Source: Halobium salinum (GTDB taxonomy: Archaea; Halobacteriota; Halobacteria; Halobacteriales; Haloferacaceae). Taken from it: a stretch of DNA of 64,000 nt. Position numbers and translations under genes: made by a program. The notes beneath the pieces are model-generated. The model searched no databases, had not been told where the DNA came from, and saw only the letters and a list, made by a program, of their open reading frames with translations. Location: positions 124,001 through 188,000 of the forward strand of contig NZ_JAODIW010000010.1 in the NCBI RefSeq assembly GCF_026586625.1, read 5' to 3'. Positions within the stretch are counted from its first letter, which is position 1. Each line of letters opens with the position of its first letter. Shown here one piece after another: positions 1 to 64,000 of this stretch.

Positions 1-139
1 CGTCGGATTCGCTCACACCTCGGGGTACGGACGGGAGGGACATATCTCCCCGGTAACGGTGGTGTCACCGGCACTCCTGCCCGATTCGGGGAGGGTGTCA
101 GGAGTCTCGGCAACCGGTTCCGGAGAACACGGGAACTGT

Positions 140-167
140 TTGTAGAAATTTACAACACCTTATTAGG
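140..167 (+). promoter_or_regulatory. Inverted repeat and TATA-like box before the surface protein-RND operon
   Basis: The bases TTGTA (140-144) and TACAA (151-155) form an inverted repeat with a 6-base spacer. A TATA-like CCTTATTAG (159-167) follows at once, so the repeat covers the usual BRE/upstream activator position. The start codon is at 223, which implies a leader of roughly 30 bases rather than a leaderless mRNA. The TrmB-type regulator encoded at the end of this operon is the obvious candidate to bind here; that is inference. Confidence 0.5.
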
Positions 168-222
168 GAGCCGTCCGGAGGAGGGGACGAGCGGTGGCTT
201 CGAGCCACCCGAGAGCCAACAC

Positions 223-1839
223 ATGAGACGCAACCAGCTACTGACGATACTGCTCGTCTGCCTACTCACGGTGCCGACCGTCGCACTGGCGGACACGAGC
301 GGGAGCCCCGACCTGAGCGCGACCGTCCAGAACGGGACGCTCGCCGCCGGCGGGGAGACACAGTTGACCGTCGTGCTCCAGAACAGCGGCGAGGTGACGG
401 AGAGCTCCAACCCGCAGTTCAACGCGGAGGTGACGACGGCGAAGGGCGTCAAAGCGACGCTCCAGTCGGACGACGCACCGGTCACGGTGAAGTCCGGGAC
501 GCAGTCCGCCGGGTCGATTCCGAACGGCGGGCTGGCACAGGTGCCCTTCACCGTCACCGTCGACCAGGACGCCGAGCCGGGGACGTACACGCTCCCGGTG
601 AAGGTGCGGTACACGTACACGAGTGAGGTGGACCAAGTCGGGCAGAGCCAGTCTGCGCCCACCTACGACTACGACACGGAGACCGAGACCGAGACCCTCA
701 ACGTGAGAGTCACCATCGAGGACCGTGCGCGCTTCCAGGTCGTGAACGCGAGCACCGACGCCCCCGTCGGCGACCGCGGGCCGGTGTCCGTCGCCATCGA
801 GAACGTCGGGAGCGAGCCCGCGCGTAACGCGAACGTCGCCATCGAGTCCTCGAACGGCGACTTCACCTTCTCCGGCACGCCCTCCGCCTCCAGCTACGTC
901 GGTCGCTGGGAGCCCGGGGAGGTCCGCAACGTCACCGTCGAGGGGACGTTCGCGGAGGGCGCCGCGGTGCGGAACTACGCGCTCGGCGCGACGGTGAGCT
1001 ACGAGAACACGAACGGGGCGGCGACGCAGTCCGACCGGCTGAACTTCGGCGTGACGCCGACGGCCGAGCAGTCCTTCGAGGTGGAGAACGTGCAGTCGTC
1101 GCTCCGCGTCGGGAGCGAGGGCGCGCTCGAAGGCGAACTCGTCAACACCGGCGAGACGACGGCACGGAACGTCGTCGTCAGCTTCGACCCCGAGAACGGC
1201 AACGTCAACCCGCTGGAGACGGAGTACGCCGTCGGCAATCTGGCGCCCGGCGAACGCGCGAACTTCTCGTTCGACACCGAAGTGACCGACTCCGCCGACG
1301 CCGGTCCGCGACTGTTCTCGCTCGACGTGCGCTACCGCAACGCCGCGGGCGAGCGGCGTGAAGGCGAGTCGCTGGACGTGAGCGCGGCCGTCGAACCCGC
1401 GCGCAAGAAGTTCCTCCTGCAGGGGGTCAACGCCTCCTTCGAACCCGGCGAGAACGGCGAGTTGCTCGTCGAGTTGACCAACAACGACGACGAGACCGTC
1501 CGCGACGTGTCGGCGAAGCTGTTCGTCGACGCGCCGATAACGAGTTCGAACAGCGAGGCGTTCGTCTCCGAGCTCGGCCCCGGCGAGACGACGACGCTGA
1601 AGTTCGGCGCCGGCGTCGCCGGCGACGCCCTCGCCGGGAAGACCTACCCGGTGAGCATGGACTTCCGCTACGAGACGCCCGACGGGGACGCGCGAATCTC
1701 CGAGACGTACCAGGTACCGGTGCAGGTGACCGAACCCGAGGACGACGGTGGCTTCCTCGACGCCTACGGGCTGATCGTCGGCGGCGGGCTCCTGCTCATG
1801 GTCGTCGGCGGGGTCGTCCTCTACTTCCGGAGAGAGTAG
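223..1839 (+). CDS. Secreted, membrane-anchored COG1361/CARDB-like surface protein
   Basis: The 538-residue protein has an N-terminal signal peptide (residues 1-23, hydrophobic after MRRNQ) and one C-terminal membrane helix (about 512-534) ending in a basic RRE anchor, so nearly all of it lies outside the cell. The body is a string of three or four beta-sandwich units of the NEW3/CARDB/COG1361 type. Each contains the pattern of a short strand, V-x-NxGxxxA-x-N-V, and a later LxPGE turn (near residues 190, 300 and 410). Its stop codon directly abuts the start of the RND exporter gene. In archaea such proteins often sit beside RND/MMPL pumps, so I infer an extracellular adaptor or substrate-capture subunit. 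No enzymatic motif is visible. Confidence 0.75.
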   Translation: MRRNQLLTILLVCLLTVPTVALADTSGSPDLSATVQNGTLAAGGETQLTVVLQNSGEVTESSNPQFNAEVTTAKGVKATLQSDDAPVTVKSGTQSAGSIPNGGLAQVPFTVTVDQDAEPGTYTLPVKVRYTYTSEVDQVGQSQSAPTYDYDTETETETLNVRVTIEDRARFQVVNASTDAPVGDRGPVSVAIENVGSEPARNANVAIESSNGDFTFSGTPSASSYVGRWEPGEVRNVTVEGTFAEGAAVRNYALGATVSYENTNGAATQSDRLNFGVTPTAEQSFEVENVQSSLRVGSEGALEGELVNTGETTARNVVVSFDPENGNVNPLETEYAVGNLAPGERANFSFDTEVTDSADAGPRLFSLDVRYRNAAGERREGESLDVSAAVEPARKKFLLQGVNASFEPGENGELLVELTNNDDETVRDVSAKLFVDAPITSSNSEAFVSELGPGETTTLKFGAGVAGDALAGKTYPVSMDFRYETPDGDARISETYQVPVQVTEPEDDGGFLDAYGLIVGGGLLLMVVGGVVLYFRRE

Positions 1840-4344
1840 ATGCGGTATCAGCGGCTGATCGACTGGGTCGACGACCGCATCGTCGAGAGCCCGGGGAAGG
1901 TCATCGTCGCGTTCCTGCTCGTCACCGGGGCGATGGCCGTCGGTCTCGGTAACGTCTCGACGGAGTCGGGCACCGCGCAGTTCGCCGCCGGCATCCCGGC
2001 CGAGGAGGCGCTCCAGGACGTGAACCGGGAGTTCAGCCCGGCGTTCGAGGAGGATACCGGGAGCACCCAGCTCATCCAGCGCGGCGACAACGTCCTCGCG
2101 AAACCCCAACTGCTGTACATGCTGGAGGCACAGGAGGCGATAGAGGAACGCGAGGGGCTCCGGGTCACGTCGACCTCCTCGGCGGCGAGCGTCGTCGCCC
2201 GGTCGCTGGACCCGAACGCGACGACCGTCGACCAGCAGATAACCGTCATCGAGGGGACGACACCGACGCAGATCGACCGAGCCGTCCGGCAGGCTGCGCC
2301 CCGACTGGAAGGCCTCCTGAGTAACGACTTCAACGAGAAGTCCGCGTCGGCGTCGGCGACCATCGGGGTCGTCACCCACGAGGTGCCCGCCGGCCTCTCC
2401 AGCGGGTCGGGACAGGGCGGGTCGAGCCCGCTGACGCCCATCCAGCAGGAGATTCAACGCATCGTCGCCACGACCGGCGGCGACATCACGGTGTTCGGGA
2501 GCGGCATCACCGCCGCCGAGTTCTCCACGGTCGTCTCGGACTCGCTCCTCATCGTGACGCCCGCGGCCGTGCTGTTCATCGTCCTCTTTCTCGTCTACGC
2601 CTACCGCGACCTGCTCGACCTCCTTCTGGGGTCGTTCGCGCTGCTGATGGCCGTCGTCTGGACGTTCGGCTTCCTCGGCATCGTCGGCATCCCGTTCAGC
2701 CAGATGATGATCGCCGTCCCGCCGCTCCTGTTGGCGGTCGGCATCGACTTCGGCATCCACGCGGTGAACCGCTACCGCGAGGACCGCCGACACACCGACT
2801 CCGTCGGCGAAGCGATGCGGGAGGCGACGGACCAGCTACTCGTCGCCTTCTTCATCGTCACCGGGACGACCGTCATCGGCTTCCTCTCGAACCTGACGAG
2901 CGACCTCGCGCCCATCCAGGACTTCGGGGTCGTCGCCGCCGTCGGCATCGTCTTCACCTTCCTCATCTTCGGCATCTTCCTCCCGGCGGCGAAGGTGTGG
3001 ATAGACCGTCGACGCGACGGGTGGCCGATTCCGACGTTCAGTCAGCGCCCGCTCGGCGAGGAGGGGTCGGCGCTCTCCGAAGTGCTGCGCGCCGGCGTCG
3101 TCATCGGTCGGCGCGCCCCGGCCGCGTTCCTCCTGCTGATGGTGCTGTTCAGCGCCGGTGCCGGCGTCTACGCGACCGGCGTCGACACGTCGTTCAGCCA
3201 GGAGGACTTCCTCCCGCCGGAGGAGACCGCGTGGTACCTCCAGGAACTGCCGGAACCGTTCGCGCCGAACGAGTACACGGTCGTCTCGACGCTGAACTTC
3301 TTGGAGGACAAGTTCACTACGACACAGGGCGGGAACGTGGTCATCTACTTGGAGACGCGGATGACCGACCCGACCGTGCTGGAGTCGATTCACCGCGCCG
3401 GCGACGACCCGCCGGACTCGTTCGTCAGCGAGAACCGTCACGCCGACTCACAGAGCATCGTGACGGTCATCGAGTCGCGGGCGGCACAGGACCCCGAGTT
3501 CCGCCGGCTCGTCGCCTCGAACGACCGCGACGGCAACGGCATCCCCGACCGCGACCTCGAGGAGGTGTACGACTACCTCCTCTCCTCCGACTCGCGCGAC
3601 GAGACCCTTCGTTACCTCGGCGACGACTACCGAAGCGCCCGAATCACCTACGCGGTGAAAGCCGACGCGGGCCAGAAGGAGATAACCGCCGACGCCCAGC
3701 ACGTCGCAGCGGACTTCCGGGGCGACGCGGTCGCCACCGGCGGCACCGTCGTCTTCGAGGAGATATCGGGGCTCATCTTCGACTCGGCGCTGCAGAGCCT
3801 CGTCATCGCACTCGTCGGGACGGTCGCCTTCCTCCTGTTCATCTACTGGGTGCTCGAAGGGTTGCCCTCGCTCGGGCTCGCCAACGTGGTGCCCATCGCC
3901 GTCGCGGTCGCCTCCATCGCCGGGACGATGCGCCTGCTCGGCATCTCGTTCAACGCGTTCACGGCGACCATCCTCGCGTTGACCATCGGGCTGGGTATCG
4001 ACTACTCCGTCCACGTCGTCCACCGGTTCGTGGACGAACGGCGGGAGTACGGGCTGTTCGAGGCGCTCGACCGCACGGTCCGCGGGACGGGCGGCGCGCT
4101 CGCGGGGTCGATGCTGACGACGACGTTCGGCATCGGCGTGCTGATGCTCGCCGTGTTGAGCATTCTCGGGCAGTTCGGCCTCCTGACGGCGCTGAGCGTC
4201 GCGTACTCCTTCATCGCGTCGCTGCTGGTGCTCCCCTCGGTGCTCGTGGTCTGGGACCGCCTCCGCGGCCACGACCCGGACCTCGCGCTGGACGAGCAGG
4301 ACGTGCCGACCGCCGCCGGCTCGCCGACGGGGGTGGACGCGTGA
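1840..4344 (+). CDS. RND superfamily exporter (MMPL/HAE3 type)
   Basis: This 834-residue protein shows the duplicated RND fold: a first membrane helix near residue 24, a large extracellular loop (about 45-235), a block of five helices (about 236-400), a second loop (about 450-640) and a second block of helices to about residue 805. The paired signatures GIDFGIHAVNRYRE and GLGIDYSVHVVHRF, with acidic residues in the middle of a helix, are typical of proton-driven MMPL/HAE3 pumps. It likely exports lipids or other hydrophobic compounds, but the substrate cannot be read from sequence. It abuts the surface protein upstream and overlaps the TrmB-type gene downstream by GTGA, so the three genes form one transcription unit. 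Confidence 0.85.
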   Translation: MRYQRLIDWVDDRIVESPGKVIVAFLLVTGAMAVGLGNVSTESGTAQFAAGIPAEEALQDVNREFSPAFEEDTGSTQLIQRGDNVLAKPQLLYMLEAQEAIEEREGLRVTSTSSAASVVARSLDPNATTVDQQITVIEGTTPTQIDRAVRQAAPRLEGLLSNDFNEKSASASATIGVVTHEVPAGLSSGSGQGGSSPLTPIQQEIQRIVATTGGDITVFGSGITAAEFSTVVSDSLLIVTPAAVLFIVLFLVYAYRDLLDLLLGSFALLMAVVWTFGFLGIVGIPFSQMMIAVPPLLLAVGIDFGIHAVNRYREDRRHTDSVGEAMREATDQLLVAFFIVTGTTVIGFLSNLTSDLAPIQDFGVVAAVGIVFTFLIFGIFLPAAKVWIDRRRDGWPIPTFSQRPLGEEGSALSEVLRAGVVIGRRAPAAFLLLMVLFSAGAGVYATGVDTSFSQEDFLPPEETAWYLQELPEPFAPNEYTVVSTLNFLEDKFTTTQGGNVVIYLETRMTDPTVLESIHRAGDDPPDSFVSENRHADSQSIVTVIESRAAQDPEFRRLVASNDRDGNGIPDRDLEEVYDYLLSSDSRDETLRYLGDDYRSARITYAVKADAGQKEITADAQHVAADFRGDAVATGGTVVFEEISGLIFDSALQSLVIALVGTVAFLLFIYWVLEGLPSLGLANVVPIAVAVASIAGTMRLLGISFNAFTATILALTIGLGIDYSVHVVHRFVDERREYGLFEALDRTVRGTGGALAGSMLTTTFGIGVLMLAVLSILGQFGLLTALSVAYSFIASLLVLPSVLVVWDRLRGHDPDLALDEQDVPTAAGSPTGVDA

Positions 4345-5105
4345 CCGGCACCGACCACGAGGCCGTCGAGTCGCTCCAGCGTCTCGGGCTGTCGAGCTAC
4401 GAGGCGAAGGTGTTCCTCGCGCTGCAGAAGCTCGGAAGCGGGACCGCACGCGAGATACACCAACTCGCGGACGTCCCCCGTTCACAGGTGTACGGCGCCG
4501 CCGACGACCTGGAGGCGCGGGGGCTGGTCGAGATTCAGCAGTCGACGCCGAAGCGGTACCGGCCCGTCGACCTCGACTCGGCCCGGAAGCGCCTCGGGGA
4601 GGAGATCGAGCGCGAGCGCGAGCAGGCGTTCGAGTACCTCGCGGAGGTGCGCTCCGAGCGCGAGGGAACCGAGACGCGCGACGACGTGTGGACGGTCCGG
4701 GGCCGAGAGGCCATCTCCGACCGCGTCGCCACGCTCGTCGCCGAAGCCGAACGCCGGGTCGTCTTCGGGACCGCCGACCCCGACCTCGTCACCGAGGAGT
4801 TGGTCGCGACCCTCGAATCGCGCGCGGATGCCGGCGTCGACGTGACGGTGCTGAGCGAGAACGCCGAGGTACGGGCGCTGTTCGACGGCGGTCCGGTCGA
4901 GCCGGTGGCCGTCGAGCGACCGCCGCCCGGACCGGGAGCGCGCGTCCTCCTCGTCGACGACGACACCGTCCTGATGTCGGTCGTCGCCGACGCCGAACTC
5001 CCCGAGACGAGCCGGGAGACGGCCATCTGGAGCGCCGGCACGCCCTTCGGCTCCGTCATCGGGCAGTTCATGGAGGGCGGCATCCGGACCATCCTCGACT
5101 TCTGA
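4341..5105 (+). CDS. TrmB family transcriptional regulator
   Basis: The 254-residue protein starts at GTG 4341, inside the stop codon of the RND gene (GTGA overlap). Residues 1-85 form a winged helix of the TrmB type with the family-typical opening LGLSSYEAKVFLALQKLG and a recognition region around RSQVYGAADDLEARGLVE. A basic coiled segment follows, then a C-terminal domain (about 110-250) similar to the PLD-like ligand region of TrmB proteins. It probably senses a small molecule and controls this exporter operon; the inverted repeat at 140-155 is a candidate site. The ligand is unknown. The coupled start is preferred over the longer open frame that runs back into the RND gene, because that part is Arg-rich and antonymous to haloarchaeal composition. 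Confidence 0.88.
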   Translation: MTGTDHEAVESLQRLGLSSYEAKVFLALQKLGSGTAREIHQLADVPRSQVYGAADDLEARGLVEIQQSTPKRYRPVDLDSARKRLGEEIEREREQAFEYLAEVRSEREGTETRDDVWTVRGREAISDRVATLVAEAERRVVFGTADPDLVTEELVATLESRADAGVDVTVLSENAEVRALFDGGPVEPVAVERPPPGPGARVLLVDDDTVLMSVVADAELPETSRETAIWSAGTPFGSVIGQFMEGGIRTILDF

Positions 5106-5146
5106 GGGGCGGTCGACTTTTTCCCCCGGGCCCCGCACACTCTCAC

Positions 5147-5275
5147 GTGACTCGACCGACGGAGTGTCCCGCCTGTGGCGCACGCGACTCATTCACCAGC
5201 AGGTACGCGACCGGCGGTGGCTGGCGCGTGGTCGGCTACCGCTGTGCGGTGTGCGGCGAGACGGTCGAAAAGTAG
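5147..5275 (+). CDS. Small zinc-ribbon protein (42 aa)
   Basis: This very short gene starts at GTG 5147. The protein has two CPAC/CAVC-type knuckles: ECPACGARD near the N-terminus and RCAVCGETVEK at the C-terminus, spaced as in a four-cysteine zinc ribbon. Haloarchaea encode many such mini zinc-finger proteins of unknown role. It lies 41 bases after the TrmB-type gene and may be co-transcribed. Conserved paired cysteines argue for a real gene; its length alone would not. Confidence 0.6.
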   Translation: MTRPTECPACGARDSFTSRYATGGGWRVVGYRCAVCGETVEK

Positions 5276-5296
5276 CGGCCGCGCCGGGGTGCCGGG

Positions 5297-5404
5297 TCAG
5301 TCCGCACCCTGCGGCGCGACCCAGCGGCAGGCCGGACACCCCTCGATACCGTCGGTAGTCTCGGTCGGTTCGCGACAGTTCGGACACAGCTGCACGGTGT
5401 GCAT
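5297..5404 (-). CDS. Mini zinc-finger protein (35 aa)
   Basis: The start is ATG at 5404. The protein contains CPNC and CPAC pairs (residues 7-10 and 23-26) and ends in WVAPQGAD, a layout seen in haloarchaeal CPxCG-type micro-proteins. It converges with the other small zinc protein, leaving only 21 bases between the two stop codons. No function can be assigned; such proteins are usually thought to mediate protein or nucleic-acid contacts. Longer in-frame starts exist, but the extension is Arg/Pro-rich and unlike a haloarchaeal protein. Confidence 0.6.
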   Translation of the reverse strand: MHTVQLCPNCREPTETTDGIEGCPACRWVAPQGAD

Positions 5405-5577
5405 CGACGCTGAGGAGGCGGGTGAGCGTATTTGAACTTGTCGGCGGGTGTCCCCGCCGGCCGGGTCGGCGGTCCGCCGGCGTCGGCCTCCTCGTCGGGG
5501 CGTCCTGGCGCCGCTCGGCGGCCAACCCGTCACGGTCGACCGCGACGCGGAGGAAGAAGCGAGACGTCGACCGTGAG

Positions 5578-6060
5578 CTACTCGCCGAACGGGTCCTCGT
5601 AGTCGTTGCGGATGAAGTAGCGGACCCAGTTGCCCTGGGTGCGGTCGGCCGGGTGGTCGGCGACCTGTTCGTACTGAATCGTCCCCTCCTCGTCGACGAC
5701 GTACACGCCCGCGATGCCGGTCAGCCCGTGGCTGGTCTGCTCGGTGCCGCTGTACTGCTCCGCGACCTCGCCGTCGGGGTCGGCGAGCAGCTGGACGTCG
5801 AGGTCGTAGCGGTCGCGCATCTCCGTGACGCGCTCGAGTTCGCTCGTGACGACCGGCACGATGTCCACGTCGTCGTGGAACCAGAGGTCGTAGGAGACCT
5901 CGCTGAACGTCTGGAGCTGTTCGGCACAGAAGCTACACCAGTAACCGCGGTTGACGACGACGACGGTCGGCCCCGATTCGAGGGTGTCCGAGAGGGTGGT
6001 CTCGCCGCCGGCGGTGCTCTGCAGCGTGAAGTCGGGCGCGGATTCGCCTTCGAGGCTCAC
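5578..6060 (-). CDS. Redoxin/peroxiredoxin-like thioredoxin-fold protein
   Basis: The protein has 160 residues from GTG 6060. It begins with the AhpC/TSA-type strand (APDFTLQSTAGGETTLSD) and carries a CxxC in NRGYWCSFCAEQL (Cys42 and Cys45), followed by the typical V-V-x-S/T strand and an LADPDGEVA segment. It likely reduces peroxides or protein disulfides in the cytoplasm; no signal peptide is present. The GTG start is chosen because a TATA-like CTTTTTATC lies 21-29 bases upstream, the spacing of a leaderless haloarchaeal gene. Longer starts run into Arg-rich sequence. Confidence 0.85.
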   Translation of the reverse strand: MSLEGESAPDFTLQSTAGGETTLSDTLESGPTVVVVNRGYWCSFCAEQLQTFSEVSYDLWFHDDVDIVPVVTSELERVTEMRDRYDLDVQLLADPDGEVAEQYSGTEQTSHGLTGIAGVYVVDEEGTIQYEQVADHPADRTQGNWVRYFIRNDYEDPFGE

Positions 6061-6080
6061 ACCCGGCACGAGGGACGGCC

Positions 6081-6089
6081 GATAAAAAG
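6081..6089 (-). promoter_or_regulatory. TATA box of the redoxin gene
   Basis: On the minus strand CTTTTTATC is centred about 26 bases before GTG 6060, which places the transcription start at or next to the start codon. This decides the start of the redoxin gene. Confidence 0.6.
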
Positions 6090-6190
6090 CTGATTGGGCC
6101 CCATGCGAGCCGCGTACACGTCCGTCGTCGTTGAGACGTCCGGAACGTACCGTCCGGAAGACACTTACCGGGTCGTTCGGAGTCATCGAC

Positions 6191-6838
6191 ATGTTCCGAG
6201 CCCTGTCGGTCGTTCTTCTGCTCCTGTCCGCCGGCTGTGTCGCGGACGGTGGTGGGGGTCCCTCGGTCCAGGCGACTACTGACGGCCCACCCGACTCCAC
6301 GACGCGGGCGGCAGGAGAGCACCCTTCGACGGACACGGCGAGGAACGCCACCGTCGAGTACGGTGACCTGTCGCCGGCCGAACGCAGGGCGTTCGACACC
6401 GCGCTGGGGGGTGAAGCGAACTTCGTCCACCGGTCGTCACTCGACTCGCTCGAGAACCGGGAGGGGTACTTCACCCGAGACGTCGCCGAGCCGTTCCGAG
6501 CGCACGAGTACGTCCGCAAGAGCGGCGAACTGTACAGACTGGACTACGAGGCCAGCGGCGGCGACCTGCTCGCGTCCTACGGGGTTCACGCGGAACTTGT
6601 TGAACCGCCCGCGAACGCGACCGTCGTCCCGGTCGGGAACCTGCCGTCGGACGCGCAGGGACCGGTCCGAGAAGCGGTCAGGAACGGGTCGTACCACTCA
6701 CAGACCGGAGAAGGGGTGTCGAGACCGGAGGGACTCGGTGAAGGGATGTACGTCGAGTCCGACGGGGAGGTCTACCGCCTCACCTACAGCGTCGGCGACC
6801 TGTGGCCCGACGTGCTACGTGTCGAGCGGGTCGACTAA
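6191..6838 (+). CDS. Secreted lipoprotein of unknown function
   Basis: The 215-residue protein begins with a short Sec signal and lipobox LSAGC (Cys16), so it should be lipid-anchored on the outer face of the membrane. A Thr/Ser/Gly-rich linker (17-55) precedes a folded part containing two similar units: LSPAERRAFDTAL followed later by YVRKSGELYRLDYEA, and LPSDAQGPVREAVRNG followed by YVESDGEVYRLTYS. This looks like an internal duplication of a beta/alpha module of about 75 residues. I do not recognise a named family. The gene is monocistronic and divergent from the redoxin. Confidence 0.7.
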   Translation: MFRALSVVLLLLSAGCVADGGGGPSVQATTDGPPDSTTRAAGEHPSTDTARNATVEYGDLSPAERRAFDTALGGEANFVHRSSLDSLENREGYFTRDVAEPFRAHEYVRKSGELYRLDYEASGGDLLASYGVHAELVEPPANATVVPVGNLPSDAQGPVREAVRNGSYHSQTGEGVSRPEGLGEGMYVESDGEVYRLTYSVGDLWPDVLRVERVD

Positions 6839-6991
6839 CCACGACAGCCAACGGGTTCAGGACTCGGCGGTCGGACTCGGTCGCCGGTGTCCTCACGGGG
6901 TGTCGTCCCGTACGTGTCGCCGCGACTGCGGCCCCGTGGCGGCGGACGGGGGTCCATCACGGTTATTGTAGTTGGCAGAAACGATGGAACC

Positions 6992-7186
6992 ATGTCCGAG
7001 CAGACCGCCGCGGAGCTGATAGAAGACTGGCAGACAGGCGCCTTCTTCCTCCTCCTCTGTTGCATCGCGGGTGTCGTTTCGGCGCTTTTCTTCGGGAGTC
7101 TTCTCGGTCCTATCGGCGCCTTTGGTGGGTTTTTCGTCGGCACCATCGTCGGGTTCCTCTTCATCTCGGCGAAGCTCTACGGCTGA
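6992..7186 (+). CDS. Small membrane protein (64 aa)
   Basis: The protein has a charged N-terminus (MSEQTAAELIEDWQ) and two predicted membrane helices: residues 17-35 (FFLLLCCIAGVVSALFFG) and 39-59, Gly/Phe-rich. No family is recognised. Upstream, GTTATTGTAG (about 6962-6971) is a possible TATA-like element about 28 bases before ATG 6992, which favours this short form over a longer frame. Two Cys residues lie in the first helix. The role is unknown. Confidence 0.6.
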   Translation: MSEQTAAELIEDWQTGAFFLLLCCIAGVVSALFFGSLLGPIGAFGGFFVGTIVGFLFISAKLYG

Positions 7187-7225
7187 AGGTGCCCGATAGC
7201 TTCGGCGAAGCCGACCCGCCGAACC

Positions 7226-7504
7226 CTACCGCCGGACCTCGAACCCCTCCTCGCCTTCCGGGTCGTCGTACTCGACTTCGACGCCCTCCACGTCGGCGGC
7301 GGGACTCCCCGTGTGACACCACTCCACCATCGACTCGACGGCGTCTTCGGGTCCCTCGAACACCGCCTCGACGCGGCCGTCGGCGAGGTTCCGCACCCAG
7401 CCGTCGACGCCCTTCTCGCGGGCCGCATCGCGGGTGTTCACCCGGTAGTAGACGCCCTGTACCCGTCCGGAGACGAAGACGTGTGCGCGGGTTCGTCGGC
7501 TCAT
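7226..7504 (-). CDS. acyP: Acylphosphatase
   Basis: At 92 residues this is the normal family length. It hydrolyses carboxyl-phosphate bonds such as those of acyl phosphates. The signature GRVQGVYYR supplies the phosphate-binding arginine (Arg21), and VRNLADGRVE supplies the catalytic asparagine (Asn39). The C-terminus is strongly acidic, as expected for a halophile. It is a single gene between a small membrane-protein gene and the oxidoreductase operon, with no obvious pathway partner. Confidence 0.93.
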   Translation of the reverse strand: MSRRTRAHVFVSGRVQGVYYRVNTRDAAREKGVDGWVRNLADGRVEAVFEGPEDAVESMVEWCHTGSPAADVEGVEVEYDDPEGEEGFEVRR

Positions 7505-7676
7505 CGGCGGGGGCTTGGTCCCCCGGCGTCAAAAACGGCCGACCCGCCGAGAGAAGTTCACTCCGAACTGAGTACGTGTCCCTGACGGCTGCGCAGCGGA
7601 GCCGACGCTCGCTGGACGATGCCCGAACGAGAACCGGCGAAGGGTTCCCGTTCGTCCGATTCATCATTATCGTTCC

Positions 7677-7693
7677 TTGCTAATGGATAGCAA
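7677..7693 (+). promoter_or_regulatory. Inverted repeat upstream of the 2-oxoacid oxidoreductase operon
   Basis: TTGCTA (7677-7682) and TAGCAA (7688-7693) form a perfect 6-base inverted repeat around ATGGA, 62-78 bases before the ATG at 7755. It sits just upstream of an A/T-rich stretch with a TTTAGT box (7698-7703). It could be an operator for a metabolic regulator; an in-frame ATG inside it (7683) makes a longer, less likely protein start. Confidence 0.4.
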
Positions 7694-7754
7694 AGGCTTT
7701 AGTCCGTTTCGACCGAAATCCGCATACCCTGGCCGACAGGCCAAGCCACCACAT

Positions 7755-9662
7755 ATGACTGACGACGAACTCATCTGGCGAATCGCTGGCGGGTCCGGGG
7801 ACGGCATCGCCTCGACCAGTCAGAACTTCGCCAAGGCCCTGATGCGTTCCGGCCTGCACGTCTTCACGCATCGTCACTACCCGTCGCGCATCCGCGGCGG
7901 TCACACCTACACCGAGATCCGCGCGCGGGAGGAGCCGACCAAATCCCGCGGCGACGGCTACAACTTCCTGCTCGCGCTGGGCGACTCCTTCGCCCGCAAC
8001 CCGCAGGACAACGCCTACTACGGGAAGGAGGAGATCAAGCCGCTGTCGGAGAACTTGGACGAGCTCCGCGAGGGCGGGGTCATCGTGTACGACTCCGGCC
8101 TGCTCGACCCGAGCGAGATTCCGAACTTCGACGAGCGCGTCGAGGAGAACGGCTGGCACGTGTTCGACCTCGACCTCCGGAGTCTCGCCCGCGAGCACGG
8201 CCGCGAGGTCATGCGCAACACCGCCGGCGTCGGCGTCACCTGCGCCATCACCGGCTTCGACCTCGAGTACGTCGAGACGCTGATGCGCGACGCGATGAAG
8301 GAGTCCATCCTCGAGCCGAACCTCACGGTGCTCGAGGAGGCCTACGAGATGGTCCAGGAGGAGTACGACGTAGACGCTCCCGACGTGTCCGTCCCGACGG
8401 GCGAACACGACGAGGAGCAGCTCCTCATGTCCGGCTCGGACGCCATCGCCTACGGCGCCATCGACGAGGGGTGCCGGTTCATCGCCGGCTATCCCATGAC
8501 GCCGTGGACCGAGGTGTTCACCATCATGTCCCAGAACCTGCCCGAACTCGGCGGCATCTCCGAGCAGGTCGAGGACGAAATCGCGGCGGCCGCACTGGCC
8601 ATCGGCGCCTCCCACGCCGGGGTCAAGGCCATGTCCGGCTCCTCCGGCGGCGGGTTCGCGCTGATGTCCGAGCCGCTCGGGCTGGCCGAGATGACGGAGA
8701 CGCCCGTCGTCCTCGTCGAGGCCATGCGCGCCGGTCCCTCGACCGGGATGCCGACGAAGCCCGAGCAGGGTGACCTCGAACACGTCCTGTACACCTCACA
8801 GGGCGACTCGAACCGCGTCGTCTTCGCGCCCGGGACGGTCGCCGAGGCGTACGACGCCTCGCGCAAGGCGTTCCACTTCGCCTACGAGTACCAGATTCCG
8901 AGCATCGTCGTCTACGACCAGAAGCTCGGCGGCGAGATGGTGAACGTCCCCAAGAGTCACTTCGACCGCGACCCGAACCCGACGCTCGGCTCGACGCTCA
9001 CCGAGGCCGAACTCGAGGATGCTCCCCACTCCGAGGACGGGAAGTTCTCGCGGTTCCGCCACGACACGCCCGAGGACAACGGCGTGAGCCCCCGCTCGAT
9101 TCCGGGCCAGAAGGGCGGCCGTTTCCTCGCGACGGGTAACGAACACATGCCCCAGGGGCACATCAGCGAGGACCCCGACAACCGCGTCATCCAGATGGAC
9201 CACCGGATGCAGAAGCTCGCGTCCATCCGCGAGGAGCTCGACAGCGACCCCGAGTCGAGCGCGCAGACGTACTACGGCGAGGACGACGCCACGTACGGCA
9301 TCATGACGTTCGGGAGCCAGCAGGGTACCGTCGAGGAGGCGGTCTCCCGCCTCAACGACGACGGCCACTCGGTGAAGTCCATCGGCGTCACGGACATGAT
9401 GCCGTACCCCGAGCAGGAGGTCACGGAGTTCATCGAGTCCGTCGACGAGGTGCTCGTCGTCGAGATGAACGCCAGCGCACAGTTCCGGGGGCTCACCCAG
9501 AAGGAGCTGGGTCGCTTCGGCGACAAGCTGACGAGCCTCCTGAAGTACAACGGCAACCCCTTCGAGCCCGCAGAGGTCGTCGACGGGTTCAAGGAGAACA
9601 TCCTCGGGGAGGAGGACCTGCCCCAGCACCAGACCACCTCCGTCCCCGCGGCAGGTGACTGA
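7755..9662 (+). CDS. porA: 2-oxoacid:ferredoxin oxidoreductase alpha (fused gamma-alpha) subunit, probably pyruvate type
   Basis: The 635-residue subunit of the thiamine-diphosphate and iron-sulfur enzyme oxidatively decarboxylates a 2-oxoacid to acyl-CoA, passing electrons to ferredoxin. Residues 1-200 are the gamma-type domain (WRIAGGSGDGIASTSQNFAKAL, then HYPSRIRGGHTYTEIRA). From about 230 the alpha domain follows (IAGYPMTPWTEVF, SGSSGGGFALMSE). The C-terminal domain has FGSQQGTVEEA and VEMNASAQFRGL. Haloarchaea carry pyruvate (Por) and 2-oxoglutarate (Kor) versions. Size, the 312-residue partner and the nearby Lrp-type gene favour Por, but sequence inspection alone does not settle the substrate. 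ATG 7755 is preferred over an upstream ATG because the conserved domain begins there. The beta gene starts 3 bases downstream. Confidence 0.9.
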   Translation: MTDDELIWRIAGGSGDGIASTSQNFAKALMRSGLHVFTHRHYPSRIRGGHTYTEIRAREEPTKSRGDGYNFLLALGDSFARNPQDNAYYGKEEIKPLSENLDELREGGVIVYDSGLLDPSEIPNFDERVEENGWHVFDLDLRSLAREHGREVMRNTAGVGVTCAITGFDLEYVETLMRDAMKESILEPNLTVLEEAYEMVQEEYDVDAPDVSVPTGEHDEEQLLMSGSDAIAYGAIDEGCRFIAGYPMTPWTEVFTIMSQNLPELGGISEQVEDEIAAAALAIGASHAGVKAMSGSSGGGFALMSEPLGLAEMTETPVVLVEAMRAGPSTGMPTKPEQGDLEHVLYTSQGDSNRVVFAPGTVAEAYDASRKAFHFAYEYQIPSIVVYDQKLGGEMVNVPKSHFDRDPNPTLGSTLTEAELEDAPHSEDGKFSRFRHDTPEDNGVSPRSIPGQKGGRFLATGNEHMPQGHISEDPDNRVIQMDHRMQKLASIREELDSDPESSAQTYYGEDDATYGIMTFGSQQGTVEEAVSRLNDDGHSVKSIGVTDMMPYPEQEVTEFIESVDEVLVVEMNASAQFRGLTQKELGRFGDKLTSLLKYNGNPFEPAEVVDGFKENILGEEDLPQHQTTSVPAAGD

Positions 9663-9664
9663 CA

Positions 9665-10603
9665 ATGAGTGCATTCAACGCCATCGACGATGAACGAGAG
9701 ATCGACCGCGAGGAGTTCACCCCCGCGCTCGAACCCCAGCCGACGTGGTGTCCGGGCTGCGGTGACTTCGGCGTCCTGAAGGCGCTGAAGCAGGCCATGC
9801 CCGAAGTCGGCCGGACCCCCGAGGAGACGCTCCTCGTCACGGGTATCGGCTGTTCAGGCAAGCTCAACAGCTACTTCGAGAGCTACGGGTTCCACACCAT
9901 CCACGGCCGCTCGCTACCCATCGCCCGGGCCGCGAAGCTCGCCAACCCCGGCCTCGAGGTCGTCGCGGCCGGCGGCGACGGCGACGGCTACGGCATCGGC
10001 GGGAACCACTTCATGCACACCGCCCGGGAGAACCACGATATGACGTACATCGTGTTCAACAACGAAATCTTCGGGCTGACGAAGGGCCAGACGTCGCCGA
10101 CGTCGCCGATGGGTCACAAGTCGAAGACCCAGCCGCACGGCTCCGCGAAACAGCCGCTCCGGCCGCTTTCGATGGCGCTCAACTCGGGCGCCTCCTACAT
10201 CGCTCGGACGGCCGCCGTCAACCCGAACCAGGCCAAGCAGATTCTCCAGGAGGCGATGGAGCACGACGGGTTCGCCCACGTCGACTTCCTCACCCAGTGT
10301 CCGACCTGGAACAAGGACGCGAAGCAGTACGTCCCCTACATCGACATCAACGAGTCCGACGACTACGACTTCGACAACACGAACCGCGAGGAGGCCGCGG
10401 AGATGATGTTCGAGACGGAGAACAAGCTGCACGAGGGCGAGGTGCTCACGGGTCGCTACTACGTCGACTCCGACCGCCCGTCCTACCAGCAGGAGAAGCA
10501 GAACATCGGCGAGATGCCCGACGAGCCGCTCGCGGAGCGGTACTTCGACGAGGACTACGAGTGGGAGCGCTCCTACGACATGTTCCTCGACAAGCACGCG
10601 TAA
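9665..10603 (+). CDS. porB: 2-oxoacid:ferredoxin oxidoreductase beta subunit, probably pyruvate type
   Basis: This 312-residue protein binds thiamine diphosphate and one iron-sulfur cluster. The cluster ligands are visible as TWCPGCGD (Cys29, Cys32), TGIGCSGK (Cys63) and a later LTQCPTW. The diphosphate/Mg site is GGDGDGYGIGGNH (about 103-115) followed by FNNEIFGLTKGQTSPTSP. It forms the catalytic core with the alpha subunit encoded directly upstream, only 2 bases away, so the two genes are co-transcribed. Whether the substrate is pyruvate or 2-oxoglutarate is inferred from subunit length, not proven. Confidence 0.92.
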   Translation: MSAFNAIDDEREIDREEFTPALEPQPTWCPGCGDFGVLKALKQAMPEVGRTPEETLLVTGIGCSGKLNSYFESYGFHTIHGRSLPIARAAKLANPGLEVVAAGGDGDGYGIGGNHFMHTARENHDMTYIVFNNEIFGLTKGQTSPTSPMGHKSKTQPHGSAKQPLRPLSMALNSGASYIARTAAVNPNQAKQILQEAMEHDGFAHVDFLTQCPTWNKDAKQYVPYIDINESDDYDFDNTNREEAAEMMFETENKLHEGEVLTGRYYVDSDRPSYQQEKQNIGEMPDEPLAERYFDEDYEWERSYDMFLDKHA

Positions 10604-11009
10604 GCGCGCCCGTAGGGACTCTCTTCGACGTTTGCGGACTCTCGCCTTTTTCGAGCGCGACCCGGTAGGAGCGACTCCGAACCCGAACCCACCTCGGCCG
10701 ACGGGACGGCTCGAACGCGCGAGTGCAGTCGCGTCTGCTACCTCGACCCTCGCGCGTCGGACCGGTCGGCCGAAGTTGACTGGCGACCGCGTCGGGTGAC
10801 GGCGTTCACACCGACGGGCGTGCCTCGTGACTGGCGGTACGAACCGGACGTCCGCCGCCAGAACGACGGCCAGGACATGGGGTGTCGCTCATCGGAGACC
10901 GGCTCGAGCCCTGGTACACCTGCTGACCCGACGGCGCCCCGTGGGACACACACCCGAGAATCGGTTTCACCTTCGCAAGATATTTTTTCCGGCGACGGAA
11001 AGAGTCCCT
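10604..11009. other. Intergenic region without a recognised gene
   Basis: These 406 bases between the oxidoreductase and the Lrp-type gene hold no convincing coding sequence; open frames here are Arg/Ser-rich. A GCCTTTTTCG stretch (about 10647-10656) could end transcription of the upstream operon. The promoter of the downstream gene occupies the last 35 bases. Confidence 0.5.
10980..10986 (+). promoter_or_regulatory. TATA box of the Lrp/AsnC gene
   Basis: ATATTTT, followed by further T, is centred 27 bases before ATG 11010. This fits a leaderless transcript and fixes the start of the 142-residue protein. Confidence 0.6.
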
Positions 11010-11438
11010 ATGAGCACGACGTCGACGGAGGACCGCATCCTCGCCGCCCTGGAACGGGATGCGCAGGCCTCCTACGCGGATATCGCCGAAGCCGCGGGGG
11101 TGTCGAAGCCGACGGTACGAAAGTACATCAACAAGCTAGAGGAGGAGGGTGTCATCGTCGGCTACTCCGCGGACGTGGACCCGAAGAAACTCACCGGCCA
11201 GAGCATCGCCCTCGTCGGCATCGACGTGGAGTCCGAACGCTACGTGGAGGCGACGCGCGCGCTGAAGGCGCTCGACTCCATCGACGCGCTGTACACCTCG
11301 TCGGGCGACCACATGCTGATGGCCGAGGTGCGGGCCGCCGACGGCGACGCCGTCGGCGACGTCATCAGCGACTCCATCCTCGAAGTCGACGGCGTCACCG
11401 CGGCCCACCCCTCCTTTCTGCAGGAACGGCTGAAGTGA
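11010..11438 (+). CDS. Lrp/AsnC family transcriptional regulator
   Basis: The 142-residue protein has an N-terminal helix-turn-helix (residues 6-60, with DRILAALERDAQASYADIAEAAGVS and recognition helix KPTVRKYINKLEEEGV) and a C-terminal RAM/AsnC ligand-binding domain (about 65-140, with IALVGIDVES and SGDHMLMAEVRA). Such proteins form octamers that sense amino acids or other metabolites and act as local or global regulators. The position just downstream of the oxidoreductase operon suggests control of 2-oxoacid or amino-acid metabolism, which is inference. A long compound hairpin follows the stop codon. Confidence 0.9.
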   Translation: MSTTSTEDRILAALERDAQASYADIAEAAGVSKPTVRKYINKLEEEGVIVGYSADVDPKKLTGQSIALVGIDVESERYVEATRALKALDSIDALYTSSGDHMLMAEVRAADGDAVGDVISDSILEVDGVTAAHPSFLQERLK

Positions 11439-11442
11439 TACC

Positions 11443-11512
11443 GTCGGCTGTAACTGTTCGGAGTATCTCGGCACGCCGAGGTGCCGAGAAGGTCCACGAA
11501 CTTACAGCCGAC
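11443..11512. repeat. 70-base compound inverted repeat between the Lrp-type gene and dinB
   Basis: The outer arms GTCGGCTGTAA (11443-11453) and TTACAGCCGAC (11502-11512) are perfectly complementary over 11 bases. GTTCG (11456-11460) and CGAAC (11497-11501) add 5 pairs after a 2-base bulge. The inner arms TCTCGGCAC (11466-11474) and GTGCCGAGA (11481-11489) add 9 perfect pairs around a 6-base loop. It starts 4 bases after the Lrp-type stop codon. It may be a 3'-end structure, a processed small RNA or a relic mobile element. Confidence 0.7.
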
Positions 11513-11568
11513 AGTACGAGTCGCAGGCGGTGGCGGCGGGCTTCGGTCCGTTTCGAACCGGCGGGACG

Positions 11569-11575
11569 CTTATCG
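11569..11575 (+). promoter_or_regulatory. TATA box of dinB
   Basis: GCTTATC is centred about 27 bases before ATG 11599. It supports a leaderless start there and excludes the longer in-frame start at 11530. Confidence 0.55.
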
Positions 11576-11598
11576 ACTCCGGGTTCCTGTCCCTTCCC

Positions 11599-12954
11599 AT
11601 GAACGACGACCGACTCTTCGGTGCCCCCGACGAGGCCCAAGAGCGCGTCGTCTTCCACGTCGACATGGACTGCTTCTACGCCTCCTGTGAGCGCCTGCGT
11701 GAACCCACCCTGGCGGGGAAGCCGGTCGTCGTCGGGATGGGGTACGAGGACGGCGAGAACCACGGCGCCGTCGCCACCGCGAGCTACGAGGCCCGCGAGT
11801 ACGGCGTCGACAGCGCCCAACCCATCTCGCAGGCGCTCGAGGCGCTCCCCCGGGTACAGGACGCCCGAGAGGACCCGGAGGGCTCCATCCACGAGGCGGG
11901 GTACTACCGCACCGTCGACCTGGAGTTCTACCAGGAGGTCGCCGCCGACGTAAAGGAGATTCTCCACGACTGCGCCGACACCGTCCGGGAGGTGAGCGTC
12001 GACGAGGCGTACCTCGACGTGACCGAGCGGACCGCGTGGGACGCCGTCCCCGACGACCCCGAACGTACGCTCGCCGAGGGGTACGCCCGGCACGTCAAAC
12101 AGCGCATCGCCCGCGAGGTCGGGGTTCCGGCGAGCGTCGGCGTCGCGCCGAACATGTCGACCGCGAAGGTCGCGAGCGACCACGACAAACCCGACGGCCT
12201 CGTCGTCGTCCGACCCGGTGCGGTCCGCTCCTTCCTCGCACCCATCCCGGTCGACGACGTCCATGGTGTCGGTCCCGTGACGGCCCGCGAACTGGCGTCG
12301 ATGGGAGTCGAGACGGCGGGCGACCTCGCCGACGCCGACCCGCGCGAGTTGCAGGAGCGCTTCGGCGAGCGGGGCCGGGAGTTCCACGAGCGCGCCCGCG
12401 GCCGCGACGACCGGGAGGTGACGCCCACGGGCCTCCCCAAGAGCCTCTCGCGGGAGTCGGCGTTCACCGACCCCACCGACGACGAGGAGCGAAAACGCGA
12501 GAAGGTCCGCGCGCTCGCCGGCGACGTAGCCGAGCGCGCCCGCAGTCGCGGGGCGATGTACCGCACCATCGGCATCAAGGTCGTCACGCCGCCGTACGAC
12601 GTCAACACGCGCGCCTCGTCGCTCCCCGGTCCGGTCGACGACCCCGACCTCGTCGCCGACGTGGCGCTCGACCTCCTCGCGGAGTTCGACGAGGACGCCG
12701 TCCGCAAGTTGGGCGTCCGCGTCTCGAAGCTCTCCTTCGACGACGCCGACCAGTCGAGCCTCGACGGGTGGGGTGAGGCCCGCGCCGACGGCGAAGGCGG
12801 GGGCGGAGCCGCCGACGCTCGCGAGTCTTCGGAGCACGGAGCGCCCACGGAATCCACCGGGCGTTCGGAGTCCGCCGAACCCACGGAGTCCGCACCGACG
12901 GACGAGCGGCGCCCGCCCGGAGGCGGACAGCGGTCACTCGTCGACTTCGATTGA
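11599..12954 (+). CDS. dinB: DNA polymerase IV (Y-family translesion polymerase)
   Basis: This 451-residue enzyme copies damaged templates with low fidelity. The palm metal ligands are visible in VFHVDMDCFYAS (Asp22) and EVSVDEAYLDV (Asp135, Glu136). GVAPNMSTAKVASDHDKPDG is the Y-family fingers/palm motif, and HGVGPVTARELASMG is the helix-hairpin-helix of the thumb. The little-finger domain runs from about 270 to 385. A Gly/Glu/Ser-rich linker of about 60 residues then leads to the C-terminal QRSLVDFD, which resembles a PCNA-binding PIP box. ATG 11599 is chosen from the TATA-like GCTTATC 27 bases upstream. Confidence 0.93.
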   Translation: MNDDRLFGAPDEAQERVVFHVDMDCFYASCERLREPTLAGKPVVVGMGYEDGENHGAVATASYEAREYGVDSAQPISQALEALPRVQDAREDPEGSIHEAGYYRTVDLEFYQEVAADVKEILHDCADTVREVSVDEAYLDVTERTAWDAVPDDPERTLAEGYARHVKQRIAREVGVPASVGVAPNMSTAKVASDHDKPDGLVVVRPGAVRSFLAPIPVDDVHGVGPVTARELASMGVETAGDLADADPRELQERFGERGREFHERARGRDDREVTPTGLPKSLSRESAFTDPTDDEERKREKVRALAGDVAERARSRGAMYRTIGIKVVTPPYDVNTRASSLPGPVDDPDLVADVALDLLAEFDEDAVRKLGVRVSKLSFDDADQSSLDGWGEARADGEGGGGAADARESSEHGAPTESTGRSESAEPTESAPTDERRPPGGGQRSLVDFD

Positions 12955-12983
12955 CCGTCGGGGACGGTGGCGCCGGCGACAGA

Positions 12984-12991
12984 CTTATTTT
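12984..12991 (+). promoter_or_regulatory. TATA box of the Tat-exported protein gene
   Basis: CTTATTTT is centred 28 bases before ATG 13015, matching a leaderless start. Confidence 0.5.
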
Positions 12992-13014
12992 CGGCCGGCC
13001 GAGTGTTCAGATAC

Positions 13015-13620
13015 ATGAAACGTCGGTCCCTCCTCGGTGCCCTCGGCGGCGTCGCCGTCGGCTGGTTCGGGGCCACGCTCCTCGGCGGTCGCGGCGGCAG
13101 TAGCGGCGGTGCCGACAGCACCGACGACGTCGACGACGCCGGGAGCGAACTGCCCGCCGAGGCGACGACCACGGCCGAAGCTGCCGATGGCGTCACCGAG
13201 ACTGCAGTCGAGACGGAGACGACCGTCGGCGAGTCGCCGACCGCCGAACCCACGCCGCCCCCGACACCGACGCCCGAGCGGACGACGACGCCGTCCGGGA
13301 CGCCGACCGCGACCCCGGAGCCCACGCCGACGGAGACGCCGGCGGCGAGGCGAACGAAGGTGGACCTCGACGTCCGGGGGCACTCCTCCGACCCGGAGAC
13401 GAGCTACACGGTGCTTCACACCGTCACCAACGACCACGAGTTCCCGGTTCGGGTGACGTTCTGGGTCGGCATCTCCCTTCGCGACGGGTCGAACCTGCGC
13501 GAGACGCTCACGGTCGAGCTCGGTCCGGGGGGCGTCGCCAACGACTCGACCACCTTCACCGACTACGAGCCGACGGCGACGGGGTGGAAGGGCGGGCTGG
13601 TGTCGGTCGAGCGGTCGTAG
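13015..13620 (+). CDS. Tat-signal exported protein of unknown function
   Basis: The 201-residue protein starts MKRRSLLGALGGVAVGWFG: twin arginines at positions 3-4 followed by a hydrophobic stretch, so export by Tat is likely. No lipobox cysteine is present, so it may be anchored by its uncleaved signal or released. A Thr/Pro/Glu-rich linker (about 35-115) separates it from a C-terminal beta-sandwich-like domain (116-201, with VRVTFWVGISLRDGSNLRE). The domain resembles small extracellular Ig-like domains, but I cannot name the family. It has its own promoter. Confidence 0.7.
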   Translation: MKRRSLLGALGGVAVGWFGATLLGGRGGSSGGADSTDDVDDAGSELPAEATTTAEAADGVTETAVETETTVGESPTAEPTPPPTPTPERTTTPSGTPTATPEPTPTETPAARRTKVDLDVRGHSSDPETSYTVLHTVTNDHEFPVRVTFWVGISLRDGSNLRETLTVELGPGGVANDSTTFTDYEPTATGWKGGLVSVERS

Positions 13621-13627
13621 CCCGTTC

Positions 13628-13649
13628 GGCCCGGCCGGACGACCGGGCC
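13628..13649 (+). terminator. GC hairpin after the Tat-exported protein gene
   Basis: GGCCCGG (13628-13634) and CCGGGCC (13643-13649) form a perfect 7-base stem with an 8-base loop, 7 bases after the stop codon. No strong T-run follows, so a terminator role is tentative. Confidence 0.35.
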
Positions 13650-13717
13650 TGCACGACAGGCGTCTGACGCGAGGGCAGGAACTATGTACGCGTAAGCAGA
13701 GAGACGACCAGAACCGA

Positions 13718-15745
13718 ATGAGCGACGAGGAAACCATCACCGTCGCGGAGATAAGCGACGGGCCGGGCGGGGGGACCGGGACTCCGGGTGCGTCGGTCGA
13801 CCTGCCGGTCGTCGAGATTCTGACGGGCCGCGGGTTCATCACCGGAAAGTCGGGGTCGGGGAAGTCGAACACGGCGAGCGTCGTCATCGAGAACCTGCTC
13901 TCGAACAACTTCCCCGTGCTCATCGTCGACACCGACGGCGAGTACTACGGGTTGAAGGAGGCCTTCGAGATTCTCCACGTCGGCGCCGACGAGGAGTGTG
14001 ACATCCAAGTCAGCCCGGAACACTCCGAGAAGATAGCCAGCCTCGCGCTCGAACAGAACGTCCCCATCATCCTCGACGTCTCCGGCTACCTCGACGAGTC
14101 CGACGCCGAGGAGATGCTGCTCCAGACCGCCCGGAGCCTCTTCGCCAAGGAGAAGAAGCTGAAGAAGCCCTTCCTCATGCTCGTCGAGGAGTGCCACGAG
14201 TACATCCCGGAGAAGGGCGGGATGGGCGAGGCCGGCAAGATGCTCATCAAAATCGGCAAGCGTGGCCGGAAACACGGCCTCGGAATCGTCGGCATCAGCC
14301 AGCGTCCCGCCGACGTAAAGAAGGACTACATCACGCAGTGTGACTGGCTCTGTTGGCACCGACTCACCTGGAACAACGACACGAAGGTCGTCGGCAGGAT
14401 TCTGGGAAAGGAGTACGCCGACGCCATCGAAGACATGGACAACGGGGAGTCCTTTCTCATCACGGACTGGTCCGAATCCATCCGTCGGGTGCAGTTCCAC
14501 CGCAAGGAAACGTTCGACGCCGGCGCGACGCCCGGCCTCGACGACTTCGAGCGCCCCGAACTGAAGTCGGTCTCCGGCGACCTCGTCGACGAACTCTCGG
14601 ACATCAGCGACGAGAAGGCCCGCCGGGAGTCCGAACTCGCCGACCTCCGCCAGGAACTGGACAGGAAACGCGCGAAGATCGACCAGTTAGAGCGCGAATT
14701 GGAGGACGCGAAGGACCTCAAGCGGATGGCCGACAAGTTCTCACAGGCGTTGCTCGGCCGGGCCGAGGCCCCGTACCGACAGGAGTCGCGGTCGGCCCAG
14801 AGCGACCAGCGCGAACTGCGCGAGTACGAGCGCGAAGAGGCTGGCGAGCGCGAGCGCACCGACGCGACCGACGACGCGCTCGAACACGCCTCCGGCGCGA
14901 TGGAGGGCGGCTCTCCGGGCCACTCCGATGGTGATTCCGACGACGGCAGAGCGGGCGACGCCGACGCACAGGTGTCCCGACCGTTCGCCCCCCAGTACAA
15001 CGCGAACTGGGAAGGGGAAGCGCGAGGACCGACGGGGAACACGGACGGGACGGACTCGGCGTGGACCGACGACGACTGGGTCGATGCCGACGTCGTCGAG
15101 AACGAGAGCGAAAATGGGGGCCAGAGTGACGACGCCACCGAGGGCAGTGTCGGCGGCGACCGAGGTGACGGCTGGTTCGCCGAGGGGGCGCGAACCCGCG
15201 ACGAGGGTTCCACGGACGAGGGTGGTGCCGAGGCCGGCACGGACGTCGGGAGCGCCGACGCGTTCGACCCGGAGGATGCGCTGGACTTCGCGGCCGAGCA
15301 CGTCGAACTCGGGACCCGAGAGGCCATCGTGGAGAAGCTGTCCGGGCGGGTCGAGTCCCTCCCGGCGATGTCGAAGCGGATGCTCGGACACTACCGCGAG
15401 GTCGGCGTCGCCGAACCGGTCGACGCTCACATCGCCGCAGGCGGCGACAGCGACCGCACGCTCGTCTACAGCCGCAACCGGCCTCTCCGGCGCGCCGGGT
15501 TCGTCCGCCACGCCGGCCGTGGCCAGTACACGTACGTCCTGCCGGAGCTCATCCGCGAGGCCTACGCCGACCGCCTCGACGACGAGGAGCTCGCCGAGAT
15601 GACCGCGGCGGTCGAGGCGGCCTTCCTCGACGACACGGCGGATGTCGACGGACCGGGGGAGACCGAGGGTGAGGGGGCCGACGTCGAAGGAGAGACCGTC
15701 GCCGAAAGAGCCTCCGGAGACGCCGCGAACGGCCCGACGCTGTGA
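13718..15745 (+). CDS. HerA-like hexameric ATPase (DUF87 type)
   Basis: The 675-residue protein has Walker A GKSGSGKS (residues 43-50), Walker B FLMLVEE (152-158) and a sensor-like GIVGISQRPADVKK, placing it in the FtsK/HerA superfamily of DNA-translocating ATPases. A heptad-rich coiled coil follows (about 288-345), then an acidic low-complexity stretch (about 350-505) and a C-terminal domain (about 515-650). No nurA nuclease gene or mre11/rad50 lies nearby, so it is not the classical end-resection HerA operon. A DNA-processing role is inferred. It overlaps the next small gene by GTGA. Confidence 0.85.
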   Translation: MSDEETITVAEISDGPGGGTGTPGASVDLPVVEILTGRGFITGKSGSGKSNTASVVIENLLSNNFPVLIVDTDGEYYGLKEAFEILHVGADEECDIQVSPEHSEKIASLALEQNVPIILDVSGYLDESDAEEMLLQTARSLFAKEKKLKKPFLMLVEECHEYIPEKGGMGEAGKMLIKIGKRGRKHGLGIVGISQRPADVKKDYITQCDWLCWHRLTWNNDTKVVGRILGKEYADAIEDMDNGESFLITDWSESIRRVQFHRKETFDAGATPGLDDFERPELKSVSGDLVDELSDISDEKARRESELADLRQELDRKRAKIDQLERELEDAKDLKRMADKFSQALLGRAEAPYRQESRSAQSDQRELREYEREEAGERERTDATDDALEHASGAMEGGSPGHSDGDSDDGRAGDADAQVSRPFAPQYNANWEGEARGPTGNTDGTDSAWTDDDWVDADVVENESENGGQSDDATEGSVGGDRGDGWFAEGARTRDEGSTDEGGAEAGTDVGSADAFDPEDALDFAAEHVELGTREAIVEKLSGRVESLPAMSKRMLGHYREVGVAEPVDAHIAAGGDSDRTLVYSRNRPLRRAGFVRHAGRGQYTYVLPELIREAYADRLDDEELAEMTAAVEAAFLDDTADVDGPGETEGEGADVEGETVAERASGDAANGPTL

Positions 15746-16104
15746 GGAACACGCTGCCGCCAGCCGACGACAGTTCCGACAGTTCCGGTTCGACGACCGA
15801 CGGGAGGTCGTCTCGGACCGACGAGGGAGCGAGTGCGGGACCGTCGGAAGACGACGGCAGATGGCGTCTCGCTCCCCACGCCCGAATCATCGTCTACGAG
15901 GCCGAAGACGGTGGCGAGCTGTTGACGATTTACGACTGTGCGGCCGCCCAGAAGCCGCCGTCGGCGCAGATTCGGGGGAACCTGGTCCGCGTCAGCGCCC
16001 GCCACGAGTCCACCCGGACTCCGACCGGCTACCTCGTCGACCTCCGCGAGCCCGCCCTGCTCGTCAGACAGGACCCCGACCACTGGCGGGTCGACCCGGC
16101 GTAG
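15742..16104 (+). CDS. Hypothetical protein translationally coupled to the HerA-like ATPase
   Basis: The 120-residue protein starts at GTG 15742, overlapping the HerA-like stop codon by GTGA, which indicates coupled translation. Residues 1-40 are Ser/Asp-rich and probably disordered. Residues 41-120 look folded, with strand-like segments such as ARIIVYEAEDGGELLTIYD and LVRVSARHEST. I recognise no family and see no cysteine pairs. By guilt of association it may be a partner or DNA-binding subunit of the ATPase. Confidence 0.6.
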   Translation: MRNTLPPADDSSDSSGSTTDGRSSRTDEGASAGPSEDDGRWRLAPHARIIVYEAEDGGELLTIYDCAAAQKPPSAQIRGNLVRVSARHESTRTPTGYLVDLREPALLVRQDPDHWRVDPA

Positions 16105-16181
16105 TTCCCCTATCGGGACAGCCACCGGCCCGGTCGTCACGTCGGACGTCCCCCGATTCCGGACAGTTCGGCCGGCTGTGG

Positions 16182-16200
16182 GTGTGATATATTTTCACAC
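16182..16200 (+). promoter_or_regulatory. Palindromic operator across the TATA box of the CBS gene
   Basis: GTGTGA (16182-16187) and TCACAC (16195-16200) form a perfect 6-base inverted repeat around TATATTT, so the palindrome encloses the core promoter element. A protein bound here would block TBP/TFB, which implies repression. The predicted transcription start is near 16216. Confidence 0.6.
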
Positions 16201-16248
16201 GGCACCTTCCCTACGATGCGCCCGACACGCGGGCTCCGCGCGGTGCGC

Positions 16249-16255
16249 AGGAGGT
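16249..16255 (+). promoter_or_regulatory. Strong Shine-Dalgarno site of the CBS-domain gene
   Basis: AGGAGGT ends three bases before ATG 16259 and is fully complementary to the 3' end of archaeal 16S rRNA. This is unusual in a window where most genes look leaderless. It fixes the start against an out-of-frame ATG at 16216 near the likely transcription start. Confidence 0.6.
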
Positions 16256-16258
16256 ACC

Positions 16259-16696
16259 ATGCCTCTCAAGGACATCATCAGGACACGCGACGAGTTGGTG
16301 ACGGCGACAGAAGACGAGAGCTGCGAGACGCTGGCGAAGCGGATGCACGACAAGAAGGTCGGGTCCGTCGTCGTCGAGCGAGACGACAGACCGGTAGGAA
16401 TCGTCACGGACCGCGACCTCTGCATCCACTGTGTCGCGGAGGGGAAGGACGCGAAGAACACGCCGGCGAAGGACGTAATGAACTCGAAGGTCCACACCGT
16501 CGAGGGTGACACGGGCGTCTACGAAGCCTGCAAGGCGATGCGGGAACACAGCGTCCGTCGGCTCCCGGTCACCGAGAACGGGAGGTTGGCGGGCATCGTC
16601 ACCGTCGACGACATGCTCGTGCTCCTCGAAGACGAGATGCACGACCTCAGCGACGTCGTCCGGGCGGAGTCGCCGCCGTACGAGAAGCCGGCCTGA
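16259..16696 (+). CDS. CBS-domain pair protein
   Basis: The 145-residue protein consists of two CBS motifs (about 8-65 and 73-130). Each has the typical V-x-x-x-x-x-L-x-G-I-V-T-x-D pattern: RPVGIVTDRDL and RLAGIVTVDDML. Stand-alone CBS pairs bind adenine nucleotides or S-adenosyl compounds and act as sensors for partner proteins. The C-terminus is a short charged tail. A leader of about 43 bases, a perfect Shine-Dalgarno and a palindrome over the TATA box suggest this gene is actively regulated. The partner is unknown. Confidence 0.9.
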   Translation: MPLKDIIRTRDELVTATEDESCETLAKRMHDKKVGSVVVERDDRPVGIVTDRDLCIHCVAEGKDAKNTPAKDVMNSKVHTVEGDTGVYEACKAMREHSVRRLPVTENGRLAGIVTVDDMLVLLEDEMHDLSDVVRAESPPYEKPA

Positions 16697-16725
16697 GCCG
16701 ACGACTCGACCCCGGTTCGGCCGAG

Positions 16726-16739
16726 CAGACCCCGGTCTG
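16726..16739. terminator. Hairpin between convergent CBS and tpiA genes
   Basis: CAGACC (16726-16731) and GGTCTG (16734-16739) are perfectly complementary around CC, too tight a loop for a full hairpin but able to form four or five pairs. It lies between the two convergent stop codons. A T-run (CGTTTTTGTG, near 16808-16817) is on the plus strand downstream. Confidence 0.35.
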
Positions 16740-16826
16740 TTCGGCCGCACCGGCGGGTCGAACCGAGACGAACGAGGCGAACCGAGTCGAGTGGACTCCT
16801 TCTCTCCGTTTTTGTGCCGGGGCCAG

Positions 16827-17471
16827 CTACAGCGGACTTACGAGGTCTTCGAGCACCGCCCGCGGGTCGTCGGCCTTCGCGACGCCCGAGGCGAGCAGGA
16901 CCCCCTCCGCACCGAGGTCGCCCGCGGCGTCCACGTCCTCGCCCGTCGAGACGCCGGCGCCGCAGTACACCGCGACGGCGTCGTCGACGGCGTTCGCCGC
17001 GGCGACGGCGTCCTCGACGATGTCCGGGTCCGCGGAGGCGACCGACACGTCGCCGCCGATGAGCTCCGGAGGCTCGACCGCCACCGCGTCGGGGCCGAGG
17101 GCGGCGACGGCGCCGACCTGGTCGGGGTTGTTCGCACAGACGCAGGTCTCGAGGCCGGCGCGCTCGGCGGCGTCCATCGCCGCGTCGATGTCGGCGAGTT
17201 TGAGGCGCTTCTCCGAGTGGTTGATTAGCGTCCCGCTCGCCCCCGCGTCGGCGACGGCCTCGGCGAGCGTGCTCCCGGTGTGGCTCCCGTGCTCGACCGC
17301 GGAGACGTGCTGTGCCCACGTCTCGACGCCCGTGTCTGCGACGGCCGGGAGGTGAGCCGCCTGCGGTGCGACCCCGATGCGCGCGCCGGACTCCTCTGCC
17401 ACGTCGCGGGCGGCAGTGGCGATTTCGACCGGGTCGACGTCGTACGCCTTCAGGTTGACGAGGACGAACAT
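16827..17471 (-). CDS. tpiA: Triosephosphate isomerase
   Basis: At 214 residues this is the compact archaeal form of the enzyme that interconverts dihydroxyacetone phosphate and glyceraldehyde 3-phosphate in glycolysis and gluconeogenesis. The catalytic residues are visible: Lys8 in VLVNLKAY, His85 in LINHSEKR, and Glu133 in VEPPELIGG. The phosphate loop is GAGVSTGED (171-179). A CCTTTTGCG box about 27 bases before ATG 17471 supports this start and a leaderless mRNA. Longer starts add Arg/Pro-rich residues not seen in the family. Confidence 0.95.
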
Positions 17472-17555
17472 ACCTGGAGGGTTCGTCGCAGGGCGCAAAA
17501 GGGTTCGTGGTTCGGCGAAATTCGGCGTCGTTCGACGAGGGTCCCTGCCTCGCAC

Positions 17556-18677
17556 TCAGCGACGCTCGACCGCCTCGGCGACCGCCTCCACCGCGTCGAT
17601 GGAGAGTTCGTGGTCGGCGGCGATGCGCTCGGCCTCGGCGGGGGAGAGCCTCGGCCGGTCTCCCTGCCTCCCGGCCCGACGACCCGTCCCGTTCCCGTGC
17701 TCGTGGCGGTGGACCGGCTCCAGCGTCTCGTCGCTCACTTCGAGGTTCACCGCGTCCCAGCGGGTGTAGTGGCCCATCGCGTCGAAGTACGCCTTCGTCG
17801 CGCGACGCTCGTCGCGGTCGAACTCGGCCGTCAGGAGGCCCTCCTCACCGACGAGCGGACCGGCCTTCACGACGCCGGCGGGGTTGACGAGCATGCTCCC
17901 GCCGGCGGCGACGTTGAAGCCGAGTTCGTCCTCGGTGAACCCCTCCGGGGCGCCCTCGCTCATGTAGGCCGAACAGGAGAGCACGAACGACTGCGTCTCG
18001 AAGGCGTACTCCCGGACCGCGGGGTAGATGTCGCAGGTGTCGCGGGCCGCGCCGTCCTCGGCGCGGGATTTGTCGCCGGGGTGGCCGTTCTGCGTCCAGA
18101 AGCCGGGCCAGACGGCCGTGTGAATCTCCTCGCCCATCGCACACAGCGCCGCCTTCGACAGCGTCATGTGGTTCTCGTAGCAGACGAGGCCCCCCAAGCG
18201 GCCGAGGTCGGTGTCGTGGACCTGCAGACTCGACGGGTCGCCGCGGCCCCAGATGGCCCGCTCCTCGTGGGTGGGCATGAGTTTGCGGTGGACCCGGACG
18301 AGTTCTCCCGACCGGTCGAAGAAGAACATGGAGTTGTACAGCGTCTCGCTCCCCGTCCGGTCGCTTCGCTCGTTCGTCCCGAGCACGAGGTGGAGGTCCG
18401 CGTCGTCGACGGCGTCGCCGATGACTTCGACCGCCTCGTCGTCGACGGCGAGACTGTTCCGGTTCAACTCGACGACGAGGTCGGTCCACCGCGGGATGGA
18501 GACGCTCCCGCGCCAGTAGGGGTAGCCCGGGAAGAACGTCTCCGGGAAGGCGAGCAGGTCGACGTCCTCCCGACCGGCCTCCTCGATGTACGAACAGGTC
18601 AGGTCGAGCGTCGCCGCCTTGTCGTGGTAGACGGGTTCGACCTGTGCCGCGCCGAGCGTGAACGACTCTCGTGGCAT
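17556..18677 (-). CDS. Nitrilase superfamily carbon-nitrogen hydrolase
   Basis: The 373-residue protein has the nitrilase-fold catalytic set: Glu46 in AFPETFFPGYP, Lys132 in VHRKLMPTHEER and Cys166 in GLVCYENH. The THEER extension and C-x-EN pattern resemble true nitrilases (branch 1) and cyanide hydratases more than amidases, with Tyr replacing the usual Trp after the Cys. Another nitrilase trait is the length, though residues 320-373 form a His/Arg-rich, then acidic, tail that is not part of the catalytic fold. It probably hydrolyses a nitrile or amide in the cytoplasm; the substrate is unknown. No linked amino-acid pathway genes are present. Confidence 0.85.
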   Translation of the reverse strand: MPRESFTLGAAQVEPVYHDKAATLDLTCSYIEEAGREDVDLLAFPETFFPGYPYWRGSVSIPRWTDLVVELNRNSLAVDDEAVEVIGDAVDDADLHLVLGTNERSDRTGSETLYNSMFFFDRSGELVRVHRKLMPTHEERAIWGRGDPSSLQVHDTDLGRLGGLVCYENHMTLSKAALCAMGEEIHTAVWPGFWTQNGHPGDKSRAEDGAARDTCDIYPAVREYAFETQSFVLSCSAYMSEGAPEGFTEDELGFNVAAGGSMLVNPAGVVKAGPLVGEEGLLTAEFDRDERRATKAYFDAMGHYTRWDAVNLEVSDETLEPVHRHEHGNGTGRRAGRQGDRPRLSPAEAERIAADHELSIDAVEAVAEAVERR

Positions 18678-18946
18678 GTGGTGTCGACTGGCGTGGAGTC
18701 GTGAAGGTCCCTCCGGTCGCGGCGAGCGGGGCGGTGGAGTCGGCGCGTCAAAAGGACGGAGAAAGGAGACAGCGAAGGGTGTGACACCGGGAGCGAGCGT
18801 CAGGTGGGGACGGAGAGCGCAAGAGAGAGTGAGAGCGCCCGGAGAGAGGAGAGGCTGCCCAGAACGGGGACACGCAGGGGAGTGGGGTGCCGAGAGAGAC
18901 GGTGAGCGGGGCGGAGTCGGATGGAGGGTTTCCGCGGACTGCAGCG

Positions 18947-19384
18947 TCAGACCGTCTCGTTCGACTCGGTGTCGTTGCCGGCCATCTCGTCGTCGGCTGT
19001 GGCATTGCCCTCGGTGCCGTTCTCGGCGGTTCCGTTTTCGGCAGTCCCGTTTCCGGATTCGGTGCCGGTCGTCTCCTCACCGGTTTCGTTGCCGACGGAC
19101 CCGTTCCCCGTCTCGTCTTCGGTGGTCTCGTTGTCGCCGACTTCACCCTCGGTGGTTTCGTTGCCGCCGAGTTCGCCTTCGGTGGTCTCCTCACCGCCGA
19201 CTTCACCTTCGGTCGTCTCCTCGCCACCGGCCGGGTTCTCCTCGCCAGAGGCGTTGCCCGTCTCGTTGCCGCCGCCGGTACTGCCGCCACAGCCGGCGAG
19301 GCCGGCCATCGTCGCGACGCCAGCGGCGCCGACTGCCTTCAGCATCGTGCGACGTGAGCGCGTCGAAGAGTTTTCGTCTGTCAT
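18947..19384 (-). CDS. Tat lipoprotein with sequon-rich low-complexity repeats
   Basis: The 145-residue protein has twin arginines (11-12, SRRTMLKAVG) and a lipobox LAGC (Cys32), so it should be folded, exported by Tat and lipid-anchored outside. The mature part consists almost only of Gly, Glu, Thr, Asn and Asp. Four tandem 10-residue units of the GGxETTEGEV type occupy about residues 52-91. About twelve N-x-S/T sequons (for example Asn40, 44, 75, 85, 94, 99, 112) make it a likely N-glycosylated stalk or spacer. No enzymatic domain is present. It has a divergent, well-separated position from the neighbouring regulator. Confidence 0.7.
   Translation of the reverse strand: MTDENSSTRSRRTMLKAVGAAGVATMAGLAGCGGSTGGGNETGNASGEENPAGGEETTEGEVGGEETTEGELGGNETTEGEVGDNETTEDETGNGSVGNETGEETTGTESGNGTAENGTAENGTEGNATADDEMAGNDTESNETV
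19111..19230. repeat. Four tandem 30-bp repeats inside the lipoprotein gene
   Basis: Four consecutive 30-base units (19111-19140, 19141-19170, 19171-19200, 19201-19230) share the core TTCGGTGGTYTC and end in CGCCGA or similar. They are in frame and encode the 10-residue acidic/sequon repeats of the lipoprotein. In-frame repeats of this kind can change copy number between strains. Confidence 0.8.
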
Positions 19385-19555
19385 CTGGGGTTCACGGGCC
19401 GTCTGGCCCGGTCGGAGGGAGACGCGGGACCGAAAAGAGCGTTCTAACCGAAGCGTCGAAACCCACGGTTGGCTCACCGGTGAGACGCCTCGTATCGGAA
19501 GAAGACGGGGAGAATACGGGAGTGCTACCGGGTCGGTCAGGTTCGACCCAGCGGG

Positions 19556-20461
19556 TCAGTCGTCCGCGTGGGCGCCGACGGCGGGACCACCCTCCAGCGT
19601 GGGGCGCTCGGCGAGCGCCGCGTCGACCTCGGGGGTGACGCGGGTGAGCACCGCACCGCCGTCACGCTCCCGCTCGACTAGTCCCGCCTCGTCGAGTCGG
19701 GAGAGGTGGTGCGAGACCGTACTCGGCGCGCGGTCCAACGCCTCGGCGAGCGCGGAGACGCTCACCGGGCCACGGCGAGCGACTGCGAACAGCACCCCGG
19801 CCGCGGCCTCGTCGGCCAGTGCGGCGGTCAGTTCGGGCATCTCGTCGTCCGCCGGGAAGTAGCGGAGTTTCCCGCGAATCTTCTCGCCGAACACCAGGCC
19901 CTCGGCCTCGAGGACGCGGGTGTGGTACCGCGCGGTCGAGCGCGACACGTCCGCCCGTTTCGCGACTTCGCTCACGGCGATACCGGGCGCGTCGCCGACG
20001 ACTTCGAACACCGCGGCGCGGTGGTCGTTCTCCAGCGGGTCGGAGTCGTCGTACCGGCTGTAGCCGCCGACCAGCAGCGGCACCGAGGGGAGCCCCTCCG
20101 CACCGCCCGACCGTGCGAGGTCGAGGGCGTGTTCGCCGCGCTCGCGGAGGTCGTCGAACGCGAGTTCGCCCAGCGCGTCGATGCCGGCCCCGTCGACGTG
20201 TGCCGTCCCCGCGCTCCCGTGGAGCAGCGCGTCGGTGAACGGAGCGTCCGCGAGCGAGGTGCTCGCCGAGACGCTCTCACCCGCCACCGCACTCACACCT
20301 CCACTAGCCGACGCATCGACGAGGTGTGCGCCGGCAGCCTGACCCGCGAGAACCGGGTCGTGTTCGGGCGCACCCGTGTCGGCGGCCATCGCCGCGGCCG
20401 GTGCGACGCCGGCGACGACGAGCAGGAGGGCGACCAGCGCGACGAACGGAACGTCACGCAT
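19556..20461 (-). CDS. Membrane-anchored transcriptional regulator with two winged-helix domains
   Basis: The 301-residue protein starts with a clear signal or anchor helix (residues 4-27, MRDVPFVALVALLLVVAGVAP). An Ala/Ser/Gly-rich segment of about 95 residues and a short hydrophobic stretch (LPSVPLLVGGYSRYDD, 124-139) follow. The rest is two helix-turn-helix domains: 146-205 (IAVSEVAKRADVSRSTARYHTRVLEAEGL) and 211-275 (VSVSALAEALDRAPSTVSHHLSRLDEAGL). The sequence suggests an N-terminal sensor outside or in the membrane and DNA-binding domains inside, though only one strong helix is visible. Target genes are unknown. ATG 20461 is used; an ATG 3 codons upstream is possible. Confidence 0.78.
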   Translation of the reverse strand: MRDVPFVALVALLLVVAGVAPAAAMAADTGAPEHDPVLAGQAAGAHLVDASASGGVSAVAGESVSASTSLADAPFTDALLHGSAGTAHVDGAGIDALGELAFDDLRERGEHALDLARSGGAEGLPSVPLLVGGYSRYDDSDPLENDHRAAVFEVVGDAPGIAVSEVAKRADVSRSTARYHTRVLEAEGLVFGEKIRGKLRYFPADDEMPELTAALADEAAAGVLFAVARRGPVSVSALAEALDRAPSTVSHHLSRLDEAGLVERERDGGAVLTRVTPEVDAALAERPTLEGGPAVGAHADD

Positions 20462-20850
20462 GGCGGGCACCGGCCGCCGTGCGGTCGGATATCGCCACGT
20501 TCGAGGTCCGCGTCTGGGGTGGCATTGCCCGGCGTTGGCTATCGACGCTTATAGCCCTCTCGGCCGGCGTGATGGGAGAGTAACAGGAATGCGGGGGGAA
20601 TAGCCGTTCGTGAGCCATCCCCAGTTGCTGGGACCACTGATGACACTGGGGCGGCGGTAGGGTAGTGTTGTAGCAGTGCTGTAGATGGAACAGTCAACCG
20701 CGAGCGAGGGCCTCGTTCGCGGGCTTCGCCCGCTCACATCGAGGCGGCTTCGCCGCCTCGCACTGCCCGAGCGAGCGGCCCTTTTTGGTCGAGCTTTTTG
20801 GGCCGAGCGGTGGCCGCGAAGCGGCCACCCGAGGCGTAAAACGGTCGGTG
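20462..20850. other. Intergenic region with stacked palindromes
   Basis: These 389 bases between the membrane-anchored regulator and aMBF1 hold no credible gene. The part at 20584-20697 is featureless and less GC-rich. The part at 20698-20829 is dense in hairpins, described separately. Two TTTTT runs (20782-20786 and 20795-20799) lie on the plus strand between the hairpins. Confidence 0.5.
20698..20829. repeat. Cluster of four inverted repeats with TTCG/GAA loops
   Basis: CCGCGAGCGAGG (20698-20709) faces CCTCGTTCGCGG (20711-20722) with one mismatch. GCGGGC (20719-20724) pairs with GCCCGC (20728-20733) and overlaps the first, so the two are alternatives. GAGGCGG (20741-20747) pairs with CCGCCTC (20753-20759) around CTTCG. 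GGTGGCCGC (20809-20817) pairs with GCGGCCACC (20821-20829) around GAA. The last lies 22 bases beyond the aMBF1 stop and could act in its 3'-end formation. Confidence 0.65.
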
Positions 20851-21378
20851 CTAGTCCTTCCGCTTCACCACGTCGCCGAGGGTCGTCGTCGTCGACGAAC
20901 CGCTCGACCACTCGGTGTCGTCGTCGCTGTCGCCCTCGGTGAGGGAGATACCGAGCTTCCGTTCGAGTTTCTTCTGGACGGCGTCGCTCGGGAGCATGTC
21001 GCCGCGCTCCAGTTTGCGGATGAGGCTCGCCTTCTCGTTGAGTTCGCCCGCGAGGTCCTCCTGGCTCAGACCCTTGTTCTCGCGGGCCTGCCGGATACGC
21101 TGGTCGTAGTCGGTGGCGACCTCCTCCATGTCGTCGAACATGTCGCGACGGCGGCGCGTGGAGCCGCCGGAGCTCGAACTGGACGAGGACGAAGAACTCG
21201 ACGAGGAAGACGACGAAGACGACGAGGTGGAGTACTTCGTCGACGTGCTGGACGTCGACTCCGTGCGCACCTCGGTGCCGAAGCCCTTGCAGTTCTCGCA
21301 GAGTTCGAGCTCGGCGCCCTCGACTTTCGTGGTGGTGAGTGACCCCTTCTCGGCGCCACACATCTCACACTGGGGCAT
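20851..21378 (-). CDS. Archaeal multiprotein bridging factor 1 (aMBF1)
   Basis: The 175-residue protein has an N-terminal zinc ribbon (CxxC pairs at Cys4/Cys7 and Cys27/Cys30) and a C-terminal Cro/XRE helix-turn-helix (about 92-147, with RQARENKGLSQEDLAGELNEKASLIRKLERG), the architecture of archaeal MBF1. In archaea MBF1 associates with the small ribosomal subunit rather than acting as a classical transcription cofactor. The linker contains a run of 19 serines (residues 52-70), far longer than usual. ATG 21378 lies 27 bases from a strong TATA box, giving a leaderless mRNA. Confidence 0.92.
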   Translation of the reverse strand: MPQCEMCGAEKGSLTTTKVEGAELELCENCKGFGTEVRTESTSSTSTKYSTSSSSSSSSSSSSSSSSSSSGGSTRRRRDMFDDMEEVATDYDQRIRQARENKGLSQEDLAGELNEKASLIRKLERGDMLPSDAVQKKLERKLGISLTEGDSDDDTEWSSGSSTTTTLGDVVKRKD

Positions 21379-21400
21379 ACCCTCCGGTAACGGTCCTCGG

Positions 21401-21409
21401 GGTATAAAA
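21401..21409 (-). promoter_or_regulatory. Strong TATA box of aMBF1
   Basis: On the minus strand TTTTATACC is centred 27 bases before ATG 21378. It is the clearest core promoter in this part of the window and fits a leaderless, strongly expressed gene. Confidence 0.65.
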
Positions 21410-21573
21410 TACACGACGTGTGTGGTCGGTGCGGGCAGGCGAACCCCTCGGTCCTACGGTTGGCAGGTCGGCGAGACGGCCGGCGATGGACCCCCGGCCG
21501 TCGTGGCGCTCAGTCATCCACACCCCCGCGTCAGCGCGTCGCGGACCGATGAAACGGTCCGCTCGCGTTGCGC

Positions 21574-22089
21574 TCAGTCGTCTTCGAACCGCCACCGCGT
21601 CGCGTCCGTCGGGTAGTCCGACCACGCGAGCACCGTCTCCGGACGAATCGCGAAGACGGGCGTCCCGTGTTCGATGCCGTACTTCTCCGCGTAGGCGGCG
21701 TCGATTGAAACCAGTCGCTCCGCGTCGGCGATTTCGGGAGTCAACTTCTCCGCGAGGCCCTCGACGATGACCACGTCCTCGCCGCTCTCACAGTGGACCG
21801 CGAGCCGGGGGTCGGCATCGACGTTCCGCACCCATCGCGTGCGCTCGCCGCCGCCACAGTGGAACGTTCCGTCGACGACGACCCCCCAGACGGGCCGGGT
21901 GTGTGGACGGCTGTCCGGCCCGGTCGTCGCGACCCAGAACGTCCGGTCCTCGCGCAGTCGGGCGAGGACGTGGGACCACGGGAGGAGCCCCTCCTCGTCT
22001 TCCGGGATGCCGTACTCCGACTGGGTGGTCGGACGGTCGCGGTGTGCGTTCGGCGGTGTCGACGGGTCGTTGGGGTCGTCCCCGGTCAT
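21574..22089 (-). CDS. Pyridoxamine 5'-phosphate oxidase-like (split-barrel flavin/F420) protein
   Basis: The 171-residue protein has the split-barrel layout of the PNPOx/F420-dependent family: LLPWSHVLARLREDRTFWVATTGPDSRPHTRPVWGVVVDGTFHCGG followed by RTRWVRNVDADPRLAVHCESGEDVVIVEG. The pattern matches small stand-alone members often annotated as general-stress or F420-binding proteins, not the vitamin B6 enzyme. It likely binds FMN or F420 and reduces an unknown substrate. It is separate from the hisC operon by 66 bases on the same strand and may be read through. Confidence 0.8.
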   Translation of the reverse strand: MTGDDPNDPSTPPNAHRDRPTTQSEYGIPEDEEGLLPWSHVLARLREDRTFWVATTGPDSRPHTRPVWGVVVDGTFHCGGGERTRWVRNVDADPRLAVHCESGEDVVIVEGLAEKLTPEIADAERLVSIDAAYAEKYGIEHGTPVFAIRPETVLAWSDYPTDATRWRFEDD

Positions 22090-22154
22090 CGCCGAAGGGG
22101 AGGCGACGCGACGTGAAAAGCAGGCGGGTCCGCTCGACTTTCGACTCGCCCGAC

Positions 22155-22781
22155 TCAGCGAAGGTCCGACCACGCGCCCCAGAAGCGCTGGAGCGCCGTG
22201 ATGTGGCCGACGACGGCGAAGAGGACGAGCAGGAGCCCGACGATGCCCAGATTCAGGGGCCCGACCGAGATGAACGGGCTGGGGACGACGGCGGCGGCGA
22301 CACCCGCGATACCGATGAGCGCGAGGCGGTCGGCGCGGCCGAGGAGGCCGCCGTACTGGCGACCGAGGCCGACGGCCTGAATCTGCGTGCCGAGATAGGA
22401 GGTCATCAGGACGCCCGTGACGGCCGCGAGACCGAGCACGAGGCCTCCGTTCTCCGAAATCCCGAGTGCGAGGCCGACGATGACGGCGATGTCGGCGTAG
22501 CGGTCGAGCACGTGGTCGAGCAGGTCGCCGCCGTCGCTGGCGACGTTCTGGCGTCGGGCGAGCGCCCCGTCGAGGAGGTCGAGCCAGCCGTTCAGGAAGA
22601 CGAACAGCGCGCCGAGCGCGTAGTAAAGGGGGTCGGCGATGGCGAACGCGACCCCGGCGGCGACCGCGAAGCCGAAGGCGATGACGCTCACGCCGTCGGG
22701 CGTCAGCCCGACGCTGTCGGCGGCGCCGACGAACGGGTCGAGCAGGCGGTCCGCGAGGGGTCGGAACTGGTCGAGCGTCAT
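22155..22781 (-). CDS. CDP-alcohol phosphatidyltransferase (archaetidyl-phosphate transferase family)
   Basis: This 208-residue integral membrane enzyme has about six helices. The family signature is intact in WLDLLDGALARRQ...GDLLDHVLDRYAD: D-x2-D-G-x2-A-R-x8-G-x3-D-x3-D, with the four Asp residues that bind two metal ions. It transfers an archaetidyl group from a CDP-activated lipid to a small alcohol phosphate, in archaea typically glycerol or inositol phosphate; which one cannot be read here. ATG 22781 overlaps the stop of the upstream kinase gene (ATGA), so it is the last gene of a coupled operon with hisC. Confidence 0.88.
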   Translation of the reverse strand: MTLDQFRPLADRLLDPFVGAADSVGLTPDGVSVIAFGFAVAAGVAFAIADPLYYALGALFVFLNGWLDLLDGALARRQNVASDGGDLLDHVLDRYADIAVIVGLALGISENGGLVLGLAAVTGVLMTSYLGTQIQAVGLGRQYGGLLGRADRLALIGIAGVAAAVVPSPFISVGPLNLGIVGLLLVLFAVVGHITALQRFWGAWSDLR

Positions 22782-23425
22782 CGGTCGGGGTCCGTGGCCT
22801 CCGTCCGGTCGGTCTCGTCCGGCCGGCCGTCGTCCGCCGTCGATTCCGTGGCGCCATGGTCGTCGGCTTGTGCTCCGAACCCGGGCTCGCCGAGGTAGTC
22901 CACGAAGTCCACCGTGCCGGCGCTCGGCTCGCGCTCGCCACGAATCACGGCCTCGATTGCGGCGGCGACGGTCTCGGGCGATTCGCCGGTCGTGTCGATT
23001 TCGTACACCTTCTCGGCGCCGTGGCGCTCGAAGGCTTCGGAGAGAATCACGTCGAGCGCCTCGCTCTCTGCGTTCTCGCGGGCTTTGGCCGTCGAGTCGC
23101 CCCGGCCGACCAGCCGGTCTTCGAGCTTTCCGGGCGCACAGCGGAGGACGACGACCCGGTCGGCGTCCAACCGGTGGGCGAGGTGGGATTCGACCACCAC
23201 GACCTCCTCGGCACCGGCCTCGGGGTGCCACGCGATGTCCTCCTGTTCGCCGATCCACTCGACGACGGCGTCGAGGTCGGCGACGAGGGAGCCGCGCTGC
23301 TCGTCGCGCTCGGTCCAGAGGTCGTGGTCGTCGATGATGTCGTTGAGGTGGACCACCTTGGCGTCGAGCAGGTCCGTCGCCGTCGTCTTCCCCGTCCCCG
23401 GGGTGCCGGTGACGACGACCCTCAC
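22778..23425 (-). CDS. Adenylate kinase-type P-loop nucleotide kinase
   Basis: The 215-residue protein begins MRVVVTGTPGTGKTTATDLL with a P-loop at residues 7-15 and continues with HLNDIIDDHDLW and a LID-like RLVGRGDSTAKARENAESEAL. This is the small archaeal adenylate kinase/Fap7 (hCINAP) class, which has roles in nucleotide metabolism and in 18S/16S rRNA maturation in relatives. The C-terminal 45 residues are acidic and probably disordered. It starts at GTG 23425, overlapping the hisC stop by GTGA, and ends overlapping the next gene by ATGA. Confidence 0.88.
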   Translation of the reverse strand: MRVVVTGTPGTGKTTATDLLDAKVVHLNDIIDDHDLWTERDEQRGSLVADLDAVVEWIGEQEDIAWHPEAGAEEVVVVESHLAHRLDADRVVVLRCAPGKLEDRLVGRGDSTAKARENAESEALDVILSEAFERHGAEKVYEIDTTGESPETVAAAIEAVIRGEREPSAGTVDFVDYLGEPGFGAQADDHGATESTADDGRPDETDRTEATDPDR

Positions 23426-24555
23426 GGCTGGGCCTCCAGCTCCCGGAGCACCGCGTTGAGCGTCTCGACGGCCGCTCTCGTCTGCGCCTCGGTGCCACAG
23501 GAGATGCGGACGCAGGTCGGCAGGCCGAACGAGGAGCAGTCGCGGACGATGACGCCCTCGCGCTGGCTGGCGTCGGCGACGGCCGCCGCCGCGCGAGACT
23601 CCGTCTCGCTGCCCTTCGAGCCACGCTCGAAGACATCCCCTACCTCGGCAAGCACGAAGTTCCCCCCGCTCTCCCACGTCGGGGCGTCGAGTTCGTCGTA
23701 CATGTGCTCGCGCGCCCAGCGGGCGGTCTCGACCGTCGTCTCGACGTGCTCGTCGTCGTCGAGCGCGGCGAGGGCGGCTCGACAGGCGACTTCCGAGGCC
23801 GCGAACGGTGTGTTCACTCTGGCGTAAGCATCTGCCCACGCCTCGGGGACGACCGCGTAGCCGATACGGAGGCCAGCGAGTCCGTACGCCTTTGAGAACG
23901 TCCGCGTCACGGCGACGTTGTCGGAGTCGTCGAGCAGCGTGACGGCCGAGGGTTCCTCGGTGAACTCGCCGTAGGCCTCGTCGACGACGACGAGCGTGTG
24001 GTCGTCGACGCCGTTTGCGAGCGCCTCGATTTCGGGGAGCGGGCAGACCGACCCCGTGGGGTTGTGGGGCGTCGTCACGTAGACGATTCGCTCCCCCTCG
24101 TAGTGGTCGAGGATACCCTCGGCGGTTTGGGCGAAGTCGTCCTCGGCGGCGAGGGGGTACTCCGCGACCTCCCCGTGGTGGTAGCGCGCGCTCATCCCGT
24201 AGTAGGCGAAGCCGGGCGTCGGGACGAGTACCTCGTCGTCGGGGTCGAGCATCGCCCGCGAGAGGTAGTCGAGCGCGCCGTCGGCCCCGGGGCTGACCCA
24301 CACCTGTTCGGACGCGACGTTCCACTTCTCGGCCAGCGCGTCGGTGAGGTCGGTGTGGGAGGCCTTCGGATAGACGCCGACGTTCGCGGCGGTGTCGCGG
24401 ATAGCCTCGACGGCCGCCGGGCTCGGCCCGAACGGGTTCTCGTTCGAGGAGAGTTTCACGAGCTCCTCGGGGGCCATCCCGAGTTCGCGGGCGACCTCCT
24501 CTGTGCCGCGGCCGGGCACGTACGGGGCGTTCGCGGAGAGGTCCCGTGGTTGCAT
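23422..24555 (-). CDS. hisC: Histidinol-phosphate aminotransferase
   Basis: The 377-residue PLP-dependent class II aminotransferase of histidine biosynthesis converts imidazole-acetol phosphate to histidinol phosphate. The PLP lysine is in TRTFSKAYGLAGLRIGY (Lys222). The substrate motif KLSSNENPFGPSP (about 34-46) and NPTGS near 165 are typical. It is the first gene of a three-gene overlapping operon with a kinase and a lipid-headgroup transferase, with no other his genes nearby. A TTAAGAA box lies about 32 bases upstream. The family also contains tyrosine/phenylalanine aminotransferases, so the histidine role is very likely but not proven. Confidence 0.9.
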   Translation of the reverse strand: MQPRDLSANAPYVPGRGTEEVARELGMAPEELVKLSSNENPFGPSPAAVEAIRDTAANVGVYPKASHTDLTDALAEKWNVASEQVWVSPGADGALDYLSRAMLDPDDEVLVPTPGFAYYGMSARYHHGEVAEYPLAAEDDFAQTAEGILDHYEGERIVYVTTPHNPTGSVCPLPEIEALANGVDDHTLVVVDEAYGEFTEEPSAVTLLDDSDNVAVTRTFSKAYGLAGLRIGYAVVPEAWADAYARVNTPFAASEVACRAALAALDDDEHVETTVETARWAREHMYDELDAPTWESGGNFVLAEVGDVFERGSKGSETESRAAAAVADASQREGVIVRDCSSFGLPTCVRISCGTEAQTRAAVETLNAVLRELEAQP

Positions 24556-24757
24556 TTCTTGTCTATTCGTGTGGGCGGGCGGTTCTTAAGGGTGCTCACA
24601 CGGGATTCGTGAGTGGACGGTGAAGCCGGCGGGAATCGAGCGAGTTTTTTGAGGTGACATACAGTGACTCGGCTCCAAGAGGTAGAGCGTGTGTCTACGA
24701 CAATTGGTATCGGCAATTTTATAGTCACTTGTCTTATCAGTAAGAGAACTGGACTGA

Positions 24758-25543
24758 ATGACATCAAGCAAGCCGAGGATGTCGTGGAGACAATGGTCGT
24801 GTATTATCTACCTCTTGTTGACTCCTTTGCTCACTATCTACGTCTTTCTGCACCTAATCCCGAACAATTGGATTCTCGGTATAGTTACTGATCTGATAGC
24901 TATCAATTTCCATATAAAAGCTCTGATTGCTATTATTGAACCTTATCACAAGAAGGAGAGCGATACGTTTCGACAGCCATCAGAGAAGCAGAAAAAGAGG
25001 CTTGACCAACTCCGGGAGGTCGCTAACATCAGGGTGAGCGACGTATGGGTATCTAACCAACTGAAGAGATATATGCCTGTGATATTCTTAGGCGGATTCC
25101 GATTCAATCGACATCTGATTGCCGACAAGACGTTTTTCTCCCAACATTCTGAGAAGGAACAAGAGGCTATTATGATTTTTGAAGCATACCTTGCGAAGAG
25201 ATACTATCACGTGCTGACGATGGTAACAGTCACTCTACCACTTCTACTCTACTTTTTTATAATCGCACAAGTAGAACGGCTCCTGATTCCTCAACTTGGG
25301 CAGTGGCCGTTTATACTCGGCGCCGTGCTCTCGATTATTCTGTATTCGCTAACTCTCCGACAGTTTGTGTATCGTGGGCTTCGATTGGCCATTGACCATA
25401 CCGACGCAGAGACTGTGAAAAATGTGGTCGAAAAGGCGGTTGAGAACGAGGGTAAGAACAGAAAGGGTGTAGATGTTAACGCGGCGGATATACTCATCTA
25501 TCCAACGCCCGCTCAGCGGCTTCGGTATATCCGGGAACAGTAG
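24758..25543 (+). CDS. Membrane protein resembling an inactive M48 metallopeptidase, in an A+T-rich island
   Basis: The 261-residue protein is coded at far lower G+C than its surroundings and uses A/T-ending codons. Two helices lie near the N-terminus (12-60) and two more near 150-205. The order of elements follows M48 (HtpX/Ste24) peptidases: a pre-catalytic strand (PVIFLGGFRFNRHLIADKTFF), an acidic approach (SEKEQEAIMI), then the catalytic helix, two membrane helices and a C-terminal YPTPAQRLRYIRE like the family HPxxxxR box. In place of HExxH it has FEAYL (141-145), so both zinc histidines are gone, and the downstream ExxAD is not intact. It may be a pseudoenzyme or scaffold. Base composition suggests transfer. 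Confidence 0.6.
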   Translation: MTSSKPRMSWRQWSCIIYLLLTPLLTIYVFLHLIPNNWILGIVTDLIAINFHIKALIAIIEPYHKKESDTFRQPSEKQKKRLDQLREVANIRVSDVWVSNQLKRYMPVIFLGGFRFNRHLIADKTFFSQHSEKEQEAIMIFEAYLAKRYYHVLTMVTVTLPLLLYFFIIAQVERLLIPQLGQWPFILGAVLSIILYSLTLRQFVYRGLRLAIDHTDAETVKNVVEKAVENEGKNRKGVDVNAADILIYPTPAQRLRYIREQ

Positions 25544-25549
25544 TGGTCG

Positions 25550-25573
25550 CTCACGAACTACTCCTGTCGTGAG
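25550..25573 (+). terminator. Hairpin after the M48-like gene
   Basis: CTCACGA (25550-25556) and TCGTGAG (25567-25573) form a perfect 7-base stem with a 10-base loop, 6 bases after the stop codon of the A+T-rich gene. It probably marks the 3' end of its transcript, although no T-run follows. Confidence 0.45.
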
Positions 25574-25740
25574 TCCTGCAAGCGCGGCAGCTCTCTGGAA
25601 GCTGAGTCAGTTGGCGACGAGTTGAAACTAAGTCGGAGAAACAGCGCTCCCGAAAGCCCCTGGGCGCTCGACGAAGGAAGGCGACTGGCCCTTTTCGAAA
25701 CCCCATCCACTGTACAGCCTCACGCCTCCCCACCCCCCGA

Positions 25741-25809
25741 GCGGTCGGCACAGGGCCGACCGCGGTCCGCCGGAGGATTCGCTTCGTCGCCGGCGGCACA
25801 GCCGCCGGC
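25741..25809. repeat. Two perfect 9-bp hairpins
   Basis: GCGGTCGGC (25741-25749) pairs with GCCGACCGC (25755-25763) around ACAGG, and GCCGGCGGC (25789-25797) pairs with GCCGCCGGC (25801-25809) around ACA. Both have perfect 9-base arms and ACA in the loop and are 25 bases apart. They sit between the A+T-rich island and the next gene. Confidence 0.65.
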
Positions 25810-25933
25810 TTCCAGCAGAAGCTTCGGTCCTGCGCGACAGCGAGTCGTCCGAGTCGAGCGCGCGAGGGCTTCTCTGGGGCGCTCCGTCGCAACCGTCGGC
25901 CGAACTGGAGTGCCGGCGGAAGTCGTCGGCGCG

Positions 25934-26392
25934 CTACCCGAAATCGGGCAAGTCGTCCGGCGCCTCGTACTCGGCCTCCCAGTCGATGTACTCCTCCTTC
26001 AGCACGTCACACACCACCTGCCCGAGTTCGGTCAGCCCGGCGTTGATAGAGGACACCTGCCCCCAACTCGTCAGCTCCGGATGCAGCTTTCGCTCCTTCC
26101 AGTCCTCCGGCAGGCCGGGCGCGTGGTACCCCACGCGGTCGGCGAAGTCGTCCCAGAAGAAGTCGAAGCGCTCCAGCAGGTCCAAATCGAGCACGATGTC
26201 CCACTGCTCCTCGGTCACCGACGTGTCCGTGGCCCACTGCTCGAAGGACTCGGCCCACGCGCCCTCACGCAGGAACGCACCGAGTTCCTCCCGGCGGTAG
26301 TTCGCGTCGCCGACGACTTCGGCGTCCTCGTACTCGTTGGGGTCCACGGATGCGAGTTCCGGCGGCGGCGGGGTCTCGACGTCGAGGCTCAT
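25934..26392 (-). CDS. Conserved-looking acidic protein of unknown function
   Basis: The 152-residue protein is strongly acidic, rich in Trp and Tyr, and probably all-helical after residue 30 (YRREELGAFLREGAWAESFEQWATDTSVTEEQWDIVLDLDLLERFDFFWDDF). It has no signal peptide, membrane helix or cysteine cluster. I do not recognise the family. Codon use and acidity fit a real haloarchaeal gene, and ATG 26392 avoids an Arg-rich N-terminal extension. It precedes a thioesterase on the same strand with 49 bases between them. Confidence 0.65.
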   Translation of the reverse strand: MSLDVETPPPPELASVDPNEYEDAEVVGDANYRREELGAFLREGAWAESFEQWATDTSVTEEQWDIVLDLDLLERFDFFWDDFADRVGYHAPGLPEDWKERKLHPELTSWGQVSSINAGLTELGQVVCDVLKEEYIDWEAEYEAPDDLPDFG

Positions 26393-26441
26393 ATCGGGGG
26401 ATGGGTCGCCCGGCGGGAAAAATCCGCGCTCCGTCGGTGAA

Positions 26442-26954
26442 CTACTCCCCGTCCATCCGCCGGTACACCGCCTCCATCTGTTCGTGGCGGCCGTCGACGG
26501 CCTCCTGCCGGAGCGCCTCCTCCTCGGGTGTCGGACACTCAAGTTCGGGGACGGGCGTCGGCGTCCCGTCCTCGTCCAGCGCGACGAAGGTGAAGTAGGA
26601 GGTCGTGGTCCGGCGTTCCTCGTCGGTCTTCGGGTTCTCGGCTCTGACGTCGACCTTCACGTCGATGCTCGTCCGGCCGACGTTGAACACGTACGCTTCG
26701 ACGACCGCGACCTCGCCGAGGTCGATGGGGGCGATGAAGTCGACGTGGTCCATCGACGCCGTCACGCACTGGCGGTTCGAGAAGCGCATCCCGGCGATGG
26801 CGCCGCAGATGTCCATCCAGTGGAGGACGGCACCCCCGAGCGCCCGCCCGAGGTTGTTCGTGTCGTTCGGCAGGAGCAGTTCGGTCATCTCGGTGTGGGA
26901 CTCGGCGAGGGTGGCGGTTCCGGGCCGCTCGAAGTTCGACGGGTCGTCGCTCAT
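26442..26954 (-). CDS. Acyl-CoA thioesterase (hotdog fold)
   Basis: The 170-residue protein has a single hotdog domain of the YciA/BACH type that hydrolyses acyl-CoA thioesters. Key patterns are TELLLPNDTNNLGRALGGAVLHWMD (the Asn/Asp active-site region before the central helix) and VTASMDHVDFIAPIDLGEVAVVEAYV. It has the usual family C-terminus rich in Pro and acidic residues. ATG 26954 is chosen; a start 9 codons upstream is in frame but adds a loosely conserved MARLDEPGS. The acyl-CoA dehydrogenase in the window is too distant to imply a shared operon. Confidence 0.88.
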   Translation of the reverse strand: MSDDPSNFERPGTATLAESHTEMTELLLPNDTNNLGRALGGAVLHWMDICGAIAGMRFSNRQCVTASMDHVDFIAPIDLGEVAVVEAYVFNVGRTSIDVKVDVRAENPKTDEERRTTTSYFTFVALDEDGTPTPVPELECPTPEEEALRQEAVDGRHEQMEAVYRRMDGE

Positions 26955-27076
26955 AGAGCCGGGTTCGTCCAGCCGGGCCATGAATGCGGGTGATTCGCCG
27001 GCGGGAGTGGCGTCACCGGCGACGACGGAGCGGCCGACAGTGGCATCGGGACGGGCGGGTGCGCCGGAAACGAGGC

Positions 27077-27085
27077 GTTTTAATC
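27077..27085 (+). promoter_or_regulatory. TATA box of the small membrane-protein gene at 27110
   Basis: GTTTTAATC is centred 29 bases before ATG 27110 and supports a leaderless start. Confidence 0.5.
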
Positions 27086-27109
27086 CACAGGGCCACGAGA
27101 GAGGGTCAC

Positions 27110-27523
27110 ATGAAACGGTACGCCGGATTCCTTCTCGGGGTACTCGGGATGGCCGTCACCGCGGGCGTCGCCGCGCCGAACGTCGTCGCCGGCGGGTCGG
27201 TGTCACACGGCGTTGCGAGCGGGTTCCTGCTCTCCGCGTCGGCCGCGTTCGTCGGCGCCGCCGCCCGCCCGAAGCTGGTTCCGAACGGGCTCTCGAGCGT
27301 CATCCGACTGTCTCTCCCCCTCGCGCTCGCCCTCGTGCTCGTCTGTGCCGCGGTGGGAGCCTCGCTCGCCGTACCGCTGGGACTCACCGTGGCCCTCGCC
27401 TGCGGCCTCCTACTGCTCAGGGGCGTGCGCGCGCTCCGTCGTCTGGACGTCCGCCGGAAGCGAACGCCGGAGCACGAGGTGCTGTCCCGCGAGGAGTTCA
27501 CGCGGGCGGGGTTCGACGACTGA
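27110..27523 (+). CDS. Small integral membrane protein of unknown function
   Basis: The 137-residue protein shows four hydrophobic stretches (about 5-25, 32-52, 66-83, 85-105), Ala/Gly/Leu-rich, followed by a cytoplasmic basic then acidic tail (RALRRLDVRRKRTPEHEVLSREEFTRAGFDD). No family signature is apparent. A TATA-like GTTTTAATC 29 bases upstream suggests a leaderless mRNA. It converges with the permease genes, leaving 31 bases between the stops. Confidence 0.65.
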   Translation: MKRYAGFLLGVLGMAVTAGVAAPNVVAGGSVSHGVASGFLLSASAAFVGAAARPKLVPNGLSSVIRLSLPLALALVLVCAAVGASLAVPLGLTVALACGLLLLRGVRALRRLDVRRKRTPEHEVLSREEFTRAGFDD

Positions 27524-27554
27524 CGGTCGGCGCCCGCCGGACGCTCGGGTGTGC

Positions 27555-28526
27555 CTACTCTCCGTCGCCGATTCGCGGGTCCAACGCGTAGTAGGCCGCG
27601 TCCTGCAGGAGGTTGCCGCCGATGCCGACGAACACGACGACGAGCGTCGTCCCGATGATGACCGGCATGTCGCGGTCCATCACCGCCCCGTAGGTGAGCG
27701 TGCCGAGGCCGGGGATGTTGAACACGTACTCGATGACGAATACGTTCAGGACGACGATGGCGACGAGTTCGGTCGTGAACAGCGAGAGGATGGGGATGGC
27801 GCCGTTGCGAAGGACGTGTCTAGCGACGCGGAGCCGGCTCGCCCCCTTCGCCTTCAGGACCTTGACGAACGTGGCTCCGAGGTACTCCATCGACTGCGCG
27901 CGGGTGTAACGCATCAGCCCGGCGTACAACCCCGTCGCGAGCACGAGCGCTGGCGGGAGGAACTGACCGTAGTGAGTGACGTCCCACGCTCCCTGCACGG
28001 CGTAGGAGGTGTCGAACGACGGGGTCGCGAGGATGACGTAGACGACGACGAGTTTCGCGAGAAAGAAGTTCGGCACCCCGAGTGCGATGTAGGAGACGAC
28101 CGACTCGAAACGGTCGACCGCACTCCCGGCCCGCGACGCCGCGTGCATCCCGACGCCGACGCCGACCAGCGAGAGGAGCGTCCCGGGGACGACGTACGCC
28201 AGCGTGTAGCGCAGATGCGTCGCGAGCAGCGCCGTGACCGGGGTCCCCGACTGGAACGACCGGCCCCAGTCCAGCAGCGTCACGTTCACCATCCAGTTCA
28301 CCCACCGAGAGAGCAGCGACTGGTCGAGGTTGCGCGACGCGCGGTAGGCCTCCATCGCCGCCTCTATCTGCGCCGCCGAGGCGCCGCTCCGGGCCATGTT
28401 GTGCCTGATGACCGAGAGGTTCGGGTCGGCCACGAGCGCGACGAAGAGGAACGCGACCGTGACGACGGCGTAGGCGGCGACGACCGCGAAGGCGACGCGG
28501 TTCACCAGCCAGCGGGCGCGTGTCAC
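27555..28526 (-). CDS. DppB-type ABC transporter permease
   Basis: The 323-residue inner-membrane permease is of the peptide/nickel (DppB/OppB) class with six helices. The EAA-loop is visible in LKAKGASRLRVARHVLRNGAIPILSLF (about 215-242), followed by EYVFNIPGLGTLTYGAVMDRDMPVIIGTTLVVV. The N-terminal part matches a second permease encoded 115 bases upstream (RVAFAVVAAYAVVTVAF versus RVGFAVVAVYAVVTVTF). It starts at GTG 28526, overlapping a preceding 18-codon frame by GTGA. No ATPase or solute-binding gene lies near, so it must share subunits encoded elsewhere or be incomplete. Confidence 0.87.
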   Translation of the reverse strand: MTRARWLVNRVAFAVVAAYAVVTVAFLFVALVADPNLSVIRHNMARSGASAAQIEAAMEAYRASRNLDQSLLSRWVNWMVNVTLLDWGRSFQSGTPVTALLATHLRYTLAYVVPGTLLSLVGVGVGMHAASRAGSAVDRFESVVSYIALGVPNFFLAKLVVVYVILATPSFDTSYAVQGAWDVTHYGQFLPPALVLATGLYAGLMRYTRAQSMEYLGATFVKVLKAKGASRLRVARHVLRNGAIPILSLFTTELVAIVVLNVFVIEYVFNIPGLGTLTYGAVMDRDMPVIIGTTLVVVFVGIGGNLLQDAAYYALDPRIGDGE

Positions 28527-28579
28527 GGCGACCTGCCCCCTCCGGCGAGCGCCGCGGACGCGGACGACGGGTCAGTCAT
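28523..28579 (-). CDS. Possible leader peptide (18 aa) coupled to the permease
   Basis: The frame ATG 28579 to TGA 28523 encodes 18 residues (MTDPSSASAALAGGGRSP). The TATA-like box of this transcript is centred about 28 bases upstream of this ATG, the same spacing as in the paralogous permease, so the mRNA should begin at this ATG, not at the permease GTG. Its stop overlaps the permease GTG (GTGA). It could be a regulatory leader peptide, or the sign of a frameshifted N-terminal extension. Confidence 0.4.
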   Translation of the reverse strand: MTDPSSASAALAGGGRSP

Positions 28580-28603
28580 ACTCACGCACGCGGACCGCGC
28601 GGA

Positions 28604-28619
28604 CAATAGTGTTACTGAA
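28604..28619 (-). promoter_or_regulatory. Promoter with TTCAGTAA element, permease 1
   Basis: Read on the minus strand the sequence is CTTCAGTAACACTATT, then G. TTCAGTAA (28611-28618) lies immediately upstream of the TATA-like CACTATT. The paralogous permease has TTCAGCAACACTATTG in the same position, and the third permease gene has TTCAGTAA in the same orientation. Confidence 0.6.
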
Positions 28620-28640
28620 GTGTCCGTTTGAGCCACGGGG

Positions 28641-29606
28641 TCAGTCCGCCGAGCGCGGGTCGACGAGGACCGCGAGGAGGTCTTGCACGAGGTTGCCGCC
28701 GATGCCGACGAAGACGACGACCATCGTGGCACCGACGACGACGGGAAGGTCGCGGGCGCTGATGGCGGCCAGAAGCGTCGTGCCGAACCCCGGGAGCGTC
28801 AGCACCTGTTCGATGACGACGACTTCGAGCACCAACAGCGGGACGAGCTCACCCGAGAGGAGCGTAAACAGCGGCACGACGGTGTTTCGAAAGACGTGTC
28901 TCGTCAGTCGAGCGGGGCTGGCACCCTTGGCTCGGAGCTGTTTGACGAACTGTCTGGGCCGGTAGGCGACGCCCGACCCGCGAGCGTTGCGGAGCACGGT
29001 CGCCGCCGTCCCGGCCGTGACGACGAGCGCCGGCACGAGGACCGACACCTCCGGCGCCTCCCGTGCTCCTCGGACGGGACCGAACGTGTACGCGGCGTTT
29101 CCCGTGAGGAGGAGCGCCAGCAGGACCGTCAGGAAGAACCCGGGGACGCCGAAGGCGACGTACGTCACGACGGTCGCCACTCGGTCCGACAGACCCCGCC
29201 GGCGTCCGACCAGCGAGAGGCCGAGGGGGACGGCGAGCGCCGACAGCACCACCCCGGGGACGAGGTACCGCAGGGTCCGCCCGAGCCCGGCGGCGAGGAC
29301 GGCCACCACCGGTGCCCCCGACTCGAAGGAGCGACCCCAGTCGAACGTCGTGACGTTCACGACCCACCTGACGTACCGGGTGAGAAGCGGTTCGTCGAGG
29401 TTGCGCGCCGCCCGCCAGGCGTCGACCGCCTGAGCGATTTCGGCCGAACTCTTGCTCCGGTGGTGGAGTTCGAAGACGAGGTACCCCTGGTTCGGGTTCG
29501 CCGTGGCCGCCACCAGCGCGAACGTGACGGTGACGACGGCGTAGACGGCGACGACCGCGAAGCCGACCCGTCGGAGGACGCGTCGCGTTCGGCGGGCCGG
29601 AGCCAT
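28641..29606 (-). CDS. DppB-type ABC transporter permease (paralogue)
   Basis: The 321-residue protein is a second DppB/OppB-class permease, paralogous to the downstream one: it shares the DWGRSFESGAPV motif (versus DWGRSFQSGTPV), GVPGFFL and the EAA-loop QLRAKGASPARLTRHVFRNTVVPLFTLL. It has six membrane helices. A heterodimer normally pairs a DppB with a DppC, and the DppC-type gene lies divergently 97 bases away. Having two DppB copies with one DppC suggests alternative transporters sharing one partner, or a duplication. ATG 29606 is about 29 bases from the TATA-like box, so the mRNA appears leaderless. Confidence 0.87.
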   Translation of the reverse strand: MAPARRTRRVLRRVGFAVVAVYAVVTVTFALVAATANPNQGYLVFELHHRSKSSAEIAQAVDAWRAARNLDEPLLTRYVRWVVNVTTFDWGRSFESGAPVVAVLAAGLGRTLRYLVPGVVLSALAVPLGLSLVGRRRGLSDRVATVVTYVAFGVPGFFLTVLLALLLTGNAAYTFGPVRGAREAPEVSVLVPALVVTAGTAATVLRNARGSGVAYRPRQFVKQLRAKGASPARLTRHVFRNTVVPLFTLLSGELVPLLVLEVVVIEQVLTLPGFGTTLLAAISARDLPVVVGATMVVVFVGIGGNLVQDLLAVLVDPRSAD

Positions 29607-29631
29607 GGGACGTACGACCGGCAGCGACCCC

Positions 29632-29647
29632 CAATAGTGTTGCTGAA
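29632..29647 (-). promoter_or_regulatory. Promoter with TTCAGCAA element, permease 2
   Basis: The minus-strand sequence TTTCAGCAACACTATTG covers this stretch. The TATA-like CACTATTG is centred about 29 bases before ATG 29606. The match to the first permease promoter is 15 of 16 bases, far beyond what core promoter needs would explain. Confidence 0.6.
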
Positions 29648-29652
29648 ACGAG

Positions 29653-29679
29653 CACTTCAGTAATTGAAAGGTTTTTGAC
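29653..29679 (+). promoter_or_regulatory. Promoter with TTCAGTAA element, permease 3
   Basis: On the plus strand CTTCAGTAATTGAAAG (29653-29670) precedes GTTTTTGAC (29671-29679), a TATA-like box centred 28 bases before ATG 29703. The TTCAGTAA faces the inverted TTGCTGAA of permease 2, so the two form an inverted repeat across the divergent promoters. Confidence 0.55.
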
Positions 29680-29702
29680 CGCAGGCCGGGTGCGTGGGAA
29701 GC

Positions 29703-30878
29703 ATGGCCACGGACACCGACGGCGACCTCGGGTTCGAGCGCATCGACTGGTCCTCGGTCGAGGGTCGTCGCTCCCCGGTCGGTGTCCGGACGCTCGTCTT
29801 CGTCCTCGGGACGCTCCTGCTCGTCTCTCTGTACCTCTACGACCGGTTCTACGTCGCCCCCGGCAACGCGCTCCTGCTGTCGTGGGATACGAACGCGCTC
29901 GACTGGCCGTTTCTGTTCTCGTTGCTCGCGTTCGGCTGTTACGTACTCTGGCCGCTCGCCGCCAACCCGGTGCGAACGGGGGAGTACTGGCGTCGGCTCC
30001 GGACGAACCCGGTCGCCCTCCTCGCCTTCGCGTACCTCGGTGCCTTCTTCGCCCTCGGGACGCTCGGCCCGGTCGTCTTCGGCGACCCGGCTATCAGCCT
30101 CGACGCCCAACACCAGCCGCCGGCGTTCCTCACCGGGTCGAACGGGCTCTCGGACGACTGCCTCGGCGCCGTAACGGGCCCGACCGGAAACCCGGTGTGT
30201 CACGGGACGCTCGAACACCCGCTCGGCACGGATAGCCTCGGACGGAGCATGTGGCTGCTCGTCCTCTCGGGGATGCGCGTCGCCCTGCAGGTGACCACCA
30301 TCACGAGCGTCCTCATCGTCCCCATCGCCGTCGCCGTCGGCACCGTCGCCGGCAGTTACGGCGGTCGGGTCGACACGGTGCTGATGCGCTACGTCGACGT
30401 TCAGCAGACCGTCCCCGCCCTGCTCGTCTACCTCATCGGCAACTTCGTCTACGGTCGGAGTATCCTCCTGTTCATCGTCGTGTTCGGCCTCCTCAACTGG
30501 GGGAGCGTCGCCCGCGTCGTCAGGAGCGAGGTCATCCAGCGCCGCCAGGAACAGTACGTGACGGCCGCGCGCAACGCTGGTGCGGGCCGCCTCGAGGTCA
30601 TCCGCCGACACATCCTCCCGAACGTGTCGAGCAGCGTCGTCACCGCCCTCACCCAACAGATACCCATCCTCATCCTCACCGAGGCTGCTATCTCCTTTCT
30701 CGAACTCAACAACGTCAACCGGGTCTCGTGGGGCGAGACCATCGTCAACGGGCTGAGCCGGTTCCCTCGCGCGTGGTGGACGGTCGTCGTCCCGGTCGCG
30801 GTCCTCTGTCTCACCGTGGTATCCTTCGCCCTCGTGGGCGACGCGCTGCGGGACGTACTCGACCCGCGGAACTCCTGA
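29703..30878 (+). CDS. DppC-type ABC transporter permease
   Basis: The 391-residue protein has an extended N-terminus with a first helix near residue 30, a second near 65 and an extracellular loop holding two cysteines (SDDCLGAVTGPTGNPVCHG). The conserved LGTDSLGRSMWLLVLSGMRVAL and the EAA-loop AARNAGAGRLEVIRRHILPNVSSSV of DppC/OppC permeases follow. It is transcribed divergently from the two DppB-type genes and should pair with one or both. The two loop cysteines are unusual for a haloarchaeal protein and could form a disulfide. ATG 29703 fits a leaderless start; a GTG 3 codons upstream is possible. Confidence 0.88.
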   Translation: MATDTDGDLGFERIDWSSVEGRRSPVGVRTLVFVLGTLLLVSLYLYDRFYVAPGNALLLSWDTNALDWPFLFSLLAFGCYVLWPLAANPVRTGEYWRRLRTNPVALLAFAYLGAFFALGTLGPVVFGDPAISLDAQHQPPAFLTGSNGLSDDCLGAVTGPTGNPVCHGTLEHPLGTDSLGRSMWLLVLSGMRVALQVTTITSVLIVPIAVAVGTVAGSYGGRVDTVLMRYVDVQQTVPALLVYLIGNFVYGRSILLFIVVFGLLNWGSVARVVRSEVIQRRQEQYVTAARNAGAGRLEVIRRHILPNVSSSVVTALTQQIPILILTEAAISFLELNNVNRVSWGETIVNGLSRFPRAWWTVVVPVAVLCLTVVSFALVGDALRDVLDPRNS

Positions 30879-30926
30879 CCCCGTCTCGGTCGGTCGCTTC
30901 GACCGCCGGACCCACCTCCGGTCCCC

Positions 30927-31439
30927 TTACCTGAACCCGCTCCAGTCGCCCTCGTCGGGGTCGTCGAGGTGCGGACCGCCGGGGCCGCCCTGCCCGCCGT
31001 CCTCCGGGTCGAAGTCGACCTCCGAGGGGGGCCGGCCGGCGGCGTCGAGCACCGTGTCGGAGACGGTGATTCCGCAGTCGGCGCGCACCGCCACGGCGAC
31101 CGCGTCGCTCGGGCGGGCGTCGAAGACGAACTTCTCCGACTCGCCCTCGACGTACCGCACGATGTCGAGTTTCGCGAAGAACGTCCCCTCGGAGAGGTCG
31201 TCGATGCGAACGCCGTCGATAGCGCCACCGAACTCGGTGACGACGTCGACGAGGAGGTCGTGGGTGAGCGGGCGCTCGAACGGCTCGCCCGAGAGCCCGA
31301 GCTGGATGGCGCGCGCCTGGTCCTGCGTGACGAAGATGGGGAGGTACTCGTCGCGGGCGGCGAGGACGACGGCCGGCACGCCCGCCCCGTCCGGGCCGAC
31401 GCCGACCGCGATGCCCTCTACCTGGGCGGTGTGGTCCAT
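30927..31439 (-). CDS. Bifunctional nuclease family (DUF151) protein
   Basis: The 170-residue protein has the BFN/DUF151 core: VVLAARDEYLPIFVTQDQARAIQLGLSGEPFERPLTHDLLVDVV, with a second half FVFDARPSDAVAVAVRADCGITVSDTVLDAAG. Relatives are described as nucleases or regulators of stress responses in plants and bacteria; no catalytic residues are proven. The C-terminus is an acidic Gly/Pro/Asp tail. It is a single gene convergent with the DppC-type permease. Confidence 0.85.
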   Translation of the reverse strand: MDHTAQVEGIAVGVGPDGAGVPAVVLAARDEYLPIFVTQDQARAIQLGLSGEPFERPLTHDLLVDVVTEFGGAIDGVRIDDLSEGTFFAKLDIVRYVEGESEKFVFDARPSDAVAVAVRADCGITVSDTVLDAAGRPPSEVDFDPEDGGQGGPGGPHLDDPDEGDWSGFR

Positions 31440-31542
31440 GCTATCGCGTTCGCCCCGGAGCTACGAATAGTTACTCCCAGTGTCGTCGGCGCCGTCAGGA
31501 AAAGACGAGTCGGGGCCGGGCGCCGGCGACGGCGACGACGGA

Positions 31543-31791
31543 TTACGTCGACCGTCGCAGTCGGACGGTGTCGTCGTCGTAGGAGTCGACGTGGTCGTTA
31601 CTGATTTCGTTCGAGTCGTCGTCGTCCCAGCCGAGCATGTCCTTCACCTTGTCGGTGAGGTCCTGGTCGTCGTCGTGGTTCCGGTCGACCGTCGCTCGGT
31701 CGCCGTTTACGTCCCCGATGGTGCCGATTTCGGTGCCGTCGGCCGTGGTCACGCGCTTGTTCCGGTCGTCGTCGGTGAACTCTCGGGCCAT
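31543..31791 (-). CDS. Small acidic PRC-barrel-like protein
   Basis: The 82-residue, very acidic protein begins FTDDDRNKRVTTADGTEIGTIGDVNGDRATVD, a pattern typical of haloarchaeal PRC-barrel-like proteins. A later stretch of Asp residues (WDDDDSNEISNDHVDSYDDDT) follows. The PRC beta-barrel binds RNA or mediates protein contacts in other systems; the role here is unknown. ATG 31791 is preferred; longer starts give a hydroxyl-rich N-terminus not typical for the family. Confidence 0.7.
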   Translation of the reverse strand: MAREFTDDDRNKRVTTADGTEIGTIGDVNGDRATVDRNHDDDQDLTDKVKDMLGWDDDDSNEISNDHVDSYDDDTVRLRRST

Positions 31792-31997
31792 TGCGTTCTG
31801 TCGGACACGAGCCAACGAAAGAGTCACGGTGCCTGTTGACACAGGCCCACTACGTGGGGGCGGATAGCTGCGGAACTCGACGGGATCGTGGACCGTCCGC
31901 GCGAACCCTCGCGAACGAACGGCGTCGGGGACCGGACTCCTCCCGACGTCACGCCTCCGGTGCGCTGCACGTGAGGTCGTACTTCCCGCCGCGGCCG

Positions 31998-33089
31998 TCA
32001 GTCACCCTCCGCGTCGACGCTCGCCTCGCTACCGGTGGCCTCGATACTTCCCATGTCGGGGGTGCGCCGACCGGCGCGAGCGGATTGGAGTTTACCCAGG
32101 GCGACGGCACAGACGTAGATGCCCACGGCGACGAGGACGATGACCCCGCCGGCCGTGACGCCGCCGTAGTAGGCGACGCCGATTCCCAACAGCACCGCGA
32201 GTTCCGCGAGGACGACCGAGACGACGAGCGACTCGGAGAAGCTCCGGGACACCTGCGTCGCCCCCGCGACCGGGACCACGAGCATCGCCGCGACGAGGAT
32301 GACGCCCATTATCTGCATCGCGCCGACGACGACCATCGCCGTCAGCATCACCATCACGCGGTTGTACCAGTTGACGGAGATGCCGGAGACGGCGGCCGCC
32401 GTCTCGTCGAAGGTGACGTAGAGGAGTTGGTTGCGCGTGACGGCCACCGTCCCGACGATGACGGCGAAGAGGACGAGGAGGATGGCCGCGCTCTGGGGCG
32501 ACACCGTCGACAGGTTGCCGAAGAGGAACTGGTTGACGCCGACGGCGAGCCCGCCCGCGTTGAGGCTGATGAGCGTCGTCCCCAGCGCGAACCCGGTCGA
32601 CAGGACGATAGCCATCGACACGTCGTTGTAGGCGTCGGTGACCTCCGAGATGAGCTCGATGAACAGCGCGGCGATCATCGCCACGACGACGGCGGTGAGG
32701 TACGGCGACACCCCGAGGTCGATGACGGCGTTCAGGAACAGGCCGACGGCCACGCCGGCGAACCCGGTGTGCGCCAGCGCGTCGCCGATGAGCGCGAGCT
32801 GTCGGTGGACCAGGAACGTCCCGATGAGCGGCGCCATCACGCCGACGCAGAGCCCGACGAGTATCGCCCGGTGCATGAACCGGTAGCGCGGGTTCAGCAT
32901 CTCGAGGCCCGTGAAGTAGTACACCCAGTCCATGAGCCAGTACCACTGCTCTAAGAGCCACAGCAGGACGCCGAAGACGAGGTCGCCGACGGCACCCAGC
33001 GCGCCCTGTAGCGGGAGCGCGAGCAACAGCGAGGGGTCCGCGGCGGCGAGAGTACCGGTCACGGGCGCGGCCGTCACGACGGCGTTCAT
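31998..33089 (-). CDS. znuB: Zinc/manganese ABC transporter permease
   Basis: The 363-residue permease has about nine helices and the ABC-3 family sequence FMHRAILVGLCVGVMAPLIGTFLVHRQLALIGDALAHTGFAGVAVG and VATGFALGTTLISL-type segments. It brings Zn2+ or Mn2+ across the membrane. An unusual N-terminal extension of about 65 residues before the first family helix contains hydrophobic stretches (ALPLQGALGAVGDLVFGVLLWLLEQWYWLMDWVYYFTGLEML). It overlaps the ATPase gene by ATGA and is the last gene of a tight three-gene operon. Metal identity is inferred from the family, not from residues. Confidence 0.88.
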   Translation of the reverse strand: MNAVVTAAPVTGTLAAADPSLLLALPLQGALGAVGDLVFGVLLWLLEQWYWLMDWVYYFTGLEMLNPRYRFMHRAILVGLCVGVMAPLIGTFLVHRQLALIGDALAHTGFAGVAVGLFLNAVIDLGVSPYLTAVVVAMIAALFIELISEVTDAYNDVSMAIVLSTGFALGTTLISLNAGGLAVGVNQFLFGNLSTVSPQSAAILLVLFAVIVGTVAVTRNQLLYVTFDETAAAVSGISVNWYNRVMVMLTAMVVVGAMQIMGVILVAAMLVVPVAGATQVSRSFSESLVVSVVLAELAVLLGIGVAYYGGVTAGGVIVLVAVGIYVCAVALGKLQSARAGRRTPDMGSIEATGSEASVDAEGD

Positions 33090-33907
33090 CCGCTCCCACC
33101 CGTGAGAACCCGCGCCTCGGTTCCGAACGCCCGCGCCAGGGCGTCGCTCTCGACGAACTCGTCCGTCGGGCCGTCGAAGTAGAGCTCGCGGTTGAGACAG
33201 ACGACGCGGTCGGCGTGCTCGACGACCGCCCCGAGGTCGTGCTCGATGAGGAGAACGGTGATGCCCTCGGCGTTGAGCGCCGCCAGCAGGTCGTAGAACG
33301 CGTCGACGGACTCGGCGTCGACGCCGACGGTCGGCTCGTCCAGGACGAGCAGGTCGGCCTCGCTCGCCAGCGCCCGCGCGATGAACGCCCGCTGGCGCTG
33401 GCCGCCCGAGAGCTGCGTGACGCGCCGGTCGGCGAACGCGCTCATCCCCACTGTCGCGAGTGCGTCGTCGACGACCGCCCAGTCCTCGCCCGACAGCCGG
33501 CCGAACCCGACGTGCGGGAACCGACCCATCTTCACCACCTCGCGGACGGTGATGGGCATCTCCTTCGCGGCGCTGGCGCGCTGGGCGACGTAGCCGACCC
33601 GCTCGCCGTCGTCGAAGCGGTCGGCCCGCTCGCCGAACAGCCGGGCCGTCCCCGCGTCGGGCTCGAGCAGACCCAGCATCAGCTGCATCAGCGTCGACTT
33701 GCCCGAGCCGTTCGGCCCCACGATGGCGACGTACTCCCCCGGGTCGATAGTCAGCGAGACGTCCTCGACCACGGGTGTCGCCGTGTAGCCGAAGGCCACG
33801 TCGGCGAGGTGGACGACCGGCTCGCCCGCCGCGGCCGCGTCGCTCTCGGCGGTCGGTCGCTCGGCCGTGCCAGCCGCCGTCGCGGATTCGGTGTCCTGCG
33901 GGCTCAT
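33086..33907 (-). CDS. znuC: Zinc/manganese ABC transporter ATP-binding protein
   Basis: The 273-residue ABC ATPase has Walker A GPNGSGKST, a Q-loop in GYVAQRASAAKEM, signature LSGGQRQRAFIARALA, Walker B LLVLDEPTVGVD and the switch histidine LIEHDLG. The first 35 residues are Ala/Thr/Glu-rich and not part of the fold. It powers the metal importer with the flanking binding protein and permease. ATG 33907 overlaps the stop of the binding-protein gene (ATGA), so ATP hydrolysis and transport subunits are made in fixed ratio by coupling. Confidence 0.92.
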   Translation of the reverse strand: MSPQDTESATAAGTAERPTAESDAAAAGEPVVHLADVAFGYTATPVVEDVSLTIDPGEYVAIVGPNGSGKSTLMQLMLGLLEPDAGTARLFGERADRFDDGERVGYVAQRASAAKEMPITVREVVKMGRFPHVGFGRLSGEDWAVVDDALATVGMSAFADRRVTQLSGGQRQRAFIARALASEADLLVLDEPTVGVDAESVDAFYDLLAALNAEGITVLLIEHDLGAVVEHADRVVCLNRELYFDGPTDEFVESDALARAFGTEARVLTGGSG

Positions 33908-34998
33908 GTCGGTTCGAAGTTCCGCCACTGCTCGAGCCAGCCCGCCGATGGGGCCGCGTCCTCGGGGGTCTCGGTGCCGAGGACGATTTCGAGGGTGGGG
34001 AGGTTGATGTTGTAGGCAATCTCCTCGTACCCCCAGTTCTCCTCGACCCACTGCTCGCGGACGCCGGCGTACGGCGTCATGGGGAAGTACGCCTCCACGT
34101 TCGTCTCGCGGACGAGCTGCTGGGCGGGGCGCTGGGACTCGAAGACGCCGTTGGCGATGTACTTGATGTCGTTCTCGCGGATGACCGCCGCCGCTTCGCG
34201 GATGTCCGCGGGTTTGACGTCGCCGCTCGCCGCGAGGCTCGTCACCAGCGGGCGCATCCGCGCGCCGTAGCGTACCCCGATGTACTGGAAGGCGTTGTGC
34301 GCGGCCAACTGGACGACGTCACGCTCGGCCGCCTCGAAGACGGCCTCGTAGTCGCCGTCGATACGCTCCAGCACCTCCGACTTGTAGGTCTCGGCGTTCT
34401 CGCGGAAGGTGTCGGCGTGCTCCGGCAGGAGGTCGGCGAACCCGTCGGCGATGTTGTCGACGGACTGCTTCGCGCGCAGGGGGTCGAGCCAGAAGTGCGG
34501 GTCCTTCCCGCGCTGCGCGCCGACGCCCTCCTCCTCGCGGTCCAGCGACGCCGCCAGGTCGATTAGCTCGACTCCCTTTCGGACGTTGATGAGCGCCGTG
34601 TCGACGTCGTCGCCCTCGACCGTCTCGATGGCCCGGTCGGCCCAGGGCTGGAACTCCGCCCCGACGTGGACGAACGCGTCCGCCTCGATGATGCGCTGCG
34701 TGATGCTCGCGTTCGGCTCCCAGCCGTGACCGTGGAGCCCTGTGGGAACGAGATTCTCCACCGTCAGCGGGGTGCCGTCGGCGACCTGCCGGCCGAAGTC
34801 GTAGAAGCTGAAGAACGACGCTACCGCGACCGGCCCGTCGTCCCCGCCCTCGTCGCCGCCGTCGCCATCGTCTCCGGCCTGCCCGGGCGCACTCGGCAGC
34901 GCCGTGCAGCCGGCTACCCCCGCCAGCGCCGCCGCACCACCGGCGCGCAGTGCGTCGCGTCGCGTCGTCGCTCGTTCGTCGTGGTTTCCAGATGACAT
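33904..34998 (-). CDS. znuA: Zinc/manganese ABC transporter substrate-binding lipoprotein
   Basis: The 364-residue protein has a Tat-type signal (TTRRDALRAGGAAALAGVAG) and a lipobox ending in Cys31, so it is folded in the cytosol, exported and lipid-anchored. The mature part has an Asp/Gly-rich flexible stretch and a cluster A-I binding fold. Metal-ligand candidates are the histidines in PTGLHGHGWEP, FVHVGAEF and DPHFWLDPL. It binds the metal outside and delivers it to the permease. The operator-like palindrome upstream suggests metal-dependent repression. Zn versus Mn is not settled by the sequence. Confidence 0.9.
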   Translation of the reverse strand: MSSGNHDERATTRRDALRAGGAAALAGVAGCTALPSAPGQAGDDGDGGDEGGDDGPVAVASFFSFYDFGRQVADGTPLTVENLVPTGLHGHGWEPNASITQRIIEADAFVHVGAEFQPWADRAIETVEGDDVDTALINVRKGVELIDLAASLDREEEGVGAQRGKDPHFWLDPLRAKQSVDNIADGFADLLPEHADTFRENAETYKSEVLERIDGDYEAVFEAAERDVVQLAAHNAFQYIGVRYGARMRPLVTSLAASGDVKPADIREAAAVIRENDIKYIANGVFESQRPAQQLVRETNVEAYFPMTPYAGVREQWVEENWGYEEIAYNINLPTLEIVLGTETPEDAAPSAGWLEQWRNFEPT

Positions 34999-35017
34999 AA
35001 TATATATCGAACTCCTC

Positions 35018-35035
35018 GATTAGTCTCGTCTAATC
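35018..35035. promoter_or_regulatory. Palindromic operator upstream of the metal importer
   Basis: GATTAG (35018-35023) and CTAATC (35030-35035) form a perfect 6-base inverted repeat with a 6-base spacer TCTCGT, 20-37 bases before the znuA-type ATG. DtxR/MntR-type metal repressors in other microbes use related palindromes with TTAG/CTAA half-sites, so metal-responsive repression is likely. An adjacent ATATATAT stretch (35000-35008) is close to the start codon. Confidence 0.55.
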
Positions 35036-35195
35036 TTCGATTTGTGTCCCCCGTACTTGTTAGTTGTGTCTCCGAAAATAGCGGCGGTGGGACGACGCCC
35101 GTCGGAGGAGCGTCTCACCGCGTCTCGTTTCGTCCCTTCCCACCCGGCGCCGTCAGGCCTCGCTCTTCGACCGACGACGGCGGGTTCGCGTGCCG

Positions 35196-35834
35196 TCAGG
35201 CCGTCCGACGGACGTACCGCACCGCGAACGCCGCGAGCAGGACGGCGAGGCCGCCGAGGAAGAAGAGCAGTCCGGGCGGGAGCCCCATCGCCTGTCCCGC
35301 CGCGTCCGCGGCCGTCCCGGTCGCCTCCATCGTGCCGGCACTGCCGCCCTCCGCGCCGCCGGTCGCCCCGAAGCCGAAGGGCGGGCCCTCGGCGAGGAGC
35401 GACTCGACGAGCACCGAGCCGACTGCGAGCGCGCCGACGGCGCCGAGCAGGCGCTTGAGCGCCGGGACGAGGCCGGTGCTGTCGGCTTCGCGCCCGGCGA
35501 AGACGACGAGCGGGCGGTCGGCGGGGGCGTACACCTTCATCTCGCGACCCTTCTCGGAGTAGACGGTGTCGACGACCGACACCACTTCGGCGTCGTCGAG
35601 CTTTCCGAGGTGGTACTGGACGTTCTGGAGGGTAGTGTCGATGCGGTCTGCGAGCCCGCTCGCGGTGTCTGGCTCCTCGTGGAGGGCGGCGAGGAGTTTT
35701 CGGGCCGTGCCGGAGGAGAGCGCCGACATGAGCGCGTCGGCGTCGTCGCTGTCGACACCGATGACCCGGGGCTCTGCGTCCCCGGCCCGCTCGATCGCGT
35801 CCGCGCTCGGGGAGGAGGGCAGTAGCTTCGCCAT
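35196..35834 (-). CDS. HTH regulator with two C-terminal membrane helices
   Basis: The 212-residue protein has an ArsR-like winged helix near residues 33-100 (ALMSALSSGTARKLLAALHEEPDTASGLADRIDTTLQNVQYHLGKLDDAEVV), then two membrane helices at about 122-146 and 185-207 separated by a Gly/Ala-rich extracellular-type loop. It therefore stays attached to the membrane through its C-terminus. Such tethered regulators are common in haloarchaea but their signals are not known. It is divergent from a small membrane-protein gene through a palindromic GTATAC element, so it may control that gene. Confidence 0.78.
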   Translation of the reverse strand: MAKLLPSSPSADAIERAGDAEPRVIGVDSDDADALMSALSSGTARKLLAALHEEPDTASGLADRIDTTLQNVQYHLGKLDDAEVVSVVDTVYSEKGREMKVYAPADRPLVVFAGREADSTGLVPALKRLLGAVGALAVGSVLVESLLAEGPPFGFGATGGAEGGSAGTMEATGTAADAAGQAMGLPPGLLFFLGGLAVLLAAFAVRYVRRTA

Positions 35835-35854
35835 GCCACCCGATAGCGCCCCGC

Positions 35855-35862
35855 GGTATACG
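35855..35862. promoter_or_regulatory. Shared palindromic TATA-like element between divergent genes
   Basis: GGTATACG contains the palindrome GTATAC. It is centred about 25 bases from ATG 35834 on the minus strand and about 21 bases from GTG 35880 on the plus strand. One TBP-binding site may therefore serve both directions. Confidence 0.4.
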
Positions 35863-35879
35863 AGTCTATCGCCGGGCGA

Positions 35880-36197
35880 GTGACAGGACGGGACGGGAGG
35901 CGACCGCGTCGACGACCGGTCGTCGACCGCGGCGACGAGTTTACCTTCGTGGGCCCGCTTCGGTTCCCCGTGTTCGAGGACTACTCGCGCGCCGACCTGC
36001 TCGTCGCCGCCACGTACGTGCTCGCCGGCCTGCTGTTCGCCGCCGCCGCGGTCGTCGACCCGGCGGTGGACCCGGCGTTCGCGCTCGTCGTCGCCCTCCC
36101 GCTCGTAACGCTCCCGCCGGTGTTGCTCCGGGACCACGTCGCGAAACAGCGACTCGCCGACGCGGAGTTCGGGTACGACGTGACGCTAGAGGACTGA
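35880..36197 (+). CDS. Small membrane protein divergent from the tethered regulator
   Basis: The 105-residue frame begins at GTG 35880, with an alternative in-frame GTG at 35949 giving 82 residues. Either form has two adjacent hydrophobic segments (LLVAATYVLAGLLFAAAAVVD and AFALVVALPLVTLPPVLL). The N-terminal 22 residues of the longer form are Arg-rich, which favours the shorter start, but the TATA-like element favours the longer one. Function unknown; possibly a sensor partner of the adjacent regulator. Confidence 0.55.
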   Translation: MTGRDGRRPRRRPVVDRGDEFTFVGPLRFPVFEDYSRADLLVAATYVLAGLLFAAAAVVDPAVDPAFALVVALPLVTLPPVLLRDHVAKQRLADAEFGYDVTLED

Positions 36198-36237
36198 ACT
36201 CTTCGGCGACCGACGCCGCGGTTTTCTCGACGGACGG

Positions 36238-37605
36238 CTACGCGGTCCCCTCGACGACCAGCACCCGCAGGTCGTTCACGTTCGTCCCCGTCGGCCCCGT
36301 CTCCAGTAGTGCACCCCTCGAACCGAGGTACGGCAGGGCGTCGTTCCGCGCCAGCGCGTCTCGTGCGCCGGCCACGTCGTCGACGGTGTCGAGGCCGACG
36401 AGCGCCCCCGCAACGTCGCTCGCGCCGTCCCGACCGTCGGTGTCGACGCTGGCGAGCGCGACCTCCCACCCCGCCGCTCGGGCGAGCGACCCCTCCGCGA
36501 ACTCCACGCCCGCCGAGAGCGCGAACTCCTGGTTCGGGCCGCCTTCACCGTCGCCGCGGACGGTGACGGTGGCCTCGCCCCCCGAGAGTACCACGGCGGG
36601 TGCCTCGACGGGGTTGCCCGTCGCGACGACCTCCTCGGCGACCGCGGCGTGGGTCTTCGCGGCCTCCCGAGCCTCCCCGCGGACGCGCGAGGAGAGGACG
36701 AGGGCGTCGTACCCGCGTTCCACCGCGACCTCGCGGGCGGCGTCGACAGCCGTGAACCCGCTCGCGAGAACGACGTTCTGCACGCGCTCGAAGACGGAGT
36801 CGTCGGCCCGGGGGGTCTCGTCGAGGTCGCCGTCGCGGCCCCGCTCGAGTCGATGCCGCACCGCCGCGGGGGCGTCGATGCCGTACCCGGCCAGCACGGC
36901 GAGCGCGTCGGCGAACGTCGAGTCGTCGGGCGCGGTCGGCCCGCTAGCGATGACGGAGAGGTCGTCGCCGACCACGTCCGAGAGGACGAGGCCGACGGTC
37001 GTCGCCGGGGCTGCCGCGCGCGCGAGGCCGCCGCCCTTTATCGCCGAGAGGTGTTTCCTGACGGCGTTCAACTCGTCGATACTCGCCCCGCTGTCGAGCA
37101 GTGCGCGGGTCGTCGTCTGCAGGTCGTCCAGTGTGACTCCCGCGTCCCCTCCCTCGGCGGGTGCCGCGAGCAGCGCGCTCGCGCCGCCGGTGACGACGGC
37201 GAGCAGTAGCGTCCGTTCGTCGGCGTCGCGGGCGAGGTCCAACAGGCGGCGGGTGGCGTCGACACCGCGCTCGCTCGGCACCGGGTGGTCGCCGACCGCG
37301 ACCTCGACGCGCCCGGCGTCGCCGGGGTCGGGGGCGACGACGAGCCCCTCGGTGAGGCGGTCGCCCAACTCCCGGTCGAGGGCCCGCCCGACGCCGACCG
37401 CCGCCTTGCCGCCGCCGAGGACGAGCAGTCGGTCGTAGTCGGCGAGATCGTAAGTCTCCGCGCCGACGGTGAGGCGGTCGCCGTCGAGCGCCACCTCGTC
37501 GGCGACGACCCGCTCGGGGTCGGCGGCTTCGATGCCGGCCGCGACACAGGCGAGCGCCGTCTCACGGGCCGGCGTCCCGCCGGCCGCGGAGTCGGGATTG
37601 AACAT
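36238..37605 (-). CDS. Glycerate 2-kinase (DUF4147/MOFRL family)
   Basis: The 455-residue protein has the N-terminal DUF4147 domain (VLGGGKAAVGVGRAL near 65, VTGGASALLAAPAEG near 135, LSDVVGDDLSVIASGPTAPD near 205) and the MOFRL domain (VLSGGEATVTVRGDGEGGPNQEFAL near 345 and ASVDTDGRDG). The family phosphorylates glycerate, mostly to 2-phosphoglycerate, feeding glycolysis. It ends with the conserved TGPTGTNVNDLRVL. A TTTATC box about 26 bases before ATG 37605 suggests a leaderless mRNA. No serine or glyoxylate pathway genes are adjacent. Confidence 0.9.
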   Translation of the reverse strand: MFNPDSAAGGTPARETALACVAAGIEAADPERVVADEVALDGDRLTVGAETYDLADYDRLLVLGGGKAAVGVGRALDRELGDRLTEGLVVAPDPGDAGRVEVAVGDHPVPSERGVDATRRLLDLARDADERTLLLAVVTGGASALLAAPAEGGDAGVTLDDLQTTTRALLDSGASIDELNAVRKHLSAIKGGGLARAAAPATTVGLVLSDVVGDDLSVIASGPTAPDDSTFADALAVLAGYGIDAPAAVRHRLERGRDGDLDETPRADDSVFERVQNVVLASGFTAVDAAREVAVERGYDALVLSSRVRGEAREAAKTHAAVAEEVVATGNPVEAPAVVLSGGEATVTVRGDGEGGPNQEFALSAGVEFAEGSLARAAGWEVALASVDTDGRDGASDVAGALVGLDTVDDVAGARDALARNDALPYLGSRGALLETGPTGTNVNDLRVLVVEGTA

Positions 37606-37952
37606 ATGCGTCGTCGCCCCCGAGACGGGATAAATCGGCGGGACGCTCCGCGGGGAATCGAGTCGGGCCGCCCGGGTGGCTCGACTCGTCCCGCCCTCGC
37701 CCGACCCGCCCCGACCGAGCCGCGTGGTATCAGTTGTCGTGAAATTCAGGAATGCGCACGCACTGCCGACGGCACTCGTAACTTATACGGATAGCCGTGG
37801 CTCCTCACGCCGTTCTTCGGGTGTGAGCGGGAACCTGTCAGTTCGAGTTGTCTCCGACACAACCCCAGTTGAATCGCAAGACAGCGCCGGGGTCGACCGG
37901 TTGCCTGCTAGAGAAAGCTTATATACACGTCCGGCGGCCGGTCGAGTAGGAG
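37606..37952. other. Intergenic region between glycerate kinase and a small membrane protein
   Basis: These 347 bases have no credible gene. CGAGTC (37659-37664) and GACTCG (37683-37688) form one inverted repeat. An orphan TATA-like AACTTATACGG (37780-37790) is followed by a CTCAC/GTGAG hairpin (about 37803-37825), which might mark a small RNA. The promoter of the downstream gene, CTTATATACACG, lies at 37918-37929. Confidence 0.4.
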
Positions 37953-38153
37953 ATGTTCGCCGTGTTCCGTCGGCTCGCCCTGTTCGCACTGTACCAGACT
38001 ACCGTCGCCCTGGGAATCCTCCTGCTTCCCGTCGCCGTCCTCGCCCGTCGCGCTGGCGTCAACCTGCCCGTCGGTCGACTCGTCGTCACGATGGGGGAGG
38101 CCTACGACGACGCCGTGTCCCCCGAGACGGTCGAGGAGTCCGCCACGAACTGA
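37953..38153 (+). CDS. Small membrane protein (66 aa)
   Basis: The 66-residue protein has one or two closely spaced helices (MFAVFRRLALFALYQTTVALGILLLPVAVLA) followed by a soluble, acidic end (GEAYDDAVSPETVEESATN). A strong TATA-like TTATATA (37919-37925) is centred about 31 bases upstream, and TAGGAG sits directly before the ATG, so translation is probably from a very short leader. I see no family signature. The gene is followed by an 18-base tandem repeat. Confidence 0.7.
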   Translation: MFAVFRRLALFALYQTTVALGILLLPVAVLARRAGVNLPVGRLVVTMGEAYDDAVSPETVEESATN

Positions 38154-38155
38154 CC

Positions 38156-38189
38156 GACCGACTCGACCGACCCGACCGACTCGACCGAC
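38156..38189. repeat. Short 18-bp-period direct repeat after the small membrane-protein gene
   Basis: GACCGACTCGACCGAC occurs at 38156-38171 and again at 38174-38189, so an 18-base unit is present twice. A GCGCTCGCCGCCGCCAC unit also occurs twice nearby (38212-38228 and 38241-38257). Such GC-rich direct repeats may be slippage products. Confidence 0.55.
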
Positions 38190-38365
38190 TCTGCCACGCT
38201 GCTTCTCGAGCGCGCTCGCCGCCGCCACGGTTTCTGGTCCGCGCTCGCCGCCGCCACAACGGCTCTCGCCGCCCTCGCTTCCGGCGCCTCTGTCGCGGTC
38301 GCTCGCGCGCCGAGTCCGGTCCCTCCCGGCCTCCGGGCGCCGGCAAGGGCGCGTCGAAGGGTTGC

Positions 38366-38372
38366 CTTTATC
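38366..38372 (+). promoter_or_regulatory. TATA box of psmB
   Basis: CTTTATC is centred 29 bases before ATG 38398, consistent with a leaderless transcript of the proteasome gene. Confidence 0.55.
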
Positions 38373-38397
38373 AGCGGCGCGGGCCAACCCGCAGTCA

Positions 38398-39117
38398 ATG
38401 CGAACACCGAACTCCGGTGACCTCGACCCGCTCAACGGCGACCACTCGAACGTGTTCGGGCCGGAACTCGGCGAGTTCCCCGAGGCCGAGCGCCGGGCGG
38501 ACCTCGACAAGGACCAACAGATGAAGACCGGAACGACGACCGTCGGCCTCCGCACGGAGGACGCCGTCGTCCTCGCCACCGACATGCGCGCCTCCCTCGG
38601 CGGCATGGTCTCCTCGAAGGACGTCCAGAAGGTGGAGCAGATTCACCCGACCGGCGCGCTCACCATCGCCGGCTCCGTCTCCGCGGCACAGTCGCTCATC
38701 CGCAACCTCCGCGCGGAGACCAGCCTCTACGAGACCCGCCGCGGCAAGGACATGAGCATGCAGGCGCTCTCGACCATCGTCTCGAACTTCCTGCGCTCGG
38801 GCGCGTTCTTCATCGTCTCGCCGCTCGTCGGCGGCGTCGACGACACCGGCCCGCACGTGTACAGCATGGACCCCCTCGGCGGCATGAGCGAGGAGGACTA
38901 CTCCGTCACCGGCTCCGGGAGCCAGTTCGCCCTCGGTGTGCTCGAACAGCACTACGAGGAGGGCCTCTCCGTCGAGGAGGCGAAGTCCATCGCCGCGAAG
39001 GCTATCGACAGCGCCGTCGAGCGCGACCTCGCCTCCGGGAACGGCATCAACGTCGCCGTCGCCACCGAGGACGGCGTCGACATCACCCGCGAGAAGGACA
39101 TCAAGAGCCTGCTCTGA
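38398..39117 (+). CDS. psmB: Proteasome beta subunit
   Basis: The 239-residue precursor of the catalytic 20S subunit assembles with alpha rings to degrade proteins in the cytoplasm. It has a propeptide of 45 residues ending QMKTG, cut before the TTTVGL motif, so Thr46 is the N-terminal nucleophile. Supporting residues are the Asp of ATDMRAS and the Lys of SSKDVQKVEQIH, with the Ser of SGSGSQFALG. ATG 38398 is set by a CTTTATC box 29 bases upstream; a frame extension upstream is not likely because the conserved propeptide starts here. Confidence 0.95.
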   Translation: MRTPNSGDLDPLNGDHSNVFGPELGEFPEAERRADLDKDQQMKTGTTTVGLRTEDAVVLATDMRASLGGMVSSKDVQKVEQIHPTGALTIAGSVSAAQSLIRNLRAETSLYETRRGKDMSMQALSTIVSNFLRSGAFFIVSPLVGGVDDTGPHVYSMDPLGGMSEEDYSVTGSGSQFALGVLEQHYEEGLSVEEAKSIAAKAIDSAVERDLASGNGINVAVATEDGVDITREKDIKSLL

Positions 39118-39218
39118 GGGCGGGACCGCCGAAGCGTATCGTTCGCCGAAGCCACTCGTCTTCTCTCTCCACGAGAATCGGCGACAGCCACATCGCCTCG
39201 TCACACGTCCCTCTAGCC

Positions 39219-39578
39219 ATGGGAACGCTCGGTGAGACGCGGAACGTACTCGCGCTTCACGAACGGACGCGGCTCGGGTGGGTCGCCGTCGGACTGGCGC
39301 TGGCGCTCGCCCTCGTCAACGGCTACGTCGCCGTCCTGACCGCCGAGGCCGTCTTCGCCGTCGTCGCGCTCACGTTCGTCGTCGGCGTCGTCGTCTACGC
39401 CACCGAGTACTGGCGACCGGTGCTCTACCTCCTCGCCGCGGTTCACGTGGGCGCGCTCGGCGTCGTGTGGGTGCTCGACGGGTTTCGATTCCCCCTGCTC
39501 GGCGCCGCAACCGGCGCTCTGAGTCTGGCGCTGTTCGGGGTCGTCCTCGCCCTGTTCTACCGCGAGCGCGGCGAGTGA
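39219..39578 (+). CDS. Small integral membrane protein (119 aa)
   Basis: The 119-residue protein has four predicted helices (about 22-42, 43-62, 67-85 and 90-112) with short loops and a charged N-terminus. The helices are Val/Ala/Leu-rich. No enzymatic or transport signature is present. It starts at ATG 39219, about 100 bases after psmB, and may have its own promoter. Function unknown. Confidence 0.65.
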   Translation: MGTLGETRNVLALHERTRLGWVAVGLALALALVNGYVAVLTAEAVFAVVALTFVVGVVVYATEYWRPVLYLLAAVHVGALGVVWVLDGFRFPLLGAATGALSLALFGVVLALFYRERGE

Positions 39579-39618
39579 GCCGCCGCGGTCGACGGGCGGG
39601 TCGGCCCGGACGGCGCCG

Positions 39619-41157
39619 CTACCAGTCGGCGAAACTCCCGTCGAGCAGCGTCTCGGTCTGGCGCTCGACGTAGGTCCGCTGCATCCCGGTGACGGCCGTC
39701 TCGAAGTCGTCGCCGTCGGCGAGGCGGCTCTTGACCTGCTCGCGCTTCCAGTCGGCGGGGGTGCGAGCGGTCTCGACGCGGGCCTGGAGCGGGGCGACGT
39801 AGCGCTCGGCCTCGGCGGCCGAACAGCCCGCCGACTTGAGGCCGTCGGCGGCGTGTGCGAGGATGTCGTCGTAGACGGCGACGAGGTCCGTCGTCTCCTG
39901 GCCGTCGTTGGTAATCCAGCGCTGACCGCTGTTCAACCCGTTTCGCATCGCGGCGTAGAAGTTCTCGCGGGCGGTCTCCCACTCCTGGTCGACGACGGGG
40001 TGTTGACGGCGGACGAGGCTCTGCATCAGTCCGGCGAACGCCGCCTGGAACGCCATCGAGTCCCGGACGGTCGGCTGGGCGGGGATGGGCCGGAACTCGA
40101 TGCGGGCGTTCGCGGCCGACCGGGAGGCGCCGCCGAACACCGGGCGAACCCACCGCCAGTAGGTCCCGTGTTTCATCCGCAGGGTGGCGAAGTCGTCGTC
40201 GAACCGGTCGCCGGCGCGCTCGACCGGCATCGGGACGAAGATCTCGTCCTCGACGACGCGGTCGACGGCCTCCTCGACCGTCGAGAGGTCCTCGGGGAAC
40301 GCGACCTTGTCCTGGCCCGTAGCGGTGTTGAGGACGGACTCGAAGACGGCGACGCGGTTCTCGTCCCACGCGTCGGCGAGCAGTGTCTCCGCGTCGACGC
40401 CGTCCTCGTAGAGGTCCGGCGGGAAGAACGGGGAGCTGACGCCGAGCGCGAGGAGCGGGCCGGCGATGCGGACGGCGTAGTTGAAGTACGTCGGCAGGTC
40501 CGCCGCGTGGGCCATCTGGAAGTGCGGCTGGATGGAGGTGATGAGGCTCTCGGGCATCACCGTGTCCGCGGAGAGGTCGACGTGGGGCGCCTCGACGGAG
40601 AACTCGTCGTCCCCCCGACCGTTCGCCATCGCGTGGTAGCGCACGGCGTCCGACATGTTCGTCGCGATGGCGACGCCGTCGTCGACGACGCTGTCGGTGA
40701 GGTAGCCGCGGGCCGTCTCGCCCGCCGGGGGGACGGTCCACAGCGCGTCGCTGACGAGGCGCATCCCCTCGGCGGCGGTGCAGTCGAGCGCGGTCGACAG
40801 CCGCGCGAGGACCTCGTTCTCCTGGGCGCGCAGGCCGTAGGGGTTGAACGGCTGCGGGCTCGTGGTCATCTCGGCGTTGTGCAGGCCGAGTTCCTTCTCG
40901 AAGCCGATGAGTTCGAGCAGTCGCCGAGGGACTCGCATCAGCGAGTACCGGCGCTCGGCGTCGGCCTCGTCGGCCCAGCGGCCGTCGTCGACGGCGTAGA
41001 ACTCGTACTCGAGGCCGATTATGGACTGGTGGTTGTCGAAGGCACCGTCCCGGAGGCCCGCTTTCACCACCTCGGCGTCCGCCTCGGCCTCCCGTTGGAA
41101 CTCCTCGGCGTCGACGTCGAGTACGGTCCGAACCCGGCCCGCGAGGTCCTCAGCCAT
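39619..41157 (-). CDS. GCS2 family carboxylate-amine ligase (glutamate-cysteine ligase-like)
   Basis: The 512-residue protein has GCS2-like traits: SIIGLEYEFYAVDD (first metal/substrate Glu region), GLHNAEMTTSPQPFNP, HFQMAHAADLPTYFNYAVRIAGPLLALGVSSPFFP and ANARIEFRPIPAQPT. The family joins an amino acid carboxyl to an amine using ATP; the best known member makes gamma-glutamylcysteine, an important haloarchaeal thiol. This protein is longer than the classical haloarchaeal GshA, so it could use another substrate. It lies divergent from a zinc-ribbon micro-protein. ATG 41157 is chosen because upstream residues are Arg/Gly-rich and carry no family match. Confidence 0.78.
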   Translation of the reverse strand: MAEDLAGRVRTVLDVDAEEFQREAEADAEVVKAGLRDGAFDNHQSIIGLEYEFYAVDDGRWADEADAERRYSLMRVPRRLLELIGFEKELGLHNAEMTTSPQPFNPYGLRAQENEVLARLSTALDCTAAEGMRLVSDALWTVPPAGETARGYLTDSVVDDGVAIATNMSDAVRYHAMANGRGDDEFSVEAPHVDLSADTVMPESLITSIQPHFQMAHAADLPTYFNYAVRIAGPLLALGVSSPFFPPDLYEDGVDAETLLADAWDENRVAVFESVLNTATGQDKVAFPEDLSTVEEAVDRVVEDEIFVPMPVERAGDRFDDDFATLRMKHGTYWRWVRPVFGGASRSAANARIEFRPIPAQPTVRDSMAFQAAFAGLMQSLVRRQHPVVDQEWETARENFYAAMRNGLNSGQRWITNDGQETTDLVAVYDDILAHAADGLKSAGCSAAEAERYVAPLQARVETARTPADWKREQVKSRLADGDDFETAVTGMQRTYVERQTETLLDGSFADW

Positions 41158-41236
41158 ACTGGCCCCTCCGCCCGGCGAACCCTTCAATCCGCGGGTATCC
41201 GGTAGAACCGGTCGGGCGGGCGGACGGTTGCGACAG

Positions 41237-41243
41237 GATTTAG
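41237..41243 (+). promoter_or_regulatory. TATA box of the zinc-ribbon micro-protein
   Basis: GATTTAG is centred 27 bases before ATG 41267 and supports that start. Confidence 0.5.
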
Positions 41244-41266
41244 CCGAGAGACAGCGTACCACAGGC

Positions 41267-41419
41267 ATGTCCGACAAACAGACGCCCAATTCCACGAAAC
41301 ACCACCACACGTACGAGTGTCTGGACTGTGGCCACCGCACGCGCTCGTCGACGCAACCCGGAGCGTGCCCCGACTGCGGCGGCGAGATGAAGAACATCGG
41401 CGTCGCCTCGGAGCAGTAG
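41267..41419 (+). CDS. Rubredoxin/rubrerythrin-like zinc-ribbon micro-protein (50 aa)
   Basis: The 50-residue protein has two CxxC pairs, ECLDCGHRT and ACPDCGGEM (residues 18-21 and 34-37), in the layout of haloarchaeal rubrerythrin-like domains. It opens with a hydrophilic His-containing stretch (KHHHTYE). It may bind zinc or iron. It stands divergent from the GCS2 ligase and just upstream of the DNA ligase, but the roles need not be linked. The TATA position fixes the start. Confidence 0.75.
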   Translation: MSDKQTPNSTKHHHTYECLDCGHRTRSSTQPGACPDCGGEMKNIGVASEQ

Positions 41420-41460
41420 CGTACGAAACGGTCGCGAAGGAGGACGACGGCGGAACGGTG

Positions 41461-41468
41461 TGTTTTTT
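41461..41468 (+). promoter_or_regulatory. TATA box of the DNA ligase gene
   Basis: TGTTTTTT is centred about 29 bases before ATG 41494, which supports this start for the ligase. Confidence 0.45.
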
Positions 41469-41493
41469 CCCGGCGGTCGGCTACTCGCCGACG

Positions 41494-43470
41494 ATGGAGT
41501 TCGCCGAGTTCGCCGCCCGCGCCCGCGAGATGGAAGCCGAGAGCGCCGACATCGCGACGACGCTACTGGTTCGCGACCTCTTTCTCGCGGCCGAGGGTAC
41601 CGAGTCGGCGCCGGGGGCCGGTGAGTCGGACGAGGTCGACGACGCCGACGGCCTCACCGACACCGGAGCCGACGGCGCCGACGAACTGCCGATTCTCGCC
41701 CGGTTCGTACAGGGTCGCGTGTTCCCCGCGTGGCGGTCGGCGACGCTCGACATCGGCCCGTCGCTCTGCTACGAGGCGCTCGCCCGCGCGGCCGGCACCA
41801 ACGTCTCCCCGGCCGACGTGGAGGCGCGCCTCGCGGAGGTGGGCGAAATCGGAGCGGTCGCCGCGGGCTACGAGTTCGGCGGCCAGCAGGGACTCGGCGC
41901 CTTCGGCGCCGGCGGCGACGACGGCCTCACGGTCCGCGAAGTCGACCGGACCCTTCGGGACCTCGCCGCCGCCGAGGGGGCCGGGAGCGAGGGCCGGAAA
42001 GTCGACGCGCTGTTCGGCCTCTTCAACCGCACCTCACCCGACGAGGCGCGCTTTCTCGCCCGACTCGTCCTCGCGGAGATGCGCATCGGCGTCGGCGAAG
42101 GAACCGTCCGCGACGCGGTCGCCGAGGCGTTCCTCGTGGAGCAAGGGAACGGCGACGACGAGGCAGACGGCACCGGTGAGGCAGACGATACCGACGTGGC
42201 AGACGGTGACGACGAGGGAGGGAGCGACTCGGACACGGACGACGAGGGCGACAGTGCCGGCGACGACGCCGACGAAGCCGGGGCGGACGACCCGACCCTC
42301 TCTGCATCCGACGAGGTCGTCGCGGCCGTCGAGCGCGCTCTCCAGGTGTCGAACGACTACGGGATGGTCGCCGTCGTCGCCCGCGACGAGGGGTTGGCGG
42401 GGCTGGCCGACGTACGACTCGACGTCGGTCGTCCGGTGCAGGCGATGCTCGCACAGGCCGGCACCGTCACCGACGCGCTCGGCGAGTGGGGGGTGGCCGC
42501 CGTCGAGACCAAGTACGACGGTGCCCGGGTGCAGGTCCACTACGACGGCGCGTCGGCGTCGCTTTACTCCCGGAACATGGAGGACGTCACCGACCCGCTC
42601 CCCGAGATTCGGGAGTTCGTCGAGGCCGAACTCGACGCTCCGGCGATTCTCGACGGGGAGGTCGTCGCGGTCGACGACACGGGGACCCCACAGCCGTTCC
42701 AGGAGGTGCTCCGACGGTTCCGCCGGAAACACGACGTGGGTCGGATGCGCGAGGCGGTCGAACTCCGCCTCCACGCCTTCGACTGCCTGCACGCCGACGG
42801 CGACGACCTGCTCGAGGCGCCGCTCACCGAGCGCCACGACCGGCTTCGGCGCCTGCTCCCCGAGGCCGCGACCTCGGACCTGCTGGTTTCGGACGACCCC
42901 GACGCAGTCGCCGACTTCGAAGCCGACGCGCTCGAGGCCGGTCACGAGGGTATCATGCTGAAGGACCCCGAGGCGACCTACTCGCCGGGCAAGCGCGGGA
43001 AGCACTGGCTGAAGCGCAAACCCGACGTGGAGACGCTCGACCTCGTCGTCACCGGCGCGGAGTGGGGCGAGGGACGACGGGCGCAGTTCCTCGGGACGTT
43101 CCTCCTGTCGGCGCGGGTCGAGGACGGTGACGGCGACGCTGGCGCAGACACCACCGGCGACGCTGGCGCCGACACCGCCGACAACGTCGGCTACGAGACC
43201 ATCGGCAAGGTCGCGACCGGCATCACCGACGAGGAGCTCGCGGCGCTCTCCGAACTGCTCGAGCCCCACGTCGTGTCGAGCGAGGGTCGCGAGGTCGACC
43301 TCCGCCCGGAGGTGGTGTTCGAGGTCGGCTACGAGGAGATTCAGCGGTCGCCGACGTACTCCTCCGGGTACGCCCTCCGCTTCCCCCGCTTCGTCTCCGT
43401 TCGCGACGACAAGGACCCGGCCGACGCCGACTCGCTCTCGCGGGTCGAGCGGCTGGCCGAGTCGCAGTGA
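41494..43470 (+). CDS. lig: ATP-dependent DNA ligase
   Basis: The 658-residue enzyme seals nicks in double-stranded DNA. The nucleotidyl-lysine motif I is ETKYDGARVQVHYDG (Lys340). Later motifs are seen in FPAILDGEVVAVDD-type (LDAPAILDGEVVAVDD), EGIMLKDPEATYSPGKRGKHWLKRKPD and ALRFPRFVSVRDDK. The DNA-binding N-terminal domain covers about 1-210. Two acidic low-complexity insertions are unusual: one at about 217-272 between the DNA-binding and catalytic domains, and a second near 548-566 with two copies of GDAGADT. ATG 41494 follows a T-rich box, suggesting a leaderless mRNA. Confidence 0.95.
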   Translation: MEFAEFAARAREMEAESADIATTLLVRDLFLAAEGTESAPGAGESDEVDDADGLTDTGADGADELPILARFVQGRVFPAWRSATLDIGPSLCYEALARAAGTNVSPADVEARLAEVGEIGAVAAGYEFGGQQGLGAFGAGGDDGLTVREVDRTLRDLAAAEGAGSEGRKVDALFGLFNRTSPDEARFLARLVLAEMRIGVGEGTVRDAVAEAFLVEQGNGDDEADGTGEADDTDVADGDDEGGSDSDTDDEGDSAGDDADEAGADDPTLSASDEVVAAVERALQVSNDYGMVAVVARDEGLAGLADVRLDVGRPVQAMLAQAGTVTDALGEWGVAAVETKYDGARVQVHYDGASASLYSRNMEDVTDPLPEIREFVEAELDAPAILDGEVVAVDDTGTPQPFQEVLRRFRRKHDVGRMREAVELRLHAFDCLHADGDDLLEAPLTERHDRLRRLLPEAATSDLLVSDDPDAVADFEADALEAGHEGIMLKDPEATYSPGKRGKHWLKRKPDVETLDLVVTGAEWGEGRRAQFLGTFLLSARVEDGDGDAGADTTGDAGADTADNVGYETIGKVATGITDEELAALSELLEPHVVSSEGREVDLRPEVVFEVGYEEIQRSPTYSSGYALRFPRFVSVRDDKDPADADSLSRVERLAESQ

Positions 43471-43543
43471 CGGCGCGGGGTCGCTCCGGTCGGGGCCGCC
43501 GCGAAGCACAAGACACTTCTTCGACACTCGATTTGACCGTCCC

Positions 43544-43756
43544 GTGACTTCGGAACGCTCGCTCGTGACTCACGACCCCGGCCGCGACGCCGTGACCGCC
43601 CTGTCGGTCCTCGCCGTCGCCGTGACCGCCGCGTACGCAACTGGCGTCCTCCCGGGCGCCTCCGCGGTGTCCTCGTTCGCCCGGCTCGCGTCGGTGACGG
43701 GACTGTTCGTCGTCGCCGCGCTGGCGCTCTGGGCGGTGTCGCTTCTCGACCGGTAG
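43544..43756 (+). CDS. Small membrane protein (70 aa)
   Basis: A GTG at 43544 starts a 70-residue frame with two predicted helices (about 17-35 and 48-67: LSVLAVAVTAAYATGVLPG and SVTGLFVVAALALWAVSLL). A TTTGA stretch (43532-43536) is the only upstream A/T-rich sequence and is too close to be a clear TATA box. The hydrophobic pattern and haloarchaeal composition suggest a gene, but there is no family support. Confidence 0.5.
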   Translation: MTSERSLVTHDPGRDAVTALSVLAVAVTAAYATGVLPGASAVSSFARLASVTGLFVVAALALWAVSLLDR

Positions 43757-43841
43757 CCGCCCGACCACCCGACAGGTCCGCAGTCGGCAAGCGACTCGAC
43801 CCACCGGGAGCTATACGACCGTGGCGAGCCACCGACGAGCC

Positions 43842-44561
43842 ATGACGATAAAACACGACGGTCTCCGCGTCACGTGGCTCGGCTACGCGACGGTCAGGAT
43901 AGAAACCCCCGACGACTTCGTCGTCTACCTCGACCCGGGTCGCTACGGCGTGCTCGACGACTACCACGCCCGCGACGGGGACGTGGTCTGTGTCACTCAC
44001 ATCCACCACTACGACAGCGACGGCATCGAGCACGTCGCGAAGGAGGACGCCACCGTCGTCGCCTACGGCGGTATCGAGGCCGACGACACCGACCGCGACG
44101 TGCTCCCGCTCGACGAGTTGCCCTACGAAGTCGTCACGGTGGGCCAGGAGGACCGCGCCGCCGTCGACGACGCGCAGGTGTGGACGCTCCCGGCGTACAA
44201 CCACGAGGACGGCCCGCACGTCCGCGACGACGGCACCCCGTACCACCCGAAGGGGTTCGGCGTCGGCTTCCTCCTCTCCGTGGGCGGGAGGACGGTGTTC
44301 TGGCCGGGCGACTCCGACGTGCTGGAGGGCCACCACGAACTCGAAGTGTCGCTGTTCCTCGCGAACATCGCCGGCACCGTCGTGATGGACCGCCACGAGG
44401 CCGCCGACCTCGCCGAGTCGCTCGACCCGGACCTCGTGCTCCCCGTCCACTACGACACGCTGGAGATGCTGGAGGCCGACTCCGCCGCGTTCGCCGCCGA
44501 CGTGGCGGGCCGCGGGGTGCCCGTCGTGCTCGACGAGCGCGGCGTGCCGGGTCAGAAGTAG
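43842..44561 (+). CDS. UlaG-like metallo-beta-lactamase-fold hydrolase
   Basis: The 239-residue protein resembles UlaG/UPF0173-type hydrolases: WLGYATVRIET, VTHIHHYDSDGIEHV, VFWPGDSDVL and LPVHYD. The usual HxHxDH metal motif is written HIHHYD, with the Asp shifted by one and the last His missing; the remaining ligands (Asp in PGDSD, His in PVHYD) are kept. It may hydrolyse a lactone or phosphoester with a mono-metal centre. A GCTATACG box 28 bases before ATG 43842 supports this start. The next gene, an alpha/beta hydrolase, begins 10 bases downstream. Confidence 0.8.
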   Translation: MTIKHDGLRVTWLGYATVRIETPDDFVVYLDPGRYGVLDDYHARDGDVVCVTHIHHYDSDGIEHVAKEDATVVAYGGIEADDTDRDVLPLDELPYEVVTVGQEDRAAVDDAQVWTLPAYNHEDGPHVRDDGTPYHPKGFGVGFLLSVGGRTVFWPGDSDVLEGHHELEVSLFLANIAGTVVMDRHEAADLAESLDPDLVLPVHYDTLEMLEADSAAFAADVAGRGVPVVLDERGVPGQK

Positions 44562-44571
44562 GAGTCGGACG

Positions 44572-45390
44572 GTGCCCACCATCGACTACGGTCACCTCGA
44601 CGCCGGCGGGAACCGCTTCCCGTACTACCTCGTCGGCGACGGCCCCACCCCGCTCGTCGTCTTCTCGGGGCTCAACGACGCGCTCCAGCCCGCAGACCCC
44701 TCCCGGCTCGGCGCCGAGTATCTCGGCCGATGGCTGTTCCGGCGGTACACGGACGACTACACCGTCCTCGTCCTGAGCCGACCACGCGACCTGCCGCGGG
44801 GCACGACGACCCGCGACATGGCCGACGACTACGCGGACGCGGTCGCGGCGACCGTCGACGACCCCGCGTCGGTGCTCGGCGTCTCGATGGGCGGGCTAAT
44901 CGCCCAACACTTCGCGGCCGACCACCCCGAACTCGTCGACCGACTCGTCGTCGGGACGGCCGGGGTCCGCCTCGGACGCGAGGAACGACAGGTGGTTGAC
45001 CGCTGGCGACGGCTCGCCGAGGCCGACGACTGGACCGCCCTCTACGCCGACAGCGCCGACGCGTACGTGGGTCTCCGTCGGCACCTGTACCCGCCACTTG
45101 TGCGACGGCTCGGCGGGGCGATGCCGACACCTGCCGCGCCGTCCGACGTGGTCGCCTCCTGTGTCGCCTGCCTGGCACACGAGGGCACCCACCCCTGTTC
45201 CCGAGTGAAGGCGCCGACGCTCGTTCTCGGCGGGACCGAGGACCGCTACTTCCCGCCCTCGACCCTTCGGGAGGCGGCGTCGACACTCCCCGACGGCCGC
45301 CTCGAACTGCTGGACGGGGCGGGTCACCTCGCCCTCGCCGAGCAGGGAGCGGTGTGGGACCGGGCCCTGCTCGACTTCCTCGGCGGCTGA
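44572..45390 (+). CDS. Alpha/beta hydrolase
   Basis: The 272-residue protein starts at GTG 44572, 10 bases after the preceding hydrolase gene, so the two are likely co-transcribed. The nucleophile elbow is GVSMGGLIA (Ser105), the acid is in LGGTEDRYF, and the histidine in GAGHLALAE, completing a Ser-Asp-His triad. It lacks a signal peptide. The substrate is unknown; together with the upstream metallo-hydrolase it may form a small catabolic pair. Confidence 0.85.
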   Translation: MPTIDYGHLDAGGNRFPYYLVGDGPTPLVVFSGLNDALQPADPSRLGAEYLGRWLFRRYTDDYTVLVLSRPRDLPRGTTTRDMADDYADAVAATVDDPASVLGVSMGGLIAQHFAADHPELVDRLVVGTAGVRLGREERQVVDRWRRLAEADDWTALYADSADAYVGLRRHLYPPLVRRLGGAMPTPAAPSDVVASCVACLAHEGTHPCSRVKAPTLVLGGTEDRYFPPSTLREAASTLPDGRLELLDGAGHLALAEQGAVWDRALLDFLGG

Positions 45391-45426
45391 AGTCGCCGTC
45401 GGGGGCGGAACTCACCGGTCCACGAC

Positions 45427-46071
45427 TCACTCCTCCCGACCCTCCCGGTCCTCCACCGGAATCGAGAGCGCCGACCCCTCGAACGTGGCGTCCCACGGAC
45501 CCACCCGCTCGTATTCGACCCCGGCCTCGTCGAGAAGCCCTTCCAGCACCTCCGTCCCGTACCGGACGCTGATGTAGCGCTTCCGGACGTGGGCGTCCGG
45601 ATGCTCGGCGGGTTCGGGTTCGAGGTGGGCGGTGAGTTCGAGGCGTCCGCCGGCCGCCGGGCCGTCGACCGGTGCGTCGTACGGGAACCCCCGGACGTGC
45701 ACCTGCCACCAGCGGAGACGGTCGGGGGGCGCCTCTGGGAGGTACCCCTCGGGGAACGACGCCTCGTACTGGACCCGCCGCAGGTTCACCGTCTCGTCCT
45801 GGTAGCTGTAGGACATCTCCCACCCGGGCTCGAAGTAGCGCTCGCCGAGTGTCCGCCGGACGCCCTCCTCGTCGAGGTCGACGACGAACCCGGGGATGTT
45901 CGACCGCTCCCGGGAGAAGAAGGCCTTACGCACCCACCAGAGGCTCCGTCGGAGACTGCCCAGCGGCGCGTCCGATAGGTGTGCCAGCCGTCGCGGGTCG
46001 ATGCCGAAGACGACGTCGCGCCACACCCGGATACGCGGGCCGAGTCCGTGCGGGATTCGGTCGGGGTCCAT
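45427..46071 (-). CDS. Hypothetical protein rich in Trp/Tyr and Pro
   Basis: The 214-residue acidic, Arg-containing protein has no signal peptide or membrane helix. Beta-like segments such as GWEMSYSYQDETVNLRRVQYEASFPEGYLP and WWQVHVRGFPYDAP suggest a soluble mixed fold. It does not match any family I can name. It lies between the alpha/beta hydrolase and topoisomerase VI subunit A, with 44 bases to the latter, on the same strand as the top6 operon, so it may be read as a trailing gene. Confidence 0.65.
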   Translation of the reverse strand: MDPDRIPHGLGPRIRVWRDVVFGIDPRRLAHLSDAPLGSLRRSLWWVRKAFFSRERSNIPGFVVDLDEEGVRRTLGERYFEPGWEMSYSYQDETVNLRRVQYEASFPEGYLPEAPPDRLRWWQVHVRGFPYDAPVDGPAAGGRLELTAHLEPEPAEHPDAHVRKRYISVRYGTEVLEGLLDEAGVEYERVGPWDATFEGSALSIPVEDREGREE

Positions 46072-46115
46072 CGACGAACGGTACGACCCCGAAGCTATTC
46101 AGCGGGACGGGTACC

Positions 46116-47210
46116 CTACAGAATCCCCATCTCGGTCAGCCGCTCGGGGAGGTACGTGTCGGTGACGAAGTCCAGCCCGCGGGAGGCGAGCGCCTGCTGT
46201 TCCGCCTTCTTGCCGATTTCGAGCTGGAGCTCTATCTGCTCGCGCCAGAAGTCCGTCTGGAAGCGCGGGTCCTCCAGTTCGGATTCGAGGGCGTTGATGT
46301 CCGAATCCGAGAGGGGGTCCGTCGGCAGGTCGTAGTCGACGATGTCCTGCGGGCGGATGCCGACGTACTGGGCCGCTGGGGTGGCGAGGTACTCGGAGAG
46401 GTGGGCGGACTTGATGGAGCCGTAGGCGACGGAGCCGTAGATGCGGTACGACCACGGGTCGCCGTCGGTGAACACCGTCACGGGCAGGTCCAGTTCGTCG
46501 TGGAGGCGCTTCGTGATGCGTCGGGTCGCCCGCGCCGGCTGTCCCTTGAGGTGGACGACGAGCACGTTGTACTGCTCGTCGAACCCGTTTTCGACCAAAC
46601 GGTCGCGCATCCCGCCGGTCTCGACACAGAGCACGAAGTCGACGTCGTGCTCGAGGAACTCGATGGTGTCCGGGTTGTTCGGAATCTGGTAGCCGCCCTC
46701 GCCCACGTCGTCCTGGCAGTGAATCTCGCGCTCGCCGCGGCGGGTCTGCTCGCGGATGCGGATTGGGCCCATCAGCGTCGCACCCGACTCCTCCGGCCGC
46801 ATGTGGAAGTCCTCGCGCGTCACCTCCGAGACGATTTCTAAGTCCTCCACCAGCTGGTTGGACTCGTCCTGGTCGTTGAACTGCGCCTCCTCGTTGTCCC
46901 ACGACTCCGAGAGGTAGTACAGCTCACGCAGGGTGGACGAGCGGTCCTGGTCCAGCTGCTGGGCGAGGAAGTCGATGGTGTAGATGGCTTTCAGCAGCTT
47001 CCGCGCGCCGCGCACCGAGTTGGCGGAGCGCGTCGAGGTGCGGTCGCCGTACACCCACACGTTCGAGTCCTCGTCGTACTCGATGTTGCTCTTCGTCCGA
47101 GTCGGCAGCTGCATCTCCGGAATCTCGCCGCGGGCGAACTGGTCGTAGAACTCCGCCGCGAGGTCGATGAGCTGTTCTCGCGCCTTCTCTTCCTGGGTTT
47201 TCGCGCTCAT
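46116..47210 (-). CDS. top6A: DNA topoisomerase VI subunit A
   Basis: The 364-residue catalytic subunit is related to Spo11. The active-site tyrosine lies in [12 protein letters not shown] (Tyr98/Tyr99) of the 5Y-CAP domain. The Toprim acidic residues are in ETGGMRDRL and [14 protein letters not shown]. It cuts both DNA strands and, with subunit B, relaxes and decatenates DNA. It lies 4 bases after top6B, so the two are one operon. The promoter lies beyond top6B, opposite gyrB. Confidence 0.95.
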
Positions 47211-47214
47211 ATCG

Positions 47215-49680
47215 TTAGTTCTGAACCGTCAGTTTCTCGGCTTCGACGCCGTCGACCTGGATGTCGAAGTCGGCGTCGTCGGCCACCTGATAGGTCAGCT
47301 CCGCCGTCTCGCCCGCCGACACCGACGGGGACCACTTCACGAACCACTCGCCGTCGAGGTCGACGACGGAGGCGTCGCCGTTGAGCCCCTGTGGCTCGAC
47401 GCTGACGATGTCCGTTATCTCGGGCGTCTCGGTTCGGTCCGAGTAGTTCTCGACGCGGAGGGTCACCTCCCCCTCCGTCACGACGCGCTCGACGCTGACG
47501 TTGTTCATGATACGCGCCAACGCGCCGTCTATCTCGGGTCGTTCCCGCCCGGTGACCTCCGAGACCTTCGTCGCCATCTGCGGGAGAATCTTCCCGAGCA
47601 CGTCCTGTTTCTCCCGGCGCTTCTCCATCGAGCGGCGCTTGTTGAGGTAGGACTTGAGCTCCCGTGCGGCCTCGCGGATGGCGAGTTCGATCTCGTCTTC
47701 GATGGCCGGGATGTTCGCGAGGGCGTCTTTCGACTCGCTGGTGAAGGGGACGTTCGTGGAGGCGACGTGAATCATGATGACGGCGGGGCCGTTCGGCATC
47801 CCGCTGCCGCCGGGCTGGTCCAGTCCGTAGTTGCGCCAGCCGATGCGCTTGACGACGTCCGTGGTGGCGCAGGCGCCGCGCTGGTAGACGAGCGGGACGC
47901 GGTTGGCGAAGCGGAGCAGGTCGACCTGTCCTTCCGCGGCGAGGTCGCCGCCGTAGGCGATGCCGGCCTCGACGATGAACGGGTCGCCGCCGTGGACCTC
48001 GGCGTCGCGCGTGGCGGCCGCGTAGAAGTCGGCGTCGTACTCCTTGCGAAGCCCCTCCTCCAGCAGTTCGGCGGTGATGGGGGAGAGACAGTCCGTCGGC
48101 GGCGCGAGGATGTCCGTCTCGCGCATCGCGTCGAGCAGTGCCGAGGCGGTGTCGCGGTTCGCGGCCACGTCGCGCACCTTCGGCGCCTCGTCGGGCACCG
48201 TCCGGGTCTTCGCCCACAGCGAGGCGACGACGTTCTCGCGGGCGGTCTCCCCGAAGGTGACCTCGTCGAACTCCACCATCCGGTCCGCGGCGTCGTCGAC
48301 GAGTCGCTTCAGTTCCGAGTGGGTGAGCCGGTGTCGGAAGTCGTCGAGCGCCTCGAAGTCCGCGGCGAGGCGCTCTGCGAGCCCTTGCACCGTCGCGTCG
48401 TCCTTCTGGGTGCTGGTCGCGTCGTCGACGACGGCGTACAGCGGCGCGCGCAGGACGGACTCGGGTTCGACCTCGACGGCGTCGTCGTCCGCGTCGCCGA
48501 CGGCGGCGTCGGCCTCTCCGTCGTCGACGCGGCCGGTCGTCATGGCGTCCCAGGCGGCCTCGACGGCGTTCTCGCGGACGGTGTCGCCGAACGTCTTGCC
48601 CGTCTCCGCCTCGACGCTCTCGGCGACGTTGTCGACGATTTCCACGAGGTCGGCGTGACACGTCCGGTCGCGGGAGGCGAGCACGTCGGCGACCCCCGTC
48701 GCGAAGGCGGCGGTCGCCTCCTTCCCCTTGCCGGAGACGGCCCCGATGAGGATGGCCTCGACGTCGACCGACTCGGGGGTCGGCCACGACATCTCCCGGC
48801 CGAAGTACCGGTCGCGGAAGTTGTTCACCACCTTGTCGGCGGTCTTCTTCCCGACCCGGGTGAACTCCTCCTGGAGGAACCCCGAGACGGAGTACGACTC
48901 CGTGGCCTCGAGCATCTTGATGAGGGTGCCGAGTTCGACCCCGTGCGGGTGGGGCCGAATCTCTTCGGTCTCGGCGGGGAGCTGGTCGGTTGCGCGCTCG
49001 AACTTCAGGGGCTCGTCGATGCCGGGCTCGCGGAGTTCGAGGCGGGCGTGGGGGTTGACGACCGCCGTGTGCTTGATGTAGTCGTGGAGCTGGGCCCGGG
49101 CGCGCATGTTGGCCTCCATCTCCAACTCGATGCGAGTGCCGTGTGAGCGGTCCCACGAAGTCTCGCTCTCGGCTTTGATTTCGGGCTCGTTCGTGTCCGT
49201 GTCGATGATGAGCTCGTAGTAGTTCGCCTCGGCGGCACCTTGGGTCCGACTCGTAATCTTCGCCGGCTTCCCGGAGGTGAGCTGGGAGAAGAGGACGGCC
49301 GCGGAGATACCGATACCCTGCTGCCCGCGGGACTGCTCGCGGGCGTGAAAGCGGGAGCCGTAGAGGAGTTTCCCGAACACTTTCGGGAGCTGTGCCTTTG
49401 TGATGCCCGGCCCGTTGTCCTCGACGACGAGGCGGTAGTAGTCGCCCACCTCGCTCACCTCGACGTAGATGTCGGGTGCGACCCCGGCCTCCTCGCAGGC
49501 GTCGAGGGCGTTGTCGACGGCCTCCTTCACGGCCGTGACGAGCCCTCGGGCCCCCGAGTCGAACCCGAGCATGTGCTTGTTCTTCTCGAAGAACTCGGCG
49601 ATGGAGATCTCGCGCTGGCTCGCGGCCAGCTCCTCGGCGATCCCCTCGTCCTCGCCGAGCGTCGACTGGAACGACGTCAT
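47215..49680 (-). CDS. top6B: DNA topoisomerase VI subunit B
   Basis: The 821-residue ATPase subunit has a GHKL fold: [19 protein letters not shown] and [26 protein letters not shown]. It has the helix-two-turn-helix region and a transducer domain. It drives strand passage by subunit A. At residues about 405-430 it has an acidic insertion ([23 protein letters not shown]). It is longer than many archaeal Top6B proteins, with an extra C-terminal domain. ATG 49680 lies 36 bases from a CTTTAAG box that matches the gyrB promoter. Confidence 0.95.
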
Positions 49681-49689
49681 TCTGTGTGA

Positions 49690-51843
<2,154 letters not shown>

Positions 51844-51967
51844 TGGCCCCCTCGGACGGCGTGAGCGGTCGCTACGGACCGCACACGGCGAATCAGCAGG
51901 ACGGCGGCGACGCGAATCGCCGTATCGTACAGCGATGCACCGCTGACACCACCAGCATCCACGAGCC

Positions 51968-54559
51968 ATGAGTTCGGAAGCACCACACCCAGACGACGAC
52001 GTCGACGCCGCACGAATCACGACCGCCCGCATCGAGGACGAGATGGAGCAGTCGTACATCGACTACGCCATGTCCGTCATCGCCGGCCGGGCCCTCCCGG
52101 ACGTACGCGACGGGCTGAAGCCGGTCCACCGGCGCATCCTCTACGCGATGCACGAGGCCGGCGTCACGCCGCGGTCCTCCCACCGGAAGTCCTCCTCCAT
52201 CGTCGGCGAGACGATGGGTGACTTCCACCCGCACGGCGACAGCGCCATCTACGACACCCTCGCCCGGATGGCCCAGGACTTCTCGATGCGGTACCCGCTC
52301 GTCGACGGCCAGGGGAACTTCGGCTCCGTCGACGGCGACCCGCCGGCGGCCATGCGGTACACCGAGTCCCGGATGGCGCCCATCGCCCAGGAGCTCCTAC
52401 AGGACATCGAGAAGGACACGGTCGACTTCTCCTCGAACTACGACGACCGCCTGCAGGAGCCGGACGTGCTCCCGGCGGCGTTCCCGAACCTGCTCGTCAA
52501 CGGCTCCTCCGGCATCGCGGTCGGGATGTCGACGAACATCCCGCCGCACAACCTCGGCGAGGTCGTCGACGCGACCATCGAACTCATCGACGACCCCGAC
52601 TGTGCCATCGAGGACCTGATGGAGCACGTCAAGGGGCCGGACTTCCCGACCGGCGCCAACATCGTCGGCCGCAACGCCATCCACAAGGCGTACAAGACCG
52701 GCCGCGGCCGGCTCCGCGTCCGCGCGGAGTTCGAAGTCGAAGAGGACGAACGCATCGTCGTCACCGAACTCCCCTTCCAGGCGAACAAGGCGCGTATGAT
52801 AGAGCGCATCGCCGACGACGTGAACGAGGGGAAGATAGAGGGCATCCGCGACCTGCGCGACGAGTCCGACCGCGACGGCATCCGCGTCGTCGTCGAACTC
52901 AAGCGCGGCGCCAACGCCGAGGTCGTCAAGAACCAACTGCTCGAGAGCCACCTCGAGACGACGTTCGGCGTCATCAACCTCGCGCTCGTCGACGGCAAGC
53001 CCCGGGTGCTCGACCTCAAGGAGACCTTGGAGCACTACGTCGACCACCGCCGCGACGTGGTCCGGCGGCGCTCCCAGTACGACTTAGACGAGGCCGAGGA
53101 CCGGGCCCACATCCTCGAAGGCCGCCTGAAGGCCCTCGACAACGTCGACGACGTGGTCGAGACCATCCGCGACTCCGAGAGCCGCGACGACGCCAAGACG
53201 GCGCTGATGGAGACGTTCGACTTCACCGAGCCGCAGGTCGAACACATCGTCGCGATGCAGCTCGGTTCGCTCACGTCGATGGAGGCGGAAGCCATCGAGG
53301 ACGAGTACGAGGAGGTACAGGCGACCATCGAGCGCCTGAACGAGATTCTCGACGAGGAGGCCGAACTGCTCGGCGTCATCAAGGACGAACTCCGCGAGGT
53401 CAAAGACGAGTACGCGGACGAGCGGCGCACGAGAATCGTGGAGGACTACGGCTCGGTCACCCACGAGGACCTCATCCCCGAGGAGGAGTGTGTCGTCGTC
53501 CACACCGAGGACGACTACATCAAGCGAATGTCGATGTCGACGTTCCGCGCCCAGAACCGGGGCGGAAAAGGCATCATCGGCACCGAGCTCAAGGAGGGCG
53601 ACCGCGTCTCCTCCGTCTTCGTCGCCAACAGCCACGACTACCTGCTCGCGTTCACGAACCACGGGCAGGTCTACCAGCTGAAGACCTACGAGATACCCGA
53701 GATGTCGCGGACGGCACGCGGGAAGTCCGCGGTGAACGTCCTCGAATTGGACGACGGCGAGGAGATCGAGGCCGTCGTCGACAGCGACGGGATGGACGAG
53801 GAGGAGTTCTTCACGATGGTCACCCGCGACGGGTACGTAAAGCGCACCGCCCTCTCCGAGTTCTCGAACATCCTCTCGACGGGCATCCGCGCCATCCGGC
53901 TGGAGGAGGGCGACGCGCTCGCCGACGTGGAGGTGACCGACGGGGAGATGGACGTGGTCATCGCCACCGCACAGGGGATGTCCATCCGGTTCGACGAGGA
54001 CGAGGTCCGCCCGATGGGCCGCACCGCACGCGGGGTACGCGGCATCAACCTCGAGTCCGACGACCGGGTCGCCGGCGTCGCCGCCGTCGACGAGACCGAC
54101 CACCAGTGGCTCCTCACCGTCACCCAAAACGGGTACGGCAAGCGGACCGACATCGGCGACTACCGCGTCCAGTCCCGCAACGGGAAGGGGCTCATCGACA
54201 TCAAGACGAACGAGCGAAACGGCCCGTCGGTCGCGGTGGAGGCCGTCAGCTCGGGCGACCACCTCGTCGTGATGAGCGAGAGCGGCCAGATTATGCGCAC
54301 CCGCGTCGACGACGTGTCGACGGTCGGGCGCAACACGATGGGCGTCATCGTGATGGACCTGGACGCCGGCGACCACGTCGCGTCCGTGGACGTGATTCCC
54401 GCGGCGGTCGTAACCGCCGACGCCGACGCCGACGACGAACCGGAGACCGTCGAAGCCGACGGCGGCGCGGCGGACGACCCCGCCGCCGGCGACAGCGAAG
54501 CTGACGCAGGCGAGGCCGACGACGAAGCCGAAGACGCCACCGACGAAGGAGCGGCGTAA
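51968..54559 (+). CDS. gyrA: DNA gyrase subunit A
   Basis: The 863-residue catalytic subunit has the active-site tyrosine in [16 protein letters not shown] (Tyr131) and a quinolone-pocket sequence [17 protein letters not shown] (Ser92). The C-terminal domain of beta-pinwheel blades contains the GyrA box in [11 protein letters not shown]. The last 50 residues form an acidic tail of Asp, Glu and Ala, probably disordered. A 124-base gap separates it from gyrB, so it may have its own promoter or be read through. It wraps DNA and carries out strand breakage in gyrase. Confidence 0.97.
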
Positions 54560-54733
54560 GCGACCCACCGTTCACCGGTATCCGTCTCCCGTCCCCCTGT
54601 TGGGAGTCCGGATAGCGGGTCCGGATAGAGCGTCCGGGCTACACCTCTCCTCTCTTCACACGACGCCCGCTCCCGCCTCCTCCCCAGTGCGTCTGCTACC
54701 AGTATGCTCGGTCGACTCTCGCCCTCCGGACGG

Positions 54734-54931
54734 TCAGGCCGCCGTCTCGGACTCCGAGTCCTCGTCGAGGAGCCGTCGGATGTCCTCCTCGTCGAGGAGG
54801 TCGCCCAAGCTCTCGCCGTCCTCGTAGCGCCGCCGCTCGTCGGCGCTCAGATACTCGTCGAGGTCCTCGCCGTCGAGGAGCCCCTCCAGGTGGTCGTCGA
54901 CGTCGTCGGGGTCGTAGCCGGGAATCGGCAT
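54734..54931 (-). CDS. Small acidic protein (65 aa)
   Basis: The 65-residue protein is almost all Asp, Glu and Leu and probably helical: DVDDHLEGLLDGEDLDEYLSADERRRYEDGESLGDLL. No cysteine or membrane helix is present. A TTATTTG box is centred 28 bases before ATG 54931, which supports the gene. The DEYLSADERRRYEDGESLGDLL segment has repeated DL/LL motifs. Function unknown; perhaps a regulatory or adaptor peptide. Confidence 0.6.
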   Translation of the reverse strand: MPIPGYDPDDVDDHLEGLLDGEDLDEYLSADERRRYEDGESLGDLLDEEDIRRLLDEDSESETAA

Positions 54932-55010
54932 GAACTCTCTTTCGACCTGTGGTGGCAAATAACACACGCCGGGTGGAGTCGACTCCCGCGGCCGAACGGG
55001 CCCCGCGAGG

Positions 55011-55199
55011 TCACCGCTCGTCGTCGCGCCAGGCGTCGACGCAGTCGTCGCTACAGAAGTGGCGGTGGTGGACGCGCCCCTCCTCGATGCGGCTGACGAC
55101 GCGCCGGGTCGGACCGTCGACGGGGTCGCCACAGCGCCGACAGGAGGGGACGTCCTCGTCGTCGACGTCCTCGCCGAGGTCCGAGGTCGGGTCGACCAT
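55011..55199 (-). CDS. TRASH/zinc-knuckle micro-protein (62 aa)
   Basis: The 62-residue protein has a CxxC pair in VPSCRRCGDPVDG (Cys20, Cys23) and FCSDDCVDAW (Cys49, Cys53), a four-cysteine layout like TRASH or treble-clef zinc knuckles. It begins with an acidic stretch. A TTTCAAG-like box about 29 bases before ATG 55199 supports the start. Likely a metal- or nucleic-acid-binding regulator; function unknown. Confidence 0.7.
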   Translation of the reverse strand: MVDPTSDLGEDVDDEDVPSCRRCGDPVDGPTRRVVSRIEEGRVHHRHFCSDDCVDAWRDDER

Positions 55200-55401
55200 C
55201 CCCCGAACCGAGGGGGGCGCGACACTTGAAAGCGACTGCGTCGGCAGGTCTGACGGAAATATTGCGGGCGTCGACGGCCTCAGTAGACGGCGGACGAACC
55301 GCCGCGGGCCGACAGAGCGGACGGAGGTCTCCGGACGGATATTGAGACGACTTAGCAGGGGTTTTATGACCGGGAGTCGGTGTCCGAAACAGAAGCCGCA
55401 G

Positions 55402-55623
55402 ATGTCCGCAACCGACCCATCCGCTCCCAGTACGGTCCGAGACGGCGCCCGTTCGGACGACCGCACCGGCCGCAGTTTCGCCCTCCACAGCGTCGTCGTC
55501 AAGTACGAGGACGGCCCGGACCGCTGTACTATATATCGACGGGCGGACTCTCGGATGGACCGGACGACCCGGTGGCTCTCCGCCGACCAGGAGGCGTTCG
55601 TCGACCTCGCGGACAGGTGCTGA
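55402..55623 (+). CDS. Small DUF7511-like protein
   Basis: The 73-residue protein has the core VVVKYEDGPDRCTIY and later MDRTTRWLSADQEAFVDLADRC, a pattern I associate with small haloarchaeal proteins of the DUF7511 type; the family name is from memory and could be wrong. An in-frame ATG at 55366 would add 12 residues including CPKQ. The TATA positions do not decide between them. Function unknown. Confidence 0.6.
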   Translation: MSATDPSAPSTVRDGARSDDRTGRSFALHSVVVKYEDGPDRCTIYRRADSRMDRTTRWLSADQEAFVDLADRC

Positions 55624-55629
55624 ACTGTC

Positions 55630-55797
55630 TCAGGCCGACAGCATCTCCCGCGCCTCCGTCGGGTCGAGGGCGATTCGATGTGCGTCCCACATGTGGTCTA
55701 CGAGCGACTCGACGAGGTAGCGCCGGTCCTCCGACTCGATGCGGAACGGGCATTCGGGGCGACAGGTCGCCTTCACAGGGTGCTTCACGACCTCCAC
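55630..55797 (-). CDS. Small C2H2-like zinc-finger protein (about 55 aa)
   Basis: The protein has CRPEC followed by DHMWDAH, a CxxxC...HxxxxxH arrangement that could bind one zinc ion; the segment RRYLVESLVDHMWDAHRIALDPTEAREML is helical. The start is unsettled: GTG 55797 gives 55 residues, and GTG 55872 gives 80 but adds a basic Trp/Lys-rich part unlike haloarchaeal proteins and overlaps the MutS-family stop. The C-terminal half is the well-supported part. Confidence 0.5.
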   Translation of the reverse strand: MEVVKHPVKATCRPECPFRIESEDRRYLVESLVDHMWDAHRIALDPTEAREMLSA

Positions 55798-55859
55798 TGC
55801 GGTCGGAAACGACTTAGCGCATCTCGTCCGCCATATTTTGTGGACGCACGTCCACTTCG

Positions 55860-57659
55860 CTACGACCGCCACTGGGCGTCGGCGAGCGTCCGCTGGACGG
55901 CCTCCTCACCCACCGCCGCGGCGAGCGTCTCGAACCCCTGTCGTTCGGCGCGGTCGCGGGCGTTCGCGACGAGTCGGGAGACGATGAACTCCGGCGTGGA
56001 CTTCCCGACCGTCCCGAACCGGGGCTGGTAGTCGACGCGGAGTTCGAGGTCGCCCGTCAACCCCTCCGCGAAGATGCCGTCGATGCGGGCTTCCTCGGGG
56101 AGCGGGCTGAGGTCGTCGGCGAGGTGGGTGACGTACACGCCGAGGGCGTCGCGGTCGACGGTGAGACCGACCAGCCCGTTGAGCAGGTCGGCCGCCCGTC
56201 CCGGTTCGGTGATGGCCTCGAACTCGTCGACGAGCATCAGCGGTCGGCTCCCGTCGACGAGCGGCGGGACGATGGACTTCAGCGTCGACTCCAACACCCC
56301 GGCGTTGAACGACGCGTGCCGGCGGTGGAAGACGACGGCGTCGAAGGAGCCCACCTGTGCGCGGTCGGCCGGGACCGGGAGACCCATCGCGGTCAACAGC
56401 GTGACGCCACAGAGCGTCTCCAGCAGGGTGGTCTTCCCGCCGGAGTTGGCGCCGGTGAGCACGGAGACGCGGTCGTCGCTCGGAGGGAGCGGGGCGGGGT
56501 CCACGTCGCCGGGTTCGAGCGAGTGCGTCCCGACCGCGTAGGTGACGGGCTGGACCTCCTCGCCGAGAAAGAGGTTCCGGGCGCCGGCGACGGCGATGCC
56601 GTCCTCGACGAGCTCCGGGCGGGTGAGGTCGTAGGCGACGGCGAAGCGGCCGAGCGAGAGGTCGAAGGCGATGTCGTCGACGGCGGCGACGGCGGCGTCC
56701 ACGTCCTCCCGAGCGGTCTCGATTCTCGCCTGTAACTCCTCGCGGACGGTCGCCTCCCGCGACTCGGCGGACTCGCGCAGGTCGGCGACGAGGTTCCGGA
56801 GCGTGGCGCTCACGAAGTCGGCCTCGTCGCGGGCGTCGTCGGCCGCAGCGGCCCGAACCTCCCCGGCCGTGAGGTCGGTCTCCCGGGCGACGTACTCGAC
56901 GACGGCGCTCTCGAACTCCGAGAGCGAGCGAACCCCGGAGTCGCGGACGGAGTCGAGCACGTCGAAGGCGGCGTTCTCCAGCCCCTCGGCGTCGACGAGG
57001 CGGGCGCGCAGGCGGTCGAGCTCCTCGTCGGCACCTTCGAGGACGCGGGCGTCCGCGTCGGTGCCGCCGGTGCCAGCGCCGTCGCCACTCCCGGTCTCGA
57101 CGTACCCCAGCGCCCCGGCGGCGGCGCGAAGCTCCTCCGGGGAGACGGCGTCGAGCGCGTCGAAGGTGGCGCCCGAGAGCCCGGCGTCCCGCAGGGCGAG
57201 TGCGGCCTCGACGGCGGCACGCTCGGTCCCGTCGGCCTCGTCGTAGGCCTCGAACGCGTCGAGCACCGCCTCGCGGTCCCGCTCTTCGAGGCCGGCCCAC
57301 GCGTCGCGGGCGTCGAGTACCCGGTCGAGTCGGGCCTCTATCGCCTCGCGGTCGGTGAGCGGCGTCAGGACGCGGATGCGGTCGGCGGCGTGACGGGTGA
57401 CCGCGTAGTCGACAGCGAGTTCGAGCAGGTCGTCGTAGACGCTTCGGGCGTCGGACGTGGCGAGGATATCCATTCCGGCGCCGCCGTTGGCGCGGCGCAG
57501 GACGCGCGTCGCTCGCCCGCGGGGGATGCCGGCGTCGACGAGCGCGCGCACGTCGGCCGACTCGATGGCCTCGATGGCGCGCTCGACCCCGAGGGCCTCC
57601 TGCAGGCGTTCGCTCGTCTTCGGGCCGACCCCCCAGTAGTCCTCCAGACGTTGAGCCAT
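55860..57659 (-). CDS. MutS-family ATPase with N-terminal helix-hairpin-helix (archaeal MutS5/MutS2-like)
   Basis: The 599-residue protein starts with a helix-hairpin-helix-like element (YWGVGPKTSERLQEALGVERAIEAIES) and continues with a coiled MutS core (about 90-390). The MutS ATPase has Walker A TGANSGGKTTLLETL (near 400) and Walker B PLMLVDEFEAIT (near 470), with TVGKSTPEFIVSRLVANARDRA at the end. It lacks the mismatch-binding domain I and the Smr nuclease of bacterial MutS2. This fits archaeal MutS5-type proteins, for which roles in recombination or repair are proposed. A UPF0058-type gene lies upstream on the same strand. Confidence 0.85.
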   Translation of the reverse strand: MAQRLEDYWGVGPKTSERLQEALGVERAIEAIESADVRALVDAGIPRGRATRVLRRANGGAGMDILATSDARSVYDDLLELAVDYAVTRHAADRIRVLTPLTDREAIEARLDRVLDARDAWAGLEERDREAVLDAFEAYDEADGTERAAVEAALALRDAGLSGATFDALDAVSPEELRAAAGALGYVETGSGDGAGTGGTDADARVLEGADEELDRLRARLVDAEGLENAAFDVLDSVRDSGVRSLSEFESAVVEYVARETDLTAGEVRAAAADDARDEADFVSATLRNLVADLRESAESREATVREELQARIETAREDVDAAVAAVDDIAFDLSLGRFAVAYDLTRPELVEDGIAVAGARNLFLGEEVQPVTYAVGTHSLEPGDVDPAPLPPSDDRVSVLTGANSGGKTTLLETLCGVTLLTAMGLPVPADRAQVGSFDAVVFHRRHASFNAGVLESTLKSIVPPLVDGSRPLMLVDEFEAITEPGRAADLLNGLVGLTVDRDALGVYVTHLADDLSPLPEEARIDGIFAEGLTGDLELRVDYQPRFGTVGKSTPEFIVSRLVANARDRAERQGFETLAAAVGEEAVQRTLADAQWRS

Positions 57660-57715
57660 AGGCGACCCTCCGTCGGGTCGGCTTTCTGTCTTTCGTCGTC
57701 CGCTCTTCGGGAGAA

Positions 57716-57964
57716 TCAGCCGACCGCCTGCTCGGGCTGGTCGCGACCGTCCGAGGCGAAGGCGGCGATGCGCTCCGAGATGGCCGCCGCCAGGGTCTGT
57801 ACCGCGCGCTCGTGGTCCGACCGGGAGGCTTGGAGGGCAACGGGAGTGACTTCCAGTTCGAAGTACGGCTCCAGGTCGGCGACCGTCAGCACGCCTTCGT
57901 CTCGGAGGTCGTCCGCGACCGTCACCAGGAGGCCGTGGAGGTGGAGTAGCTCCGTCTTGTTCAC
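57716..57964 (-). CDS. UPF0058 family protein
   Basis: The 82-residue protein begins VNKTELLHLHGLLVTVADDLRDEGVLT, the family-typical start, with His8 and His10 that may bind metal. It is helical and small. The function of UPF0058 is unknown. GTG 57964 is chosen since TTTACAC is centred 27 bases upstream and the conserved VNKTELLHLH begins there. A longer frame adds basic residues with no match. Confidence 0.85.
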   Translation of the reverse strand: MNKTELLHLHGLLVTVADDLRDEGVLTVADLEPYFELEVTPVALQASRSDHERAVQTLAAAISERIAAFASDGRDQPEQAVG

Positions 57965-58055
57965 GGGCGTTTTTGGGGCCGAACGAGTGTAAACTGCGCG
58001 TCTAGGGTCAGTCAGTCGAGAGGTCGAGTTGCACGTCGGCACGCCGTCCGTCGCC

Positions 58056-58856
58056 TCACCCCCACCGCTCGGCGAGCGCGTCGAACCGTTCCAGGTCGTG
58101 GCCGTACAGGACCGACGCGTCGGAGCGGCGTTCCAGCTCCTTCACCGTCTCGAGGCTCTCGAACCAGTCGCGCTCGCTCCACAGCAACCCGGGACCGAGC
58201 GGTACCTCCTCGACGTAGTTCGCGTCGACGTAGCACTCGTCGCCGGCAATCAGGAGTGGCCCCTCGTCGGTGTCGAGATGCGCGCCCAACACACCCGGCG
58301 TGTGACCCGGGAGGTGGTACAGCTCGAACCCCGGGGCGAGGGTATGGCGGTGGCGGTGGACGACCTCCCAGTTCAGGTCGCGGTCGAAGTCGCTGGCGAG
58401 GTAGGCGATGGACCCCTCCGTCGTCTTCGCGGAGTAGTACGCGAACTTCAGCTCCTCCTCGTGGACGTAGACGGGGACGTCGGTCCCGTCGAAGTGGTAC
58501 AGCCCGCCGGCGTGGTCGAGATGAAGGTGGCTCATCACGACGGCGTCGACATCCGACAGAACGAACCCCGCGTCGGCGAGGTCGGCTTCGAGGTCGTGGT
58601 CACCCGCGTCGACGTGTTCGAAGGCGTCGTACAGCGGCGCGGGCCAGTAGCCGTCGCCGGCGTCCGGGTGCGAGCCGGTGTCCCAGAGGTACGTCGTCTC
58701 CGGCGTCTCGACGACGGCGCTCCAGACGACGAACTCCTCCAACTCGTGGTCGGGGTCGGGATTCGACGCGGAGGCCATCGCGTGGCCGTCGACGACGTAG
58801 TTGCGGTCGGCGCGAACGCGCCCTCGGTCGAGCAGGGTGACGGAGACGTCTGCCAT
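58056..58856 (-). CDS. AHL-lactonase-like metallo-beta-lactamase-fold hydrolase
   Basis: The 266-residue protein has the two-metal site of the AiiA/lactonase group: HLHLDHAGG (His110, His112, Asp114, His115), HLPGHTPG (His185), AGDECYV (Asp206) and YGHD (His253). The overall order, with VVMSHLHLDH following WDTGSHPDAG, resembles N-acyl homoserine lactonases. It may open the lactone ring of a signal or another ester; archaeal AHL signalling is not established in this organism. It is the downstream partner of an alpha/beta hydrolase on the same strand, 57 bases apart. Confidence 0.82.
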   Translation of the reverse strand: MADVSVTLLDRGRVRADRNYVVDGHAMASASNPDPDHELEEFVVWSAVVETPETTYLWDTGSHPDAGDGYWPAPLYDAFEHVDAGDHDLEADLADAGFVLSDVDAVVMSHLHLDHAGGLYHFDGTDVPVYVHEEELKFAYYSAKTTEGSIAYLASDFDRDLNWEVVHRHRHTLAPGFELYHLPGHTPGVLGAHLDTDEGPLLIAGDECYVDANYVEEVPLGPGLLWSERDWFESLETVKELERRSDASVLYGHDLERFDALAERWG

Positions 58857-58913
58857 GGCCGGCGTAGGAACCGCCGGAAGATAACCGTTGGTCGAATGAG
58901 GGCTCCGCTCGAA

Positions 58914-59780
58914 TCAGCGCCCCCCCTCGACCGCCTGCCGAACGCCGTCGAGGAACGACGAGACGACGCCCGCGACCGTCTCCGGCCGCTCCACACTCGG
59001 GAGGTGTGCGACGCCGGCGACGGTGTGGAGCCGGGCGTCCGGCACGTCACGTTCGACGAGCCGAGCGATTCGACGCATGTCGCTCGTGTCCCCCTCACCG
59101 ACGACGACGAGCGTCGGGACGTCGAGGTCGCCGAGTCGGTCGACCGCGGGGGCACCACCGTCGACACCGTCCACCTCCTCGCCGCCCGCGGCGTCGAGTT
59201 CGTAACTCCGCAGCAGCATCTCACGGACGCGGACCACGAGGTCGGGACCAACGCCGTCGAGCGCCCGGTCCGGACCGGCGAGCCATACGTCCATCTCGAT
59301 TCGGGCGGCCGCGTCGTAGTCGCCGGCCTCGAAGGCCTCCTCGGCCTCGGCCCACCCGTCGAGAGTCGCCTCGTCTTCGAAGTCGTACCCGCCGACCGCG
59401 GGTGCGAGAAGCGAGAGGGAGTCGACACGCTCGGGGTGTGAGAGCGCGAAGTCGACCGCCACGGCGCCACCCATCGACGCGCCGACGAGGCTCGCCGATT
59501 CGGCGCCGAGCGCGTCGAGGAGGGTTCCGAGGTCCCCGACGTGGGAGAACGTCCCCCGAGCGTGCCGGCTCCGGCCGAACCCGCGCAGGTCGTAGGTGAC
59601 GACGCGGAAGCGGTCGGCGAACCGGCCGGCGAACCCGTCCCACATACGACTGTCCGCGATGCCGGCGTGAAGGAACACGAGTGCGGGGTCGTCGGGGTCG
59701 CCGGCGACGCGGTAGTGGAGTTCGGTGCCGTCGACCGAGTGGACACCGACCTCGAAAGTGGGGTGGGAGGAGGGTTGCAC
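58914..59780 (-). CDS. Alpha/beta hydrolase (esterase/lactonase-like)
   Basis: The 288-residue hydrolase has LVGASMGGAVAV with the nucleophile Ser102, an acid in VVVGEGDTSD and a His in GVAHLPSVE. The early HAG oxyanion motif (VFLHAGIADSRMW) is typical of the family. No signal peptide is seen, so it acts in the cytoplasm. It resembles 3-oxoadipate enol-lactonase and related esterases, which would pair with the lactonase-like gene next to it; the substrate is open. Confidence 0.85.
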   Translation of the reverse strand: MQPSSHPTFEVGVHSVDGTELHYRVAGDPDDPALVFLHAGIADSRMWDGFAGRFADRFRVVTYDLRGFGRSRHARGTFSHVGDLGTLLDALGAESASLVGASMGGAVAVDFALSHPERVDSLSLLAPAVGGYDFEDEATLDGWAEAEEAFEAGDYDAAARIEMDVWLAGPDRALDGVGPDLVVRVREMLLRSYELDAAGGEEVDGVDGGAPAVDRLGDLDVPTLVVVGEGDTSDMRRIARLVERDVPDARLHTVAGVAHLPSVERPETVAGVVSSFLDGVRQAVEGGR

Positions 59781-59858
59781 GGACCCCCGGAGGCGACCTG
59801 CGGGGATAACTGTCGCTGTGGACGGCCACCGACGGCAGACTCGCGGCTCCCGCTTCCC

Positions 59859-60524
59859 TCAGCCCTCGCAGATGTCGTGAAGGTCGGCGAGTTCGTCGAT
59901 GACCCAGGTGGGCCAGACGTTCAGGTCCCAGTCCTCCCGGTGGGGCCGCCGGATGAACGCCGAGTCGATGCCGGCGTTCTGAGCGGCGACGACGTCGGAC
60001 TCGTTGTCGCCGACGAACAGGATGCGACCCGGTCCGGGGTCGATGTCCTCGAGCGCCCGGTCGATGTAGTACGGGTTGGGCTTGCGTCGGTCGAGGCTCC
60101 CGATGGTCGCCTCGCGACCGTAGGCCGCGCCGAAGAGGTGGCCCAGTTCGAAGTGGTCGAGGAGGAAGTCCACCGTCTCCTGCTGGTTCGAGCTGACGAT
60201 GCCCATGTCCACGTCGAGCGACTCGAGCTCGTCGATGTCGTCGTACGGCGTCTTTCGGCCGGCGCGGGCCTCCTTCTGCTGGGCGAGCGAGAGACTCCGC
60301 TCGCGGGCCTCCCAGAACGCTCGGGCGTCGAGGCCGTACAGGTCGGTGATGCCGCCGACCTTCCCGGGGGTCGTCCCCACGGTCATGTCGTGTGCGTGGT
60401 CGGGGTCGAAGTCCGTTACGTCGAACTGTTCGAAGGTGTCTTCAGTCGCCTCCCGGAGCACGTCGTAACGCGTCCGGCCGACGAGGACACCGTCGTTGTC
60501 GAAGACGACGGTATCGTAGGTCAT
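59859..60524 (-). CDS. HAD-superfamily hydrolase
   Basis: The 221-residue protein is a HAD phosphatase: motif I VVFDNDGVLV (Asp9, Asp11), motif II IVSSNQQ, motif III RKPNPYYID (Lys) and motif IV FVGDNESDVVAA. The cap is small and helical. This subgroup includes phosphoglycolate phosphatases and other small-molecule phosphatases; the substrate is not known. It is divergent from the CPBP protease gene and not clearly co-transcribed with the two hydrolases. Confidence 0.88.
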   Translation of the reverse strand: MTYDTVVFDNDGVLVGRTRYDVLREATEDTFEQFDVTDFDPDHAHDMTVGTTPGKVGGITDLYGLDARAFWEARERSLSLAQQKEARAGRKTPYDDIDELESLDVDMGIVSSNQQETVDFLLDHFELGHLFGAAYGREATIGSLDRRKPNPYYIDRALEDIDPGPGRILFVGDNESDVVAAQNAGIDSAFIRRPHREDWDLNVWPTWVIDELADLHDICEG

Positions 60525-60692
60525 AGCCGATGTGGGGGAATGAACGTGAAAAGAGTTCCGTCGTCGCGGCGGGGTCCGAACCCCACGCTTCCGAACCTAT
60601 CGAAGACTCCGACAGTCAGCCGAGCACCACGGATACCCCCACCTTTTCGGACGTTCGGACCGAAATCGTACCGTTCGACCGTACCGAATCGC

Positions 60693-61568
60693 ATGTCACA
60701 TCGTCGGCTCGTCTTTCGAGGTGGTCTCCGGACGCTCCTGGGCTTCGGGGCAGCGCTCGGTGTCTGGATTCCCGCCACGCTGTGGCTCGAGGCTGCCGCC
60801 GCCGGGTACGCCGCTTGGGTGGTCCTGTCGGTTCACGTCGCCACCTTCGCCGCGTTGGCGGGGCTGACATTGCTCGTTCTCCGCTTCGAAGGTATCCGCG
60901 TGACGGCCGTCGGACTCTCGCGCCGACACCTCCGTCCGGCGCTCGTCGCCTTCGTCGGCGTCTGGGTCGGGGTGAACGTGGTCGGGCTCTGCGTAGCCGC
61001 GGCGACGGGGGCCCGGTGGGGCGTCGACCTCCTCGGGGCGACTGTCGACCCCCGGTGGCAGCCCCTGCCGGCGCCGTGGGTGACCACCCTCCTCGTCGAG
61101 TTCCTCGTCGTCGGCGTGGTCGAGGAGTTCGCGTTCCGTGGCTACTTCCAGACGAAGACGGTGGCCCTCCTCGGCGACGACTCCCGGCTCCGAATCGCAC
61201 TCGGCGTCGTGACGGCGAGTCTCCTCTTCGGCGCGCTCCACACACCGGGTGCACTCGTCGCCGGCGCCTCGCTCGGCGGGGTCCTCGGGGCCGCCTTGCT
61301 CCCGACACTTACCGGGCTGGTGTTCGGGACGTTCTACGAGTTGACCCACAACGTGTACTTCGTGGCGTTACTTCACGGGTTGGGGAACACGTGGCCCCTC
61401 GTCGTCGACTGGTCGACCTGGTCGACGCCCGCCGTGGCGGCGTTTTTCGTCGGTGTCGCCGTCGTATACGTCGCCGCGACGGCGGCGTATCGCTACCGGA
61501 CAGTCGGGACCGCGCGGACGCCGCTGGTCGAGCGGAAAGAGGGTGAGACGGCCGATGCGGTGGACTGA
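60693..61568 (+). CDS. CPBP family intramembrane metalloprotease
   Basis: The 291-residue protein has about eight helices and the CPBP/CAAX protease motifs: VVEEFAFRGYFQ (Glu144, Glu145, Arg149), LLFGALHTPGAL (His183) and LLHGLGNTW (His218, Asn222). Such enzymes cut prenylated or other membrane proteins or act in bacteriocin maturation and immunity. No bacteriocin-like gene is present. ATG 60693 is chosen because earlier residues are Ser/Pro-rich and contain no helices. The substrate is unknown. Confidence 0.9.
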   Translation: MSHRRLVFRGGLRTLLGFGAALGVWIPATLWLEAAAAGYAAWVVLSVHVATFAALAGLTLLVLRFEGIRVTAVGLSRRHLRPALVAFVGVWVGVNVVGLCVAAATGARWGVDLLGATVDPRWQPLPAPWVTTLLVEFLVVGVVEEFAFRGYFQTKTVALLGDDSRLRIALGVVTASLLFGALHTPGALVAGASLGGVLGAALLPTLTGLVFGTFYELTHNVYFVALLHGLGNTWPLVVDWSTWSTPAVAAFFVGVAVVYVAATAAYRYRTVGTARTPLVERKEGETADAVD

Positions 61569-61622
61569 GTCGGGAGTCCGAGGCTGTCTCGGTGCCGGAC
61601 GGGACGACTGCGGGTGCCCCGT

Positions 61623-62771
61623 CTACCGGCTCTGGCGGTAGATGAGGTTGCGCTGAATCTCGTTGGCGCCCTCGTAGATGACGGGGATGCGCACGTCGCG
61701 GTAGACGCGGGCGATGCGACGCTCGCCGAGCACCGAACGGCCGCCGTGGAGTTGCATCCCCCGCTCGGCGCAGTGCATCGCCACCTCGGTCGACTTCGTC
61801 TTGCAGCAGGCCGCCCAGAAGCCGGCGTCCTCCCCGTTCGCGACCTTCTCCGCGGCGCGCCAGTTCAGCGAGCGCGCGGCCTCGAACTCCAGTCGCATGT
61901 CGGCGAGGTCGTGCTGGACCGCCTGGAACTCGGAGACGTTCCGCCCGAAGGCGTTGCGCCCGTGGACGAACTCCCACGCCTCCTCGATGGCGGCGGCGGC
62001 GAGGCCGAGGCCGTGGCCGCCGACGACGACGCGGCCGTGGTTGAAGAAGTCCGCGAGCATGTAGAACCCGCCGCCCTCGGTACCGACGAGGTTCTCCTCG
62101 GGGATGCGGCAGTCGTCGAGGACGATGTGGCCCTGCTTCGAGGCGCGCATCCCCATCTTCTCGGGGATGTGTTCGGCCTCGTATCCGGGGGCGTCGGTCG
62201 GGACGATGAACATCGAGTAGTTCGAGTAGCGGTCGTCCTTGTCGCCCGTCTTGGCGTACAGGGTGAGCCAGTCGGCCTCGACGGCGTTGCCGACCCAGTA
62301 CTTCTCGCCGTTGAGCACCCACTCGTCGCCCTCCTTCTCCGCGCTCGTCGTCATCCCCGCGAGGTCGCTCCCCGTGTCGGGTTCGGAGACCGCGAGCCCC
62401 GAAATCTGGTCGTTCTCGGCGACGGGCCGGAGGAACTCCTCTTTCTGCTCCTCGCTCCCGTAGTGTTCGACGATTTCACAGCCGAAGCTCGCGAGCTGGA
62501 GGGTCAGCGCGATGCCGGCGTCGGCGCGGTAGAACTCCTCGGCGATGGCGAGCACCTGCTGGAGGTCGAACCCGCTCCCGCCGTACTCCTCGGAGATGTC
62601 CTGGGCGATGAGCCCGGCGTCCATCCCCGCTTCGAGCACCTCCCACGGGTACTCCCCGCTCTCGAAGTACTCCTCGGCGTTCGGTTCGATGTGTTCGGCC
62701 GCGAACTCCCGCGCCTGCTGCTTCACGTCCCGGGCGTGCTCCGGAACGACACTCTCTTCCAGAAGGTCCAT
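61623..62771 (-). CDS. Acyl-CoA dehydrogenase
   Basis: This 382-residue FAD enzyme oxidises acyl-CoA to enoyl-CoA. The catalytic base is Glu367 in VIYEGANEIQRNLI. FAD/substrate motifs are LAVSEPDTGSDLAGM and YWVGNAVEADWLT, and the C-terminal QLHGGRSVLGERRIARVYRDVRIP is typical of the short-chain/butyryl branch. It starts at ATG 62771; a longer frame would be Arg/Pro/Thr-rich. It lies head-to-tail downstream of the MenE-like ligase with 79 bases between, so they may be co-transcribed, though the two reactions are unrelated in MenE. Confidence 0.93.
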   Translation of the reverse strand: MDLLEESVVPEHARDVKQQAREFAAEHIEPNAEEYFESGEYPWEVLEAGMDAGLIAQDISEEYGGSGFDLQQVLAIAEEFYRADAGIALTLQLASFGCEIVEHYGSEEQKEEFLRPVAENDQISGLAVSEPDTGSDLAGMTTSAEKEGDEWVLNGEKYWVGNAVEADWLTLYAKTGDKDDRYSNYSMFIVPTDAPGYEAEHIPEKMGMRASKQGHIVLDDCRIPEENLVGTEGGGFYMLADFFNHGRVVVGGHGLGLAAAAIEEAWEFVHGRNAFGRNVSEFQAVQHDLADMRLEFEAARSLNWRAAEKVANGEDAGFWAACCKTKSTEVAMHCAERGMQLHGGRSVLGERRIARVYRDVRIPVIYEGANEIQRNLIYRQSR

Positions 62772-62850
62772 ACTCGTCGTCGGGAGGGAACGGGCAAATA
62801 GTTCGTGGAACGGGGGTAAACGTGGTACCCGTTGGGAGCGCCCCCGTTCG

Positions 62851-64000
62851 CTACGTTTCGTCCGACGGCTCGTCCGCGCGCGAGTCGCCGGTCGAAGCGC
62901 CCTCTGCCCGGTCGACGGCGTCAAGAGGGTCGTCGCCGCCGTCGTCGTCGCCGTCACCGTACTCGTCTGACCTGTCGCCGTCGTGGCCGCTACCGGCGTC
63001 GTCATCGTCGCCGTCGCCGGGCCTGCGGTCGTCGATGCCACCCCCATCGGTGCCACCCCCGCCGGTGCCACCGTCGTCGATATCACTGGAAACGTCGTCG
63101 CCGTCGCCCGTCGCGTCCTCTCTCCCGTTCGGCTCGACGTCGTCGGCGTCGCGGGATTCGGCTTCGGCGACCTCGATTACGTCCACACCCGACTCGGTCT
63201 CCTCGGTCGCTTCGGCCTCCTCCCCCTCCCCGAGCGACAGCAACGCCTCCCGGACCGCCTCGCGGGAGACGGTGCCGGATGCGGTCCGGGGGAGTTCGTC
63301 GGCGAACCCGACCGTCCGGGGGAGCTTGTAACCGGCGATGCGTTCCCGACAGTGAGCCGTCACGTCCTCGGCCGTGAGCTCCGGGTCCGAAGGGACGACG
63401 AGCGCCGCGACGCGTTCGCCCCACGTCTCGTCCGGGAGTCCAACGACCGCGGCGTCGGCGACCCCTGGGTGAGCCCGGAGCGCCCCGACCACCTCGCCGG
63501 GGTCGACGTTCTCGCCACCGGTGACGATTCGGTCGTCGAGACGGTTGCTGACGTACACTCGACCGGCCTCGTCGACGTGTCCCACGTCGCCGGTGCGGAG
63601 CCCGTGGGGGCCGAAGGCGGCTTCGGTGGCCGCCTGGTCGCCGTAGTACCCCGGTGTGACGGTCGGCCCGGAGACGACGAGTTCGCCGGACTCGCCGGCG
63701 GGGAGGGGGTCGCCTGCGTCGTCGACGACGGTCAGTTCCGTCCACAACAGGGGCCGGCCGACGGTGCCGGGGTGCTCAAACGCCTCCTCGGGGAGCGCGG
63801 TGGCGATCTGCGAGGCGGTCTCGGTCATCCCGTAGGTCGGGTGGACGGGGACGGAGTAGTCCCGACAGCGGCGGACGAGTTCCTCGGTGGCGGGGGCGCC
63901 GCCGAGGAGGACGAACCGGAGCGACGCCGCGAGCGTCCCCCGGGAGTCGAGCATCCGGGTGAGCATCGTCGGGACGAGCGAGACCCCCGTCACGTCGTAG
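62851..64000 (-). CDS. menE: MenE-like acyl-CoA synthetase (o-succinylbenzoate-CoA ligase type), 5' end outside the window
   Basis: The visible C-terminal 382 residues run off the right edge in frame without a start. The AMP-binding core is intact: VSLVPTMLTRML, LLGGAPATEEL, PTYGMTETASQI, TGDVGHVDEAGRVYVSNRLDDRIVTGGENVDPGEV. MenE-like proteins activate o-succinylbenzoate with ATP and CoA in menaquinone synthesis. The motif that normally holds the catalytic Lys, PRTASGKxxR, reads PRTASGTVSR, with Thr in its place. The last about 125 residues are a Gly/Asp/Glu-rich tail beyond the family end. The MenE assignment is likely but other acyl-CoA ligases are possible. Confidence 0.75.
   Translation of the reverse strand, partial: YDVTGVSLVPTMLTRMLDSRGTLAASLRFVLLGGAPATEELVRRCRDYSVPVHPTYGMTETASQIATALPEEAFEHPGTVGRPLLWTELTVVDDAGDPLPAGESGELVVSGPTVTPGYYGDQAATEAAFGPHGLRTGDVGHVDEAGRVYVSNRLDDRIVTGGENVDPGEVVGALRAHPGVADAAVVGLPDETWGERVAALVVPSDPELTAEDVTAHCRERIAGYKLPRTVGFADELPRTASGTVSREAVREALLSLGEGEEAEATEETESGVDVIEVAEAESRDADDVEPNGREDATGDGDDVSSDIDDGGTGGGGTDGGGIDDRRPGDGDDDDAGSGHDGDRSDEYGDGDDDGGDDPLDAVDRAEGASTGDSRADEPSDET

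Follow-up and report, generated by a model that had tools for sequence, protein, structure and literature searches.

A probably transferred gene for a Ste24/HtpX-type membrane protein without zinc ligands in Halobium salinum, an outlier of a haloarchaeal pseudo-M48 family

Introduction

Peptidases of family M48, which include HtpX and the CAAX proteases Ste24p and ZMPSTE24, hold zinc by the two histidines of an HExxH motif and a downstream glutamate, and carry a C-terminal HPxxxxR box. According to PMC9601121, the antiviral role of human ZMPSTE24 does not need catalytic activity, and its catalytically inactive E336A form recovers IFITM3 better in pull-downs. A survey of the literature on M48, HtpX and Ste24 proteins in archaea and on pseudoenzymes, covering titles and abstract openings with subscription papers mostly excluded, found no description of a haloarchaeal family of M48 homologues that have lost the motif (here pseudo-M48).

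Here we describe a gene in a 64-kb stretch of the Halobium salinum genome (4.46 Mb, 14 contigs); this whole stretch is termed the window. A first-pass annotation, made from the sequence alone, had proposed that an A+T-rich island in the window encodes a degenerate M48-type membrane protein, perhaps transferred from a defense or mobile context. We compare the gene product (the window protein) with active M48 enzymes and with its haloarchaeal relatives, and consider what a protein of this type may do.

Results

The G+C content of the window, measured in 786-bp segments, has a mean of 0.685 (sd 0.035) and falls to a minimum of 0.444 at position 24701, and all 300-bp segments below 0.55 G+C start within 24501-25351 and nowhere else in the 64 kb; the sharp local drop that the first-pass annotation had described is thus confirmed. 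The island contains one gene and its upstream region (Table 1). The G+C content of the gene is 0.455, with values of 0.519/0.321/0.527 at the three codon positions, whereas GC3 of its six neighbours lies between 0.83 and 0.94; its codon choice, and not just its amino acid content, is therefore foreign to its surroundings. A TATA-box-like element upstream of the start codon is a possible promoter element of the gene itself. The island had also been said to close with a 7-bp hairpin. The two arms do exist (CTCACGA, 25550-25556, and TCGTGAG, 25567-25573), but their frequency and fold are at chance level, there being 185 such 7-bp hairpins in the window (2.9 per kb; just 1 in 24560-25720) and 35 of 200 shuffles giving an equally good RNA fold (z -0.93). 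No T run follows the hairpin, and a role as terminator or as the end of an element was rejected on both grounds.

Table 1. Positions of the island, its gene and neighbouring features in the window
Feature	Position	Strand	Basis
A+T-rich island, the sole segment of the window below 55% G+C; one gene and upstream region	24646..25573		composition
261-aa membrane protein, Ste24/HtpX (M48) type without zinc ligands	24758-25543	+	single ORF
FEAYL, residues 141-145, at the HExxH position	25178..25192	+	alignment
Val204 in the column of the third zinc ligand, which is Glu in M48	25367..25369	+	alignment
YPTPAQR, residues 248-254, counterpart of the HPxxxxR box	25499..25519	+	alignment
TATA-box-like TTTTATA, ~38 bp before the start codon	24717..24723	+	read from sequence
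Inverted repeat with 7-bp arms after the stop codon, at chance level	25550..25573		sequence, RNA fold
Left neighbour, named by inspection as a hisC-like aminotransferase; composition normal	23422..24555	-	inspection, composition
Right neighbour, conserved uncharacterised gene, normal composition	25934..26392	-	found in 58/60 genomes of the family

The window protein has hydrophobic stretches at about residues 12-36, 39-61, 150-180 and 175-204. All three zinc ligands are lost: FEAYL occupies the aligned column of the HExxH motif and Val204 that of the downstream glutamate, and of the C-terminal box, which survives in altered form, Arg254 is kept. Each of these three departures or retentions had been read correctly in the first-pass annotation.

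Searched alone, the window protein hits none of the M48 models of Pfam and NCBIfam; a match to LacY_symp (16.4 bits, cut-off 24) was rejected as one of the generic kind that membrane helices produce. With the Pfam M48 model (PF01435, cut-off 20.3 bits), its relative L014 scores 15.0, below the cut-off, and the longer relative L011 scores 24.7, above it. A tblastn search with the window protein gave matches at E <= 0.001 in 19 of the 392 genomes of the order, mostly weak and mostly to proteins of ~370-380 aa, L011 among them. In profile comparisons, the window protein together with L014 matched seven long pseudo-M48 proteins at 98.6% (E 5e-16), and these seven in turn matched five true M48 proteins of the Halobium salinum genome at 96.1% (E 2.9e-9), in an alignment where HExxH, the Glu ligand and HPxxxxR fall in corresponding columns; ABC permeases, used as negative controls, stayed below 0.3%. 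Direct comparison with M48 reached only 9.4% (E 0.0035) for the window protein with L014 and 0.1% for the window protein by itself, so that the link to M48 runs via intermediates. A profile of pseudo-M48 sequences only (A5) retrieves Ste24p from the PDB on its own (E 3.9e-5).

The structural comparison agrees with this chain. An AlphaFold2 model from six sequences, five of which are pseudo-M48 relatives so that it is partly dependent on the profile evidence, is of middling confidence (pLDDT 64.6, pTM 0.58); a single-sequence model was poor (pLDDT 52.5) and was not used. The top 12 Foldseek rows for the six-sequence model are all ZMPSTE24/Ste24p (E 0.014-0.074, probability 0.97-1.00, TM about 0.5), and VIA gives Z values of 9.1-10.0 over 230-238 residues for the same proteins, followed by BepA (7.0) and BlaR1 (6.8). 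The comparison with Ste24, which had been suggested as a check, thus supports a predicted M48 fold for the window protein, as a non-peptidase homologue, and with the profile matches it upholds the proposal of a degenerate M48-type membrane protein.

With an E cut-off of 1e-8, a ten-row profile (A2) matches 290 of the order's 392 genomes, true M48 being included at the weak end. The family sample consisted of 78 distinct ORFs whose sequence was available at the motif, taken mostly from the top of the score range rather than at random, and 74 of these 78 have no HExxH. The four with an intact motif, homologues of a kind that the first-pass annotation had recommended seeking, are L025 (HESYH) and L127 (HEVAH), both short, and two M48 proteins of the Halobium salinum genome. 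None of the 74 HExxH-less rows has histidine at either His-ligand position or in the box, and one has the Glu ligand, whereas the box arginine is present in 74/74 and an aspartate after the lost Glu ligand in 73/74, the sole exception being the window protein. The retention of Arg and Asp where the zinc ligands are gone implies that the scaffold was kept and catalysis lost in the family. As far as can be judged from sequence, members of this large haloarchaeal family have as a rule lost HExxH, and the loss is not peculiar to the window gene, a point that the first-pass annotation had missed. The window gene is an outlier of that uncharacterised family.

Two layouts occur among the members: long proteins, of about 370 aa or longer, which have additional N-terminal sequence, and short proteins in a clade of their own (18 rows, branch support 100/96). 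From outside the haloarchaea, one protein (L159, genome G571) is an active M48 of 527 aa with HEIGH, EYRAD, HPSIEDR and many membrane helices; it carries an N-terminal extra domain and is rare among the genomes of its class, profile A2 matching 2 of 59. This suggests that the haloarchaeal pseudo-M48 proteins descended from an active, many-helix M48. Pseudo-M48 genes in plasmid records are annotated as 'peptidase' in five of seven cases and as 'hypothetical protein' in two. Two related Natrarchaeobaculum sulfurireducens plasmids (L169, L173) carry a tandem of pseudo-M48 genes with genes annotated as M48 in the vicinity; the upstream gene of the tandem forms one ORF in strain AArc-Mg and two ORFs in AArc1. 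At the five remaining plasmid loci, no gene is annotated as M48. Some long pseudo-M48 genes of different genera (L010, L013, L156, L158) adjoin an amidohydrolase gene, by inspection of the MTA/SAH deaminase type.

The single clear close relative of the window protein is L014 (275 aa; genome G132, of another haloarchaeal family), which matches residues 5-261 with E 1e-12. The two join in the tree at 100/97, both on long branches, that of the window protein being the longest in the tree (1.61), and the tree program warns that long-branch joins of this type may be false. The best tree places the pair among the pseudo rows (99/79), and omitting either leaves the other grouped with the pseudo rows (support 77 and 84), though with different nearest rows. 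An AU test did not reject a clade of the window protein and L014 with the active L025 and L127 (p 0.485). Given this value and the unstable nearest rows, the tree appears compatible both with loss of the active site in the family ancestor and with a separate loss in the window lineage.

Searched with a profile of the window protein and L014, only 1 of the 170 genomes of the family of the window gene matched, i.e. its own; the 28 genomes of the family of L014 gave L014's own genome and one long member, and a phylum-wide draw gave 6/392 at E <= 1e-6, five of which are long or active relatives. Pattern searches of the species genomes found no close relatives of the window protein. Presence throughout the family at the same locus with normal composition, which would speak against transfer, was not seen. 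The G+C difference between ORF and flanks over 78 member rows with enough flank, some genes being counted twice, averages +0.013 (sd 0.037), and L014 is the sole far outlier, at -0.169, compared with about -0.23 for the window gene. L014 is thus a second isolated A+T-rich single gene, whereas the other members examined match their surroundings. The outlying composition, the sporadic presence and the A+T-rich relative in another family together make it likely that the window gene arrived by transfer, as had been proposed.

The proposed defense or mobile context did not find support. PADLOC models gave no match to the window protein, L014 or L025; tblastn of the window protein in phage and plasmid records found no relative, nor did searches of viral contigs with the window protein, L014, L025 and A5, and no relatives of L014 were found in plasmids. 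The 64-kb window contains no tRNA, the island has no attachment sites and no long flanking repeats, and the flanking genes of both the window gene and L014 appear to be ordinary chromosomal ones. In 10/10 relatives examined, hisC lies well away from the right neighbour or on another contig, and in several of these a thioesterase-like gene and the right neighbour precede ileS (names by inspection), which is absent from the window. The junction in the window is thus itself a rearranged place, and because gene order there differs in the relatives a clean empty site was not obtained. An operon with an active protease was also considered and rejected at the window, where no such gene is present.

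Elsewhere in the Halobium salinum genome, a 20-kb stretch of low G+C for the genome (0.47-0.60; C11:1455000-1474999, L164) encodes a CBASS-like set (TIR-SAVED effector, E1-E2-JAB, cyclase and QueC), a protein of 644 aa that matches mad8 and a membrane M48 of 611 aa whose motif reads HEAYH; the stretch is possibly an integrated element to which the 611-aa M48 might belong. At another locus (L029, G134:C2:9001-29000), an intact short M48 (HESYH) adjoins a TnpB gene, and an RNA-ligase-like protein and a nucleotidyltransferase that has a helix-turn-helix are encoded nearby.

Discussion

The reading that we favor, with moderate confidence, is that the product of the window gene is a membrane protein with the Ste24/HtpX fold but no catalytic activity, which would act by binding. 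The gene, a short and fast-evolving offshoot of the haloarchaeal pseudo-M48 family, would have been transferred singly to the chromosome from a source of lower G+C. The predicted architecture comprises two N-terminal membrane helices, an alpha/beta core and a former active-site helix that would continue into a third membrane helix, followed by a fourth membrane helix and then the C-terminal box helix. On established chemistry, the absence of the zinc ligands excludes proteolysis of the M48 type, and from a protein that cannot cut we infer one that acts by binding. Its likeliest partners would be membrane-protein clients or one of the active M48 proteases of the host, which might thereby be sheltered or steered; the seven PF01435 matches in the Halobium salinum genome, three of them in tandem, mean that possible partners of the latter type exist. 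The retained scaffold is most simply read as that of a membrane protein which would bind a client or partner, with ZMPSTE24 as a precedent, and a non-proteolytic role of this kind, directed at clients or at active proteases, is probably the function.

With respect to descent, it is possible, if on balance doubtful, that the window protein derives from a short active M48 of the type of L025 or L127 by an independent loss of the active site, and is not a pseudo-M48 by origin. It shares the short layout with both proteins, their common clade is not rejected by the AU test, and FEAYL resembles the HEAYH of another M48 (L007) from an A+T-rich stretch of the same genome, but the grouping of L014 and the window protein with the pseudo rows in the best tree, which persists when either is omitted (support 77-84), and the 98.6% match with the long pseudo family argue against it. 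The length of its branch, the loss of an aspartate that almost all pseudo-M48 rows keep and the failure to find a close relative among the 169 further genomes of its family that were searched might also indicate a transferred relic, functionless and decaying, in which stop codons have yet to appear. This we consider unlikely, though far from negligible given the long branch and the lost aspartate, since the 261-codon frame is intact with coding-like composition at the three positions (0.52/0.32/0.53), the match with L014 spans nearly the entire protein and the TATA-like element is in place. Fast evolution and the loss of one scaffold residue would equally fit a resident gene under relaxed selection, whose low G+C did not come from transfer; its absence from all 169 other genomes and the agreement of long and short pseudo-M48 genes elsewhere with the composition of their hosts render this improbable.

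The occurrence of A+T-rich single-gene islands in two haloarchaeal families, the TnpB gene beside L025 and the restriction of viruses by human ZMPSTE24 without catalysis, as described in PMC9601121, are consistent with the window protein being part of an antivirus or mobile-element system. Nevertheless, the lack of any match in the PADLOC, phage, plasmid and viral collections and the ordinary chromosomal appearance of the neighbours of both the window gene and L014 make such a role quite improbable. Finally, a single protein without a direct family match could owe its motif alignment to chance and have no kinship with M48 at all, but the profile chain and the fold search, with their negative controls, largely refute this reading, which we regard as scarcely credible.

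Dead relatives of Ste24 and HtpX are apparently common in haloarchaea, and the window gene is the mobile-looking extreme of their wide, uncharacterised pseudo-Ste24 family. If the family binds clients without cutting them, it would provide a simple system for studying catalysis-independent roles of Ste24-type proteins. A bolder proposal, by analogy with dead ZMPSTE24, is that a fast-evolving, A+T-rich, single-gene branch of this large catalysis-free family moves between chromosomes, its products acting as non-proteolytic membrane guardians that might, for example, restrict viruses or shelter clients; this seems to us distinctly unlikely in its full form.

Comparison with described proteins places the window protein as follows. 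The haloarchaeal proteins of ~370-400 aa that bear the label 'peptidase' or 'hypothetical protein' (e.g. WP_340696314.1, WP_117366892.1) have likewise lost HExxH, but possess about 110-120 more N-terminal residues than the short window protein, and their family fits the composition of its hosts whereas the window protein is encoded by A+T-rich DNA. Relative to HtpX and other haloarchaeal M48 proteins (PF01435), the core, the active-site helix and the C-terminal box are similarly placed, although the window protein has no zinc ligand of any kind and no Pfam M48 match. BlaR1 (M56) shows a weaker fold likeness (VIA Z 6.8) and, unlike the window protein, is a sensor with an active zinc protease domain. 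The best fold matches are Ste24p and ZMPSTE24 (CAAX proteases, M48; 4il3, 4aw6), which have the same order of elements and from which the window protein differs in lacking both HExxH and the Glu ligand and in having fewer membrane helices. With iRhoms and other pseudoproteases, which are of other fold and family, it would have in common the principle of an inactive protease in the membrane to which clients bind.

Follow-up and report, generated by a model that had tools for sequence, protein, structure and literature searches.

Three Dpp/Opp-type permease genes adjoin no ATPase or binding-protein gene

Permease genes that stand apart from the other genes of their importer raise the question of which ATPase and binding proteins complete the transporter. 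Position cannot pair orphan permease genes with orphan ATPase genes. We asked this question of a locus in the haloarchaeon Halobium salinum, which has a 4.46-Mb genome in 14 contigs; the window that we analyzed is the 64-kb stretch from 124001 to 188000 of contig C2 (Table 1). According to the original prediction, two DppB-type genes on the minus strand and one DppC-type gene on the plus strand lie together with no ATPase or binding-protein gene. The open reading frames, Pfam matches, and neighborhood all agree with this; the interval given for the three permeases, 28523 to 30878, leaves out the body of dppB1. BPD_transp_1 was present in DppB1, DppB2, and DppC, and OppC_N in DppC, as in ABC permeases of the Dpp/Opp type. 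The named substrate equivalogs of NCBIfam (DppB, OppB, NikB, and others) all fell far below cut-off for the three permeases. DppB1 and DppB2 are 47% identical. No Dpp-type ATPase gene (DppD or DppF) and no SBP_bac_5 binding-protein gene adjoins dppB1, dppB2, or dppC, and the locus does not encode a complete Dpp importer, for which both would have to adjoin. A ZnuABC-like metal importer (31998 to 34998, minus strand; ZnuA and ABC_tran matches) starts about 1.1 kb past dppC; as a partner of the permeases we rejected it, since it is a different type of transporter.

Table 1. Features of the permease locus and of related places in the H. salinum genome. Plain numbers are positions in the window.
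Feature	Position	Strand	Basis or remark
dppB1, DppB-type permease, 323 aa, GTG start	27555..28526	-	ORF; BPD_transp_1, E 1.4e-27
Leader mini-ORF MTDPSSASAALAGGGRSP, 18 codons, TGA overlaps dppB1 GTG by 4 nt	28523..28579	-	putative ORF, read from sequence
TATA-like box of dppB1 (TATTG), 6 bp past palindrome	28604..28608	-	putative, read from sequence
TTCAGYAA, first copy	28612..28619	-	sequence scan of window
Palindrome of dppB1, CTCAAACGGACACTTCAG (minus strand)	28615..28632	.	one mismatch to CTGAARYGNNCRYTTCAG
dppB2, DppB-type permease, 321 aa	28641..29606	-	ORF; BPD_transp_1, E 2.7e-20
TATA-like box of dppB2 (TATTG), 6 bp past palindrome	29632..29636	-	putative, read from sequence
TTCAGYAA, second copy	29640..29647	-	sequence scan of window
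Palindrome common to dppB2 and dppC, CTGAAACGAGCACTTCAG (plus strand)	29643..29660	.	exact match to CTGAARYGNNCRYTTCAG
TTCAGYAA, third copy	29656..29663	+	sequence scan of window
TATA-like box of dppC (TTTTTG), 11 bp past palindrome	29672..29677	+	putative, read from sequence
dppC, DppC-type permease, 391 aa	29703..30878	+	ORF; BPD_transp_1, E 8.1e-28, and OppC_N
Orphan dppD-dppF pair	C2:445.6-448.1k		beside phosphoribosyltransferase gene; 295 kb from permeases
SBP17 palindrome, two mismatches	C13:490632		orphan binding-protein promoter
SBP14 palindrome, two mismatches	C13:494635		orphan binding-protein promoter
Other leader ORFs	L125 before 3767 (SBP17) and before SBP14; L145 before its binding-protein gene (C11:38k); L027 before 8063 (dppD)		

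The shared promoter element is an 18-bp inverted repeat

The octamer TTCAGYAA had been predicted at all three promoters in the same orientation. We found exactly three copies in the 64-kb window, each at a dppB1, dppB2, or dppC promoter and running along transcription, and none elsewhere; the extended sequences quoted for them were also correct. Only 0.42 copies were expected, and none of 100 shuffles had three. Genome-wide, TTCAGYAA is not enriched (57 matches versus 99 for a reversed control). Thus, the octamer alone tells little, and we rejected it as the functional unit. The informative unit is an 18-bp inverted repeat, CTGAARYGN-NCRYTTCAG, of which TTCAGYAA is one arm; the flanks reveal it as CTGAA-N8-TTCAG. 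The octamers of dppB2 and dppC had been described as two copies facing each other as an inverted repeat; the repeat is real, but the two octamers are the arms of one palindrome common to both genes. This palindrome is one of two exact matches to CTGAARYGNNCRYTTCAG in the genome.

With at most one mismatch, CTGAARYGNNCRYTTCAG occurs at only three places in the 4.46-Mb genome: the dppB1 promoter, the dppB2/dppC promoter, and the promoter of an orphan dppD-dppF pair. Two mismatches yield 13 places, five of which are Dpp-type promoters, including those of the binding proteins SBP14 and SBP17. These counts show no excess over a reversed-pattern control (3 versus 2 with one mismatch, 13 versus 45 with two) and are not significant; the significance of the palindrome lies entirely in its placement. 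By our own arithmetic, chance would put about 0.007 of the 11 sites that lie beyond the permease cluster into the 300 bp upstream of nine other Dpp-type units (2.7 kb of 4.46 Mb), and three were observed. At all of these promoters (dppB1, dppB2/dppC, dppDF, SBP14, and SBP17) the element occupies the same position.

We rejected a wider regulon built on the two-mismatch sites, as most of the other places examined are intragenic or not promoter-like in position. C2:403575 lies within a thioredoxin-reductase-like gene, and C11:800640 precedes, at an unconvincing spacing, a gene with a putative deacylase or carboxypeptidase-like start. A single-contig genome of the same order (G023) shows near-matches, such as CTCAAACGGACGTTTCAG, at seven places, L076 and L079 among them; at the two places inspected there, no Dpp genes lay beside them.

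The palindrome and the DppD tree point to the same ATPase pair

The genome contains five Dpp-type ATPase pairs, of which four lie within complete loci and one is an orphan. The region upstream of the orphan pair has the palindrome CTGAAGTGCGCGTTTCAG. In the tree, a branch with an SH-aLRT of 99 unites the orphan DppD with ATPases adjoining this DppC type in relatives, one of which is 74% identical to it, and the other DppDs of the genome fall outside this group. Many relatives have ATPases adjoining this DppC type, which shows which ATPases belong to these permeases. The DppC tree has a matching split (97) between this DppC type and the complete systems. Palindrome and tree thus pair permeases and ATPases independently of each other. 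An hpt-like phosphoribosyltransferase gene adjoins the orphan dppDF (L027, 8368 to 9000), and such a gene also adjoins several dpp loci of relatives (L035, L036, L042, L183, and L185).

The permeases might instead borrow their ATPases from any one of the four complete Dpp systems, with the orphan dppDF serving something else. Multitask ATPases are well known in bacterial type I importers (PMC7658222), and in importers served by the unlinked multitask ATPase MsmX the ATPase gene is likewise distant from the permease genes (PMC7658222, PMC5730181). However, MsmX is one ATPase for several importers, whereas the tree and promoter evidence here favors one particular pair: the orphan DppD sits on the branch of the ATPases adjoining this DppC type while the other DppDs of this genome do not, and among the ATPase pairs the orphan dppDF alone has the exact palindrome. 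We consider sharing of this kind improbable.

As a whole, the data are best explained by a Dpp importer that is dispersed over the genome and has a palindrome for one regulator upstream of its parts, a reading that we regard as probable. DppB1, DppB2, and DppC would form the membrane part of one haloarchaeal ABC importer of the Dpp/Opp type, for di- or oligopeptides, and the orphan DppD-DppF of the same genome its ATPase part. In Pseudomonas aeruginosa, one DppBCDF translocator likewise works with several binding proteins, DppA1 to DppA5, with DppA5 encoded in a separate region; there, however, permeases and ATPases are encoded in a single operon (PMC4206461), whereas here their genes lie apart with a common palindrome. 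The pairing by palindrome and tree provides a small, testable regulon and a means of searching for the missing partners wherever a Dpp locus is permease-only, as is often the case in haloarchaea (21 of 52 loci examined).

Two orphan binding proteins are candidate partners

Eight SBP_bac_5 proteins are encoded in the genome, four of them outside complete loci. Two of those four, SBP17 and SBP14, have the two-mismatch palindrome, and the binding proteins of the dispersed importer would probably include these two, at C13:490-497k. The evidence for them is weaker than for the ATPase. With 72% identity to the C11:38k binding protein, which is part of a complete system, SBP17 may belong to that system instead; the promoter of the C11:38k binding-protein gene has a related palindrome. 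The prediction that subunits encoded elsewhere carry the same element therefore held for the orphan ATPase pair and, in a weaker version, for two orphan binding-protein genes, with the palindrome and not TTCAGYAA as the unit. Divergent from SBP17 and beside its palindrome lies a DmsR_N/HTH_10 regulator gene (L125, 2751 to 3629, minus strand), whose product is a possible candidate for the regulator.

The palindrome lies directly upstream of putative TATA boxes

Each palindrome precedes a TATA-like box, and the spacing between the two falls into two classes, 6 bp (dppB1 and dppB2) and 11 to 12 bp (dppC, dppDF, SBP14, and SBP17). BRE and TATA motifs of haloarchaea have been described (PMC4983044). 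The palindrome is likely to be the site of one dimeric regulator, which would keep the genes for the permeases, the ATPases, and some of the binding proteins coexpressed. A dyad directly upstream of BRE/TATA fits an activator better than a repressor, and from its position we infer that the palindrome is more likely an activator site. GvpE provides a precedent for activator elements common to divergent promoters (PMC4390858). As in the gas-vesicle promoters, the element here adjoins the putative BRE and serves two divergent haloarchaeal promoters, the two sites overlapping in the middle. The GvpE elements, however, are 20 nt long with two 8-nt parts 4 nt apart, and their overlap is 7 nt (PMC4390858); here a single 18-bp dyad with the arms CTGAARYGN serves both sides, and it does not have the GvpE layout.

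We found no known regulator recognizing this palindrome in the literature searched. An Lrp, the HTH_10/DmsR_N protein, or another protein could be the regulator. We observed the relaxed palindromes GTAAAATCCGTATTTTAG (L145), GTAAAATCGTGGATTTCG (L146), and GTAAAACCCGTATTTCAG (L136) about 11 bp ahead of the TATA-like boxes of binding-protein genes, which suggests a wider family of such elements. This leads to another reading, that the palindrome is no device dedicated to this importer but one form of a promoter motif widespread in haloarchaea (approximately STRAAA-N6-TTTYAS), through which a global regulator, for example an Lrp/AsnC protein, would govern the uptake of peptides or amino acids. 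The same three palindromes, at the same distance from the TATA-like box, precede binding-protein genes of complete systems (L145 and L146) and a Halomarina rubra homologue (L136). In Halobacterium salinarum R1, furthermore, deletion and overexpression of Lrp alter dppB2 (OE4552F) together with the unlinked dppF1-D1-C1 genes (OE4301R-OE4303R), and the two respond alike (PMC2894021). There, one regulator thus acts on permease and ATPase genes of peptide importers even where their locus numbers are far apart, although no palindrome is given for those dpp genes (PMC2894021), unlike the case here. Against a broad element, the strict palindrome occurs in the H. salinum genome only at the dispersed parts, and we found no Lrp site of this form in the literature searched. 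We judge a broad element to be a serious possibility, if somewhat short of an even chance.

A few relatives keep the palindrome

We classified 52 related loci by gene content (our own count). Twenty-one are permease-only, 24 have dppD-dppF by dppC without a binding-protein gene, five have all parts, and two have a lone dppB. The strict palindrome is absent from most of the 43 orthologous divergent promoter regions, and the palindrome is not conserved across all relatives. A relaxed form occurs in 7 of the 43, versus 1.6 expected, and 1 of 300 simulations reached this number. The divergent promoter L196 has a perfect dyad, CTGAAATCCGGATTTCAG, and L192 has CTGAAACCGCCTGTTCAG; both keep the same asymmetric spacing between palindrome and TATA-like box, 5 to 6 bp on one side and 11 to 12 bp on the other. 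The versions at L193 and L201 have diverged further. The Halomarina rubra locus, with three dppB genes and one dppC and without ATPase genes, has a palindrome at every promoter; those of its three dppB promoters, one of which is common with dppC, are of the type GTGAAACG-NN-CGTTTCAG. The orphan-like ATPase pair of H. rubra has only one arm, CTGAAGCGAGCG. In four further relatives (G271, G274, G287, and G266), the nearest ATPase loci, where dppC adjoins dppD, lack the palindrome. Sharing of the full palindrome by an ATPase promoter was observed in one genome only.

The original prediction had named two findings that would speak against it, absence of the element from orthologous loci and adjoining ATPases without the element, and both were found in part: most orthologous loci lack it, and many have adjoining ATPases and no element, but a few relatives keep the palindrome. 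The observation on which the prediction was based is confirmed, and its interpretation is partly supported.

The absence of ATPase and binding-protein genes alongside the permeases, together with the long branch of DppB2 in the tree, would also fit an importer in decay, of which the permeases would be the leftovers. However, the three genes have intact frames and match their families over the full length, the promoter elements are kept in a few relatives, and permease-only loci make up two-fifths of the related loci, all of which makes decay very improbable.

Several dppB genes in one locus were also seen in relatives: three each in H. rubra, G155, and Halobacterium sp. TGN-42, and two each in G287 and G002. 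The copies of H. rubra, G287, and G002 cluster by genome and seem to be local duplicates. It is plausible that DppB1 and DppB2 are alternative partners of the single DppC, an arrangement that recurs in relatives.

Short leader ORFs precede several of the dispersed units

A short ORF of 18 to 35 codons, with a TGA overlapping the start of the gene by 4 nt, lies ahead of dppB1, SBP14, SBP17, and the C11:38k binding-protein gene, and two such ORFs in a chain lie ahead of dppD. Leader ORFs with this stop-start overlap were found in 9 of 114 H. salinum genes examined, and the first four genes named account for four of the nine. In Haloferax volcanii, termination-reinitiation at such overlaps is established (PMC6728339), and leader ORFs of 15 to 31 aa have been listed (PMC4983044). 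The scattered units could be controlled at two layers. One would be the palindrome as the site of an activator; the other would be the leader mini-ORFs (before dppB1, SBP14, and SBP17, and as the chain before dppD), themselves leaderless, which would make translation of the importer depend on prior reading of a short peptide, possibly as amino-acid sensing. We think this two-layer control improbable. In the relatives, leader ORFs precede 19 of 62 dppB, 6 of 55 dppC, 1 of 30 dppD, and 1 of 31 dppF genes.
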